Origin: Lachnospiraceae bacterium
GTDB taxonomy: Bacteria; Bacillota; Clostridia; Lachnospirales; Lachnospiraceae
Reading direction: 5' to 3'
Length of the DNA stretch: 45,637 bases
NCBI GenBank assembly: GCA_030537215.1
Contig: JAUNOF010000001.1
Span: 37,227 to 82,863 of the forward strand
Below are positions 1-45,637 of this stretch, piece by piece (within the stretch, counting starts at the first letter, position 1; every line of letters begins with the position of its first letter). The position numbers and the translations under genes were made by a program. The notes under the pieces are model-generated. The model searched no databases and was not told the origin of the DNA. It saw only the letters and a list, made by a program, of their open reading frames with translations.

Positions 1-918
1 GTTTTCCTTACCCGCCAGGTCCTTTGCCTTTCTTCCAGAGCCCTCTTTCTTTTTTCCGGACTTTCCTCCCGGAAGCAAAAGCCCTGCCAGAATTGCCGCC
101 GCAAATGCGGCTGCGCCAAACAGAATCCATTGCGTTGCAGTAAAGCCGTTTCCCTGATCCTCTCTGGGAATATCTGAATTCGCCGGTGCCGGCTTCATCG
201 CTACCTTTTCCTGGTAGTTTCCGTCATAAGGAACCCGTGTTCCCCGAATCAGCATTCGATGGCTGTTGATGCCATATGGCGTACAGGTAACTAAAGTTAC
301 ATAATCCTCCCCCTCTGTTATGGACAAGCCATCCAATTCATGAGGAAGGACAACCTGGATCTGATCGATCTGGTATTCCAGAATCTCATTTAAAACTTTC
401 AGATAGAAGATATCCCCCTCCTCCAGCCGGTCCAGATCCGTAAACAGTTTGGCTGATGGAAGTCCCCTGTGTCCAGTCAGGATCGCATGAGTACCAGGGC
501 CGCCTACCGGAAGGGAAGAACCTATATAGTGGCCTGCCGCAACCTGAAGCACACTTTCGCTGGTTCCGTGATAAATCGGGAGATTGACCTTGATCGCCGG
601 AATCCGAATGGCTGCCATAATCCCGGAACCGCCTGCATTCAAAAGCTCCTCATAGGGACTGTCTTCTTTTTTCTGCTCCGTATCCGCAGCCTCTGCCAAA
701 TTGGAAAACCCGGCCAGATAGGCATTGTACTCCTGCGCAGCTGCAAGCTCATTGGAATAATCCGCTTCCTCCATCTGCTCAACGGCCTGGTCATAATCTA
801 CGATTACCCTGGAGGCGTTCTTTTCATTCACATAGTTGCTGACAGATGGATAAAGCAGGATGGAAAGGCCTGTGAGGAAAATCAAGACAATCAATAAATT
901 TGCAAGTTTTCGTTTCAT
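1..918 (-). CDS. srtC: Class C (pilus) sortase, C-terminus cut by window edge
   Basis: This is a membrane-bound transpeptidase that would polymerise the pilins encoded just upstream. The frame is open from the ATG at 918 to base 1 (306 codons), so the last residues are missing. Residues 8-24 form an N-terminal membrane segment. The catalytic His150 lies in TGHRG. The core TLVTCTPYGINSHRMLIRG carries Cys212 and Arg220, as in class C pilus sortases. An SPY motif near residue 88 sits where these enzymes carry their active-site lid (usually DPY/DPF/DPW), so the usual Asp is shifted by one. A second hydrophobic segment (about 250-285) followed by a Lys/Arg-rich tail is typical of the class. It is the last visible gene of the minus-strand pilus operon, 94 bases after the backbone pilin. 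The family call is secure; substrate assignment comes from position. Confidence 0.95.
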   Translation of the reverse strand, partial: MKRKLANLLIVLIFLTGLSILLYPSVSNYVNEKNASRVIVDYDQAVEQMEEADYSNELAAAQEYNAYLAGFSNLAEAADTEQKKEDSPYEELLNAGGSGIMAAIRIPAIKVNLPIYHGTSESVLQVAAGHYIGSSLPVGGPGTHAILTGHRGLPSAKLFTDLDRLEEGDIFYLKVLNEILEYQIDQIQVVLPHELDGLSITEGEDYVTLVTCTPYGINSHRMLIRGTRVPYDGNYQEKVAMKPAPANSDIPREDQGNGFTATQWILFGAAAFAAAILAGLLLPGGKSGKKKEGSGRKAKDLAGKEN

Positions 919-1012
919 CGGCCTTTCGATCCTTTCTGTGGTTCTGATTTATGTTTTCTTCCCGTATTGTTTCACAATACCGCTTTACTGCTGCAGCCCG
1001 GAACGGATGGGA

Positions 1013-2779
1013 TTACGCTTTTTTTCTTCTCACGATGAAAAATACTGCCCCTGCCATCAGGATAATGCCTGCTGCGTAGAAGATGGTGGTACCCATGCCG
1101 CCGGTGGACGGAAGCTGTGCGCCGGTCATGTTCACAATGCCCAATGCATAAACAGCCCCTGGGGTATCTAACGTTACAACATAATTCCCATCTTTATCTT
1201 TTGTTGTCTGATCTCCTATGCTCCAAGTTGCTGTCTCATTGCCATCTGTAACACTATCTGGCAGATCACACGCAATTTCAACCGTAATATTATCTGCTTT
1301 ATTATATCCAGCCGGAACTCCAGTCTCTTCGATTGTATAAACACCTGCGCCTAATCCGCCGAAGGTCAGCTTGCCATCCGCTCCAGATGTGGCAACCATT
1401 TTAACTGGAACGGATACCTTCTCTGTGCTGGTTGCAGTCTTTTCTATATAGGTTACATCAGGATTTACATAATATTCCTCTGTTTCCTCTTCTGGTTTAT
1501 CCTCTGTATAGGTGCCATCCTTCAACAGATAATATGTGCCATCAGCAGAAACTTCATAATAGGTTCCGCCCTTTAACACAGTCTGCTGAGATGTTCCGGT
1601 TAAGGTGAATTCGGCTCCTGGTAATACCTCCCCGCCTTCCTTGGTCTTCGTAATCTCAATTTCAGCAACATATGTAATCGTGATATCCTCCGGAGATATT
1701 CCGGTGGGCACATTACCATCCGGCTTGCCCGGTTGTTCATCATCCTCTCCAACTTCATCAGAATTTGGATTATTGGAATATATTAAGGTAACCTTGTTGT
1801 CATTACCCTTTTCGCCAATAACTGCATCTGCATTCACCGTAGCGGAATACGTTACCAGAATCTCCTTCCCAGAAGCATAAGCTTTGATATTGGCAAATGC
1901 AACCTGGAAGGTCTTGCCATCCGCATCAGCTCCTGTGTATAAATAGTAATCCGTACCCTCAGTCAGTTCCTTCCCATCTACGATAACTGTAACATCATTG
2001 TTAAAGGTTAATCCATCTGACAATTTATCGTTAATTACGTAGAAATATTTGTCATAGCCGGTATAATCCGGAACTTTGCCTTTAATTTCATAAGATACTA
2101 CCTGACCGATGCCTGCATGGTTAGTATCAACTCGATCGGATCCCTCTACAATTTTCTTTTCAACTGTTGGTGTTTCTGCCTTCACTTTTGTAGTTACATC
2201 GGCCACAACCTGCAGAATATATCTGCTGTACGCATCATTTTCAGGAAGATTGGCCGTTGTTTCTTTAACCAGGTAATAGCCTGCTGTTAATGGGGAAATT
2301 TCATATCCGGTTGTGACTGCGCCGTTTTTTATCTCTGTGCTTACCGTTCCAGCCCCGGTTACAACATCTGCAATAACATCTGCAAAGGCTTGAATAACCG
2401 CACCGTCCTTCTCTTTTCCAGTCAGTGCAGCTGCAACGTCTGCTGCAGATGCATCATCCGCAAGAGCGATGATTTCCGGATCATCCGCCAGTCCATCTGC
2501 TGCCTTTAGCTTCTCAATTAAATTATCGGCATTAATTCCATCGCCCCACTCAATATTGGACAGCACTTTTGATTCTGTTTGGTTTTCTGTCTTTACCAGC
2601 AGGTCGCCTTTGAAGATCTGATATGCCGTATATTCATGTCCAGATTTATCACTCTCCAGCGTAATTGTAAAATTACCCTGACCCTTTGCGGTTGTTTCGT
2701 CTGCAAACGCAGTCCCCGTCATACTCAGCACCATAATCAGCGCCAGCAGCAGACTGGCAAGTTTTTTAATTCGTTTCAT
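1013..2779 (-). CDS. LPXTG-anchored backbone (major) pilin with isopeptide domains
   Basis: This 588-residue protein is the likely shaft subunit of the pilus. Residues 1-26 are a Sec signal peptide ending in AFA. Residues 30-200 form a first Ig-like domain. From about 205 (VEKKIVEGSD) to 370 there is a fimbrial isopeptide-formation D2 type domain; its Lys pair is the likely pilin-motif region used for polymerisation. From about 370 to 530 lies a SpaA/Cna-B domain containing the E-box TIEETGVPAGY, whose Glu catalyses the internal Lys-Asn bond in this family. The sorting signal LPSTG begins at 556 and is followed by a hydrophobic stretch and RRKKA. It sits between the tip adhesin and the sortase, the usual backbone position. 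A cell-wall protein with similar domains that is not polymerised is possible but unlikely next to a class C sortase. Confidence 0.93.
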   Translation of the reverse strand: MKRIKKLASLLLALIMVLSMTGTAFADETTAKGQGNFTITLESDKSGHEYTAYQIFKGDLLVKTENQTESKVLSNIEWGDGINADNLIEKLKAADGLADDPEIIALADDASAADVAAALTGKEKDGAVIQAFADVIADVVTGAGTVSTEIKNGAVTTGYEISPLTAGYYLVKETTANLPENDAYSRYILQVVADVTTKVKAETPTVEKKIVEGSDRVDTNHAGIGQVVSYEIKGKVPDYTGYDKYFYVINDKLSDGLTFNNDVTVIVDGKELTEGTDYYLYTGADADGKTFQVAFANIKAYASGKEILVTYSATVNADAVIGEKGNDNKVTLIYSNNPNSDEVGEDDEQPGKPDGNVPTGISPEDITITYVAEIEITKTKEGGEVLPGAEFTLTGTSQQTVLKGGTYYEVSADGTYYLLKDGTYTEDKPEEETEEYYVNPDVTYIEKTATSTEKVSVPVKMVATSGADGKLTFGGLGAGVYTIEETGVPAGYNKADNITVEIACDLPDSVTDGNETATWSIGDQTTKDKDGNYVVTLDTPGAVYALGIVNMTGAQLPSTGGMGTTIFYAAGIILMAGAVFFIVRRKKA

Positions 2780-2844
2780 ACTCTTCTTCCTTTCCTTTCA
2801 TCTTTCATTGGGTTTTGAATTATTTCAATATGAATCGTTCCTAA

Positions 2845-5800
2845 TCAGGAAGATGCGGTTTCCTCCTTTCTGCGCTTTTTATTATACAGAAGAGAGGACA
2901 TGGAGCCTGCCATCATCAGCAGCCCTCCCATTGTATACGGAAGGATACCCCGGCCTCCTGTTTCAGGAAGCTCTATATAGGCTGAATTCACAATCGTATT
3001 CTCCTGCCCGTTGTCCCAGACGCTTACAGTTCCGTCTGGAGCCGTCACCGTTACCGTAAGCACATCATAAGCAACTGCAGCATGGTACGTATTCTTATTT
3101 GCCATATATCCATCCGGCACCTTGGTTTCTGTAAGTATATATTGATGTCCGGAGGGAATCCTTTCAAAGTGAACGCTTCCATCTGCTCCAGAGCTCCGTG
3201 TCATATCCTGGATAGCAACGCTTGTACTTCCATCCCCTCGGCAAATCGTACATTTGCTTGCATCATGGCTTAAGGTAAATTCAGCCCCGCTTACGTTCCG
3301 TCCAAAAGAATCGGTCTTTTTGAATTTCAATTCTGACAAATATCCTTTTACAGACGGAATTGGGAACTCCATTGTCTTAGGATCAGAAATCACAACATTT
3401 CCATTCTGGCTCTCAACATACCGATAATTCAGGGTCGTGGTATCATTGGTGGGATAAATGTTCTCCTCAAGGAAGCTTTCTTTCTCATTTTTCAATCGCA
3501 CCCGGTATACCAACTGATACGTATACGTGGTAACATTTCCTGACGTAGTACTCTGATAGCCTGAATTCTTTAAATCCCAGCTTATGGCGGAATCATCATT
3601 CTGGAAAACCGCTGTATTTTCTCCGCCCGGCACATTGGTACCTGTCAGATTTTCCCCAACTAATTGGGGAGCCTTATCATAAAAGCCTATGAATTCTACG
3701 GTGTCCGCCGAGCCATTTATGGTTGGAATAGGATCTCTGGATACCCAGTCAGCTTTTGAACCTGCTTCAATCTGTTCCTTGATTTTCTCGAAGATCTGCT
3801 CATATGCAGAATTCAATCCGTCATAATTGGTGCTGTCATAGTAATGTCCCGAACCAATCTTATTTCCCAGCCAGTTTTTATAGGATTCCAGGCTGCTGGC
3901 ATTTCCAATCTCATAGGAGGTGCCAGAACGGTCTACTACTGAATAACCATTTGCATCTTCACTTTGCTTAATGAACCGTTGAAGTGACTGTCCTCCCACA
4001 TCCACGCCGATGGAGAAAATCTCAACACCGGAATTTTTAATTGCTGTAGCCATTTTTCGTGCGCGGATTGCAGCTTCATCACTGTAGCTGGTTCCATAAG
4101 TGCATGGTTTGTTCAAAACACGATCTTTAAATACGGTTCCTCTTGAATCATAAGTGTCATATCCTACGTATCCGTTTTGAATGTAGGTAGTGGGAAACCC
4201 GTCACTTAAGAAAATAATGTATTTATTTTTGTTGGAAGCCCTGCTTATCATATCCGAAGCCATCTTCAATCCTGCTTCTATATTGGTGAACCGCTTATGG
4301 GACTCTCCATACCCATTTCCATTGATGATGTTTCCCGTTTTTGTCCGCATGGTATTTTTCAGCTGGTTTACGGTCTGCTCCGAACAAGCCTGCAAACCAA
4401 AAATTTCCTGGGCATCGGTATTGAAAGCCACGTAGCCGACTCTGCTGTTACCTGAATTGTTCTTTGCAAACGTGTCAAGGAAACGCTCTGCTGCATCCAT
4501 TGCCGCATAATAGCGGGTCACACCGCCAAAATCACTGGTCATGGTATTGGAAATATCCATCACGATCACAACCGCCATATCCGGATCCTTATAAATTTCA
4601 GATATCTTCGTCTGCGTCTGCACCTTTAATGTAATATCAAACACATTCTCCAGTTCCGTTCCGGCAATGGTCTTGCTGACCGTAACATTTCCTTCTCCGC
4701 TCCTGCTTCCGCCCCGGTCCGCAACCTGCTGATCGGACGTGACCGCAGTTCTTTCCATTCTGCTGTCCGCGGAACTTAGCATTGCCTTCTGCATAACTGC
4801 CTGACTCATGGGCTTTGAAGCAATGGCCATATCATCTTCCGGATCTTCTGGCTCCTCTGAAGCTTCAAAATCCTCTGAAGCATCTGCATATTCGCTGTAT
4901 TCTTCAAACCAGCCGCTGTCCCGCAGTTCGATCCAATTGCTGCCATAGGAAGGCTCCGCAAGGCTGTCAACACTGCCATAAAGCAGCGTATACAGCCGCA
5001 TATGCAGCTCCGCATACTCCTCTTCCTTTAGCTCTTCATTGCTGAACGCCTCATTCAAACGCTGCAGCACCTCTTCCACGGCTGCGCGTACCTCATCCTC
5101 CAATTCCCCTGGTACAGCAATCTGTGCCTCCAGAGCCTCGATTTCTTTCTTAAAACGCTCATATGCAGAATTGGGCTCCTCCTCCGCAGGTTGGTCGGAA
5201 ATCTCAGCCAGCACATAAACGGAAAATTGATCCGTCTCCACCACTACTGCATGTTCTTCCTCCAGAGAGCATGTGATTTCATTGACCTGAAGCTGGGGCT
5301 CGTCTAAATGATAAACCCGGATTTCCTTTCTTTCCGGCTCAGTCTCCTGATGGTTCTGGCTTACCTTTGCCTCCCGGCTCTCTTCCTCTGCTTCCGGCTT
5401 TGTCTCAGCTTCTTTATCACCGTTTTCTTCCGGCAGACAATCCGTTAACGTTACATCATCAAATTTTACACGGACCAGATCCAGAAGCTCTGTTTCTTCT
5501 TCGTCTGCAAGCAACATAAGCTGCAGCGCCCGGTAGCATGTGATGGATATGTTTTCTTCCTCAGCCTGTTTTCCCAACGCTTCCGCCACCTGCTGCTTTT
5601 GTTCCTCATCAAGATCCGAAACCTGAAGCTTCAACGCTTCCGCTTCCGGGAAGGAAGACATGGGACCTTCAACCGTAACCATCCCCTGGTCAAGGTTTCC
5701 AGATAACTTAATCCGCCCTTCACCTGTTATCTCAAACCAGAAGCCCTGGGTTGAAATAAAGGATTTTTTATGCCATTTTCCTGTAGCGGTTACTTTTCCA

Positions 5801-7068
5801 TAGTACCTGCCAGGTTTTGTATCTCTAGCTGCTTCATACAGACAATTAATCCACCCGATATCCTCTGCATCTTTTAGACGGCTGGGTCTGAATCTGCGGA
5901 AGCGGGCTCCATATACGGTCACTTCATAAGAAACCCGGGAAGCCTCAATATACATGGCCTGATCCGTATAGTTGGCCTGAGTTTCCTCTTTGTCTGCTTT
6001 TGATGGACTGGCAATCCGTCCATCCCGTAAATCAATTTCATCACGTTCTGCATTGGAAGAAGATGCTTTCCGCTTAGCCTGAGAAGGAGATGCGGCATCG
6101 TCAACAGTTGTAATCTGCTCCCGGTATTTTTCTTCCCGCTCTTCCTGCTTTTTCTCATCCCAATCATCCAGATACCAGCTTGGCTCAGTCATCCAGATAT
6201 TCATTTCATTCTGAACTCCGGCCTCCAGCTCTGTACCGCCTGCTAACTCCAGGCTGACATAGGGCATTCCTATTCCGTAATACCATTTTTCTGAACTGTT
6301 AATGCTCCGGCTTTCACCTTCTCCTTTAAAAATAAATTCTACCGAGGCTTTCGCCATCTCGGCATCATCATCGGTGTAAAAAGTGAATTGGACGGGATAA
6401 AGCTCTCCAGAAAGCAGACAGATTCCATCTAATACACTGCTGTCCTCTTCCTCATCTTCACTTCCGAATTCCCGTTGGAACTCCTTCTGTTCTGCAGCCT
6501 CCTGTTCATCCTCTGACAGCTCTTGGGCGGCATCTGCATCTGTCTCAGATTCCGTGGTTATCGCCTCTTCTGCAGTTTCCTGATCGCGATTTTCTTCCTC
6601 TAATTCCTCCGCTGATTCTTCCATTCCACTGCTGAGTCCATCATCTCCCGGCCCTGTCTCTGCTTCTTCTAAGGATACGAATCCTGCGTTTTCTTTTTGA
6701 ATATAACGGCTTTTAAATTTCAGAACACCGTCGGTAATATCTTCCTCCGTATTGTTTTTCAGATAAAGAGTCAATTCTGTTTCGTTTCCCGGCATGATCT
6801 CGTTATCATTCGCAACAATATAGATATCAACATCCTTTTTTTCTCCCTGACGATACCTTGCATTGCTGGCTGTCGCCCACCGGGAACCATTACCAGATTC
6901 ATCTGTATCCTCCGCTGCGAACACATTTTTTCCGGTTCCATACAGCAAAGATACGTTCAATACCATCGATACAATCATGATGAATACCAGCATCCCGGAA
7001 ATGCGTTGTCTCCACAGCCTTATATTCGATTCGGATTTGTATCTGTGCGCAGATCTTCTGCCCTCCAT
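2845..7068 (-). CDS. Large VWA-domain pilus tip adhesin, LPXTG-anchored
   Basis: This 1407-residue surface protein is the probable tip adhesin. A long basic start and a hydrophobic segment (26-45) end in VFAA, a Sec signal. A Glu-rich low-complexity stretch spans about 130-215. A VWA domain covers about 832-1100, with the metal site read as D838-I-S840-N-T842, a Thr replacing the last Ser of DxSxS. A Cna-B domain covers about 1245-1363 with the E-box YILTETKVPDGY. LPETG begins at 1368, followed by a membrane segment and KKRRK. The central region (215-800) matches no family I recognise and carries repeated AS(P/S)S(N/Q/K)A linkers near 325-360. The start has a purine-rich ribosome site (AGGGGGGGAAGT) just before the ATG. 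It lies 26 bases after the small upstream gene and 65 before the pilin, so it is co-transcribed. Confidence 0.92.
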   Translation of the reverse strand: MEGRRSAHRYKSESNIRLWRQRISGMLVFIMIVSMVLNVSLLYGTGKNVFAAEDTDESGNGSRWATASNARYRQGEKKDVDIYIVANDNEIMPGNETELTLYLKNNTEEDITDGVLKFKSRYIQKENAGFVSLEEAETGPGDDGLSSGMEESAEELEEENRDQETAEEAITTESETDADAAQELSEDEQEAAEQKEFQREFGSEDEEEDSSVLDGICLLSGELYPVQFTFYTDDDAEMAKASVEFIFKGEGESRSINSSEKWYYGIGMPYVSLELAGGTELEAGVQNEMNIWMTEPSWYLDDWDEKKQEEREEKYREQITTVDDAASPSQAKRKASSSNAERDEIDLRDGRIASPSKADKEETQANYTDQAMYIEASRVSYEVTVYGARFRRFRPSRLKDAEDIGWINCLYEAARDTKPGRYYGKVTATGKWHKKSFISTQGFWFEITGEGRIKLSGNLDQGMVTVEGPMSSFPEAEALKLQVSDLDEEQKQQVAEALGKQAEEENISITCYRALQLMLLADEEETELLDLVRVKFDDVTLTDCLPEENGDKEAETKPEAEEESREAKVSQNHQETEPERKEIRVYHLDEPQLQVNEITCSLEEEHAVVVETDQFSVYVLAEISDQPAEEEPNSAYERFKKEIEALEAQIAVPGELEDEVRAAVEEVLQRLNEAFSNEELKEEEYAELHMRLYTLLYGSVDSLAEPSYGSNWIELRDSGWFEEYSEYADASEDFEASEEPEDPEDDMAIASKPMSQAVMQKAMLSSADSRMERTAVTSDQQVADRGGSRSGEGNVTVSKTIAGTELENVFDITLKVQTQTKISEIYKDPDMAVVIVMDISNTMTSDFGGVTRYYAAMDAAERFLDTFAKNNSGNSRVGYVAFNTDAQEIFGLQACSEQTVNQLKNTMRTKTGNIINGNGYGESHKRFTNIEAGLKMASDMISRASNKNKYIIFLSDGFPTTYIQNGYVGYDTYDSRGTVFKDRVLNKPCTYGTSYSDEAAIRARKMATAIKNSGVEIFSIGVDVGGQSLQRFIKQSEDANGYSVVDRSGTSYEIGNASSLESYKNWLGNKIGSGHYYDSTNYDGLNSAYEQIFEKIKEQIEAGSKADWVSRDPIPTINGSADTVEFIGFYDKAPQLVGENLTGTNVPGGENTAVFQNDDSAISWDLKNSGYQSTTSGNVTTYTYQLVYRVRLKNEKESFLEENIYPTNDTTTLNYRYVESQNGNVVISDPKTMEFPIPSVKGYLSELKFKKTDSFGRNVSGAEFTLSHDASKCTICRGDGSTSVAIQDMTRSSGADGSVHFERIPSGHQYILTETKVPDGYMANKNTYHAAVAYDVLTVTVTAPDGTVSVWDNGQENTIVNSAYIELPETGGRGILPYTMGGLLMMAGSMSSLLYNKKRRKEETASS

Positions 7069-7094
7069 ACTTCCCCCCCTTTCTTTTTTATTGT

Positions 7095-7292
7095 CTATGA
7101 TTCACTTTGATTGTTTTGATCAAAGCCATATTCACTTGCCTCCAACGCGGTGTCCATCAGCTTAATCAGCTCCAGCATGCTCCTGAAGCATCTGGTGTCC
7201 GATCGGTTCAGCCAGATCACCTGTCCCTGCCATGTAGAATTTTCCTGACTACTGATATGTATTATAAAGGTTTCTTTCATTGCCGCTCTCAT
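7095..7292 (-). CDS. Small unknown protein with TWQG motif, in pilus operon
   Basis: A 65-residue protein of unknown function. I chose the ATG at 7292 because GGAGGG lies 8 bases before it; the open frame extends further upstream only as a shadow of the regulator gene. Its first 44 bases overlap the regulator's 3' end in another frame, which suggests translational coupling. The core is ETFIIHISSQENSTWQGQVIW, followed by a helix FRSMLELIKLMDTALE. It has no signal peptide and no membrane segment, so it should be cytoplasmic. From memory, similar small proteins with a TWQGxxxW core and a following RSALELIKL-like helix occur beside such regulators in other Lachnospiraceae; this recollection could not be checked here. 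Position suggests a role in controlling the operon rather than in the fibre. Confidence 0.75.
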   Translation of the reverse strand: MRAAMKETFIIHISSQENSTWQGQVIWLNRSDTRCFRSMLELIKLMDTALEASEYGFDQNNQSES

Positions 7293-8559
7293 TTCTGTCT
7301 CCCTCCATAATGGAACTTTCCACCGTATATACAGCAAAGCTAACTGCTGCCCTTCTTTTTTGAATTCCCTTCCATCTGTTTTCAAGACGGCTGATGATCG
7401 TTGGACTATCTTCCTGATCCGCTCCCACCAGCAGTACCAGAAATTGATTGGCGCTGTAGCGGGTATATACATCTCCGCTTCTAATTCCGCCTGCCAAAAC
7501 CTGACGAAACAGCTCCATTTCCGGCTCTGACCGTTCCCAGTTTTGCTGTTCTTTTGTCTTCTCTGAATTTTCCGGTTTTCCCCGTCTTTTCTCAGTCTGT
7601 GTCATCTCCGGTACGTCTATGGTGCAGATCATAAGCAGACTTTTTATCCCAGTCCGTTCTTCAAGCCGGGATATCACATGGTAGATATCCAGAAAACTAG
7701 GATAGCTGCAGCAATACGGTCCCTGAACTTCCCCATTCTCTCGAAGCCGATCCATTACATTTACTAAAGCATTAGCTGCATAATAAAACTGTCCGCCGGC
7801 GCTTCGATAGCGACTCATCACCTGGTCATTTACAGAGATTCCCAGTTCATCATAAAACATTTGTGCTGCTTCTTCATAGATTTTCATCGCCTCCTGATAC
7901 CGGTTCATGGACATCAGGCAGTCGATCTGCATCTCCTGCCATTCATCGTAGGGATGCATCTGACTTGCTGCTGTGCACAGCTCCAGCATCTCCTCATAGC
8001 TGCCTTCCATCTTCAAAATTTCACATAATTGTTTTAAGCATTTAAAGTACAAGTTTTGATAATATGCGCTTTCCACATTTACCCATTCTTCGCCGTTCAG
8101 CATGGGAAGAAACTCGCCTGTATAGATCCGGCAGAATTCCATCAGCAGCTCCCGGATTCTCCCCCGATTCTCCTCGGACCTGTTTTGAATGAATGGAAGG
8201 AGCTGATCCAACCTTCCGGTATCGGTTTCCACCTGATAATCCAAGGTAAAATAGTAGCGTGATCCCTTTAAAACAATGTAATTGCCTGGCGGAAAGCCTG
8301 CATTCTGGATGGCACGGCGGAGAAGGTATACCTGCTGGCGGAAATTGTTGATCTGCCGTTTCCAGTCATAGCAGTTACGCTGAAAGGTATCCACCAGCTC
8401 CTTCCGCTCGATCCCGTCACTTCCTGCCTTGATCAGCTGAAGCATAAGCTGCATGGTCTTCGTCTGAAGCCGTATTGGAATGGTAAGTTCCTGAGATTGA
8501 AAATATAGAACAAATCCACCTAACATTCTGGCATAAAAACCCTTATATGGATGATGCAT
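7249..8559 (-). CDS. BTAD/SARP-type transcriptional regulator with degenerate GGDEF-like C-terminus
   Basis: A 436-residue cytoplasmic regulator that probably controls the pilus operon it heads. The ATG at 8559 is preferred to the upstream ATG at 8622 because AGGAGGAG lies 9 bases before it and nothing similar precedes 8622. Residues 1-95 read as a winged-helix DNA-binding domain of the OmpR/SARP type. Residues about 110-260 form the helical repeat BTAD domain (YYQNLYFKCLKQLCEIL ... HPYDEWQEMQIDCLMSMNRYQEAMKIYEEA). Residues about 290-415 resemble a diguanylate cyclase fold: a beta strand SLLMICTIDV, then RSGDVYTRYSANQFLVLL, in which the GGDEF position reads SANQF (369-373), so catalysis is not expected. 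Its final codons overlap the next gene. Confidence 0.85.
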   Translation of the reverse strand: MHHPYKGFYARMLGGFVLYFQSQELTIPIRLQTKTMQLMLQLIKAGSDGIERKELVDTFQRNCYDWKRQINNFRQQVYLLRRAIQNAGFPPGNYIVLKGSRYYFTLDYQVETDTGRLDQLLPFIQNRSEENRGRIRELLMEFCRIYTGEFLPMLNGEEWVNVESAYYQNLYFKCLKQLCEILKMEGSYEEMLELCTAASQMHPYDEWQEMQIDCLMSMNRYQEAMKIYEEAAQMFYDELGISVNDQVMSRYRSAGGQFYYAANALVNVMDRLRENGEVQGPYCCSYPSFLDIYHVISRLEERTGIKSLLMICTIDVPEMTQTEKRRGKPENSEKTKEQQNWERSEPEMELFRQVLAGGIRSGDVYTRYSANQFLVLLVGADQEDSPTIISRLENRWKGIQKRRAAVSFAVYTVESSIMEGDRNESGNERNLYNTYQ

Positions 8560-8629
8560 CAAATCAAGCTCCTCCTCTTGTGTGACATGATCATGTGATA
8601 TCAGCAAGATGTAAAAATGCATTATTTTG

Positions 8630-8653
8630 TCAACAAAGGTATACGTTAGTTGA
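8630..8653. promoter_or_regulatory. 24-bp imperfect palindrome, copy 1 (upstream of pilus regulator)
   Basis: The element begins TCAAC and ends GTTGA around a palindromic centre GTATAC. It matches copy 2 (8776-8799) at 19 of 24 positions. It lies about 70 bases before the regulator start, downstream of the candidate promoter. It is a likely operator, with the neighbouring BTAD regulator as the simplest candidate ligand; that is inference. Confidence 0.6.
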
Positions 8654-8750
8654 CAGATGATGAATGGGTTAATTATAAGGTGAATTTTCAGATTTCTTTT
8701 TCGAAAAGTATATATTATCTATTTATATAGGAATAAGTGCGGTTTTTTAG

Positions 8751-8779
8751 AAAATACGACAATAAAAAATGACCATCAA
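8751..8779 (-). promoter_or_regulatory. Candidate promoter of the pilus operon
   Basis: On the minus strand TTGATG (8779-8774) is followed after 17 bases by TATTTT (8756-8751), each matching 4 of 6 consensus bases. The -35 lies inside the second 24-bp palindrome. The start would leave a leader of about 180 bases containing the first palindrome. The region is very AT-rich, so chance matches are possible. Confidence 0.4.
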
Positions 8780-8799
8780 CCAAAGTATACCTTGCTTGA
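8776..8799. promoter_or_regulatory. 24-bp imperfect palindrome, copy 2
   Basis: This has the same length and architecture as copy 1: TCAAC at the left, GTATAC in the centre and CTTGA at the right. The centres of the two copies are 146 bases apart, close to 14 helical turns, so both could face the same side of the DNA. It overlaps the -35 of the candidate pilus-operon promoter. Confidence 0.6.
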
Positions 8800-9033
8800 C
8801 ACTTTGGGACAGCCAAATAAAAATCTTTACAAGTACTATATCATATCAGGCATTAAAAAAAGCATTTCATGTGCTGATAAAATTACAATTTTTTTAATTT
8901 TTTTGCTTTTCCTATCACGCACACAGAAGGTTTCCATTTACGAAACAGCGTTTTCCATAAATGAAACCTATCTTGTCCGGAGAGCTTTTTGCTGCATGGA
9001 AAACGTCAATGAAGTTTTCTTCCATCTAAAAAA
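8800..9033. other. AT-rich intergenic stretch with inverted repeats
   Basis: I see no convincing gene here. The 92-codon frame at 8792-9070 has no ribosome site and its sequence looks random. The stretch holds an imperfect inverted repeat at 8928-8969 (outer arms AGGTTTC and GAAACCT, with ATTTA/TAAAT inside). A weaker repeat of ATGGAAAAC with GTTTTCTTCCAT spans 8996-9025. Confidence 0.5.
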
Positions 9034-9060
9034 GCCGGAAGCTGCAAAGCAGCCCCCGGC
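9034..9060 (-). terminator. Intrinsic terminator after the TRAP operon
   Basis: The stem GCCGG..GCTGC pairs with GCAGC..CCGGC. On the minus strand it is followed by a run of six T, about 80 bases after the dctM stop. On the plus strand it is followed by TCTTTT, so it could work both ways. Confidence 0.85.
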
Positions 9061-9141
9061 TCTTTTATAGGGAATCAGCATTAAGATAAAAACCTTAAGC
9101 AACATTTCAGAAACGCCTCAGCGCTCCTGCAAAAAATAACA

Positions 9142-10452
9142 TTATACGTAGCCCATCAGGCCCGGCAGCCACAGGGACAGCGCCGGTATATAGGATACCA
9201 GCATCAGCACCACAAAGATGGCCGCAAAGAATACCAGCAATGTCTTGATAACATTCTCTATCTTCGTCTGTCCTACCTTAACACCTACAAACAAGGTGGT
9301 TCCTACAGGAGGCGTAATGGTACCGATACACAGGTTGAAGATCATCATAATACCGAAATGAATGGTATTCATGCCCAGCGCCTGGCAGATCGGCAGGAAA
9401 ATCGGGGTGAAGATCAGACATGCAGGCGTCATGTCCATGAAGGTACCGATGATCAGAAGCAGCACATTGATGATCAGCAGGATCACATAACGGTTGTCGC
9501 TGATGCCCAGCATAGCCTGAGAAACTGCGGTAGGGATTCCGGTGAACGCCATTACCCAGCTCATGATACTGGATACGCCGATCAGGAAGATGATAATACC
9601 GGTCATTTCTGCACTGTCCATAAAAATCTTCGGCAGCTCGGAAGGCTTGATGGACTTATAAAAGAACACGGAAAGCACCAGACTGTATACTACGGCTACT
9701 ACGCTTCCTTCGGTTGCAGTGAAAATACCGCTGATAATGCCGCCGATTACGATGATGATCATTAACAGACAAGGAATTGCCTGGAAAAACACTTTGACTC
9801 TCTCGCTCATGGTATACTTGGCAGTACTGCGGTATCCCCGCTTCTTTGCAATAAAGAAGATGACGATCATACAGGCCAGACCCCAGAGGATTCCTGGTAT
9901 ATAACCGGCCATAAACAGAGCTGCCACGGAGGTTCCTCCGCTGACCAGGGAGAATGTGATCATAACGTTGCTTGGCGGGATCAGAAGTCCTGTAGGCGCT
10001 GTAGCAATATTAACAGCCGCAGAGAAATCACGGTCATAACCTTCCTCTTCCTCAATGGGGCCGATAATGGAACCCATAGCGGAAGCGGCTGCTGTACCAG
10101 AACCGGAGATGGCGCCGAACAGCATGTTTGCCACTACGTTGGTGTGAGCCAGCGCGCCAGGAATGCTTCCGGTAAACAGCTTTGCAAAATTAATCAGACG
10201 GATGGCGATACCGCCCTTATTCATCAAGTTTCCTGCCAGAATAAAGAACGGGATTGCCAGCAGGCTGAATACGGAAATTCCGGAGAAAATACGCTGTGCG
10301 CCGGTCAATACGGCAGCTCCGGTATCCAGGATCGGAAGAATCGCTGCGATGGAGGATACTGCCAGTGCAACTGCGATAGGCACGCCTGCCAGCAGCATAA
10401 CCAGCAGGACAACAAAAATAATGCATCCGCAAAATACAGCTATTGTACTCAT
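9142..10452 (-). CDS. dctM: TRAP transporter large permease (DctM type)
   Basis: This 436-residue protein has about a dozen hydrophobic segments throughout and is the ion-coupled transport subunit of a tripartite (TRAP) importer in the cytoplasmic membrane. Family-typical stretches include GVPIAVALAVSSIAAI near the start, GAISGSGTAAASAMGSI around 115-130, TGLLIPPSNVMITFSLVSGGTSVAALFMAGYIPG around 155-190, and FGIMMIFNLCIGTITPPVGTTLFVG near the C-terminus. Its ATG overlaps the dctQ stop by 4 bases (ATGA), so the two are translationally coupled. It is the last gene of the operon before a terminator. Length fits the family (about 425-440). Substrate cannot be read from this subunit. Confidence 0.96.
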   Translation of the reverse strand: MSTIAVFCGCIIFVVLLVMLLAGVPIAVALAVSSIAAILPILDTGAAVLTGAQRIFSGISVFSLLAIPFFILAGNLMNKGGIAIRLINFAKLFTGSIPGALAHTNVVANMLFGAISGSGTAAASAMGSIIGPIEEEEGYDRDFSAAVNIATAPTGLLIPPSNVMITFSLVSGGTSVAALFMAGYIPGILWGLACMIVIFFIAKKRGYRSTAKYTMSERVKVFFQAIPCLLMIIIVIGGIISGIFTATEGSVVAVVYSLVLSVFFYKSIKPSELPKIFMDSAEMTGIIIFLIGVSSIMSWVMAFTGIPTAVSQAMLGISDNRYVILLIINVLLLIIGTFMDMTPACLIFTPIFLPICQALGMNTIHFGIMMIFNLCIGTITPPVGTTLFVGVKVGQTKIENVIKTLLVFFAAIFVVLMLVSYIPALSLWLPGLMGYV

Positions 10453-10952
10453 AATCTGGCCTCCCCCTTCTCATCAAATGATTTCTGGAACATGACAGCT
10501 GCATTCATCAGGCTGAATATCATGATCAAAACGCCGGTAATCGGCACAATCACGTAAATATAACCCATGGGAACCTGCAGAGAGGCGGTTTTCTGGATCA
10601 TAGTCAGCTTGGTAATAGAAATACCGCCGTACACCATAACAACGGCTGCCAGAGCAAAGGTCATCAGATCAATTATAATTTCCAGATATTTCCTTGTCGT
10701 TCCGGTCAGATTATCTGCAAGGAATCCCATTCTCATATGATCACGTTTGCCGAACACATATGCGGAAGCCAGCAGCGCCATCCAGGTAAAGCTGTAGGTT
10801 AAAAGCTCCTCAGAAACGGTACTTGGACGGTTAAAGAAGTAACGGGTCACAATCTGATAGGTTCCGATTACCGTCATCAAAACAAACAGCGCCACGATAA
10901 TAACGCCCAGCACCTTCATAATGGCGGCACGAATCTTATTCATCGTCTCCAT
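10449..10952 (-). CDS. dctQ: TRAP transporter small permease (DctQ type)
   Basis: This 167-residue protein has four hydrophobic segments and is the small membrane subunit that pairs with DctM and helps dock the binding protein. The ATG at 10952 (METMNKIRAAIMKVLG) is chosen because AAGGGGGG lies 8 bases before it; the open frame begins at 10979, but that start would overlap dctP and has no ribosome site. The start lies one base after the dctP stop and the end overlaps dctM by 4 bases. Family-typical residues include TVSEELLTYSFTWMALLASAYVFGKRDHMRMGFL around 45-80. Confidence 0.93.
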   Translation of the reverse strand: METMNKIRAAIMKVLGVIIVALFVLMTVIGTYQIVTRYFFNRPSTVSEELLTYSFTWMALLASAYVFGKRDHMRMGFLADNLTGTTRKYLEIIIDLMTFALAAVVMVYGGISITKLTMIQKTASLQVPMGYIYVIVPITGVLIMIFSLMNAAVMFQKSFDEKGEARL

Positions 10953-10953
10953 A

Positions 10954-11979
10954 TTAATTGCCCCCCTTTGCATTCTCATTTACAAGCTGAATATGATTGT
11001 AGAAATCTACGATTGCAGGATTTTCCTCCAGCATCTGCTGATGCAGAGGAAGAACCTTCTCCTTAAAGGCATTGACATCTACCTCTAAAAACTGGACGCC
11101 CATGTCATTCTCCGCAATCTGCTTTGCTTCCTCGATACTCTTATCCCACTCTTCCAGCTCTACTTCTGTAGAAATGGCTGCGGCCTCCTTAAATACAGCT
11201 AATTCCTCGGCGCTTAAGCCATTTAAAAACTTCAGATTTGCCACCAGCATATCCGGCACCATCTGGTGCTTGTTGTAGCTGTAATACTTGGCAACCTCAC
11301 CGTGCTTATTGTTGGTCAGCGCCAGCTCATTATTCTCAGCACCGTCGATTACGCCCTGCTGGATTGCCGTATAAACCTCGCCAAAGCCCATAGGCGCTGC
11401 CGCCGCGCCGAAGGTATTTACCATATTTACACTGGCCGGGCTCTGCTGAACACGGATCTTCTTGCCCTTTAAGTCGTCCGGTGTATTGATGGGAGTCTTG
11501 GCGTAGAAGTTTCTGGTACCTGCATTGTACCAGGTGACTACGCGGAAACCAGCCTCATCGGTGGACGCATAGATATTTTCCATGTACTCGGTTTCCATCA
11601 TCACTTCTTTGTAGATCTCTTCTGAATCAAACAAGTATGGCATACTGAAGATTTCATACACATCCGCAAAAGTCTCCAGGTTCGCAGTACCTGCCACTAC
11701 AAAATCGATCGCGCCTGTCTGAGTCAGCTCAATGGCTTTCTGTGCGGAGCCTAACAGCTCATTGGGGAAGATCTCCACCTCATACTTATCGCCAAGCTTT
11801 TCTTCTACATACTCTTTAAACGCCAGCAATCCCAGATGCTCCGGGTGCGTTTCCGACTGTGCATGGGAAATACGAATAATCCGCTTTCCGTCGGTCAATG
11901 AGCCACATCCAGACGCAGAGATCACGGTGGCTGCCGTCAGCACTGCCACCGCCAGCTTTTTCCCTAACCCTCTCACCAT
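10954..11979 (-). CDS. dctP: TRAP transporter solute-binding lipoprotein (DctP type)
   Basis: This 341-residue extracytoplasmic solute receptor feeds the DctQM permease. I start at 11979 (MVRGLGKKLAVAVL) because AAAGGAA precedes it and a lipoprotein signal follows directly, ending SASGC; the frame runs up to 12048 through a duplicated leader segment that looks untranslated. Family features include RISHAQSETHPEHLGLLAFKEYVEEKLG, the FPNELLGSAQKAIELTQTGAIDFVVAG block, and RNFYAKTPINTPDDLKGKKIRVQQSP with the Arg that usually contacts the substrate carboxylate. The ligand is therefore probably an organic or sugar acid, but it cannot be named. It is the first transporter gene, 382 bases downstream of the YesM/YesN pair, which probably controls it. 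Confidence 0.94.
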   Translation of the reverse strand: MVRGLGKKLAVAVLTAATVISASGCGSLTDGKRIIRISHAQSETHPEHLGLLAFKEYVEEKLGDKYEVEIFPNELLGSAQKAIELTQTGAIDFVVAGTANLETFADVYEIFSMPYLFDSEEIYKEVMMETEYMENIYASTDEAGFRVVTWYNAGTRNFYAKTPINTPDDLKGKKIRVQQSPASVNMVNTFGAAAAPMGFGEVYTAIQQGVIDGAENNELALTNNKHGEVAKYYSYNKHQMVPDMLVANLKFLNGLSAEELAVFKEAAAISTEVELEEWDKSIEEAKQIAENDMGVQFLEVDVNAFKEKVLPLHQQMLEENPAIVDFYNHIQLVNENAKGGN

Positions 11980-11991
11980 TTTTTCATTTCC

Positions 11992-12022
11992 TTTCATCTG
12001 TTTACCCGTTTTTTCCGGGTAT
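11992..12022 (-). repeat. Leader hairpin repeat, copy 1
   Basis: This is one of two near-identical segments (31 and 30 bases, differing by one T) just before dctP. Each contains a short hairpin, ACCCG and CGGGT around an A/T loop. Between the copies a second hairpin pairs CCGGGTAT with ATACCCGG. The copies sit in the probable dctP leader next to its ribosome site. Confidence 0.8.
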
Positions 12023-12042
12023 ATAGGGATACCCGGAGGGTG

Positions 12043-12072
12043 TTTCATCTGTTTACCCGTTTTTCCGGGTAT
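12043..12072 (-). repeat. Leader hairpin repeat, copy 2
   Basis: Second copy of the segment at 11992-12022, starting 51 bases away. The duplication creates a longer open frame in front of dctP and explains why a naive start call would fall at 12048. Confidence 0.8.
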
Positions 12073-12361
12073 TTCATTTTACTGCAATTGAATCAATAGG
12101 AGCCGCAAGGCATGTTCTGCCTGTGCACACAGTCCATAATGGTTTAAAATGCTTCACCATCCATGTGTGCAGGCATAAAAATAACCCTGCAGGTTTCTTA
12201 TAATTGATGTAGACGTTAAGGTTGGCGCCGTTCCTTAATAATATCTTAATTATAAAACCCGCAAGGTGTATTTTGTACCGTAAAAGTTTGTCATTTAGGG
12301 AGAAGTTTTTATTCTTTTCCTAATTTTCCTGTTCAGTTCTCTCTGATTTGTTTAAAAATCT
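12073..12361. other. Intergenic control region between response regulator and dctP
   Basis: I see no gene here. The stretch holds an imperfect inverted repeat at 12119-12174 (GCCTGTGCACACA against TGTGTGCAGGC) with a shorter CCATAATGG inside. A nested palindrome lies at 12216-12238 (TTAAGG, GGCGCC, CCTTAA). These are plausible sites for the YesN-type regulator or structured leader elements. I could not place a convincing promoter. Confidence 0.5.
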
Positions 12362-13282
12362 CTATTTACTTTGTGCATTTTGACTATCCCGATAATCGGA
12401 TGGGATCATTCCTGTGTACCGTTTGAACACTTTTGCAAAATAATTAGAATCGTAATACCCCACCCTCATGCTGACTTCCCGGATATTGGCAAGGGGATCC
12501 TGGAGAAGCTTTTTCGCCTCATTGACCCGCAGAATGGTCAGATAGGTGGTAAAGTTCTGGCCAAAGCACTGCTTGAACAGCTTGCAGAAATAGGCATCGG
12601 AATATTCCATCATCCTGGCTGCCTCCTGCATGGATATCTCCTTCATATAATTTTTCTGTAGATAATCCCGGATTTTCTCCGCCGCCTGGGCCATCCGCTC
12701 CACCGCAGCATGCTCACGGGCCGCAGCGCGAACCGACTCCATCTGCTGATCCCGCACCGTTTCCCCTGCTGTTAAGCCCCCAGCAGCGGGCACTTCCAGC
12801 CCTTCTCTTTCGACTGCTTCCGCCTGTTTTGCCCCTCCTCCTGCTTCGGGAGGCGCCATCTGAACTGCATTCTGACGCTTCACTTCCCCTGCCCTGCGTT
12901 GGGCCTGGTGAATCGCTTCCTCGATTACAGCCACCAGATCCTCATTCTCGCAGGGCTTTAACAAATAATCCAGGGCGCGGATCTGGATGGCTTTTCTGGT
13001 ATAGGCAAAATCATCATAGGCGCTCAGGAAAATAATGCTGCATTCTGAATCCAGGGCACGGATCCGTTCTGCTGCCTCCACACCATTCATCTCCGGCATA
13101 GCAATATCCATGATCACCACCTGGCACTGCTTCTGCCTGAAGACATCCAGCGCTTCCTTTCCATTTTCAGCCTGACAGATCTGACAGTTCTCCCCAAAAT
13201 ATTTTTTCAGCCGTTTGACCAGCGCCATCCGTTCGATAGGCTCATCATCTGCCAGCAGGATACTGTATCTCTTTTCCTCCAT
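12362..13282 (-). CDS. YesN-type response regulator (REC + AraC HTH)
   Basis: This 306-residue transcription factor is the output half of a two-component system. The start at 13282 (MEEKRYSILLADDEP) is supported by AGGAGG four bases upstream. Residues 5-125 form the receiver with acidic pocket DDE at 12-14, phospho-acceptor Asp59 in VIMDIAMP, and conserved Lys in LKPCE. A low-complexity linker (about 130-200) is rich in Ala, Glu and Gly. Residues about 205-300 form an AraC-type double helix-turn-helix ending GYYDSNYFAKVFKRYTGMIPSDYR. The kinase gene lies directly upstream and the TRAP operon directly downstream, so this pair probably switches the transporter on in response to its substrate. 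Family and motifs are clear; the target is inferred from position. Confidence 0.94.
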   Translation of the reverse strand: MEEKRYSILLADDEPIERMALVKRLKKYFGENCQICQAENGKEALDVFRQKQCQVVIMDIAMPEMNGVEAAERIRALDSECSIIFLSAYDDFAYTRKAIQIRALDYLLKPCENEDLVAVIEEAIHQAQRRAGEVKRQNAVQMAPPEAGGGAKQAEAVEREGLEVPAAGGLTAGETVRDQQMESVRAAAREHAAVERMAQAAEKIRDYLQKNYMKEISMQEAARMMEYSDAYFCKLFKQCFGQNFTTYLTILRVNEAKKLLQDPLANIREVSMRVGYYDSNYFAKVFKRYTGMIPSDYRDSQNAQSK

Positions 13283-13299
13283 AATTCCTCCTAAAACCA

Positions 13300-13345
13300 T
13301 ACCGTCAGTAAACAAGGGCATGCGTGCCTTTGTTCACTGACGGTA
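13300..13345. repeat. Long inverted repeat between kinase and response regulator genes
   Basis: Two 21-base arms (TACCGTCAGT... and ...ACTGACGGTA) match at 19 positions around a TGCG loop. The hairpin begins four bases after the kinase stop codon and ends 17 bases before the response regulator start. It has no T-run, so it is more likely an RNA stability or attenuation element, or a small dispersed palindrome, than a terminator. Confidence 0.8.
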
Positions 13346-13348
13346 CCA

Positions 13349-14833
13349 TCACACGCTGCCTTGCAGCACGGAAAATCCCATCTGCACCACCGTACCCTTT
13401 CCTTCCGTACTATATACCTGGAACTGCCCATCTCGATACATGGAACAGACCCGGCGGCAGATATTGCCCAGGCCGATTCCGGTGCTCTGACCCTTCCCCT
13501 TTTTCCGTTCAGCCAACTCTCTTCGGATAGAGGCAAGGCGTTCCTCTGGAATTCCCAGCCCATTATCCGCTACCGAGATCCATAACCGGTCTTCCTTCAT
13601 CCAGGCGCGGACATGGATCTTACCGCCGCTGCCCTTGTGAGACAGGCCGTGGATGATACAATTTTCCACCAGCGGCTGCAGGGCAAAGGAGGGTACCAGA
13701 ATTTCCCTTGCCTCCGGCTGGCATTCCACCGTATACCGAATCCGGCTTCCAAACCGCATTTTCTGCAGGTACATGTAATCCTCAACCACTTTAAGTTCCC
13801 GCTCCAAAGGCATCACCGATTCGGTAGATTTTAGATTATACCGGAACAGACGGCTTAAGGCTGTGATCAGCTTCTCTGTGGTGACAGCATCCTCTAACTG
13901 TGCTGTGCTGGCAATCATATTCAGCGTATTAAACAGGAAATGAGGATTGATCTGGTTTTTCAGCATCTGCAGCCGAACCTCATCCAGCTGCTTTTCCACC
14001 GCATGCTTTTCTTTTAAGGTAATGATATAATTTTGGGTGGATTGTTTCATCACCAGAAAATCCTTGATCAGCCTGGAGATCTCATCCTGTCCCTGGGTAG
14101 CGCTTTCCGGAGCCGCCCCGGAAAAATCATTCTGGCTGATGCGTCTGGCGTCCTCCGATAAGGCAAGCACCGGCCTTACCACGTTCTGCACCATATAGCG
14201 GCGCAGCCATTGAAACAACAGAAGGATTCCTCCGCCCCACAGGATCCCGCTTAAGGGAACCAGATAAAACAGAAAAAGTTTCCTCCGGTATTCCTGATTT
14301 CCTGCCTCCACCGTCATCTGCTGCAGCTTTCCGGCATATGTTTCCAGGTATTCCTGAATGCGGTACACCGTAGCCATGGAATCCTTGTATTCTACGCCGT
14401 CAGCCCGGCTCTTCACCGCATCATCCCGCAGCTGGGTATAACGGCCATACATGTTTCGGATGGACCAGGTTCTGGCATACCGGTCCGGCCCCAGCTTTTC
14501 GTAGTCAAAGAGCAATTGATCCAGCGCTGCTTCGGTCTGCCGGACAGCCTCCCGGTATCGTTCTCCGGACTCTGCATTCTCTCCGTGCATATAGGATTCA
14601 AAGGCTTTTCCCTCCTCCTCCATAGCCGACCAGAACTCCATCGTTCGGGAATCCTCCATCAGGATCGAGTCAAATACGCCCATCCCCCATCCGATGATCA
14701 GAATATAAGTTGCCACGGACAGCAGGATGATCACCACACTGCACCGAGACAGCACCTGAAGCTTCCTGGAGAGTGAAAGAGAGAACCAGCAGGCCCGTAT
14801 GTCTCCGATCCGCATTTCCTTTTGTTTTTTCAT
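13349..14833 (-). CDS. YesM/LytS-type sensor histidine kinase
   Basis: This 494-residue membrane kinase is the sensor partner of the downstream YesN-type regulator. The first membrane segment is at about 31-52, an extracellular four-helix-like sensor region spans about 55-185, and the second membrane segment is at about 187-208. A HAMP-like linker follows (VVRPVLALSEDARRISQNDF), then a coiled coil. The His_kinase domain carries the phospho-acceptor His298 in QINPHFLFNTLN. The ATPase domain has an N-box (LQPLVENCIIHG) and a G-box (VADNGLGIPEERL, then GIGLGNI). AAGGAG lies six bases before the ATG. The gene lies after the amidase gene across a spacer holding a 29-bp hairpin repeat. Kinases of this class usually sense sugars or sugar acids, sometimes together with a binding protein. 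Confidence 0.94.
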   Translation of the reverse strand: MKKQKEMRIGDIRACWFSLSLSRKLQVLSRCSVVIILLSVATYILIIGWGMGVFDSILMEDSRTMEFWSAMEEEGKAFESYMHGENAESGERYREAVRQTEAALDQLLFDYEKLGPDRYARTWSIRNMYGRYTQLRDDAVKSRADGVEYKDSMATVYRIQEYLETYAGKLQQMTVEAGNQEYRRKLFLFYLVPLSGILWGGGILLLFQWLRRYMVQNVVRPVLALSEDARRISQNDFSGAAPESATQGQDEISRLIKDFLVMKQSTQNYIITLKEKHAVEKQLDEVRLQMLKNQINPHFLFNTLNMIASTAQLEDAVTTEKLITALSRLFRYNLKSTESVMPLERELKVVEDYMYLQKMRFGSRIRYTVECQPEAREILVPSFALQPLVENCIIHGLSHKGSGGKIHVRAWMKEDRLWISVADNGLGIPEERLASIRRELAERKKGKGQSTGIGLGNICRRVCSMYRDGQFQVYSTEGKGTVVQMGFSVLQGSV

Positions 14834-14851
14834 CCGGCACTCCTTATGATC

Positions 14852-14880
14852 GTAACCGTTCAGATACCTTGAACTGTTAC
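14852..14880. repeat. 29-bp hairpin repeat, copy A
   Basis: The arms GTAACCGTTCA and TGAACTGTTAC pair around the loop GATACCT with one mismatch. It is identical at 27 of 29 positions to copy B at 16351-16379, in the same orientation, so the two copies bracket the amidase gene. It lies 18 bases before the kinase start codon. Confidence 0.85.
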
Positions 14881-14943
14881 TTATGATCAGACAGATTTCC
14901 GCACATCTTTCCTGATCAGTTAAACAAAATTTCCCAAAAGCTC

Positions 14944-16227
14944 TTACTTTCCAAAATAACTGCCGATACCCGCTACCAGCCCGTCCGCCAATACCTCCAG
15001 CGTTCCAGCCGAATGGTCAGATGCCTTGTCCCCCAGCTCAATATCGATGCTTGGTACAGTGGAATAAGAGGTCTGAGTCAGATCCATCGCCATGGAACCG
15101 CCGGAAAAGATCTTGACTCCTGCTCCCTTCAGACCCGAGATCAGGCTCTCTCCCAATGCATTGTGCTTCTGCCAGTTGGAGGCCACCGGCTCCATGGCAC
15201 GGTAGGACGCCACATCCGGCACGCTCATATAAAATGCCCCTTTATCGCTGGTGGTGGAATCCCAGTGAAGGGCGATATGGCAGTCTGCTGTGTTATTGGC
15301 AATGACGGTACGGGCAATGTTGTCCAGCTGCACATCATCGCTTTCCCGGATCATCACCACATCATAACCATTTGCCAGAAGCTTATCCTTCAGCACCTTA
15401 GCCAGGGCCAGCGTCACCTTCGCCTCCGGCGTTCCGTCGGAAAAGGTCATACCGCTGGAAACTGCGATCGCCTTGGTGGCTCCGGCTTCGGTGGTGCCGC
15501 CGGTCACCTTCGCCGTTCCGTCCGGATGGCACAGAGTCTTAACGCTTCCGCCTCCGTTTGTTCCATGGCCTGCATTGACGCAGACGGTGATCTCCTTACG
15601 GTTGGCCGCCTGAGAACGGTACATCATAGCAGAACCAGTCTTGATGGCAGAAAAATCCGCATATTTCCAGTTGGAATCTACTGTGATAGGGCTTCCATCA
15701 GATATCTGCGCCTTATTTCCATTTACGCTGCCGGTTTCCGCTGATGCTGCGCCAACTGCACCGCTGATGCTGCTTGTGTCGGCTGCCGGCTGAGGCGGCT
15801 GAGTCGTAACCAGGCTTTTGGCAACATATAAGGTCTGCCCCTGATAGCTGACTCTGCACCACTGATCACTGTCTCCAGTACGGGTAAGGGCAGCCCCCGA
15901 ATTTAATACAGCAGAAATATTTCCTGCATCCGCTGTATTCGGCGCTGTCCGCAGGCGTACCTGGGAGCCTTTAATATATACTGTATCTGAAACATCAGTA
16001 AATGTGATGGCAGGCGCCATGGCCCGCTCCTGGTCATGCTGGCTGGTCTCCAGCTGAGCCTTCTCATCCTGACCAGCCTGGACATCCTCCTGCAGCGCTT
16101 TCTCACCAGACACTGCTGTTTCTACCGGCAGATATTCCCGCCCGCTGCATCCCGTGGTTAACGATGCGCTGATGCAGACGGCAGTAATAACCTTTGCGGC
16201 ATTTCTTCTATTGAATATCTTTTTCAT
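14944..16227 (-). CDS. Lipoprotein N-acetylmuramoyl-L-alanine amidase with SH3 domain
   Basis: This 427-residue peptidoglycan hydrolase cleaves the bond between MurNAc and the stem peptide. The start at 16227 (MKKIFNRRNAAK) is preferred to 16266 because a signal peptide ending LTTGC follows, making Cys27 the lipidation site; GGAGGAGG lies about 11 bases upstream. Residues about 75-142 form a bacterial SH3 domain (VRLRTAPNTADAGNISAVL ... CRVSYQGQTLYVAKSLV). After a Ser/Ala/Thr linker, an Amidase_3 domain spans about 210-427. Its zinc ligands read His221 (NAGHG), Glu268 and His321 (ALHWDS), with catalytic Glu397 (DIELGD), so it looks active. About 45 residues separate the first His from the Glu. 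The gene stands alone on the minus strand, bracketed by two copies of a 29-bp hairpin. Confidence 0.94.
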   Translation of the reverse strand: MKKIFNRRNAAKVITAVCISASLTTGCSGREYLPVETAVSGEKALQEDVQAGQDEKAQLETSQHDQERAMAPAITFTDVSDTVYIKGSQVRLRTAPNTADAGNISAVLNSGAALTRTGDSDQWCRVSYQGQTLYVAKSLVTTQPPQPAADTSSISGAVGAASAETGSVNGNKAQISDGSPITVDSNWKYADFSAIKTGSAMMYRSQAANRKEITVCVNAGHGTNGGGSVKTLCHPDGTAKVTGGTTEAGATKAIAVSSGMTFSDGTPEAKVTLALAKVLKDKLLANGYDVVMIRESDDVQLDNIARTVIANNTADCHIALHWDSTTSDKGAFYMSVPDVASYRAMEPVASNWQKHNALGESLISGLKGAGVKIFSGGSMAMDLTQTSYSTVPSIDIELGDKASDHSAGTLEVLADGLVAGIGSYFGK

Positions 16228-16350
16228 TTTCTTCCATTCCTCCTCCAGCTGTGCTTTCCTGCACATGCATTATATCTTTCAGTTTACTATATCTGGGCTT
16301 ATTTGTAAACAGAGGCAGTTTTCACTTTTTTAACAGAATTCTTAAGGTTT

Positions 16351-16379
16351 GTAACAGCTCAGATACCTTGAACTGTTAC
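16351..16379. repeat. 29-bp hairpin repeat, copy B
   Basis: The arms GTAACAGCTCA and TGAACTGTTAC flank the same GATACCT loop as copy A. It lies between the amidase start and the mnmA terminator. Confidence 0.85.
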
Positions 16380-16427
16380 TAATGTTTTAATCGACGGACA
16401 AAGCTAAAAAAGTTCCAGAGGAGAAAA

Positions 16428-16455
16428 AAGACTCTGCTTAAAAAAACAGAGTCTT
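16428..16455 (-). terminator. Intrinsic terminator after mnmA
   Basis: AAGACTCTG pairs perfectly with CAGAGTCTT across an A-rich loop. On the minus strand it is followed by six T. It lies 30 bases after the mnmA stop and closes the nifS-nifU-mnmA unit. Confidence 0.9.
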
Positions 16456-16484
16456 AAAACAAAATCCTGCCAATAGCAGCCGTT

Positions 16485-17591
16485 CTACAAAATAGTTCCG
16501 CCGCCAGCCACCATATCTCCCAGATAAAAGACCACCGCCTGTCCGGGGGTAACGGCCCGCACCGGCTCTGTGAACTTGCACTCCACCAGGTCTTCTCCCA
16601 CCTCTCTCAGGATACAGGGCGTTCCTCTGTGGCTGTAACGGATCTTCGCCGTGACTTCCAGCTCTTTTCCACGAAGCCCATCCACTGCCATCCAGTTCAA
16701 GCGGCTGCACCGGAGAGAATCTGCAAATACATCATCTCCTTCTCCGATCACCACCTCATTGGTCTCTGTCCGGATCTCTTTTACAAAGATCCGCCGTCCC
16801 ATCGCCAGCCCCAGGCCCCTGCGCTGCCCGATGGTATAGTGGGTGATGCCCTGGTGCTGCCCCAGCACATTGCCGCAAGCATCCACGAAATTTCCCTTTG
16901 GAAGCTCTTTTTGGCTGTATTCCTTAATAAAGGAGGCATAATCATGATCTGGAATAAAGCAGATTTCCTGGCTGTCCGGCTTGCTGGCTACCGAAAGCCC
17001 GATTTGTTCTGCAATCTCCCGGATCTGCTCTTTGGTATACTGCCCAACCGGCATCAGCGTGTGGGAAAGCTGGCGCTGGGTCAGATTATACAATGCATAG
17101 GTCTGATCCTTCGCTGCTGTGGCAGACACCTGAAGGGCAAATCGCCCATTCTCCAGGTGTGCGATCCTGGCATAATGGCCGGTGGCAATATAGTCCGCTC
17201 CCAAAGCCAGGCTGCGGTCCAGCAGCGCCTCCCACTTTACATACCGATTACAGGCGATGCAGGGATTCGGGGTGCGGCCGTGAAGATATTCCTCCGCAAA
17301 GTAATCCATCACATGCTTCTGAAATTCCTTTTTAAAGTTCATCACATAATAAGGAATGTCCAGCCGCTCCGCTACACGTCTGGCATCCTCTACCGCACTT
17401 AAGCCGCAGCAGCCGCCATTTTCCTGGGAAAGCTCCTCCGGCTCATCCTGCCAGATCTGCATGGTCACACCGATCACATCGTAACCCTGCTCCTTTAATA
17501 AGTAGGCCGCCACGGAGGAATCCACTCCTCCTGACATGCCTACCACTACCTTCTTTCTTTGATTCTTCTGTATTGGATCCTGTCCGTTCAT
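16485..17591 (-). CDS. mnmA: tRNA-specific 2-thiouridylase MnmA
   Basis: This 368-residue enzyme thiolates U34 in the wobble position of Lys, Glu and Gln tRNAs, using ATP and sulfur delivered from a cysteine desulfurase. The PP-loop GMSGGVDSS is at 18-26. The two conserved cysteines are Cys111 in TPNPCIACN and Cys211 in SQEICFIPD; family knowledge makes these the nucleophile and the persulfide carrier. GHYARI and the C-terminal barrel (EPVRAVTPGQAVVFY) are also typical. Length fits the family. It lies 23 bases after nifU and ends at a terminator. Placing it after a desulfurase and scaffold gene is common in Firmicutes and fits sulfur handover. Confidence 0.97.
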   Translation of the reverse strand: MNGQDPIQKNQRKKVVVGMSGGVDSSVAAYLLKEQGYDVIGVTMQIWQDEPEELSQENGGCCGLSAVEDARRVAERLDIPYYVMNFKKEFQKHVMDYFAEEYLHGRTPNPCIACNRYVKWEALLDRSLALGADYIATGHYARIAHLENGRFALQVSATAAKDQTYALYNLTQRQLSHTLMPVGQYTKEQIREIAEQIGLSVASKPDSQEICFIPDHDYASFIKEYSQKELPKGNFVDACGNVLGQHQGITHYTIGQRRGLGLAMGRRIFVKEIRTETNEVVIGEGDDVFADSLRCSRLNWMAVDGLRGKELEVTAKIRYSHRGTPCILREVGEDLVECKFTEPVRAVTPGQAVVFYLGDMVAGGGTIL

Positions 17592-17614
17592 CTGCTCCGG
17601 TATTCCTCCAGAAA

Positions 17615-18052
17615 TTAATACTCCTCTTCTTCCTCTTCCTCACCGATATCGCTCTTGGGCTTATCCAGTCCTTCGATCTGGATATTATTTTTCTGGGCAT
17701 AATCCCAAAGGGCGGCATGAATCGCCTCCTCTGCCAGCAGGGAGCAGTGAACCTTCACAGGAGGAAGGCCGTCCAGCGCCTCCATCACTGCCTTGTTGGT
17801 TACCTGCATCGCCTCCTGGACGGACTTTCCCTTAACCAGCTCCGTAGCCATACTGCTGGTTGCCACTGCCGCACCGCAGCCAAAGGTTTTAAACTTCACA
17901 TCCCGGATGATCTGATTTTCATCAATGTCCAGGTAAATCCGCATAATATCGCCGCACTTGGCATTGCCCACAGTACCAGTACCGCTGGCATTCTCGATCT
18001 CTCCTACATTTCTTGGATGCTGAAAATGATCCATAACTTTATCTGAATACAT
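17615..18052 (-). CDS. nifU: Fe-S cluster assembly scaffold NifU/IscU type
   Basis: This 145-residue scaffold on which iron-sulfur clusters are built carries the three conserved cysteines of the U-type family: Cys33 (NAKCGD, with Asp35), Cys59 (FGCGAA) and Cys103 (VHCSLLAEEA). The N-terminus YSDKVMDHFQHPRNVG is diagnostic. The C-terminal tail is an acidic EEEEEEY run, which may be disordered. AAAGGAG lies seven bases before the ATG. The desulfurase gene ends 70 bases upstream. Only the N-terminal IscU-like domain is present, so it is a stand-alone U-type scaffold rather than a full three-domain NifU. Confidence 0.96.
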   Translation of the reverse strand: MYSDKVMDHFQHPRNVGEIENASGTGTVGNAKCGDIMRIYLDIDENQIIRDVKFKTFGCGAAVATSSMATELVKGKSVQEAMQVTNKAVMEALDGLPPVKVHCSLLAEEAIHAALWDYAQKNNIQIEGLDKPKSDIGEEEEEEEY

Positions 18053-18122
18053 AACTGTTCTCCTTTACTTATTCTCAGGTAATTGTACAGCATGATCTAG
18101 CTGTGCCTTTCCCACTCTCTTT

Positions 18123-19319
18123 TTATTTCTTCGCCCCGTGCTTCACAAAATCCTCATACAATGGAGACATGCTGCGAAGCCGCTCTACGATCCGCTTGAT
18201 CTCACCAGCCACATAATCCATCTCTTCTATGGTATTCTCCTCACTTAAGGTCAGACGCAGAGAGCCGTGGGCGATCTCATGAGGCAGTCCGATGGCAAGC
18301 AGCACATGGGACGGATCCAGAGAGCCGGAGGTGCAGGCAGAACCGCTGGAACCGCAGATGCCCGCCATATCCAGCATGATCAGCAGGGACTCGCCCTCGA
18401 TAAACTGGAACGCAAAATTGCAGTTATTCGGAAGCCGGTTGGTGCGGTGGCCGTTGACCCTGGTATACGGAACCTGTGCCAGGACCCGTTCAATCAGGTA
18501 ATCCCGAAGCTCCTGCTCCTTCTTCGTCCGCTCCTCCATATTGGCAGCGGCAAGCTCTGCCGCTTTGCCAAGACCTACGATGCCAGGAACATTCTCCGTG
18601 CCGGCACGGCGCTTTCTCTCCTGGGCGCCGCCGTGGACGAAGGAGCGGATCTTCACTCCGGTGCGGATATATAAGAATCCAATGCCCTTGGGCCCGTTGA
18701 TCTTATGGCCGCTGGCACTCATCATATCAATATGAAGCTCATCTACATGAATGGGCACATGGCCGTAAGCCTGAACCGCATCGGTGTGGAACAAAATTCC
18801 ATGCTCCTTTGCGATCTGGCCGATTTCCCGGATCGGCTCAATGGTTCCGATCTCATTGTTGGCAAACATAATGGAGATCAGAATGGTGTCCGGACGGATG
18901 GCCTTCTTTAACTCATCCAGCTTCACCACACCATTTTCATCCACATCCAGATAGGTTATCTCATAGCCCTGCTTCTCCAGATATTCACAGGTATGCAGGA
19001 TGGCATGATGCTCGATCTTGCTGGTAATAATATGGCGCCCCTTTTGGCTGTAGGCCTCTGCCGTTGCCTTCAGCGCCCAGTTATCCGCCTCGCTTCCGCC
19101 TGCTGTAAAATAAATCTCCTGGGTCTTAGCCCCGATTGATTTTGCAATCGTCTCCCTGGCATCGGTTACTGCCTTCTTGCTGATGCCGGAAAATTCGTAT
19201 ACGGAGGACGGATTTCCATAAAACTCTGTAAAATAAGGAAGCATCGCCTCTACTACCTTTGGATTGGTCTTCGTAGTAGCTGCATTGTCCAAATAGATCA
19301 GTCTTTTTTCTTCACTCAT
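18123..19319 (-). CDS. nifS: Cysteine desulfurase NifS/IscS
   Basis: This 398-residue PLP enzyme turns cysteine into alanine and a protein-bound persulfide. The PLP lysine is Lys206 in SASGHKINGPKG. The sulfur-carrying cysteine is Cys329 in SSGSACTSGSLDPSHVL, on the long loop typical of group I desulfurases. YLDNAATT at the start and the HHAIL block near 104 are also conserved. AAAGGCGGT lies nine bases before the ATG. It heads the nifS-nifU-mnmA unit and has its own promoter at 19389-19417. No IscR/Rrf2-type regulator is adjacent. Confidence 0.97.
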   Translation of the reverse strand: MSEEKRLIYLDNAATTKTNPKVVEAMLPYFTEFYGNPSSVYEFSGISKKAVTDARETIAKSIGAKTQEIYFTAGGSEADNWALKATAEAYSQKGRHIITSKIEHHAILHTCEYLEKQGYEITYLDVDENGVVKLDELKKAIRPDTILISIMFANNEIGTIEPIREIGQIAKEHGILFHTDAVQAYGHVPIHVDELHIDMMSASGHKINGPKGIGFLYIRTGVKIRSFVHGGAQERKRRAGTENVPGIVGLGKAAELAAANMEERTKKEQELRDYLIERVLAQVPYTRVNGHRTNRLPNNCNFAFQFIEGESLLIMLDMAGICGSSGSACTSGSLDPSHVLLAIGLPHEIAHGSLRLTLSEENTIEEMDYVAGEIKRIVERLRSMSPLYEDFVKHGAKK

Positions 19320-19388
19320 GGTTGCTATACCGCCTTTCTATCTATCAGAAAAAGGAATCTGTTACGATTCTCTAACTTTCCAAAGCTT

Positions 19389-19417
19389 ACTATACCACAT
19401 ATTTCCTAGTAATTCAA
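19389..19417 (-). promoter_or_regulatory. Sigma-A-type promoter for nifS
   Basis: On the minus strand TTGAAT (19417-19412) and TATAGT (19394-19389) are separated by exactly 17 bases. The -10 ends about 70 bases before the nifS ATG. Confidence 0.75.
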
Positions 19418-19647
19418 TATGATTTTATGACTTTCCATGTGCATGACCTCGTTACGGTTACTGCTGCTGTTTCATTAAATTCTGCAGAGTATTTTCCCAC
19501 AAAATTGCAGAATCCTTTCACCCGTTTTAAAACAGAGATTTTAAAGGAATTATTTTCTCTAAATACCGAGATTTTAAAGGAATTATGATTGTAAATCTTC
19601 CATATATACTAAAAAGAGCTGCAAACTATTATGGGAGGGCTGTTTAA
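19418..19647. repeat. Divergent intergenic region with a 19-bp direct repeat
   Basis: There is no gene here. An identical 19-base sequence, GAGATTTTAAAGGAATTAT, occurs at 19535-19553 and 19568-19586, spaced 33 bases start to start (about three helical turns). An inverted repeat ATTCTGCA/TGCAGAAT lies at 19479-19513. The direct repeats sit just before the XRE gene and could be its own binding sites. Confidence 0.7.
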
Positions 19648-19977
19648 ATGCGAACAAATTATATCGGCGAACGAATTACTATGCTGCGCCTGGCAAAAGG
19701 CCTGTCTGAATACAGCTTGAGCAAAAGCATTGGAAAATGTGAAAGCTATATCAATAAGGTTTCATCGGGCCACATCACGCCGTCCCTTGACATGTTAATT
19801 ACGATCTGTGAATTTTTCGGGCTTACCTTGTCTGAATTTTTCCAGGAAGATGCTCCCCCATTTTCTCCCACAGCCGCTAAGATCACATCTCTCCTTCCAG
19901 AACTAAGCGAGGAGGAGCTGAAAAGCCTGCTGGTGATCGTGGAATCTATGAAAAACCGGGAGAAGGAGGAGAACTAA
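19648..19977 (+). CDS. Small XRE-family transcriptional regulator
   Basis: This 109-residue cytoplasmic DNA-binding protein has an HTH_3 domain over about 6-64 (ERITMLRLAKGLSEYSLSKSIGKCESYINKVSSGHITPSLDMLITICEFFGLTLSEFF). A short helical tail (LLPELSEEELKSLLVIVESM) probably mediates dimerisation. GGGAGG lies nine bases before the ATG. Its 3' end forms one arm of a strong hairpin (19960-20009) and a flippase gene follows 71 bases later on the same strand. The ligand and targets are unknown; the 19-bp direct repeats upstream suggest autoregulation. Confidence 0.88.
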   Translation: MRTNYIGERITMLRLAKGLSEYSLSKSIGKCESYINKVSSGHITPSLDMLITICEFFGLTLSEFFQEDAPPFSPTAAKITSLLPELSEEELKSLLVIVESMKNREKEEN

Positions 19978-20009
19978 ACGTCAAGCGTTCTATCTTCTCC
20001 TCCTTTCTC
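19960..20009 (+). terminator. Strong hairpin spanning the XRE stop codon
   Basis: GAGAAGGAGGAGAA at the end of the coding region pairs with TTCTCCTCCTTTCTC with one bulged base, enclosing a smaller AACG/CGTT stem. There is no clean T-run, so it may be a weak terminator or attenuator between this gene and the flippase. Confidence 0.55.
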
Positions 20010-20048
20010 ATACCATATAATAATTTTCCTCCCGGAGCCTCAGATCAC

Positions 20049-21626
20049 ATGCTTCCATCCCTGTCCCGACTTTCCCCGAAAAAACGTGCATTTCTAACCG
20101 GAACCCTGCTGCTGACCGGAACTGGATTTCTATGCAGGATCCTGGGCTTTTTTTACCGTATCTTCATGTCCCGAACCATCGGCGCCGAGGGACTGGGAAT
20201 CTATAATACGGTTCATCCTGTATTCGGCATCTGCTTTGCCGTATGTGCCGGATCGATCCAGACCGCCCTCTCCCAGTATGTGGCCGCCAACCAGAAAAAG
20301 GGCCGCTCCGTCTTCCGAACCGGCCTATGTATCTCTGTAACACTTTCTGTCCTGCTGGCAATTTTCATCTGCCGTCATGCCGCCTTCATTGCAGAGCGGT
20401 TCCTGCTGGAACCGCGGTGTGAGCCTTATCTTCTGGTAATGGCGCTGTCCGTCCCCTTCGCTGCCCTTCATGCCTGCATCAACGGATATTACTACGGGAT
20501 GCAGAAGTCAAAGGTTCCTGCCTTTTCTCAGGTAGCAGAACAGATCATCCGCATGACTGCTGTCTTCGGGATCGTACAGGTGATGCAGCAGGAAGGACGG
20601 GAGATCACCGTATCCCTGGCTGTCTATGGGCACCTGATCGGAGAAGCGGCTTCGGCAGCCTTTACCCTTCTCTGTCTGATTTTCTGTCCGCCGGAGGGCA
20701 ATAAGCATTCCTCCAGTCACCTTACCCGACCAGGAAGCGCATTCTCCATCCGCTTTTTCCAGGAAAATGCCCTTCCTCTGATGGCCCTGGCCCTTCCTCT
20801 GATGGGAAACCGGCTGGTGTTAAACCTCCTTGCCAGTGCGGAAGCCATCTGGATCCCCAACCGGCTGACAGCCTTCGGTTTAAGCAGCAGCGATGCCTTT
20901 TCTGTTTACGGCGTTCTCACCGGTATGGCCCTTCCCTTTATCATGTTTCCCTCCGCCATCACCAACTCCATCGCCGTCCTGCTTCTCCCCACAGTGGCTC
21001 AGGCCCAGGCAGAAGGGCGGCGGGAGCAGATCTCCTCCACCATATCCATGGCGCTGCGCTACAGCCTGTACATGGGGATCCTGTGCACCGGGATCTTCTG
21101 CATCTACGGCCATGAGCTGGGTACCGGCGTATTCCACAATCCTTCCGCCGGAGCCTACATCCGCGCCCTGGGATGGCTGTGTCCCTTTATGTACCTGGCA
21201 ACTACATTGGGCAGTATCTTAAACGGTCTGGGAAAAACCTCAGCCACCTTTCTCCAGAATGTATGCGCCATGCTGCTGCGGCTGACCTTCGTCCTTTTCG
21301 GCATCCCGAATCTGGGCATGAAGGCCTATCTCTGGGGAATCCTTGCAAGCGAAATCTTCCTGGCGCTGTGGCATCTGATCACCCTGCGGGAGTTTGCAGC
21401 TTTTTCCTGGAACGGGGCAGAAATGATCGGGAAACCGGTGATGCTGATGATCCTTGGATGCTGGCTGAATCAGAAATTCTGGCTCTTTCTGCTTCCGCTT
21501 TTAAGACCCCTTCCCCTGGAGCCGGGAGCCGCATGGGCCTTTCTGGGTACCGCTCTGAAGATCGGAACGCTATGCGGGATATATGGAGCGTTTCTGATTG
21601 GATGGCATGTCCTTACAAGGCGCTAA
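20049..21626 (+). CDS. SpoVB/MurJ-like polysaccharide flippase
   Basis: This 525-residue membrane protein of the MVF superfamily has about 14 hydrophobic segments. Such proteins flip lipid-linked glycans or peptidoglycan precursors. The N-terminus (KKRAFLTGTLLLTGTGFLCRILGFFYRIFMSRTIGAEGLGIYN) is characteristic of the stage V sporulation protein B group. ACINGYYYGMQKSKVPAFSQVAEQIIRM around 140-170 and SILNGLGKT around 390 are also typical. A GGAG site lies 11 bases before the ATG, so initiation may be weak. It follows a small XRE regulator and ends in a strong hairpin that starts at its own stop codon. A role in spore cortex synthesis is possible if the host sporulates; a general capsule or wall flippase is the alternative. 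Confidence 0.9.
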   Translation: MLPSLSRLSPKKRAFLTGTLLLTGTGFLCRILGFFYRIFMSRTIGAEGLGIYNTVHPVFGICFAVCAGSIQTALSQYVAANQKKGRSVFRTGLCISVTLSVLLAIFICRHAAFIAERFLLEPRCEPYLLVMALSVPFAALHACINGYYYGMQKSKVPAFSQVAEQIIRMTAVFGIVQVMQQEGREITVSLAVYGHLIGEAASAAFTLLCLIFCPPEGNKHSSSHLTRPGSAFSIRFFQENALPLMALALPLMGNRLVLNLLASAEAIWIPNRLTAFGLSSSDAFSVYGVLTGMALPFIMFPSAITNSIAVLLLPTVAQAQAEGRREQISSTISMALRYSLYMGILCTGIFCIYGHELGTGVFHNPSAGAYIRALGWLCPFMYLATTLGSILNGLGKTSATFLQNVCAMLLRLTFVLFGIPNLGMKAYLWGILASEIFLALWHLITLREFAAFSWNGAEMIGKPVMLMILGCWLNQKFWLFLLPLLRPLPLEPGAAWAFLGTALKIGTLCGIYGAFLIGWHVLTRR

Positions 21627-21674
21627 CGAAGAAGCCGGGAATATCCTGTTGGATGTTCCCGGCTCCTTCGTTAG
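21623..21674 (+). terminator. Long double-stem hairpin after the flippase gene
   Basis: The outer stem CTAACGAAG/CTTCGTTAG and inner stem GCCGGGAA/TTCCCGGC are separated by small bulges. The hairpin overlaps the stop codon. Only a weak T-run follows (AGTTTT about 12 bases later), so termination efficiency is uncertain. Confidence 0.7.
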
Positions 21675-21701
21675 GCCTCTGCTAAGTTTTATAAACTCAT
21701 C

Positions 21702-21835
21702 GTAACTGTTCAGTACCCCTCACAGTTACGTGCAAAAATCCATTTAAAATCGGCTCCGCCGATGGGATTTTTGCCTTCTGGCCCAGGTTATCTTACGGTC
21801 AGCGCAGTAAATGCGCAGACCTACTGAACAGTTAC
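21702..21835. mobile_element. MITE-like element with perfect 14-bp terminal inverted repeats
   Basis: GTAACTGTTCAGTA at 21702-21715 is exactly inverted at 21822-21835. Inside are nested hairpins: CAAAAATCC/GGATTTTTG enclosing ATCGGC/GCCGAT, and GCGCA/TGCGC. The left end can also fold on itself (CGTAACTGT/ACAGTTACG). It is 134 bases long with no coding capacity. The end sequence recurs in the hairpins at 14852, 16351, 40485 and 43873, so it belongs to a dispersed family. Confidence 0.75.
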
Positions 21836-21841
21836 AACTCA

Positions 21842-22393
21842 TCATTTATCATGACTCGTTTCCCACGATTTCAATATTTCTTCCTTATTGTAAATAGCAT
21901 CCTTTTCACTTGCTAATGAAATCAAATATTCGCCCAGCGTATGATCTACTTGATACATAATTAACGTTGCAGTTTCATCAAGATACGCTTCTGTCTGATA
22001 TGATAAATAGTAATTGTCGTCATCCTGGTAAAGAACCTCCTCCGTTTCATTAATCAAAGGCACTCCCAGCTTTACAAAATATTCATCTGTTTTTGCATAT
22101 ATTTTACAAACAATTACTTTTTGAGCCTCTTGCGGAATCGTAACGACTTCCTTCATATTCGCATTGCTATGAGCCTTTGTATACTCCATAATAGTCGATG
22201 CATCCATTATTTGTCTGAACAAAGTTACCCCATCTGAATCATAGATCTCAATTAACTGCTCTTCTGTGAAATCATCTGGTACATAATCATTTGCGGATTC
22301 ATCAGTACGTAAAAAATTATTATATGGTGAACAACCGACACATAAATAAAGTAAGCAGCATGTAAAATACATATATTTAACCCATAGTCTCAT
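21842..22393 (-). CDS. Putative lipoprotein of unknown function
   Basis: A protein of 183 residues that I do not recognise. The start at 22393 (MRLWVKYMYFTCCLLYLCVGCS) gives a short signal peptide with lipobox LCVGC; the open frame extends ten codons further to 22423, with no better ribosome site. The mature part is acidic, with no membrane segment and no repeat, and reads like a small globular domain (TEEQLIEIYDSDGVTLFRQIMDASTIMEYTKAH). It looks more AT-rich than its neighbours and ends six bases from the MITE-like element, which hints at recent acquisition or rearrangement. It lies 164 bases downstream of the diguanylate cyclase gene on the same strand, but no functional link is visible. 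Confidence 0.75.
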   Translation of the reverse strand: MRLWVKYMYFTCCLLYLCVGCSPYNNFLRTDESANDYVPDDFTEEQLIEIYDSDGVTLFRQIMDASTIMEYTKAHSNANMKEVVTIPQEAQKVIVCKIYAKTDEYFVKLGVPLINETEEVLYQDDDNYYLSYQTEAYLDETATLIMYQVDHTLGEYLISLASEKDAIYNKEEILKSWETSHDK

Positions 22394-22557
22394 GTAGCAT
22401 CTCTCACTTTCTAAAATGTACATTAAAAGCTATTTCAAAAAATGGCCATAATATATTTAGGCGTTCAGCCATTGCTTTTCACTGCTATTTTGGATAATGC
22501 GCCCTATAAGAACAAGTTTAAATCTCCTTTTGTGCTATGTCGGCCACTCGTGTACTG

Positions 22558-24873
22558 TCATGGTTCTGCCGTTGAAAACAACCACAATGTCTCCTGCTCT
22601 GTCTCTTTGGAATGGTTCACCTGCAGTACCTGCAGCTTCAGCCAGATCCCATCCTTTTTCTGATACCGAAACTCCAATGCAGATTCCTGTTCCAGCCGCT
22701 TTTTCAGATAATCATAATTACAGAAATCTTCAAACAATCCTTGATATTCCGACTTTACCAGACGACTGGAATAGTGCAGCAGTCCTTTGCTGAATTTGCC
22801 GTCCTCTTCCCTCAAAATGTCTTTAAAATAAGAAGGAATAAACAAATATCGGATGGTATCCTTGCTCAAATCCACAAAGTAAATGCCTTTAAACTGCGGA
22901 GCCAGAACAGCTAAAAAGGTATCCATATCCTGCTTTTCTGCGATCAGGCGGGCTGTCTTCTCATCCAAAAGCCGGTTCTGCCGTTCGCTCCCGTTATTTT
23001 TGTAATACTGCTGCTTATCCAACCGCATCCGCGCCTCTGCAGTATTCACAATGTCCATAACATCCATATGCTGGTTCCGCCATTCAATTCCAACCGACAT
23101 CTCGTAGCCATACTTCTTCACCTGGATGCGCGCTGCTTCTGCTTGGTCATATACCCACTGCCGTTCCCGGTTGCGGCACAGCACTACGAATTCATCGCCG
23201 CCGATTCGAAAGACAGGCTCCGAAATAAACTTCTCCTTCAGCGTATTTGCCATCCGGATCAGCATCTGGTCTCCTTCCAGATGGCCTAATCGATTATTGA
23301 TCTCATGAAGCCCATTGGCATCCACATACACACAGGCAAACGAGCAGTATGGTTCCTGCTCCATCTCACGGAGAATCTCATGGTAGCGGTTCCGATTCAT
23401 CAGCCCGGTCATGGCATCTGTCTGGCTCATCTGGTCCAGACGCTGATAGCTGGCACACTGCTCTGCTGTAATGGAAAAACTAAGAGTTACCTGCTCCAAA
23501 GGCTCTGCCGTCTTCCAGCGTCTCTTCATATTTACAGCTCCCAGCACACCGATCGTTTTCCCGTCCTGGCGGCGGACTGGAACCATCATATAGTTTTTCA
23601 CATTCCACCGCAGAAAATCTTCATGCTGAGTCAGATCCTTCTCCAAATAAAGCTCACCTGGCTTACAAATCGCTTCCCCCTTCTCCTGGAGGATCACAAA
23701 CAACTCCGGAAACTGTTCCTGAAACAGGGTGTCATGTTTTAACTGCTCTGCACCTCGGCTGCTCCACAGACGGCTTTGTCCAAAGGTGAAATCTCCCCAG
23801 AAAAAAGCTACCTCTGCTGTAGTAAAGCTGGCGATGGCCTGCAGCGCATCCCGGAAATGCTCTGGCTGCGTATGCGCAAAAAACAAGTTCCGCTCCACAT
23901 CCAGAATGTAGGTTACATTCTTTAAATTCTTCTCGCTTTCCAGCTTCTCCTGCTGGATATCATGTACCGTCCAGAAGAAATAAAGGGAAAAGACAGCAAT
24001 CATTGCAGCAGTCAGACCGAAGAAAAAGAACCGGATATTCGCTGCATTGGAAAAAGCAATACTGGCGGGGACACTGATCACCACCATCCAGTCTTCCTCG
24101 TGAACCGGCGCATAGCCCGTATAGAAATTCTCATTTGCCTTTTCCGACCTGAACACGGTCACACCACTGTTTCCCTGTGAAAAATCAAAGGTAAACTGTT
24201 CCCTGCTGTAGCCCTTTGCCGCCCTTCTGTCCTGCATCTCATCCATATTTGCCGAATGTTCATGCCAGGTATCCAGCAAAAACTGCCTTGTTTCTCTTTC
24301 AATAATAAAAAACTGCATCTCCGCGCCATAATCCAGCCCGGGAAATATATCTGCCAGATGTTTCAGATCAAGGGTGGCGCAGAGCACAGCAGCCGTTTCA
24401 CCATCCTTTTCAATCGGCAGGCAGGCTCTCACTGCAGCCAGAGACTGCTTGGCAAGCTCCTGATGAAAGGAAATATGAAAACCGTCCTCTGCTTCCTTTT
24501 TAAAGGAAAGCAGTCCTTCTGCATCGATCCGCTCTCCATTTTGCGGAAGGATCTGATCTCCTGGAAGCAGAAGCTCCAACTGGGAAACGATTCCCGTTCC
24601 GCTGAGCACATCCAATTGATCCTGCAGTGTCTCATCGTCATTCCAGTCAGAGCTTTTTATGATTTCCGCCACAGATTCCAGATAATTTCTGCTTTCCTCC
24701 AGCTTCTGATCCACCACCGCTGCCACCTGATCCACATATCCAGTCAGGCGGCGGAAGCACCGGTCACGTTCGATCTGATAATAAACCGCAGTCATAATGC
24801 TCAGGGTAGCCCCCAGAGCAATCAGTAAAAATAGAGTTGTCCAGATCCGTTTGCCTGGTTTTATCCATTTCAA
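22558..24873 (-). CDS. Membrane diguanylate cyclase (dCache-GAF-GGDEF-PAS-like)
   Basis: This protein of about 771 residues makes c-di-GMP from GTP in response to an external signal. In order: a membrane segment at about 14-36, an extracellular dCache-like sensor at about 40-280, a second membrane segment at about 283-305, a GAF-like domain at about 320-470, a GGDEF domain at about 485-625 with intact RIGGDEF near 560, and a PAS-like C-terminal domain at about 655-770. There is no RxxD five residues before GGDEF, so the usual product-inhibition site is missing. There is no EAL domain. No ATG fits: the frame opens with GTG at 24882, but AGGTG sits six bases before a TTG at 24873, which I prefer. 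It is monocistronic as far as visible. Confidence 0.9.
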   Translation of the reverse strand: MKWIKPGKRIWTTLFLLIALGATLSIMTAVYYQIERDRCFRRLTGYVDQVAAVVDQKLEESRNYLESVAEIIKSSDWNDDETLQDQLDVLSGTGIVSQLELLLPGDQILPQNGERIDAEGLLSFKKEAEDGFHISFHQELAKQSLAAVRACLPIEKDGETAAVLCATLDLKHLADIFPGLDYGAEMQFFIIERETRQFLLDTWHEHSANMDEMQDRRAAKGYSREQFTFDFSQGNSGVTVFRSEKANENFYTGYAPVHEEDWMVVISVPASIAFSNAANIRFFFFGLTAAMIAVFSLYFFWTVHDIQQEKLESEKNLKNVTYILDVERNLFFAHTQPEHFRDALQAIASFTTAEVAFFWGDFTFGQSRLWSSRGAEQLKHDTLFQEQFPELFVILQEKGEAICKPGELYLEKDLTQHEDFLRWNVKNYMMVPVRRQDGKTIGVLGAVNMKRRWKTAEPLEQVTLSFSITAEQCASYQRLDQMSQTDAMTGLMNRNRYHEILREMEQEPYCSFACVYVDANGLHEINNRLGHLEGDQMLIRMANTLKEKFISEPVFRIGGDEFVVLCRNRERQWVYDQAEAARIQVKKYGYEMSVGIEWRNQHMDVMDIVNTAEARMRLDKQQYYKNNGSERQNRLLDEKTARLIAEKQDMDTFLAVLAPQFKGIYFVDLSKDTIRYLFIPSYFKDILREEDGKFSKGLLHYSSRLVKSEYQGLFEDFCNYDYLKKRLEQESALEFRYQKKDGIWLKLQVLQVNHSKETEQETLWLFSTAEP

Positions 24874-24952
24874 TGTATGCACCTCATTTGTGTAAAACTC
24901 TAACTGTCTGATGATTTAAAATTATATCGGGTTGCATACCATTTTTCAAGGA

Positions 24953-26299
24953 TTATTTTTCAGATATCCGGTCCAGTGTCTTAAACTGCAGCATACAAAT
25001 CACCAGCGCCAGAACGATGGATAAAAAGTCCGCTGTCGCCTGTGCATAGATCACTCCCTCCAGCTGGAACAGGGCATTTAACAGAAATACCATAGGAATA
25101 AAGATCAGTCCCTGGCGGCACACGGTCAGAACTAAAGACGGCAGCGCCTTCCCCATTCCCTGGATGGTATTAATGCAGAGGAATAAAATTCCGATCACCG
25201 GCCCGGAAAGCTGGAGAGCGATCACCATCTGGATTCCGTAATCAATTACCTGGGCATCATTGATGAATGCCCAGATCACAGCTTCCCTGGCCACTACCAT
25301 CAGGACCGTAAGGGCGGTTCCCATCACCACCGCACAGAATCCGGTAAAACGGAATACCTTTTTCAGCCGCTTCACATTCCGCGCTCCATAATTGTACCCG
25401 ATCAAGGGCTGGATTCCGGTGCACAGACCGATCTGCAGCAGCACTACCAGCATATTGGCCTTCATGGCCACACCCATGGCAGCCACCGGGGTATCTCCGT
25501 ATCTGGCTAACACATTGTTCAGCACGATATTGGCACAGCTCATCAGGATATTATTGAGAGAAGCCGGAATTCCGATGGCCATAACGCTGGCCGCGATCCG
25601 GTCCTTCATGGAAAAATCCCGGAAACGGATGGACAGGCTGCTTTTCTTTTTCAGAAAATGGGTCAGATAAAACAGACTGGCCGCAATATTTCCGATGACA
25701 GTGGCAACCGCCGCTCCCATAACGCCCCAGCCGAAAAGCAGGATCATAATAGGGTCGAGGACGATATTAACCACCGTTCCGATCATATTTCCAATCATGG
25801 ATTCCTTAGCCGCGCCTTCCCCACGGAGAATATTTCCGAATGCGGTGCTGAACATAATAAATGGAGCGCCAAAGGAAATATATGTCAGATACTCTCTGGC
25901 ATAGCCAAAGGTATTCTCACTGGCCCCGATCATGTTCAAGATCCCGTTCATTCCAATCAGGGAAAGCGCCATCATAATCACACCGATTCCCAGGGAACCA
26001 TAACAGCAGAATGCTGAGATATGTCTGGCCCGCTCCAGACGCTTTTCTCCCAGAGCTCTGGAAATCGCAGAGCTTCCTCCGATTCCGAAAAGATTTCCTA
26101 ATGCCATAAATACCATAAACACCGGCGTGGCAAGGGAAACTGCCGCCACCTGCATGGCATCATGGGTCTGGCCGATAAAGAAGGTGTCTGCCATGTTGTA
26201 GATCACCACCACAAGCATCGAAATAATTGTGGGGACCGCCATGGTAGCCACCGCCTTGGGCACAGGCGCTTCTTCAAATAAAACTCTGTTGTCTTTCAT
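24953..26299 (-). CDS. MATE-family multidrug/toxin exporter
   Basis: This 448-residue membrane protein with 12 hydrophobic segments in two halves uses a sodium or proton gradient to export cationic compounds. Family features include PKAVATMAVPTIISMLVVVIYNMADTFFIGQ at the start, GGSSAISRALGEKR around 73-88, and GIQPLIGYNYGARNVKRLKKVFR around 295-320, the typical second-half motif. AGGAGG lies five bases before the ATG. A 20-bp sequence just upstream (26344-26363) is nearly identical to one in the promoter of the marR gene that precedes it, so both are probably under the same repressor. Confidence 0.95.
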   Translation of the reverse strand: MKDNRVLFEEAPVPKAVATMAVPTIISMLVVVIYNMADTFFIGQTHDAMQVAAVSLATPVFMVFMALGNLFGIGGSSAISRALGEKRLERARHISAFCCYGSLGIGVIMMALSLIGMNGILNMIGASENTFGYAREYLTYISFGAPFIMFSTAFGNILRGEGAAKESMIGNMIGTVVNIVLDPIMILLFGWGVMGAAVATVIGNIAASLFYLTHFLKKKSSLSIRFRDFSMKDRIAASVMAIGIPASLNNILMSCANIVLNNVLARYGDTPVAAMGVAMKANMLVVLLQIGLCTGIQPLIGYNYGARNVKRLKKVFRFTGFCAVVMGTALTVLMVVAREAVIWAFINDAQVIDYGIQMVIALQLSGPVIGILFLCINTIQGMGKALPSLVLTVCRQGLIFIPMVFLLNALFQLEGVIYAQATADFLSIVLALVICMLQFKTLDRISEK

Positions 26300-26343
26300 C
26301 TCTACCTCCTATGAATACTTCAAGGCAGCATTCTCTTCTGCCG

Positions 26344-26363
26344 AATGTTAGCATACTGACTTT
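26344..26363. promoter_or_regulatory. Probable MarR operator before the MATE gene
   Basis: AATGTTAGCATACTGACTTT matches the palindromic operator in the marR promoter at 18 of 20 positions. It lies between the marR stop and the MATE start. Confidence 0.8.
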
Positions 26364-26405
26364 TTGGGCAAAATAGAGGAGGGCGCAAGCTATCACACCC
26401 TCACT

Positions 26406-26846
26406 TCATAAAATGTTATCATTCATCCTTTGGAGCATTCTACGGAATTCCTGGATCTCTTCCTGGGAAATTCCCGCTTTCAGCATACAGGCAAAACGGC
26501 TCAGCCGCTCTTCCATCCGCCTGTATGCCTGCCAGCCCTTTTCTGTGCACACCAGCCGCTTCATTCTCCCATCCTCCGGCACAGAATCCCGGTTTAGATA
26601 TCCATTTTTTTCCATTAATTGCAGCATATGGTTCGCAGTAGAACGCCGAATGGAAAAAAAAGACTCAATATCCTTCTGAAAGATTTCCCGTTCCTGATTC
26701 TGAATCAAAAACTTCAGCACCCAGCACTGATGCGCCGTCAGGTTTTCCTCTTCTTCTGAAATCATTTGATTGATCCTGCGGTTGATTTGATTGGACAGCG
26801 TTCGGATCTCAAAGCCCAGCGGACTCTCCTCGTTCTTTTCTTCCAT
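26406..26846 (-). CDS. MarR-family transcriptional regulator
   Basis: This 146-residue winged-helix repressor probably controls itself and the MATE exporter that follows. The start at 26846 (MEEKNEESPLG) is supported by AAGGAG directly upstream; the frame opens at 26876. The DNA-binding core reads LTAHQCWVLKFLIQNQEREIFQKDIESFFSIRRSTANHMLQLMEKNGYLNRDSVPEDGRMKRLVCTEKG, with the wing DGRMKR typical of the family. The flanking helices form the dimer interface. Its promoter carries a perfect 8+8 palindrome over the -10, and the MATE gene has an almost identical site. The inducer is unknown and is likely a compound exported by the MATE protein. Confidence 0.94.
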   Translation of the reverse strand: MEEKNEESPLGFEIRTLSNQINRRINQMISEEEENLTAHQCWVLKFLIQNQEREIFQKDIESFFSIRRSTANHMLQLMEKNGYLNRDSVPEDGRMKRLVCTEKGWQAYRRMEERLSRFACMLKAGISQEEIQEFRRMLQRMNDNIL

Positions 26847-26891
26847 TTTTCTCCTTCTGCTTCTCGGCTTTCCCAATCAGCCTTCCTTCAA

Positions 26892-26937
26892 AATGTCAGC
26901 ATACTGACATTCTACTTCGTTTCATCTGGTTTGTCAA
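26892..26937 (-). promoter_or_regulatory. marR promoter with overlapping operator
   Basis: On the minus strand TTGACA (26937-26932) and TAGAAT (26914-26909) are 17 bases apart, close to consensus. The palindrome AATGTCAGCATACTGACATT (26892-26911) overlaps the -10 and the start point, as expected for self-repression. The -35 lies inside the 3' end of treC. Confidence 0.85.
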
Positions 26938-28663
26938 TATGGCCCAGACAAAAATATGCCGCTGTTTCGTAGGGTCTCAAAGTCAGCTCCCCTGACTCCG
27001 GTTCCCATCGGTCTGATCCGGCTGCTTCATCGATGCAGCCGCAGTTATCTCCTTTTCTGTCTTCTTCACTGCTGTAATTTCCGATCAGCCGTCTCCATTC
27101 CCGCCCTTTTATCTCGTTTATTTCCTCTGCATTCAGCTTTATTTCCAACTTCCCCTCAGTCAGATTATGAAATGCCAGCAGCTCTTCGTTGTCTGCAAAC
27201 CTGCAGTAAGCCAAAAGTCCGGGCGTATGGGTAAGGAAGAACCGGATCCCTCCTTCTGCAATGGCCGGATGCTCCTTGCGCAATGCGATCAGCTTTTTAT
27301 AATAATGGAAAATGGAATCCGGATCCTTTGTCTCTGCCTCCACATTAATGTAATCGTGATTGTCCGGGATCCCGATCCAGGGGGAAACTGCGGAAAATCC
27401 GGCATAAGGACTGCCATCCCACTGCATAGGCGTCCGCCCGTTGTCACGGGACCGTTCTCCAAGAATCTTCATCGCCTCCTCCTGGCTCTTTCCTCTTTCA
27501 AGCAGAATCTTAAAATAGTTGATGCTCTCCACATCCTGATATTGATTGATATCCTGATATCCGGCATTGGTCATGCCAAGCTCCTCTCCCTGGAACACAT
27601 ACGGCGTGCCTCGCATCAGATGGATGCAGGAAGCCAGCATTTTCGCGGATTCCTTCCAGCATCGTCTATCATCTCCGAAACGAGAAACGGCTCTCGGCTG
27701 GTCGTGATTGCACCAGAACAGGGCATCCCATCCTGCCCCACGCTGCATTCCTTCCTGCCAGTGGATAAACAGCTTCTTCAGCTGTTCCAAATCCGGCGCC
27801 ATCAGTTCCCATTTATTCCCATCCTTATAATCCACCTTCAAATGCTGGAAGTGAAAGCACATGGAAAATTCCTTCTCTGCCGGGTTCGTGTAGCGGATGC
27901 AGTTGTCCAGAGAGGTGGAGGACATTTCCCCTACTGTCACCATATCCTGAATTCCGGTATCTCGAACCAATTCTTTTAGATACTGGTGAACCCGGGGACC
28001 GTCTGTATAATACCGCCGCCCGTCTCCCGCCGGATCATTGGGAAAATCCTGAACCTTGGAAATCAGATTTACCACATCGAAACGAAAGCCCTTCACTCCC
28101 TTTTCTTTCCAGAATCGAATTACTTCTTTCAGTTCCTCCCGCACCTGGGGATTCTCCCAGTTCAGATCTGCCTGGCTTACATCAAAAAGATGCAAATACC
28201 ATTTTTTCAAATGAGGCACATATTCCCAGGCACTTCCTCCGAACTTGGACTGCCAGTTGTTCGGAGGCGTATCCGGTTTTCCTTCCCGGAAGATGTAATA
28301 ATCCATATACCTCTGGTCTCCTGCCAGCGCCCGCTGGAACCAGTCATGCTGGGTGGAGGTATGATTAAATACCATATCAAACATGCATCCGATTCCTCTC
28401 CGATCGGCCTGGCGGATCAGCTCCTCCACATCCTCCATCGTGCCGAATCTAGGATCAACGGCACAGTAATCCGCCACATCATAACCGTTATCCCGAAGGG
28501 GTGAGGTAAAAAACGGGGTCATCCAGATGTAGTCAATTCCTAAATCCTTTAGATAGTCCAGCCTGCTTATGATCCCCCGGATATCACCCAGCCCATCTCC
28601 ATCGGAATCCTGAAACGATTTTGTGTAAATCTGATATATGGTGCTGTATTTAAAATGATCCAT
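26912..28663 (-). CDS. treC: Trehalose-6-phosphate hydrolase TreC/TreA (GH13)
   Basis: This 583-residue cytoplasmic enzyme splits trehalose 6-phosphate into glucose and glucose 6-phosphate. GGAGG lies just before two consecutive ATGs; the second, at 28663, has the better spacing, while the open frame starts at 28738 inside treP. The (beta/alpha)8 catalytic residues read as nucleophile Asp196 (GFRFDVVNL), acid/base Glu246 (TVGEMSS) and Asp321 (WCNHDQPR). PPNNWQSKFGGSAWEY and YLHLFDVSQADLNWENP are close to the known TreC signature and favour this substrate over isomaltose-type glucosides. The gene follows the trehalose PTS gene by 17 bases. Its 3' end contains part of the marR promoter. Confidence 0.93.
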   Translation of the reverse strand: MDHFKYSTIYQIYTKSFQDSDGDGLGDIRGIISRLDYLKDLGIDYIWMTPFFTSPLRDNGYDVADYCAVDPRFGTMEDVEELIRQADRRGIGCMFDMVFNHTSTQHDWFQRALAGDQRYMDYYIFREGKPDTPPNNWQSKFGGSAWEYVPHLKKWYLHLFDVSQADLNWENPQVREELKEVIRFWKEKGVKGFRFDVVNLISKVQDFPNDPAGDGRRYYTDGPRVHQYLKELVRDTGIQDMVTVGEMSSTSLDNCIRYTNPAEKEFSMCFHFQHLKVDYKDGNKWELMAPDLEQLKKLFIHWQEGMQRGAGWDALFWCNHDQPRAVSRFGDDRRCWKESAKMLASCIHLMRGTPYVFQGEELGMTNAGYQDINQYQDVESINYFKILLERGKSQEEAMKILGERSRDNGRTPMQWDGSPYAGFSAVSPWIGIPDNHDYINVEAETKDPDSIFHYYKKLIALRKEHPAIAEGGIRFFLTHTPGLLAYCRFADNEELLAFHNLTEGKLEIKLNAEEINEIKGREWRRLIGNYSSEEDRKGDNCGCIDEAAGSDRWEPESGELTLRPYETAAYFCLGHIDKPDETK

Positions 28664-28680
28664 CATTATTCCTCCATCCA

Positions 28681-30588
28681 TTACTTCCAGGCGCCGATCA
28701 CACTGGCGCCTGCCTGTACTCGGTTCTCCCTGGTCCACTGGATCTCACCAGCATCGCCTGGGTTCGTCACTACCATCATGGTGATTGCCGGATGTCCGGC
28801 CGCCTGGATCTTTGCCAGATCAAACCGAATCAGCGGATCTCCTGCCGCAACCCGGTCTCCAGTTTTCACATACGGTGTGAAGCCATCTCCATTCATATCC
28901 ACAGTATCCAGTCCGATATGGAGCAGGATCTCCATGCCGTTATCCAGGGTAATTCCGCAGGCATGAAAGCTTCCCTCCATGACCACGCTGACTGTCCCAT
29001 CTGCCGGGGATGTTAAAACTGACTCCTCCGGCTGGATGGCAATGCCGTCTCCCAGCGCCTTGGATGCAAATACCTGATCCGGTACCTGCTCCATTGGAAT
29101 CACACGACCGCTTAAAAAAGCCTTCAGCTCCTTCTGATCGCCTTTCATCATATCTTCATCCGCCTGACTAACTCTGTCAATGCCCTTCTTCTTTCCCACC
29201 CCATAGGTCAGCAGAAATGGAACCACAACTGCAATCAGCATCGCCAGTGCGAAGATGCCCATATAATTAGGATGGATGGAAAGGATTCCAGGAAGCCCTC
29301 CTACACCGATGGCATTCGCCGTCACACCTGCTGTGACGGAAAGTACTGCCGCTGCAGCAGAGCCTGCCATAGCGCAGACAAATGGAAACCCATATTTGAT
29401 ATTGACACCGAAAATTGCCGGTTCTGTCACTCCCAGGTAGCAGGAGATGCAGGCCGGAACAGAAACCTCCTTAGCCTTAGCATCCTTTTTCTGTAAAAAT
29501 ATCATTGCCAGAACAGCAGAGCCCTGGGCAATATTGGACAGAGCAATCATGGGCCACAAGGTGGTTCCGCCAAAATCTGCGATCAACTGCAGATCGATGG
29601 CATTGCTCATATGGTGCAGTCCGGTGATAACAAGAGGTGCATAGAGAAAACCAAAGACCCCTGCAAACAGCCCCTTCATCGGAGAGGTCAGGCCTGCATT
29701 TACAAAATCAGAGACAACACTTCCGATTTTCCAGCCGATAGGACCTAAGACACTGTGGGCCACTACTACCGATAACAGAAGGGATAAAAAGGGCACAACG
29801 ATCATAGAAATAACTGCCGGACAGATCTTGCGGAAAAACCGTTCCAGATAAACCAGAGTAAAGCCGGCCAGAATTGCTGGAAGCACCTGAGCCTGATAGC
29901 CGATCATATCCACCTGGAACCATCCGAAGTCCCACTTAGGAATATCTGCCGCCGCTGTTGTGGCCACTGCATAAGCATTTAAAAGCTGCGGGGACACCAG
30001 CGTAATTCCCAGCACAATCCCCAGTGCCTGTGTGGTCCCCATTTTTCTGGTAATTGACCACACAATACATACCGGCAGGAAGTGAAACACTGCTTCGCCG
30101 ATTAACCATAAAAAGCTGTTGACGCCAGCCCAAAACGTGGATATCTCCGTCAGGGTCATCGTCCCGCCGTTGAATATGGCGATCTCACCTATAATATTCC
30201 GAAAGCCAAGGATCAAACCGCCTACGATAATCGCCGGGATCAGCGGTGCAAAGATTTCTGCCAGATTTGTCATAAACCGCTGAACCACGTTCTGATTCTG
30301 CTTGGCTGCCGCCTTCACCGCATCCTTGGTAGTGCCCTCAATGCCTGCCACAGCTACGAAATCGTTGTAATAGCTGCTTACTACATTTCCAATAATGACT
30401 TGAAATTGTCCTGCCTGGGTAAAGGTTCCTTTCACAGTAGGGAGCTTCTCGATCTCCTTAATCTCTGCTTTGCCGGTGTCCTTCAGCACAAACCGCAGCC
30501 TGGTAACGCAGTGAGTCACTGCTGCTATATTTTCCTTTCCTCCCACCAGCTTCAGAAGCTGCCTGGATTCATCCGTATACTTCCCCAT
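28681..30588 (-). CDS. treP: Trehalose-specific PTS transporter EIIBCA
   Basis: This 635-residue permease imports and phosphorylates trehalose. Residues 1-90 form EIIB, with phospho-Cys27 in THCVTRLRF. Residues about 105-470 form the membrane EIIC domain. Residues about 495-635 form a fused EIIA of the glucose type, with active His557 in LLHIGLDTV and a second conserved His in FHACGITLDNG. The fused EIIA means no separate glucose EIIA is needed, unlike the EIIBC-only version of Bacillus subtilis. It is followed immediately by treC and preceded by a promoter carrying two TreR-like operators. The trehalose assignment rests on the treC and treR neighbours plus overall similarity to the beta-glucoside/trehalose EII group. 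Confidence 0.93.
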   Translation of the reverse strand: MGKYTDESRQLLKLVGGKENIAAVTHCVTRLRFVLKDTGKAEIKEIEKLPTVKGTFTQAGQFQVIIGNVVSSYYNDFVAVAGIEGTTKDAVKAAAKQNQNVVQRFMTNLAEIFAPLIPAIIVGGLILGFRNIIGEIAIFNGGTMTLTEISTFWAGVNSFLWLIGEAVFHFLPVCIVWSITRKMGTTQALGIVLGITLVSPQLLNAYAVATTAAADIPKWDFGWFQVDMIGYQAQVLPAILAGFTLVYLERFFRKICPAVISMIVVPFLSLLLSVVVAHSVLGPIGWKIGSVVSDFVNAGLTSPMKGLFAGVFGFLYAPLVITGLHHMSNAIDLQLIADFGGTTLWPMIALSNIAQGSAVLAMIFLQKKDAKAKEVSVPACISCYLGVTEPAIFGVNIKYGFPFVCAMAGSAAAAVLSVTAGVTANAIGVGGLPGILSIHPNYMGIFALAMLIAVVVPFLLTYGVGKKKGIDRVSQADEDMMKGDQKELKAFLSGRVIPMEQVPDQVFASKALGDGIAIQPEESVLTSPADGTVSVVMEGSFHACGITLDNGMEILLHIGLDTVDMNGDGFTPYVKTGDRVAAGDPLIRFDLAKIQAAGHPAITMMVVTNPGDAGEIQWTRENRVQAGASVIGAWK

Positions 30589-30684
30589 AACTTACCTCCT
30601 GTTTCCTTTCCATCGTTTGCTGTCTGCATGTTTCATACTTTGTTTTTTGTTCTTGGATCTTGTACTTTTATCCGGCGCCGTTAT

Positions 30685-30742
30685 CTTGTTCAAACAAGTT
30701 TTCTGATGTCCTTATCATAACTCGTTTAAACAAGTTTGTCAA
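30685..30742 (-). promoter_or_regulatory. treP promoter with two TreR-like operators
   Basis: On the minus strand TTGACA (30742-30737) and TATGAT (30719-30714) are separated by 17 bases. The spacer contains operator 1, CTCGTTTAAACAAG (30721-30734). Operator 2, CTTGTTCAAACAAG (30685-30698), is a perfect 6+6 dyad just past the start site. Their centres are 36 bases apart. The layout predicts repression by the GntR-type regulator encoded upstream, relieved by trehalose 6-phosphate. Confidence 0.88.
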
Positions 30743-30801
30743 CATCTTTTTATTATTTTTCTGACAGAAAAGATAATCTGCATGTTCTCCTAGTTGAAAT
30801 C

Positions 30802-30846
30802 AAAAAAGATGGATGCAGCAGATTTCCATTCTGCCGCATCCATCTT
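30802..30846 (-). terminator. Intrinsic terminator after treR
   Basis: AAGATGGATGC..GCAG pairs with CTGC..GCATCCATCTT, about 15 base pairs with one mismatch. On the minus strand six T follow. It separates treR from the treP promoter, so the regulator and the transport genes are distinct units. The remaining bases between 30743 and 30922 hold nothing else I can identify. Confidence 0.9.
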
Positions 30847-30922
30847 CTTAATACACGTAATAGTCTGAATTTTTGATTCCTCTTTGCAGATGAATCCTTC
30901 CCTGTATCCTCCGTTTTCACCG

Positions 30923-31666
30923 TTACCCATTTACTTTCTCCGAGGCCTTAACTCGATGGGCCGTATCATAAAACACAAAGCAGTCCGGCCGGTGCCGCGA
31001 CTGGGTATATTCAAACATAATACCCTCTGCATTATATGTCATACTGCTGACTACCGCCAGACAGTTATAATCCTTGATTTCCAGATACTTCATATCCACC
31101 TCCGTCAGATGCTCCACTGTCATCTTCCGCTTGGTGGTCACGATCATCTCACCAAGAACCTGTTCCATATATTCATACACCGACTTCTCTGCGATCTCCG
31201 GCGTAAGCCCCCTTACCACTGACTTCAGAAAATAATTATGATCTAAGATCAGCGGCTTCCCTTCGATAATCCGGACTCTCTGAACATAGTAGATCTCCTC
31301 TCCAACCGGCAGTGTAGTCCTGGCATGAATCTTCTCATCCACCGTAAGCTCTGCAAAACAAACGACCTGGGTGCGATACTCTTTATTATTTCTGGCCACA
31401 GCCTCCTTCAGGCTCTCGATCCCGCTTAACATAAACTCAGCCTGCTCATAAGGCTGATAGATTACACGGACGCCTTTCCCATGAATACTCTGAACATATC
31501 CATCTCCTGCCAGATTCTGCAGCGCCCTCCGTATGGTATTCCGTGAACAATCATACTCCTTTACCAACGTATTCTCCGACGGCATCAACGTCTGATACGG
31601 ATATTCGCCATTTTCAATCTTTTCCCGCAGGCTTGCATAAATCTGGTCATATTTTGTTTTTGGCAT
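30923..31666 (-). CDS. treR: GntR-family trehalose operon repressor TreR
   Basis: This 247-residue regulator has an N-terminal winged helix (1-70; MPKTKYDQIYASLREKIENGEYP, then SRNTIRRALQNLAGDGYVQSIHGKGV) and a C-terminal UTRA ligand-binding domain (about 90-235; ESLKEAVARN ... YNCLAVVSSMTYNAEGIMFEYTQSRHRPDCFVFY). In this subfamily trehalose 6-phosphate releases the protein from DNA. The HTH stretch is close to that of known TreR proteins, and two dyad operators sit in the promoter of the following treP. It has its own terminator. Confidence 0.92.
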   Translation of the reverse strand: MPKTKYDQIYASLREKIENGEYPYQTLMPSENTLVKEYDCSRNTIRRALQNLAGDGYVQSIHGKGVRVIYQPYEQAEFMLSGIESLKEAVARNNKEYRTQVVCFAELTVDEKIHARTTLPVGEEIYYVQRVRIIEGKPLILDHNYFLKSVVRGLTPEIAEKSVYEYMEQVLGEMIVTTKRKMTVEHLTEVDMKYLEIKDYNCLAVVSSMTYNAEGIMFEYTQSRHRPDCFVFYDTAHRVKASEKVNG

Positions 31667-31699
31667 ACTTCTATACTTCCTTCATTCGATGATGTAATT

Positions 31700-31728
31700 A
31701 TTTTATCACATAAAGCCCAGAAAGTCGA
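31700..31728 (-). promoter_or_regulatory. Candidate treR promoter
   Basis: On the minus strand TCGACT (31728-31723) and TAAAAT (31705-31700) are 17 bases apart, each near consensus, about 35 bases before the treR ATG. No TreR-like dyad overlaps it. Confidence 0.45.
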
Positions 31729-31810
31729 CTCGCACCAGTTTATAATAGCCTCAATCTATATATATGTCTATTATTAAACAGTTATCACAATATCGTCGCT
31801 TACTGAATAC

Positions 31811-31857
31811 TTCAGCCATGATTGAGCATTGAATTTCCCACACGGCTGAATTATAAT
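31811..31857 (+). promoter_or_regulatory. Promoter of the MMPL gene with flanking inverted repeat
   Basis: TTGAAT (31829-31834) and a perfect TATAAT (31852-31857) are 17 bases apart, about 55 bases before the MMPL start. An inverted repeat TTCAGCC (31811-31817) and GGCTGAA (31844-31850) brackets the -35 and abuts the -10, a good position for an operator. No TetR-type regulator is adjacent. Confidence 0.75.
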
Positions 31858-31913
31858 GCAATTATGTTTAAAAGTCAATTAAAGTATATTAAAGGACAGG
31901 ATGTGCATTATCT

Positions 31914-34142
31914 ATGAAAAATCACTCTCTCTTCGACCACTTTGTCCATTTCGTGGTCTATCAGGGCAAATGGATTCAGCGCTTCTTTCTTGTGGCAACC
32001 GTTATCTGTGCGATCTGCTTCCCCATGGTAAAGGTGAACTATGACTTAAGCAAATATTTGCCCCCATCTGCCAAAACCAAGCAGGCCCTGGATGTAATGG
32101 AAGAAGAATTCGGCTATCCCGGCATGGCGCGGGTCATGGTAAAGGACGTTTCTCTGCAGGAGGCCAAACAGATCCGGCAGCAGATCTCCGACCTGGAGGG
32201 CGTGGAGCTGGTCATCGGCTCCGATCTGACCACCGATGTCTACATGGGCGCTTCCTTTTTAAACCAAAGCCTGACAGGAATGCTCTCCATCGACCAGTTT
32301 TCCACTGACGATTATTATAAGGATGGAAATGCTCTGATGGACATCATCTTCGAGGAAGGCGACGATTCGGAGCTGACAAAGGCTGCCATCAATCAGATCT
32401 ATCAGATCGTAGGAATGGACCGTGGATGCTTTTCCGGAAGCTCGGTGTCGGCAAAGGAGCGTGAGGAATCCATTACCAGAGAAATCACCATCGCCATTGC
32501 CATCGCTATTGTGATCATCTGGCTGATCCTGACGGTAACTACCACCTCCTGGATGGAACCATTTTTGTTCATCTTTATCATGCTGGTAGCAATCCTGTTA
32601 AATATGGGTTCTAACCTGATGTTCGGCTCCATCTCCTTCTTTACCTTCTCCACGGCGGCAATCCTGCAGCTGGCTGTGTCCATGGACTATTCCATCTTCC
32701 TGCTGCACACCTTCACCTCCTACAAGGAAAGCGGGCTGGAGATCCACGAGGCCATGGAAAAGGCAGTAAAGGAGGCCTGCAGCTCCATCCTGGCCAGCGG
32801 CGCCACCACCATCGTAGGTTTTCTGGTTCTGGTTTCCATGGAATTTACCATCGGCAGAGACGTGGGCTTCGTCCTGACCAAGGGCATTCTCTGCAGCCTC
32901 CTTTCCGTTCTGTTTCTGATGCCGGCCATGATTTTAAAGTATAATGACAAAATCGAAAAATCCGTACATAAGCCTATCATCCGGAATTTTAATGCATTTT
33001 CTGCCGCCATGTACCGGATCCGGAAACCGGTTTTTATCATATCCATCCTCCTGGCAGTTCCCTGCTACTTCGGTCAGGATATGAACGTATTTTTCTATGG
33101 CGACGATGCCATCGGCGCCGGGCCTGGCACCCGTGTTTACGAGGATACCCAGCAGATCAATGCTGTGTTTGATAAATCCAATATTGTAATCTGCATGGTT
33201 CCCAACGGCTCTGTGGTGAAGGAACGAGAACTGACAGATGCACTGGAGCAGGAGGAGTTTATCAATTACGCCATCGCCATGGCGGGAACTCTGCCTCCCG
33301 GCATCTCGGAAGGCTTTCTGCCGGACGCAGTGACGGAGCAGCTCCGCACTGACCGGTACGCCAGACTGATGGTTTCCATGAATACCTCCCAGGAAAGTGA
33401 GTATGCATTTGCCTGCAGCGGCCGCCTGGAGGAGATCGTCCACAGCTACTATCCGGAAAATTCCTATGTGATCGGCATGACGCCTACCACCATCGATATC
33501 CGTGACATCCTGACCAAGGACTACAGCCGGGTATCCCTGCTATCCCTGGCCGGCGTAGCGCTGGTAGTGTTCTGCACCTTCCAGTCCATCCTGGTTCCCA
33601 TCCTGGTTATCATTCCCATCGAGGTAGCGATCTACTTAAACATGACCATCCCTTACGTACTGGGGGACAGCATGATCTACATCGGCTACATTATCGTAAG
33701 CTGCCTGCAGCTTGGCGCTACCATCGATTATTCCATCCTGATGACCAACAATTATCTGAACTTCCGCAAACAGATGGATAACAAGCAGGCTGCCATCGCC
33801 GCCATCAACAAAAGTACCTTATCCATTGTAACCTCCGGCGGCATCCTGACGGTAGTAGGATACCTGCTGTTCTTTACCTCCTCCATCCAGGCCATCTCCC
33901 AGGTAGGACGGCTGGTGGGAAGAGGCGCCATCCTCAGCATGACCCTGGTTCTGTCCCTGCTTCCGGCCATGTTAAGCACCTTTGATAAGCAGATCCAGCG
34001 CCAGCAGGAACGGGCAAGAACCCGGAAGGAGCGAAAGGGAGCCCGCAAACGTAAGCTTTCGGTTCCGAAAAAAGCAGTTGTTTCCACTGTAAACGCAGAT
34101 CACACTGCCGATCACACAGAGAATGGAGGACATCATGAATAG
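31914..34142 (+). CDS. MMPL/RND-superfamily membrane transporter
   Basis: This 742-residue protein has the duplicated RND layout. TM1 is at about 22-40, an extracellular loop spans about 45-185, five TM segments lie between about 190 and 340, TM7 is at about 370-388, a second loop spans 390-540, and five more TM segments lie between about 543 and 690. The Asp-Tyr pairs used for proton relay in MMPL proteins are present in both halves: Asp258-Tyr259 (SMDYSIFLL) and Asp605-Tyr606 (TIDYSILMT). The C-terminal tail (about 690-742) is strongly basic, then His/Asp-rich. The ribosome site is weak (AGGACAGG, 13-15 bases away). The stop overlaps the start of the next gene by 8 bases, so the two are coupled. 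Substrate unknown; lipids, wall polymers or toxic amphiphiles are the usual candidates. Confidence 0.93.
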   Translation: MKNHSLFDHFVHFVVYQGKWIQRFFLVATVICAICFPMVKVNYDLSKYLPPSAKTKQALDVMEEEFGYPGMARVMVKDVSLQEAKQIRQQISDLEGVELVIGSDLTTDVYMGASFLNQSLTGMLSIDQFSTDDYYKDGNALMDIIFEEGDDSELTKAAINQIYQIVGMDRGCFSGSSVSAKEREESITREITIAIAIAIVIIWLILTVTTTSWMEPFLFIFIMLVAILLNMGSNLMFGSISFFTFSTAAILQLAVSMDYSIFLLHTFTSYKESGLEIHEAMEKAVKEACSSILASGATTIVGFLVLVSMEFTIGRDVGFVLTKGILCSLLSVLFLMPAMILKYNDKIEKSVHKPIIRNFNAFSAAMYRIRKPVFIISILLAVPCYFGQDMNVFFYGDDAIGAGPGTRVYEDTQQINAVFDKSNIVICMVPNGSVVKERELTDALEQEEFINYAIAMAGTLPPGISEGFLPDAVTEQLRTDRYARLMVSMNTSQESEYAFACSGRLEEIVHSYYPENSYVIGMTPTTIDIRDILTKDYSRVSLLSLAGVALVVFCTFQSILVPILVIIPIEVAIYLNMTIPYVLGDSMIYIGYIIVSCLQLGATIDYSILMTNNYLNFRKQMDNKQAAIAAINKSTLSIVTSGGILTVVGYLLFFTSSIQAISQVGRLVGRGAILSMTLVLSLLPAMLSTFDKQIQRQQERARTRKERKGARKRKLSVPKKAVVSTVNADHTADHTENGGHHE

Positions 34143-36348
34143 AAAAGCATTTTTCCGCCAGCGTCTGGCTGCGGCTCTTATTACCGTAATGACCCTCAGC
34201 CCGTCTATCACAGCTCTGGCAGACACAACCCCGCCCGTATCGCCAAAATGCGATGAAACTTTGTACATTACCATGGATCCTTATGGGAGTATTCAGGAAA
34301 GCAGCGTGGTAAAAAGTTATACAGTAAATGGCTGCAGCACCATCACGGACTACGGCACCTACACCAAGATCACCAACCTGACCAATTACGCCCAGCCGGA
34401 AGCCACCGCAGACGGCGGCATCCAATTCCATTTTGACCAGGATCCAGGCCGCTTCTACTTTGAAGGCGCCATGGATGTAAACGAAAACCAGCTTCCTTGG
34501 AATATCGATGTAAGCTACCGCTTAAACGGCCTGGACGCCCGCGCTGAGGACCTGGCAGGAGAAAAGGGCCTGGTGGAAATCAGCATGGACTTTACCCCAA
34601 ATGAAACCGTATCCGATTACTTCCGCAACCACATGTCCCTGATCGCAACTGCTATTGTGGATATGGATAAAAACTTAAGTCTGGAAGCAGAAGGCGCTCA
34701 GATCCAGGCCATGGGTAATCTTAATGCGGTTATTTTCGCCGTTCTTCCCGGCGAAGAGCGGCAGTATACCATGAAGATCGGCACCAATGATTTCAGCTTC
34801 AGCGGTCTGATATTCGCCATGCAGCCTCTGACCCTGGCCCAGCTTGACCATGTGGGCGATATCCGGGAAGTGAAGGAAACCCTGGAGGACTCCGCCGATG
34901 CTCTGGATGAAAGTCTGGATATTGTACTGGATACCCTCTCCGACATGCAGTCCGGCATCTCCCAGTCCGCCGCCGGCATCCGTCAGCTAAACGAAGCCCG
35001 CCAGATCATTTCTGACACCAAGGGCCAGGTCTACGCCGATGTGGATGCAGGCTTGATGGGTCTGGATCTGCTGGCCATGCAGTTTATCCCCTTCCGGGAG
35101 GATACGGAAAATGCCCAGATTGCACTGAACGAGCTGAATGATAACCTGAATTCCCTGGTGCTCAGTGTTGACGATCTGTCCCCCGGCCTGACCGACCTGC
35201 AGGAAAGTCTTTTGGATTTAAAGGATGACGCCAACAGCATGCGCAGAAGCTTCTGGGGACCAGGTGCAGAAGCCAGCGATCAGATAAGCCAGATGGAAAA
35301 GCTGGCGCGGAAGACCCACAGCGACCTGGCGTCTTTAAGCAATGCCCAGAAAAAGCTGTCCAGCAGCACCCAGAAGATCTCTGCCGTACTGCCGGAGACC
35401 ATCGCTTCCGCCAGCACAGCGAAGCTCTCTCCCGATTCAGCCAAGATGTTCCGCCAGCTGTTAGCCATGGTGCAGAAGCACGGGCTGGATGAGGTTGAGG
35501 ATCAGATCCGCATTATGCTGGCTGCCTACGGCCAGACCGAGGAGGAAATCGACAACATAATCGACTCCCTGGCTCAGGCAGAGGATATTCAGGAAACTAT
35601 CGACGATATCACAGATGGAATCCTGGGAAGTGTGGGCAATACCGGACTGACCGAGGATATCGGAAGCTTGATCACCATGACTGGAGAGCTTCTAACCCAG
35701 CTTCCTGTGGTAGAGGAATGGGCACTGAACGGTCTTGGAAATATCCGTGATGTGTCGGAATCCGCCGCCGAGGTATGCGAGGCTATTGACGCTTTAATCG
35801 TTCAGGTAGATGATCTGACGGAAACCGTCAATGCTCACCACGATGAGATCCTGATCACGCTGGAGCATCTGGCTGACTTAACTGACACAGCCTCCCAGAG
35901 CCTGACCTCTCTGGCCGCCATGGGCCGCTCTCTGGAATGGCAGCTAAAGACGGTAGGTCCCACCCTAAATGCCGGAACGAAGGCCACCTTAAATGGATTA
36001 GCCGGCATCCTGGATGAAACAGGCAGCGGCTTATCCCAAACGGATGTGATCCGAAGCGCCAAAAACACCATCAAGGATACCATTGATGACAAGTGGGACG
36101 AATACACCACCGAGAAGACTACCATACTGAATATCGATCCAGATGCCTTCCCTATCTCCCTGACCTCTGCTAAAAATGATTCGCCCAGAACGGTGCAGAT
36201 CATCCTGCGGACGGAAGAAATCAAAGAGAAAAAGGCGGAGCTTCAGACCCAGGTGGATGAATCCTTCCATGCAGACGGAACTATTTTCCACCGGATCGCA
36301 AATATCTTCCGTAAGATCTGGATTACCATTACATCCATCTTTCAATAA
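34135..36348 (+). CDS. Large secreted coiled-coil protein paired with the MMPL transporter
   Basis: A 737-residue exported protein that I cannot assign to a named family. The start at 34135 (MNRKAFFRQRL) is supported by GGAGG five bases upstream, inside the 3' end of the MMPL gene. A signal peptide ends ALA about residue 30. A beta-rich N-terminal region (about 35-250) is followed by roughly 400 residues of heptad-like coiled coil (VKETLEDSADALDESLDIVLDTLSDMQSGISQSAAGIRQLNEA and later stretches), then a small C-terminal domain ending in an amphipathic helix FRKIWITITSIF. There is no LPXTG motif and no clear membrane anchor. The layout resembles the extracellular part of YhgE/Pip proteins or the coiled-coil insert of some Firmicute MMPL proteins, here as a separate gene. 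A partner or adaptor role for the transporter is inferred from coupling. Confidence 0.85.
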   Translation: MNRKAFFRQRLAAALITVMTLSPSITALADTTPPVSPKCDETLYITMDPYGSIQESSVVKSYTVNGCSTITDYGTYTKITNLTNYAQPEATADGGIQFHFDQDPGRFYFEGAMDVNENQLPWNIDVSYRLNGLDARAEDLAGEKGLVEISMDFTPNETVSDYFRNHMSLIATAIVDMDKNLSLEAEGAQIQAMGNLNAVIFAVLPGEERQYTMKIGTNDFSFSGLIFAMQPLTLAQLDHVGDIREVKETLEDSADALDESLDIVLDTLSDMQSGISQSAAGIRQLNEARQIISDTKGQVYADVDAGLMGLDLLAMQFIPFREDTENAQIALNELNDNLNSLVLSVDDLSPGLTDLQESLLDLKDDANSMRRSFWGPGAEASDQISQMEKLARKTHSDLASLSNAQKKLSSSTQKISAVLPETIASASTAKLSPDSAKMFRQLLAMVQKHGLDEVEDQIRIMLAAYGQTEEEIDNIIDSLAQAEDIQETIDDITDGILGSVGNTGLTEDIGSLITMTGELLTQLPVVEEWALNGLGNIRDVSESAAEVCEAIDALIVQVDDLTETVNAHHDEILITLEHLADLTDTASQSLTSLAAMGRSLEWQLKTVGPTLNAGTKATLNGLAGILDETGSGLSQTDVIRSAKNTIKDTIDDKWDEYTTEKTTILNIDPDAFPISLTSAKNDSPRTVQIILRTEEIKEKKAELQTQVDESFHADGTIFHRIANIFRKIWITITSIFQ

Positions 36349-36379
36349 AGTCAATTATAACGAAAAACAGATAAAATAT

Positions 36380-36419
36380 GGCTCCTTTTGATAGAATTCC
36401 AATTCTCTCAAAAGGAGCC
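36380..36419. terminator. Bidirectional hairpin between convergent genes
   Basis: GGCTCCTTTTGA pairs perfectly with TCAAAAGGAGCC, and inside it AGAATT pairs with AATTCT. It lies between the coiled-coil gene (plus) and the Uma2 gene (minus). On the minus strand it is followed by a short T-rich stretch (ATATTTTATC). Confidence 0.8.
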
Positions 36420-36458
36420 AAAGAAGAAAGTCATAGGCGAAACTATGACCGCTCTTAG

Positions 36459-37064
36459 CTAATCAATATTCAAGGTTGAAAAATCAATTTTCAATTCCGG
36501 ATAAATTCTTGCTTCTACTTTATCAGAAAACGTATATTTTCCTATGTCATCATGTTCCAGATCATACACGGTCACCGTCTGATCAATGGGATCCACAATC
36601 CAGTATTCTCTGACTCCGGCCTTCTGATACTTAAACAGCTTAATGATATAATCCATTCTCCGTCCGTTGCTTCCAGGTGATACAACTTCAACTACAAAAT
36701 CAGGGGCTCCATGGCACCCTTTATGATCCAGCTTATCTTTATCACATACCACACAGATATCTGGTTCTACATAATTTATATCATCTTTATTTAAGAATAC
36801 TGCAAATGGAGCAATATATACTTCACAGCTTCCCTTTCGTGAATCAATGTAATCTGCAATCTTTCGGCTGACTGCAAGCACAATTCTCTGATGCTGCCGA
36901 CTGGGCGGGGCCATGTAATAAATCTTTCCGTCAATTAATTCCGCTCTGGTTCCTTCCGGCAATGCATAGATATCTTCTATTGTATGTTTTTTTTCCTGTA
37001 GTAACGGCACAATCTGCACCTCACTTTCCTTGTGTTCAAGACTTGATCTTTCATTGCCGCTCAT
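36459..37064 (-). CDS. Uma2-family (DUF820) PD-(D/E)XK nuclease-fold protein
   Basis: A 201-residue protein of the Uma2 family, restriction-endonuclease-like proteins of unknown cellular role that are often abundant in genomes. The nuclease-fold residues read as Glu42 (AELIDGKIYYMAPPS), Asp102 (VEPDICVV), Glu126 (DFVVEVVSPGS) and a following Lys-rich helix (YIIKLFKYQKAGVREYWIVDP), so the active site appears intact. No convincing ribosome site precedes the ATG, so the start is uncertain. It is not in an obvious operon; a convergent hairpin separates it from the MMPL pair, and a gene fragment lies upstream. Confidence 0.88.
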   Translation of the reverse strand: MSGNERSSLEHKESEVQIVPLLQEKKHTIEDIYALPEGTRAELIDGKIYYMAPPSRQHQRIVLAVSRKIADYIDSRKGSCEVYIAPFAVFLNKDDINYVEPDICVVCDKDKLDHKGCHGAPDFVVEVVSPGSNGRRMDYIIKLFKYQKAGVREYWIVDPIDQTVTVYDLEHDDIGKYTFSDKVEARIYPELKIDFSTLNID

Positions 37065-37123
37065 GCAGCAGCTTTCGTTACAAAACAGATATTTCCAGCA
37101 TCCGTTTGCAACGCTTTGCCTAT

Positions 37124-37336
37124 CTAAATGATTTTATACTCCTCATACAACTTCCGGCGATATTCTTTATCTGTAGTTGCTCTCACAATGTCGGCAGTTC
37201 GCTGATCCATTGATAAGTTTCTGATCAGCTCCGCCATCATTTCCTTTCCATGTTCTCTGCCCTTTTCAATATTTTCCTGGTCACGCATTAATAATGTCAT
37301 ATACTCATACCTCCATTCTCGATGAAGATCAATCAT
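37124..37336 (-). pseudogene. Short fragment resembling the tail of an Rpn-type nuclease/transposase-family protein
   Basis: The frame encodes 70 residues: YEYMTLLMRDQENIEKGREHG, then a helical region ending YRRKLYEEYKII. From memory, a tail with a YMTL motif followed by a charged Glu/Gly-rich helix is typical of the C-terminus of Rpn/PD-(D/E)XK transposase-family proteins in Lachnospiraceae; the nuclease domain that should precede it is absent. GGAGG precedes an internal ATG at 37300, so a 58-residue product could still be made. Upstream sequence to 37437 shows no remnant of the missing part. Confidence 0.5.
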
Positions 37337-37437
37337 ACACTAATAATACTGACTTCTTTTGGGCAGTTCCCGTGAAGTTGCGGCCTGCATCTTCATATTA
37401 CCGAAAATCCAGATTCTATGCGGCTTCCCGGCACTTC

Positions 37438-38355
37438 CTACTCCTCCGCCTCAAGCAGATACGGCGTGATCTGATAAACGTAAAAATTGAGCCAATTACT
37501 ATAAAGCGTATTCCCTGTATTTCTCCAGCTGAGAATCGGCGTCTCATTGGGATCATCATCCGGGTAATAATGACATGGAATCATAGGGTTCATCCCCTTC
37601 CTCAGATCCCGGTGATACTCATTATTCAAAGTCATCCGGTCATATTCCGGATGGCCCTGGACGAAGATATGCTTTCCATCCCGGCTCATCACCAGAAAAA
37701 CGCCGGCATCATCCGATTCTGCCACGATCACAAGCTCCGGATGCTTTTTGATATCCTCCCGTCTTACCTCAGTAAACCGGGAATGAGGCGCCATAAAAGT
37801 ATCATTAAAGCTTCTGACCAAGGGAATCTTCCGGTTCAGCACCCGGTGCTCATAGATGCCGGAAAGCTTCTCCTTCCTGGGATATTTAGGAATTCCATAA
37901 TGATAGTAGAGACCAGCCTGCGCTCCCCAGCAGATATGCATGGTGGAGGTCACATGGGTCTTACTCCACTTCATGATCATTTCCAGTTCTTCCCAGTAAT
38001 TTACATCCGTAAATTCCAAATTTTCCACCGGTGCGCCTGTGATGATCATACCGTCGTAGCGCATTTTTTTAATGTCCTGAAAACAGACATAAAACTTATT
38101 CAGATGGCTTCTGGAAGTGTTTTTCGACACATGAGTGGACATCATCAAAAAGGTGCAGTCCACCTGCAGAGGTGTATTGGACAATGCCCGCAGAAGCTGG
38201 GTTTCCGTATCCTCCTTGATGGGCATTAAATTTAAAATCAGGATCTCAAGAGGCCGGATATCCTGGCTTAAAGCCCGGTCCTCATCCATCACAAATATAT
38301 TTTCCGACTCTAAGATCGCCTTAGCCGGCAAATCCTTCTGTATCTTGATCGGCAT
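37438..38355 (-). CDS. metAA: Homoserine O-acetyltransferase (MetA fold, acetyl-CoA type)
   Basis: This 305-residue enzyme carries out the first committed step of methionine synthesis from homoserine. The catalytic triad reads Cys142 (HICWGAQAGLYYHYG), His235 and Glu237 (FVQGHPEYD). Residue 111 is Glu (TGAPVENLEF), where Escherichia coli MetA has Gly; in the Bacillus enzyme a Glu here selects acetyl-CoA over succinyl-CoA, so I call it an O-acetyltransferase despite the MetA fold. Length is standard. The gene appears to stand alone: ligA starts about 2 kb upstream on the same strand and ends 122 bases before the metA start. I saw no SAM riboswitch or T-box in that spacer. Confidence 0.94.
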   Translation of the reverse strand: MPIKIQKDLPAKAILESENIFVMDEDRALSQDIRPLEILILNLMPIKEDTETQLLRALSNTPLQVDCTFLMMSTHVSKNTSRSHLNKFYVCFQDIKKMRYDGMIITGAPVENLEFTDVNYWEELEMIMKWSKTHVTSTMHICWGAQAGLYYHYGIPKYPRKEKLSGIYEHRVLNRKIPLVRSFNDTFMAPHSRFTEVRREDIKKHPELVIVAESDDAGVFLVMSRDGKHIFVQGHPEYDRMTLNNEYHRDLRKGMNPMIPCHYYPDDDPNETPILSWRNTGNTLYSNWLNFYVYQITPYLLEAEE

Positions 38356-38477
38356 ATTACTCCTCCTTGCAGGTTATCACGATACCATCTGTTATTCTCC
38401 CAATTATCCGACTGCCTGCTTTTATCCTTTCACTTAATCAAACTCTCACCCCTGCAGGCGGGAGACAAACGTATTGA

Positions 38478-40454
38478 TTACGCTTCACTGCTTAACTCTT
38501 CCAACAGCTTCAGGAAATCCTCCTCTGATAAGATTGGAATTCCCAGCTCCTTTGCTTTTTTATTCTTAGACGAATTGCTGGCAGTGTCATTATTGATCAG
38601 ATAGCTGGTCTTGGCAGACACAGATCCAGCTGCCTTTCCGCCCTTCGACTCAATCAGCTCCTGCAGTGCTTTACGATTAGAAAAATGCTCCAGAGATCCT
38701 GTGATTACAAAGGTTTTTCCGGCAAAAACAGCTTCTTCCTCTGAAACTACAGTTTCCTGCTCAAACTCCAACTCCTTAAGCAGATGATCCACTCGTTCAT
38801 TGTTCTTTTGATTTCCAAAATACTCCAGCCATGCCTTCGCCAGCACATCTCCGATCCCATCTACCTCCACCAAATCCTCATAAGAAGCATGGCGCATTGC
38901 ATCAAAATCAAACCGGAACTTCCGGCACAGCACCTTGGCATTGGCCAGCCCAATTCCGGCAATTCCAAGGCCGTAAATCATCCGCGCCAGAGTAGTGCAG
39001 GATGCTTTCTTCACTGAAGCAATCAAATTATCGTAGGATTTCTGCCCAAAGCCCTCCATCTGCACGATGGCATCCTGGTGATCCTCCAGATGGAAGATAT
39101 CAGCAAATTCATGGATAAATCCAGCCCCGATAAACTTCTCAAGAGTAGCCTCCGACAATCCGTCTACATTTAACGCATCACGGCTGACAAACAGGGTAAA
39201 GCTCTTGATCTTCTTGGCCTGACAGTCCGGATTGGTGCAGTACAGCGACCGCACTTCGTCCACCTGACGGATCTCTGTTTCGCCGCCGCAAACCGGGCAA
39301 AGCTTCGGGATCTGCACCGAGCCGCTGCGGGTCAGATTATCCGCGATCTGCGGAATGATCATATTTGCCTTATAAACCGTGATCCGGTCCCCTTCTCCCA
39401 GCTCCAGCGCTTCCATAATGCTGATATTATGAACGCTGGCCCGGCTCACTGTGGTTCCCTCCAGCTCCACCGGCTCAAAAACCGCCACCGGATTGATCAG
39501 ACCGGTACGGGAAGGGCTCCATTCAATATAACTTAAGTGAGTCTCCCGGATCTCATCCGCCCACTTGAAAGCAATGGAATTCCGCGGGAATTTCGCGGTG
39601 CGCCCTAAGGATTCGCCGTAGGCAATATCGTCAAACAGCAATACCAGACCATCTGAGGGGATATCGTAATCGCCTATGGCCTCTGCAAAACGCTGTACCT
39701 CCTCCGCAATGGTCCTGCTTGTCACCCGCCGGTACTCTACCACCTCAAAGCCCTGATTTTTCAGCCAGATAAACTGCCGCTCCCGGCTGTTCTGAAAATC
39801 AACCCCATCTGCCTTCACCAGGGCAAATGCCTTGAAATTCACATTTCGCTGAGCTGTGATCTGGCTGTTTAGCTGGCGCACCGAACCGCTGCAGAGATTC
39901 CTGGGATTCTTGTACTTGGCATCTACCTCCGCGATCTCATCATTGATCTTGTTAAAGTCAGAATACTTGATCACAGCTTCCCCCCGGAGAACCAGCTGGC
40001 CCTTATAGCGGATAGTCAGGGGAATATTGGCAAAAACCTTTGCATTCGGCGTGATCACCTCGCCGATTTCCCCGTTTCCCCTGGTAACCGCCTTCACCAG
40101 ACTGCCATTTTCATAAGTCAGCACAATGGTAAGGCCGTCCAGCTTCCAAGAAAGAAGTCCCTCCTGATCCCCCAGCCATTCTGCCAGGTCCTCCACGCTC
40201 TTTGTCTTATCCAGAGAAAGCATAGGAGATTCATGGGTCTCCTTGGGAAGCTCACTGAGCACCTCATAGCCTACTCTTTGGGTAGGACTTCCGGACAGGA
40301 TAATACCAGTTTCCTGCTCCAGCGCCAAAAGCTCATCATATAATTTATCATACTCAAAATTGCTCATGATTTCCCGGCTTTCCTGGTAATAAGCCCGTCC
40401 CGCCTGGGAAAGAACAGCCGCCAGCTCTTTCATATGAAGGATCTTATCTTCCAT
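38478..40454 (-). CDS. ligA: NAD-dependent DNA ligase LigA (divergent nucleotidyl motifs)
   Basis: This 658-residue ligase seals nicks using NAD. The start at 40454 (MEDKILHMKELAAVL) has AAGGAG eight bases upstream; the frame opens at 40472. Domain order: Ia region (YYQESREIMSNFEYDKLYDEL), adenylation domain with Lys104 in SWKLDGLTIVL, OB fold, four-Cys zinc finger (CPVCGGE ... YCTNPDC), helix-hairpin-helix repeats, and a C-terminal BRCT domain (VFAGKTFVITGSLEHFSNRKALQELIESKGGK). The motif usually written TRGDG..GEDVT reads TRGNGEIGEVIT, and the segment after KLDG is unlike the common KLDGLAI form. It may be the replicative ligase of this lineage or a second paralogue. Confidence 0.94.
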   Translation of the reverse strand: MEDKILHMKELAAVLSQAGRAYYQESREIMSNFEYDKLYDELLALEQETGIILSGSPTQRVGYEVLSELPKETHESPMLSLDKTKSVEDLAEWLGDQEGLLSWKLDGLTIVLTYENGSLVKAVTRGNGEIGEVITPNAKVFANIPLTIRYKGQLVLRGEAVIKYSDFNKINDEIAEVDAKYKNPRNLCSGSVRQLNSQITAQRNVNFKAFALVKADGVDFQNSRERQFIWLKNQGFEVVEYRRVTSRTIAEEVQRFAEAIGDYDIPSDGLVLLFDDIAYGESLGRTAKFPRNSIAFKWADEIRETHLSYIEWSPSRTGLINPVAVFEPVELEGTTVSRASVHNISIMEALELGEGDRITVYKANMIIPQIADNLTRSGSVQIPKLCPVCGGETEIRQVDEVRSLYCTNPDCQAKKIKSFTLFVSRDALNVDGLSEATLEKFIGAGFIHEFADIFHLEDHQDAIVQMEGFGQKSYDNLIASVKKASCTTLARMIYGLGIAGIGLANAKVLCRKFRFDFDAMRHASYEDLVEVDGIGDVLAKAWLEYFGNQKNNERVDHLLKELEFEQETVVSEEEAVFAGKTFVITGSLEHFSNRKALQELIESKGGKAAGSVSAKTSYLINNDTASNSSKNKKAKELGIPILSEEDFLKLLEELSSEA

Positions 40455-40484
40455 CGTGAAAACTCCTTCCATTCTAATTTGTCA

Positions 40485-40556
40485 TAACCGTTCAGACGGC
40501 GGGGAAATCCAATGCTTCTTGTCAGACTCCGTCGAACAAGAAGATGCCTGTCTGAA
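40485..40556. repeat. Nested inverted repeat between ligA and rluF
   Basis: The outer arms are TTCAGAC (40491-40497) and GTCTGAA (40550-40556). The inner arms are CTTCTTGT (40515-40522) and ACAAGAAG (40536-40543). The left end, TAACCGTTCAG, matches the end sequence of the hairpin family seen at 14852, 16351, 21702 and 43873. It lacks a T-run. Confidence 0.65.
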
Positions 40557-40578
40557 TTGCCGCGATTTGCCAATCCTT

Positions 40579-41346
40579 TTATCGGCCTTGCCGCTGGGCA
40601 AAGGGCAGGTTGCTGGAACCAGATTCCTCCAGGATCCGCACCATCTCCTCATATTCCTCCCGCGTCATCCTGCGGAAGCTCCCTGTTTTCAAATTTCCCA
40701 AATGAATATTCATGATCCGAATCCGTCTCAGCTTCAGTACCCGGTATCCCAACGTCTCGCACATCCGCCGGATCTGTCGGTTCAGCCCCTGGGTCAGGAC
40801 AATGCGGAAGGTGTCGATCCCGGTCACCAGAATCTCACACGGTTTGGTAGTCTGATTCAGCTCCTTCAATTCTACTCCGGACACCATAGCCTCCAGAAAT
40901 TCTTCTGTCAATGGCTTATTTACTGTAACCTCATACTCCTTCTCATGAGCATTTCCGCTTCGCATGATCTTATTCACCAGATCGCCCTGATTAGTCATCA
41001 GAATCAGGCCCTCCGAGTCCTTATCCAGCCGTCCCACCGGATATACCCGGGCAGGATACTGGATCATCTCCACGATGTTTTCCGCACGGTCCTTGTCCGA
41101 AGTAGTGCAGACTACCCCCTTGGGCTTGTTCACTACCAGCCAGACCGGCTTTGGATGTTTTTTCGCCTCTATTCCGCACACCAGCCTGCCATCACAGACG
41201 ATTTTCTGGTCCGAGGACACCTTCTGTCCCATTACCGCCACCACTCCGTCTACAGTCACCTTTCCTGCTTCCACCAGCCGGTCTGCCTCCCGCCGGGAAC
41301 AGACTCCCATTTCACTCAACCATTTATTTAAACGGATTTCTTCCAT
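40579..41346 (-). CDS. rluF: 23S rRNA pseudouridine synthase, RluF-like (RsuA/RluB/E/F family)
   Basis: This 255-residue enzyme converts a uridine in rRNA to pseudouridine. Residues 1-60 form an S4 RNA-binding domain (IRLNKWLSEMGVCSRREADRLVEAGKVTVDG). The catalytic Asp108 lies in YPVGRLDKDSEGLILMTNQGD; the KDSEGL form fits the RluF subgroup better than RsuA or RluB. The C-terminal QGLNRQIRRMCETLGYRVLKLRRIRIMNI is also typical. AAAGGA lies a few bases before the ATG. queA ends 12 bases upstream, so the two are probably co-transcribed as tRNA/rRNA modification genes. The exact target base is inferred from the family. Confidence 0.92.
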   Translation of the reverse strand: MEEIRLNKWLSEMGVCSRREADRLVEAGKVTVDGVVAVMGQKVSSDQKIVCDGRLVCGIEAKKHPKPVWLVVNKPKGVVCTTSDKDRAENIVEMIQYPARVYPVGRLDKDSEGLILMTNQGDLVNKIMRSGNAHEKEYEVTVNKPLTEEFLEAMVSGVELKELNQTTKPCEILVTGIDTFRIVLTQGLNRQIRRMCETLGYRVLKLRRIRIMNIHLGNLKTGSFRRMTREEYEEMVRILEESGSSNLPFAQRQGR

Positions 41347-41358
41347 GTTAATCCTTTC

Positions 41359-42414
41359 CTACCCTTCTCTTCGTCTTTCCTCCGGATTCTCCAGGATCAG
41401 CATGGCATCTCCAAAGGAAAAGAACCGGTAGCGCTCCCGAATCGCTTCCTGGTATGCATTTAAAATATGCTCTCGTCCAGCCAGTGCAGAAACCAGCATG
41501 ACTAAGGTTGACTCCGGCAGATGGAAATTCGTAATCAGCCCATCCAGAATCTTAAAGCGGTATCCCGGATAGATGAAGATCTCGGTCCAGCCGCTTCCAG
41601 CCTTCAGGATTCCATCCTCCCCTGCGGCCGATTCGATGGTCCGGCAGCTTGTGGTTCCCACGCAGATCACCCGGCCTCCCGCCGCCTTTGTGTCATTGAT
41701 CTTCTTCGCCTCCGCCTCATCCACCATATAAAATTCAGAATGCATGTGGTGATCCAGCACATTGTCCACCTTCACCGGACGGAAGGTGCCAAGACCTACA
41801 TGAAGCGTAACCCGGGCAATCTTAACTCCCATCTCCTGGATCTGCGCCAGCAGCTCCTTTGTAAAATGCAGTCCTGCAGTAGGCGCCGCAGCAGATCCCT
41901 CATGAGTGGCATATACTGTCTGATACCGGTTTTTGTCCTTAAGCTGATGGGTAATATAAGGCGGAAGAGGCATCTGCCCCAGCTGATCCAGAATCTCCTC
42001 AAAGATTCCGTCATAATGAAACTGGATCAGACGATTCCCATCCTCCACCGTATCAATAATGGTTCCTGTCAGAATGCCGTCCCCAAATACGATCTCTGTC
42101 CCAGGTTTCGCCTTCTTTCCCGGCTTTACCAGTGTTTCCCAGATATCTGCCTCCCTGCGCTTTAAAAGCAGCAGCTCGATCTTGGCCATGGTGTCCTTCT
42201 TCGCACCGAACAGCCGGGCGGGGATCACCTTGGTATCATTGATCACCAGACAGTCCCCCGGCCTTAAATATTCTGTCACATTTTTAAAGATCCGATGGGT
42301 TACTGCCCCGGTATCCTTATCCAGCACCAGAAGCCTGGAGGAAGAGCGATCCTCCAGCGGATCCTGGGCGATCAGCTCCTGGGGCAGGTCAAAATAAAAA
42401 TCCTTTACATCCAT
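41359..42414 (-). CDS. queA: S-adenosylmethionine:tRNA ribosyltransferase-isomerase QueA
   Basis: This 351-residue enzyme builds epoxyqueuosine at tRNA position 34 from preQ1 and SAM. The start at 42414 ([32 protein letters not shown]) matches the standard N-terminus; the frame opens at 42453 and GGAG lies 11 bases before the chosen [41 protein letters not shown] and [17 protein letters not shown] are all signature blocks. Length is standard. It sits between an unknown membrane protein gene and rluF on the same strand. No other queuosine genes are in the window. Confidence 0.97.
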
Positions 42415-42471
42415 ATTATGATAATCTCCATTCCGTTCCAATTCATGCGCCACGGGCGTTTTTACCGTCCT

Positions 42472-43326
42472 TTACTGCCCAATCTGTACGGTCACCTCAT
42501 GCTGGGTTTCCTGCTGCTTCGTTCCGGCCGCACCGCCCTGCCGCTCCAGAATACTGTAGCTCTCCGCCAATGCAGTATCATTTTCCAATGCCAGGCGAAG
42601 CTTTGCATAAATCTGAGTCTTCAGCAGCACGATCTCATCTGCCTTTTCTGATTCCGCAATAAAAGCCAGCTCCACATCGTCCAAGGTCTCCGAATCTGTC
42701 AGATAGTAGTTCCCATCCTCTCCCATTTTTACATAATTCCACAAAAGGCCAGGCGCCATGGTCAGAGAATTGTTAAATTTCAAGTCATAGCTGACATAAA
42801 CCAGATAGGTTCCTTCTGTAAGTCCTGGTTTCATATAGCAGGCAATATTCCGATACCCCTCCGTATAGCGGGCATCATACTGAAGCTGCCGCCGCAGATT
42901 GTCAATTCCCGTCTGATCCGTCCATCCAAACATCTGATAGATGGCTTCCGCGTCCGCACTCTGCTTTGCCGCAAAGTACCGATTTATCAGCTCCTGCACC
43001 TGGGGCACTCCATCTCGAGTAAACTCGCCCGCTGCCGCCGTCTCTTCTTCCTGCCCTTCGGCGCCCTCCGCGGACGTCCCCTCCAGGCCGCTCCCATCAT
43101 CCGGCGATCCGCTTTCCTCCGATGGATCAGGATTCTCCTCTCCTGCTGTCATGCTCTCTTCCACCAGCGTTTCCTCCGGCTTCGGATGATTCCTTCGATC
43201 TACGATCAAGATCGCAAGCACCAGCACAATCACCACCAGGGGCAGAATCAAAAACTTGCCGAACTTCTTCAGCTCTTCCTCGGACCAGGAACGATATCCA
43301 TATTTATTATCCTTTACTCTTCTCAT
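42472..43326 (-). CDS. Membrane-anchored protein with an extracellular NTF2-like domain, unknown
   Basis: A 284-residue protein of unknown function. The ATG at 43326 (MRRVKDNKYGYRSWSEEELKKFG) has GGAGG seven bases upstream; the frame opens two codons earlier with TTG. A single membrane segment lies at about 25-42 with a basic cytoplasmic side. An acidic, Ser/Gly/Glu-rich linker spans about 45-105. The C-terminal region (about 108-270) reads like an NTF2/SnoaL-type fold (VQELINRYFAAKQSADAEAIYQMFG ... YLVYVSYDLKFNNSLTMAPGLLWNYVKMGEDGNYYLTD). Position between the tRNA and queA gives no functional hint; the spacer to queA is 57 bases, so they may share a transcript. Confidence 0.85.
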   Translation of the reverse strand: MRRVKDNKYGYRSWSEEELKKFGKFLILPLVVIVLVLAILIVDRRNHPKPEETLVEESMTAGEENPDPSEESGSPDDGSGLEGTSAEGAEGQEEETAAAGEFTRDGVPQVQELINRYFAAKQSADAEAIYQMFGWTDQTGIDNLRRQLQYDARYTEGYRNIACYMKPGLTEGTYLVYVSYDLKFNNSLTMAPGLLWNYVKMGEDGNYYLTDSETLDDVELAFIAESEKADEIVLLKTQIYAKLRLALENDTALAESYSILERQGGAAGTKQQETQHEVTVQIGQ

Positions 43327-43492
43327 ATGCAATCCTCCATGCCGGCTCTCCTGCCATCGCTTTTCGGCATCTGAACCAGCTGTTTTCTACCATTAAGAGT
43401 ATCTTCGCCTATTTTAGCAAAAACCAATACAAAAATCAATCAATCCCGTCACAATCCAGCTTAAATTTCTTTTAATTTTTTCAAAATAGCAC

Positions 43493-43521
43493 TTGCTTTT
43501 TTTTAGCTTTTGCTCTATAAT
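43493..43521 (+). promoter_or_regulatory. Promoter of the tRNA-Arg gene
   Basis: TTGCTT (43493-43498) and a perfect TATAAT (43516-43521) are separated by 17 bases, ending nine bases before the tRNA. Confidence 0.85.
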
Positions 43522-43530
43522 AATAGAGAT

Positions 43531-43602
43531 GCGTCTGTAGCTCAGTGGATAGAGCAGTGGCCTCCGGAGCCGCGTGCGTAGGTTCGATTCCTATCAGACG
43601 CA
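43531..43602 (+). tRNA. tRNA-Arg(CCG)
   Basis: A 72-base cloverleaf. Acceptor arms are GCGTCTG and CAGACGC with discriminator A. The D arm is GCTC/GAGC. The anticodon stem GTGGC/GCCGC surrounds loop CTCCGGA, giving anticodon CCG, which reads the Arg codon CGG. The T arm is GTAGG, TTCGATT, CCTAT. CCA is not encoded; TTTTTTT follows. Confidence 0.97.
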
Positions 43603-43621
43603 TTTTTTTGTTGCCGAAATG

Positions 43622-43665
43622 AATGCCGCAGAGTAAGGGGAAAGCCTTGTTTCTGCGGCATTTTT
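43622..43665 (+). terminator. Intrinsic terminator after tRNA-Arg
   Basis: AATGCCGCAGA pairs with TCTGCGGCATT, with an inner AAGG/CCTT stem, followed by a short T-run. The T-run straight after the tRNA may add to it. From 43666 to 43895 I see no gene; short frames antisense to the tRNA are artefacts. Confidence 0.85.
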
Positions 43666-43895
43666 CGTAATTGCTGCATTTTATGAGAATTCTGTTTTCT
43701 GCGGTTTGCAGCTGCTTCTTCATCTCTTAGATGGGTCAAAGATGGGGCAGAATCTTTCATAAAAATGAGCCGATAGCAGATCATATCGATTTTCTATAGG
43801 CTCAATTCTGATGTGTAAATTGATTTCTGTATTCAGATAATCTGAAATCTGCCCAGTATCTGTTTTTTATCTGTAACTGTTCAGTTTCCTACGCC

Positions 43896-44165
43896 TTATA
43901 CCTTGTGATATTTCTTAATGACACATTCATGCCTTTTGCTGTCTTTGTTATAATGAATCCCGACTAACAAAAGACGCTGTCCGCATTCGAAATAAACCAG
44001 GTAATATCCAGATAAAGAACACCATATCGATTTAAGTGAGATCATACCGGATTTGTCAACATATAGTCCCTTTCTCACAGACTGGAAGCCCGCATTTCCT
44101 ATATTTAAATATCTGCCCGCAATCTGACATGCGCCTCTCTGAAATCTTTGAGAAGTCTTCCACAT
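43896..44165 (-). pseudogene. Collapsed AAA-ATPase-like (DUF1703-type) gene: N- and C-terminal ends joined
   Basis: The 89-residue frame starts with GRYLNIGNAGFQSVRKGLYVDKSGMI, which resembles the N-terminus of the large AAA-ATPase-like/PD-(D/E)XK proteins common in gut Firmicutes (usually 500-600 residues). It ends with LLLVGIHYNKDSKRHECVIKKY, which resembles the C-terminus of the same family. The ATPase core and most of the nuclease domain are missing, and the residues between (about 45-58) match neither. The simplest reading is an in-frame internal deletion of roughly 450-500 codons. Both ends are called from memory of the family. No strong ribosome site precedes it. Confidence 0.65.
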
Positions 44166-44202
44166 GTTTTTTTATCATGAGCCGGCTGCAGCAGGAAGAA
44201 TC

Positions 44203-44754
44203 TCAGGGATTATATAAAATCATGTGCAGAATCGTTGTTTCAGTTCCGGCATTTCGATAAGAGTGAATCGTATCGCCTCTGAATCGTATGTTCTCTCCCT
44301 CTGCGACAGAAAAACATTTATCATCAGCTTCTATTTCCAGCGTTCCGCGAAAAACAGTTATGAATTCTGTTGTTCCCCGAAGATGCGGCTCAGACTTCCA
44401 ATAACTTCCAGGTTCTAATTTCAGATAATAAACAGCAAATCTGCGGTTTTCATCATCTGGAAAAATAGAGTAATTTTTTACCTTACCGCCATCTTCTAAA
44501 AGCGGTTGTATTTCCGATGTTTTAACGATTTCGTATGGAACTTTGGGGCGAACGGTCAATGCATCGAACGGTACTTTCATTCCGTTTGATAATTTCCATA
44601 ATGTAGAGATTGTCGGATTGCCCTCTCCACGTTCAATTTGAGCCAGCATACTTTTACTAACTCCACTTAATTTCGCCAATTCGTCCATGCTTAATTTGTT
44701 TTCTTCTCTAAGACGCTTAATATTTTTTGCAACAATCAGATTCATTGTGTCCAA
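44203..44754 (-). CDS. XRE-cupin transcriptional regulator
   Basis: This regulator of about 183 residues probably controls the divergent LysE-type exporter. The HTH_3 domain reads IVAKNIKRLREENKLSMDELAKLSGVSKSMLAQIERGEGNPTISTLWKLSNGM. The C-terminal cupin_2 domain reads AVYYLKLEPGSYWKSEPHLRGTTEFITVFRGTLEIEADDKCFSVAEGENIRFRGDTIHSYRNAG, with the two cupin motifs visible. The start is uncertain: GGGAGGA ends nine bases before a TTG at 44754, is too close to a GTG at 44763 and too far from the ATG at 44745 that family alignment would favour. Promoters for both genes overlap in the 120-base spacer. Confidence 0.9.
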   Translation of the reverse strand: MDTMNLIVAKNIKRLREENKLSMDELAKLSGVSKSMLAQIERGEGNPTISTLWKLSNGMKVPFDALTVRPKVPYEIVKTSEIQPLLEDGGKVKNYSIFPDDENRRFAVYYLKLEPGSYWKSEPHLRGTTEFITVFRGTLEIEADDKCFSVAEGENIRFRGDTIHSYRNAGTETTILHMILYNP

Positions 44755-44772
44755 AAAAACCACTCCTCCCTA

Positions 44773-44831
44773 TTGACAATATAATGCACTTATTGTATTA
44801 TTAAATCGTACAAAGTACAATATAATGCACT
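44773..44831. promoter_or_regulatory. Overlapping divergent promoters with a 15-bp direct repeat
   Basis: On the plus strand TTGACA (44773-44778) and TATTAT (44796-44801), 17 bases apart, drive the exporter. On the minus strand TTGTAC (44820-44815) and TACAAT (44797-44792), also 17 apart, drive the regulator; the two -10 elements overlap. ACAATATAATGCACT occurs at 44776-44790 and 44817-44831, 41 bases apart, and is the likely regulator site. Confidence 0.8.
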
Positions 44832-44882
44832 GTTTATTATATTATATAATTTTATCTTGAGCTTGTAAAGGAGGAAGTTAAA

Positions 44883-45464
44883 ATGTTTCCTGCATCTGAT
44901 TTTTTAATCTATTGTTTTGTTACTGCTTACACACCGGGAGCAAACAATCTGCTGTCTATGAGCAATGCGGCACGTCTGGGATTTCGAAAAAGCTTTCGCT
45001 TCAATTTAGGAATTACAATGGGATTTTTGATTGTTATGAGCGTGTGTACAGCCTTTAGTTCCGCTTTGTATTCTGCACTCCCGAAAGTCAAAATTTTCAT
45101 GCAGCTTTTAGGGGCGGCTTACATGGTATATCTTGCATGGAAAGTCTGGAAAACGTCTTCTGATTTTGAAACGGAAACCGGCAAAGAATCCAGTTTCCTT
45201 TCAGGAATGGTGTTGCAATTTATGAATCCGAAAATTTACATTTATGCGATTACTGCTATGTCCCTTTACATACTGCCTGTATTTCATTCCACAATAGCGT
45301 TAATTGGCTTTACTCTTATTTTGACTGTAATAGGAGCTTCCGGCTCTTACATCTGGGCACTGTTCGGCTCCGCTTTCTGCAGTTTTTTTGTCCAGCATAC
45401 AAAAACTGTTAATTTTGTTATGGCGCTGCTGCTCGTGTATTGTGCGGTATCATTGTTCTTATAA
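44883..45464 (+). CDS. LysE/RhtB-family amino-acid exporter
   Basis: This 193-residue inner-membrane protein with about six hydrophobic segments belongs to the LysE/RhtB export family. The N-terminus carries the family motif TPGANNLLSMSNAARLGFRKSFRFNLGI, matching the usual PGPN..L...A..G...G form. QFMNPKIYIYAITAMSLYI near 110-130 is the second conserved block. AAAGGAGG lies eight bases before the ATG. It is divergent from an XRE-cupin regulator, a common arrangement for amino-acid exporters. The substrate is unknown. Confidence 0.94.
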   Translation: MFPASDFLIYCFVTAYTPGANNLLSMSNAARLGFRKSFRFNLGITMGFLIVMSVCTAFSSALYSALPKVKIFMQLLGAAYMVYLAWKVWKTSSDFETETGKESSFLSGMVLQFMNPKIYIYAITAMSLYILPVFHSTIALIGFTLILTVIGASGSYIWALFGSAFCSFFVQHTKTVNFVMALLLVYCAVSLFL

Positions 45465-45502
45465 AAGCAAAACGGCCGCTGGCTAATTGAATTCCTCAGG
45501 TC

Positions 45503-45531
45503 TTGCAATCCCTGAAAAAATCGCCTATAAT
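45503..45531 (+). promoter_or_regulatory. Strong promoter reading off the right edge
   Basis: TTGCAA (45503-45508) and a perfect TATAAT (45526-45531) are separated by 17 bases. No coding start or ribosome site is visible in the remaining 106 bases, so the transcribed gene lies beyond the window or is a non-coding RNA with a long leader. Confidence 0.7.
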
Positions 45532-45637
45532 AATACATGCGAAGTTGCGGCTGCCATCAAATCCGCTGCCATTTTTTTGATGAAAAGACCGCAAAAAGGA
45601 AAAAGACGAGTTAAAAAATAGGTTAAACCAAACCCCA

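Follow-up and report, generated by a model that had tools for sequence, protein, structure and literature searches.

A likely cwpV-type invertible terminator in the leader of a BTAD pilus-regulator gene of Lachnospiraceae

Introduction

In a Lachnospiraceae genome, two similar palindromes stand between a transport gene cluster and the gene for a BTAD-domain transcriptional regulator that heads a pilus locus, raising the question of what such a pair does. A preliminary description of the sequence read them as a paired operator, possibly acting through DNA looping, that could place the pilus under phase or on/off control. Here, we analysed the window (the whole stretch of DNA under study, 45,637 nucleotides) together with related genomes, and we consider it likely that the two elements, named E1 and E2, bound a cwpV-type invertible terminator switch in the leader of the BTAD pilus-regulator gene. 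That inversion in some form is the function of the pair, with the terminator and promoter versions of such a switch taken jointly, appears very likely.

Results

Two near-palindromes lie in the predicted leader of the regulator gene

The 24-bp palindromes were found where they had been described, at 8630-8653 and 8776-8799 with a centre-to-centre distance of 146 bp, and have 19 of 24 bases in common when read on the same strand and 20 of 24 when aligned as inverted repeats. The true element is longer, a near-palindrome of 28 bp (8628-8655 and 8774-8801) with the consensus TGTCAACYAAAGTRYACTTTRGTTGACA, and a degenerate palindrome pattern matched four times in the window, counted strand-wise, where shuffled sequences would give 0.05. 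Both elements are located in the intergenic region upstream of the minus-strand regulator gene. Their 6-bp core, GTATAC, is itself palindromic, so that the polarity of the window sites rests on the arms. The features of the locus, listed in the direction of transcription, are as follows.

8835 to 8868, minus strand: predicted regulator promoter, outside the invertible segment, with a conserved GAAATGCTTT box and an extended −10 TGATATAGT
8774 to 8801, minus strand: E1, predicted promoter-side recombination site, TGTCAAGCAAGGTATACTTTGGTTGATG in gene orientation, conserved at sister loci
8764 to 8815, minus strand: predicted intrinsic terminator of the present orientation, a hairpin at 8770-8815 (E1 and its flanks) and then TTTTTT at 8764-8769
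8656 to 8773, minus strand: spacer between E1 and E2, predicted invertible segment of 118 bp
8628 to 8655, minus strand: E2, predicted gene-side recombination site, TGTCAACTAACGTATACCTTTGTTGACA in gene orientation, inverted relative to E1
8568 to 8578, minus strand: ribosome-binding site AGAGGAGGAGC, containing AGGAGG, ahead of the probable start ATG
7249 to 8622, minus strand: open reading frame of the BTAD-domain transcriptional regulator (Pfam BTAD, E = 1.8e-12)
2845 to 7068, minus strand: VWA-domain tip pilin, first structural gene of the downstream pilus operon (VWA_2, GBS104-like Ig, SpaA)
1013 to 2779, minus strand: LPXTG backbone pilin (GramPos_pilinBB, SpaA, Gram_pos_anchor)
1 to 918, minus strand: pilus sortase gene, running past the left edge of the window (Sortase, E = 3.7e-25 on L165:7081-8145)

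The probable start of the regulator is Met22 of the listed reading frame (ATG 8557-8559) rather than 8622, and its relatives align from about residue 15-30 onward. The gene is followed in order by the VWA tip pilin, the LPXTG backbone pilin, the sortase and a further pilin. As estimated from the sequence, regulator transcription would start near 8828; with the family promoter lying farther upstream at 8835-8868, both elements fall within the predicted transcribed leader. Residues 374-427 of the regulator weakly matched a SiaD diguanylate cyclase model (E = 0.0007, below the cut-off), and this C-terminal stretch may be a degenerate domain. Upstream of the switch, the TRAP transporter genes dctP-dctQ-dctM lie within 9032-12048 on the same strand, with a strong terminator-like hairpin near 9032-9067.

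The element pair recurs ahead of BTAD genes within one genus

The BTAD regulator is one of 4-8 paralogues per genome in one Lachnospiraceae genus, whose named relatives include Candidatus Caccovicinus merdipullorum. The palindrome motif occurred in 6 of the 11 genus genomes, in which a reversed control pattern had no match; a sample of 346 genomes from other Lachnospiraceae genera yielded no occurrence. At related loci the elements lie nearly always ahead of BTAD regulator genes, which supports reading them as a conserved, functional pair tied to this regulator. We collected 14 well-formed pairs, most of them directly ahead of a BTAD gene and some at contig ends. Start-to-start spacing was 145-147 bp, with G008 (158-159 bp) as the exception, and the spacer measured 117-119 bp at 12 of the 14 loci and 130-131 bp in one species.

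The usual order in gene orientation is promoter, E1, a spacer of 117-131 bp, E2, ribosome-binding site and start codon. At most loci the conserved promoter, consisting of the GAAATGCTTT box and an extended −10 of the form TGnTATAMT, lies 30-44 bp ahead of E1; the extended −10 motif was present upstream of E1 at 12 of 14 paired loci and on two more promoter-side contigs. Downstream genes at several loci encode large surface proteins (VWA, SpaA, FctA, DUF7601) and a signal peptidase or sortase, a gene content consistent with one regulator per surface structure.

Several loci depart from this plan. Three of them (G004:C1, G005:C98 and G007:C73) carry a single site and no spacer and, judged by sequence, resemble what a deletion would leave behind; with a symmetric core, deletion would be possible besides inversion. 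At L007 (G000:C228, 1-1611), a BTAD gene has half an element on its 5′ side at the contig start and a full element pair lacking a promoter on its 3′ side, and contig G007:C20 breaks in the same second element, an arrangement suggestive of a rearranged switch. At L058 (G005:C163, 6121-6148), a CpsB-Wzz-kinase exopolysaccharide operon beside dnaJ is preceded by a perfect element that has a flanking hairpin and a T-run of its own, and the matching position on G004:C29 has a BTAD gene and no element. A search for a partner element beside G005:C163 and G006:C192 found none. Within the spacers little is conserved other than CCACTT boxes. At eight loci (L007, L051, L052, L053, L057, L065, L067 and L068; L066 in part) these boxes point the same way and occupy spacer positions 34 and 95/96; they are absent from the window spacer and are possibly accessory recombination sites.

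Site cores match in inverted orientation

Site-specific recombination demands an identical crossover region, whereas operators do not. The central 6 bp of E1 were the reverse complement of those of E2 in 13 of 14 pairs, compared with 63 of 182 mismatched-locus comparisons, and 100,000 permutations never yielded as many matches. Asymmetric cores are inverted between partners, for example GTACAC with GTGTAC and CTATAC with GTATAG, and over the central 12 bp the inverted alignment was better than the direct one in 12 pairs, with two ties (p = 0.0005). This match in inverted orientation, kept even where the core varies, argues for inversion sites rather than operators. Read at the sequence level, the locus family is thus one of paired inverted sites in a conserved architecture with complementary cores.

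The predicted terminator depends on orientation

E1 is also the core of a predicted terminator hairpin, which in the window has a computed folding energy of −16.9 kcal/mol (z −3.2) and is followed by UUUUUU. When the spacer was flipped in silico, with the exchange placed at the site centre, the terminator score was stronger as assembled than after inversion at 13 of 14 loci (p = 0.0002). Five loci have an extra terminator-like hairpin within the spacer (−5.7 to −12.2 kcal/mol) in the assembled orientation, and none of these loci had one in the inverted orientation. The on/off control proposed in the preliminary description is likely.

Assemblies contain broken sites and both junctions at sister loci

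Eight contigs end within an element, against 0.13 expected from rounded contig counts and approximate element numbers (P about 2e-12). One contig of the window's own genome (G000:C172) extends across the promoter as far as E1, within which it ends, and another (G000:C195) starts in E2 and continues into a BTAD gene. The counterpart region in G007 is unbroken, with an upstream side 96% identical, so that the two contigs represent a single locus split in two and lacking its spacer; an assembler faced with a population of mixed orientation would produce such a break. Two further contigs contain double junctions, G006:C60 reading promoter-E-spacer-E-promoter′ with a perfect 124-nt inverted repeat, and G003:C8 reading gene′-E-spacer-E-gene with a perfect 200-nt inverted repeat and, elsewhere on the contig, a stretch of Ns at that switch. 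These are the paths expected with both orientations present. In sequence terms, an orientation-specific terminator prediction is therewith joined by sister-locus junctions of both orientations.

Contigs of metagenome assemblies can also break for other reasons. The double-junction and site-broken contigs are all at sister loci, and the window contig is intact in one orientation. Class-A (window-type) loci assembled through to the gene likewise all share one orientation, an outcome that a mostly fixed element could also give.

BTAD paralogues whose sites differ in arm sequence carry this same promoter between their inverted repeats. It faces the gene at two loci on G003:C8 and away from it at G002:C92 and C13, as well as, judged by eye, at G009:C126 and G006:C4; invertible promoters are probably present at the G006 and G009 paralogues too. 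More distant BTAD paralogues (L087, L088, L072, L098, L099 and L096) have inverted-repeat pairs with different arms again (GGGGC..., TGTTGCAAAA...) at a spacing of about 130-160 bp.

Alternative readings of the pair

One alternative keeps inversion but places the promoter in the window spacer itself, so that flipping would turn a plus-strand TTGACA/TATAAG toward the regulator. Of the sigma-70-like matches in the spacer this site is the best, and promoter inversion is the arrangement at the G002 and G003 paralogues. The overlap of one palindrome with its −35, noted in the preliminary description, is real (TTGACA 8650-8655, 18 bp, TATAAG 8674-8679), but the site is on the plus strand and, as now oriented, points away from the regulator. 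Among the 14 loci, moreover, the window alone has a strong site of this type in reverse orientation, on which ground it was rejected as the promoter of the family, and the features common to the loci are the upstream promoter and the orientation-specific terminator. We therefore regard an invertible promoter at the window as unlikely.

A paired operator, at which the BTAD or another regulator would bind both palindromes, loop the DNA and repress or activate its own promoter, would agree with long symmetric sites, a near-constant spacing, a position nearly always before a BTAD gene, and arms that vary between paralogue groups as co-evolving binding sites would. Operators, however, have no need for an inverted core match locus by locus, both sites lie downstream of the predicted transcription start, and the contigs broken in sites, the assembled double junctions, the two-way paralogue promoters and the orientation-dependent terminator are left unexplained. 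The spacing by whole helical turns on which looping had been proposed is not kept either, the G008 pairs being 13 bp off the other loci and out of phase. Taken together, these observations make a looping operator very unlikely.

Highly improbable, too, is a fixed attenuator, in which leader RNA hairpins (the E1 terminator, and E2 near the ribosome-binding site) would respond to an RNA-binding factor and the DNA would never invert. E1 and its flanks do make a terminator at most loci, and the elements are within the predicted leader. A selected RNA stem, though, would be expected to favour G-U over A-C at asymmetric palindrome positions, and the counts were 16 and 14 with no bias, for which reason an RNA hairpin as the sole function was rejected; nor does attenuation account for paralogue promoters that themselves lie between the repeats in both orientations, or for assembly junctions of both orientations. 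Finally, a MITE-like small mobile or repetitive element with palindromic ends that landed before BTAD genes by chance would be multi-copy and short with terminal inverted repeats, as here, but can be dismissed as next to impossible given interiors with little in common beyond the fixed boxes, a position fixed between promoter and gene, and the lack of copies in the 346 genomes of other genera.

Discussion

A model for the proposed terminator switch

In the terminator-switch reading that we prefer, E1 and E2 would be inverted sites for a tyrosine-type site-specific recombinase, and the 118-bp segment between them would flip in the 5′ leader, between the fixed promoter at 8835-8868 and the ribosome-binding site at 8568-8578. 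In the assembled orientation, E1 and its flanks would form an intrinsic terminator and transcription would end short of the regulator (OFF). Recombination within the central 6 bp would replace the spacer side of the hairpin and remove the U-tract (ON), and the regulator would then turn on the pilus operon. We infer that inversion takes place at the window locus itself. The assignment of OFF and ON is the least certain step of this reading, and the BTAD regulator would act as an activator of the pilus operon.

Relation to known switches

The cwpV switch of Clostridioides difficile has 21-bp imperfect inverted repeats that bound a 195-bp segment in the 5′ leader, a promoter upstream of the left repeat, no promoter or coding sequence in the segment, and an intrinsic terminator proposed at the left repeat in the OFF-orientation transcript (PMC2784873, PMC5386303). 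The present locus resembles it in the promoter outside the segment, the inverted repeats in the leader and the predicted OFF-orientation terminator, and differs in having 28-bp near-palindromic sites, a 118-bp segment, a BTAD pilus regulator rather than a wall protein as the gene, and several switch copies per genome. The flg switch of C. difficile, which is RecV-dependent and has 21-bp imperfect repeats around a 154-bp segment in the 5′ leader, acts after transcription initiation, its OFF state being Rho-dependent and located after a c-di-GMP riboswitch (PMC5386303, PMC7446863). The present segment would likewise be a short invertible leader segment that acts past initiation, whereas the flg OFF state depends on Rho and an intrinsic terminator is predicted here.

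In fimS of E. coli and the gut invertons of PhaseFinder, a promoter between inverted repeats is flipped by a recombinase (PMC11892184). This arrangement is shared by BTAD paralogues in G002 and G003 and probably by others in G006 and G009, whereas the class of the window keeps its conserved promoter outside the segment. No report of the site motif turned up in the text searched; the PhaseFinder survey also lists unpublished Firmicutes_A motifs. The controlled gene resembles SARP/BTAD-type regulators in encoding a BTAD-domain protein, and the literature searched yielded no BTAD regulator under an inversion switch. The switch is most likely of the known cwpV kind, its use on pilus regulators being a new variant.

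This reading predicts that a little-studied gut Lachnospiraceae genus, represented mostly by metagenome-assembled genomes, switches its sortase pili stochastically through transcription regulators, each genome having up to several switches that act independently. Terminator inversion of the cwpV type, described in C. difficile, would gain a close parallel in this genus, a single regulator family would allow terminator and promoter inversion to be compared, and the site motif offers a direct handle to find and genotype switches in metagenomes. More tentatively, we speculate that the switches might form a genus-wide combinatorial phase-variation regulon, in which a small recombinase family flips many switches, each governing another BTAD regulator and pilus or surface locus, in two architectures (terminator and promoter inversion), and in which deletion, which near-palindromic sites would permit, can lock a switch permanently.

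Candidate recombinases

An XerC/D-like family would supply the recombinase, candidates being the four XerC/D-like tyrosine recombinases, of two subfamilies, encoded on contig C91 of the window's genome. Homologues occur in 10 of the 11 genus genomes; the only genome without them, G001 (assembly about 84% complete), is also without the sites. One homologue is directly upstream of a BTAD switch at G003:C8. G004 has seven elements and a single member of the family, which makes its recombinase a good first candidate. Across the 11 genus genomes, no single subfamily of tyrosine recombinases tracked the class-A sites exactly, and four genomes have XerC/D-like recombinases and no class-A sites.

No near-palindromic inverted-repeat pair was found flanking the C91 recombinases. 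On recombinase-bearing contigs, 40-bp near-palindromes with a AAGTATAC or GAGTATAC centre (L147 13192-13231, L162 2501-2540 and L157 903-942) occur singly, with no partner found. The four C91 recombinases (L147 86-5861) surround a gene for a choline-binding-repeat protein (1084-2691, minus strand), which is perhaps another phase-variable surface gene.
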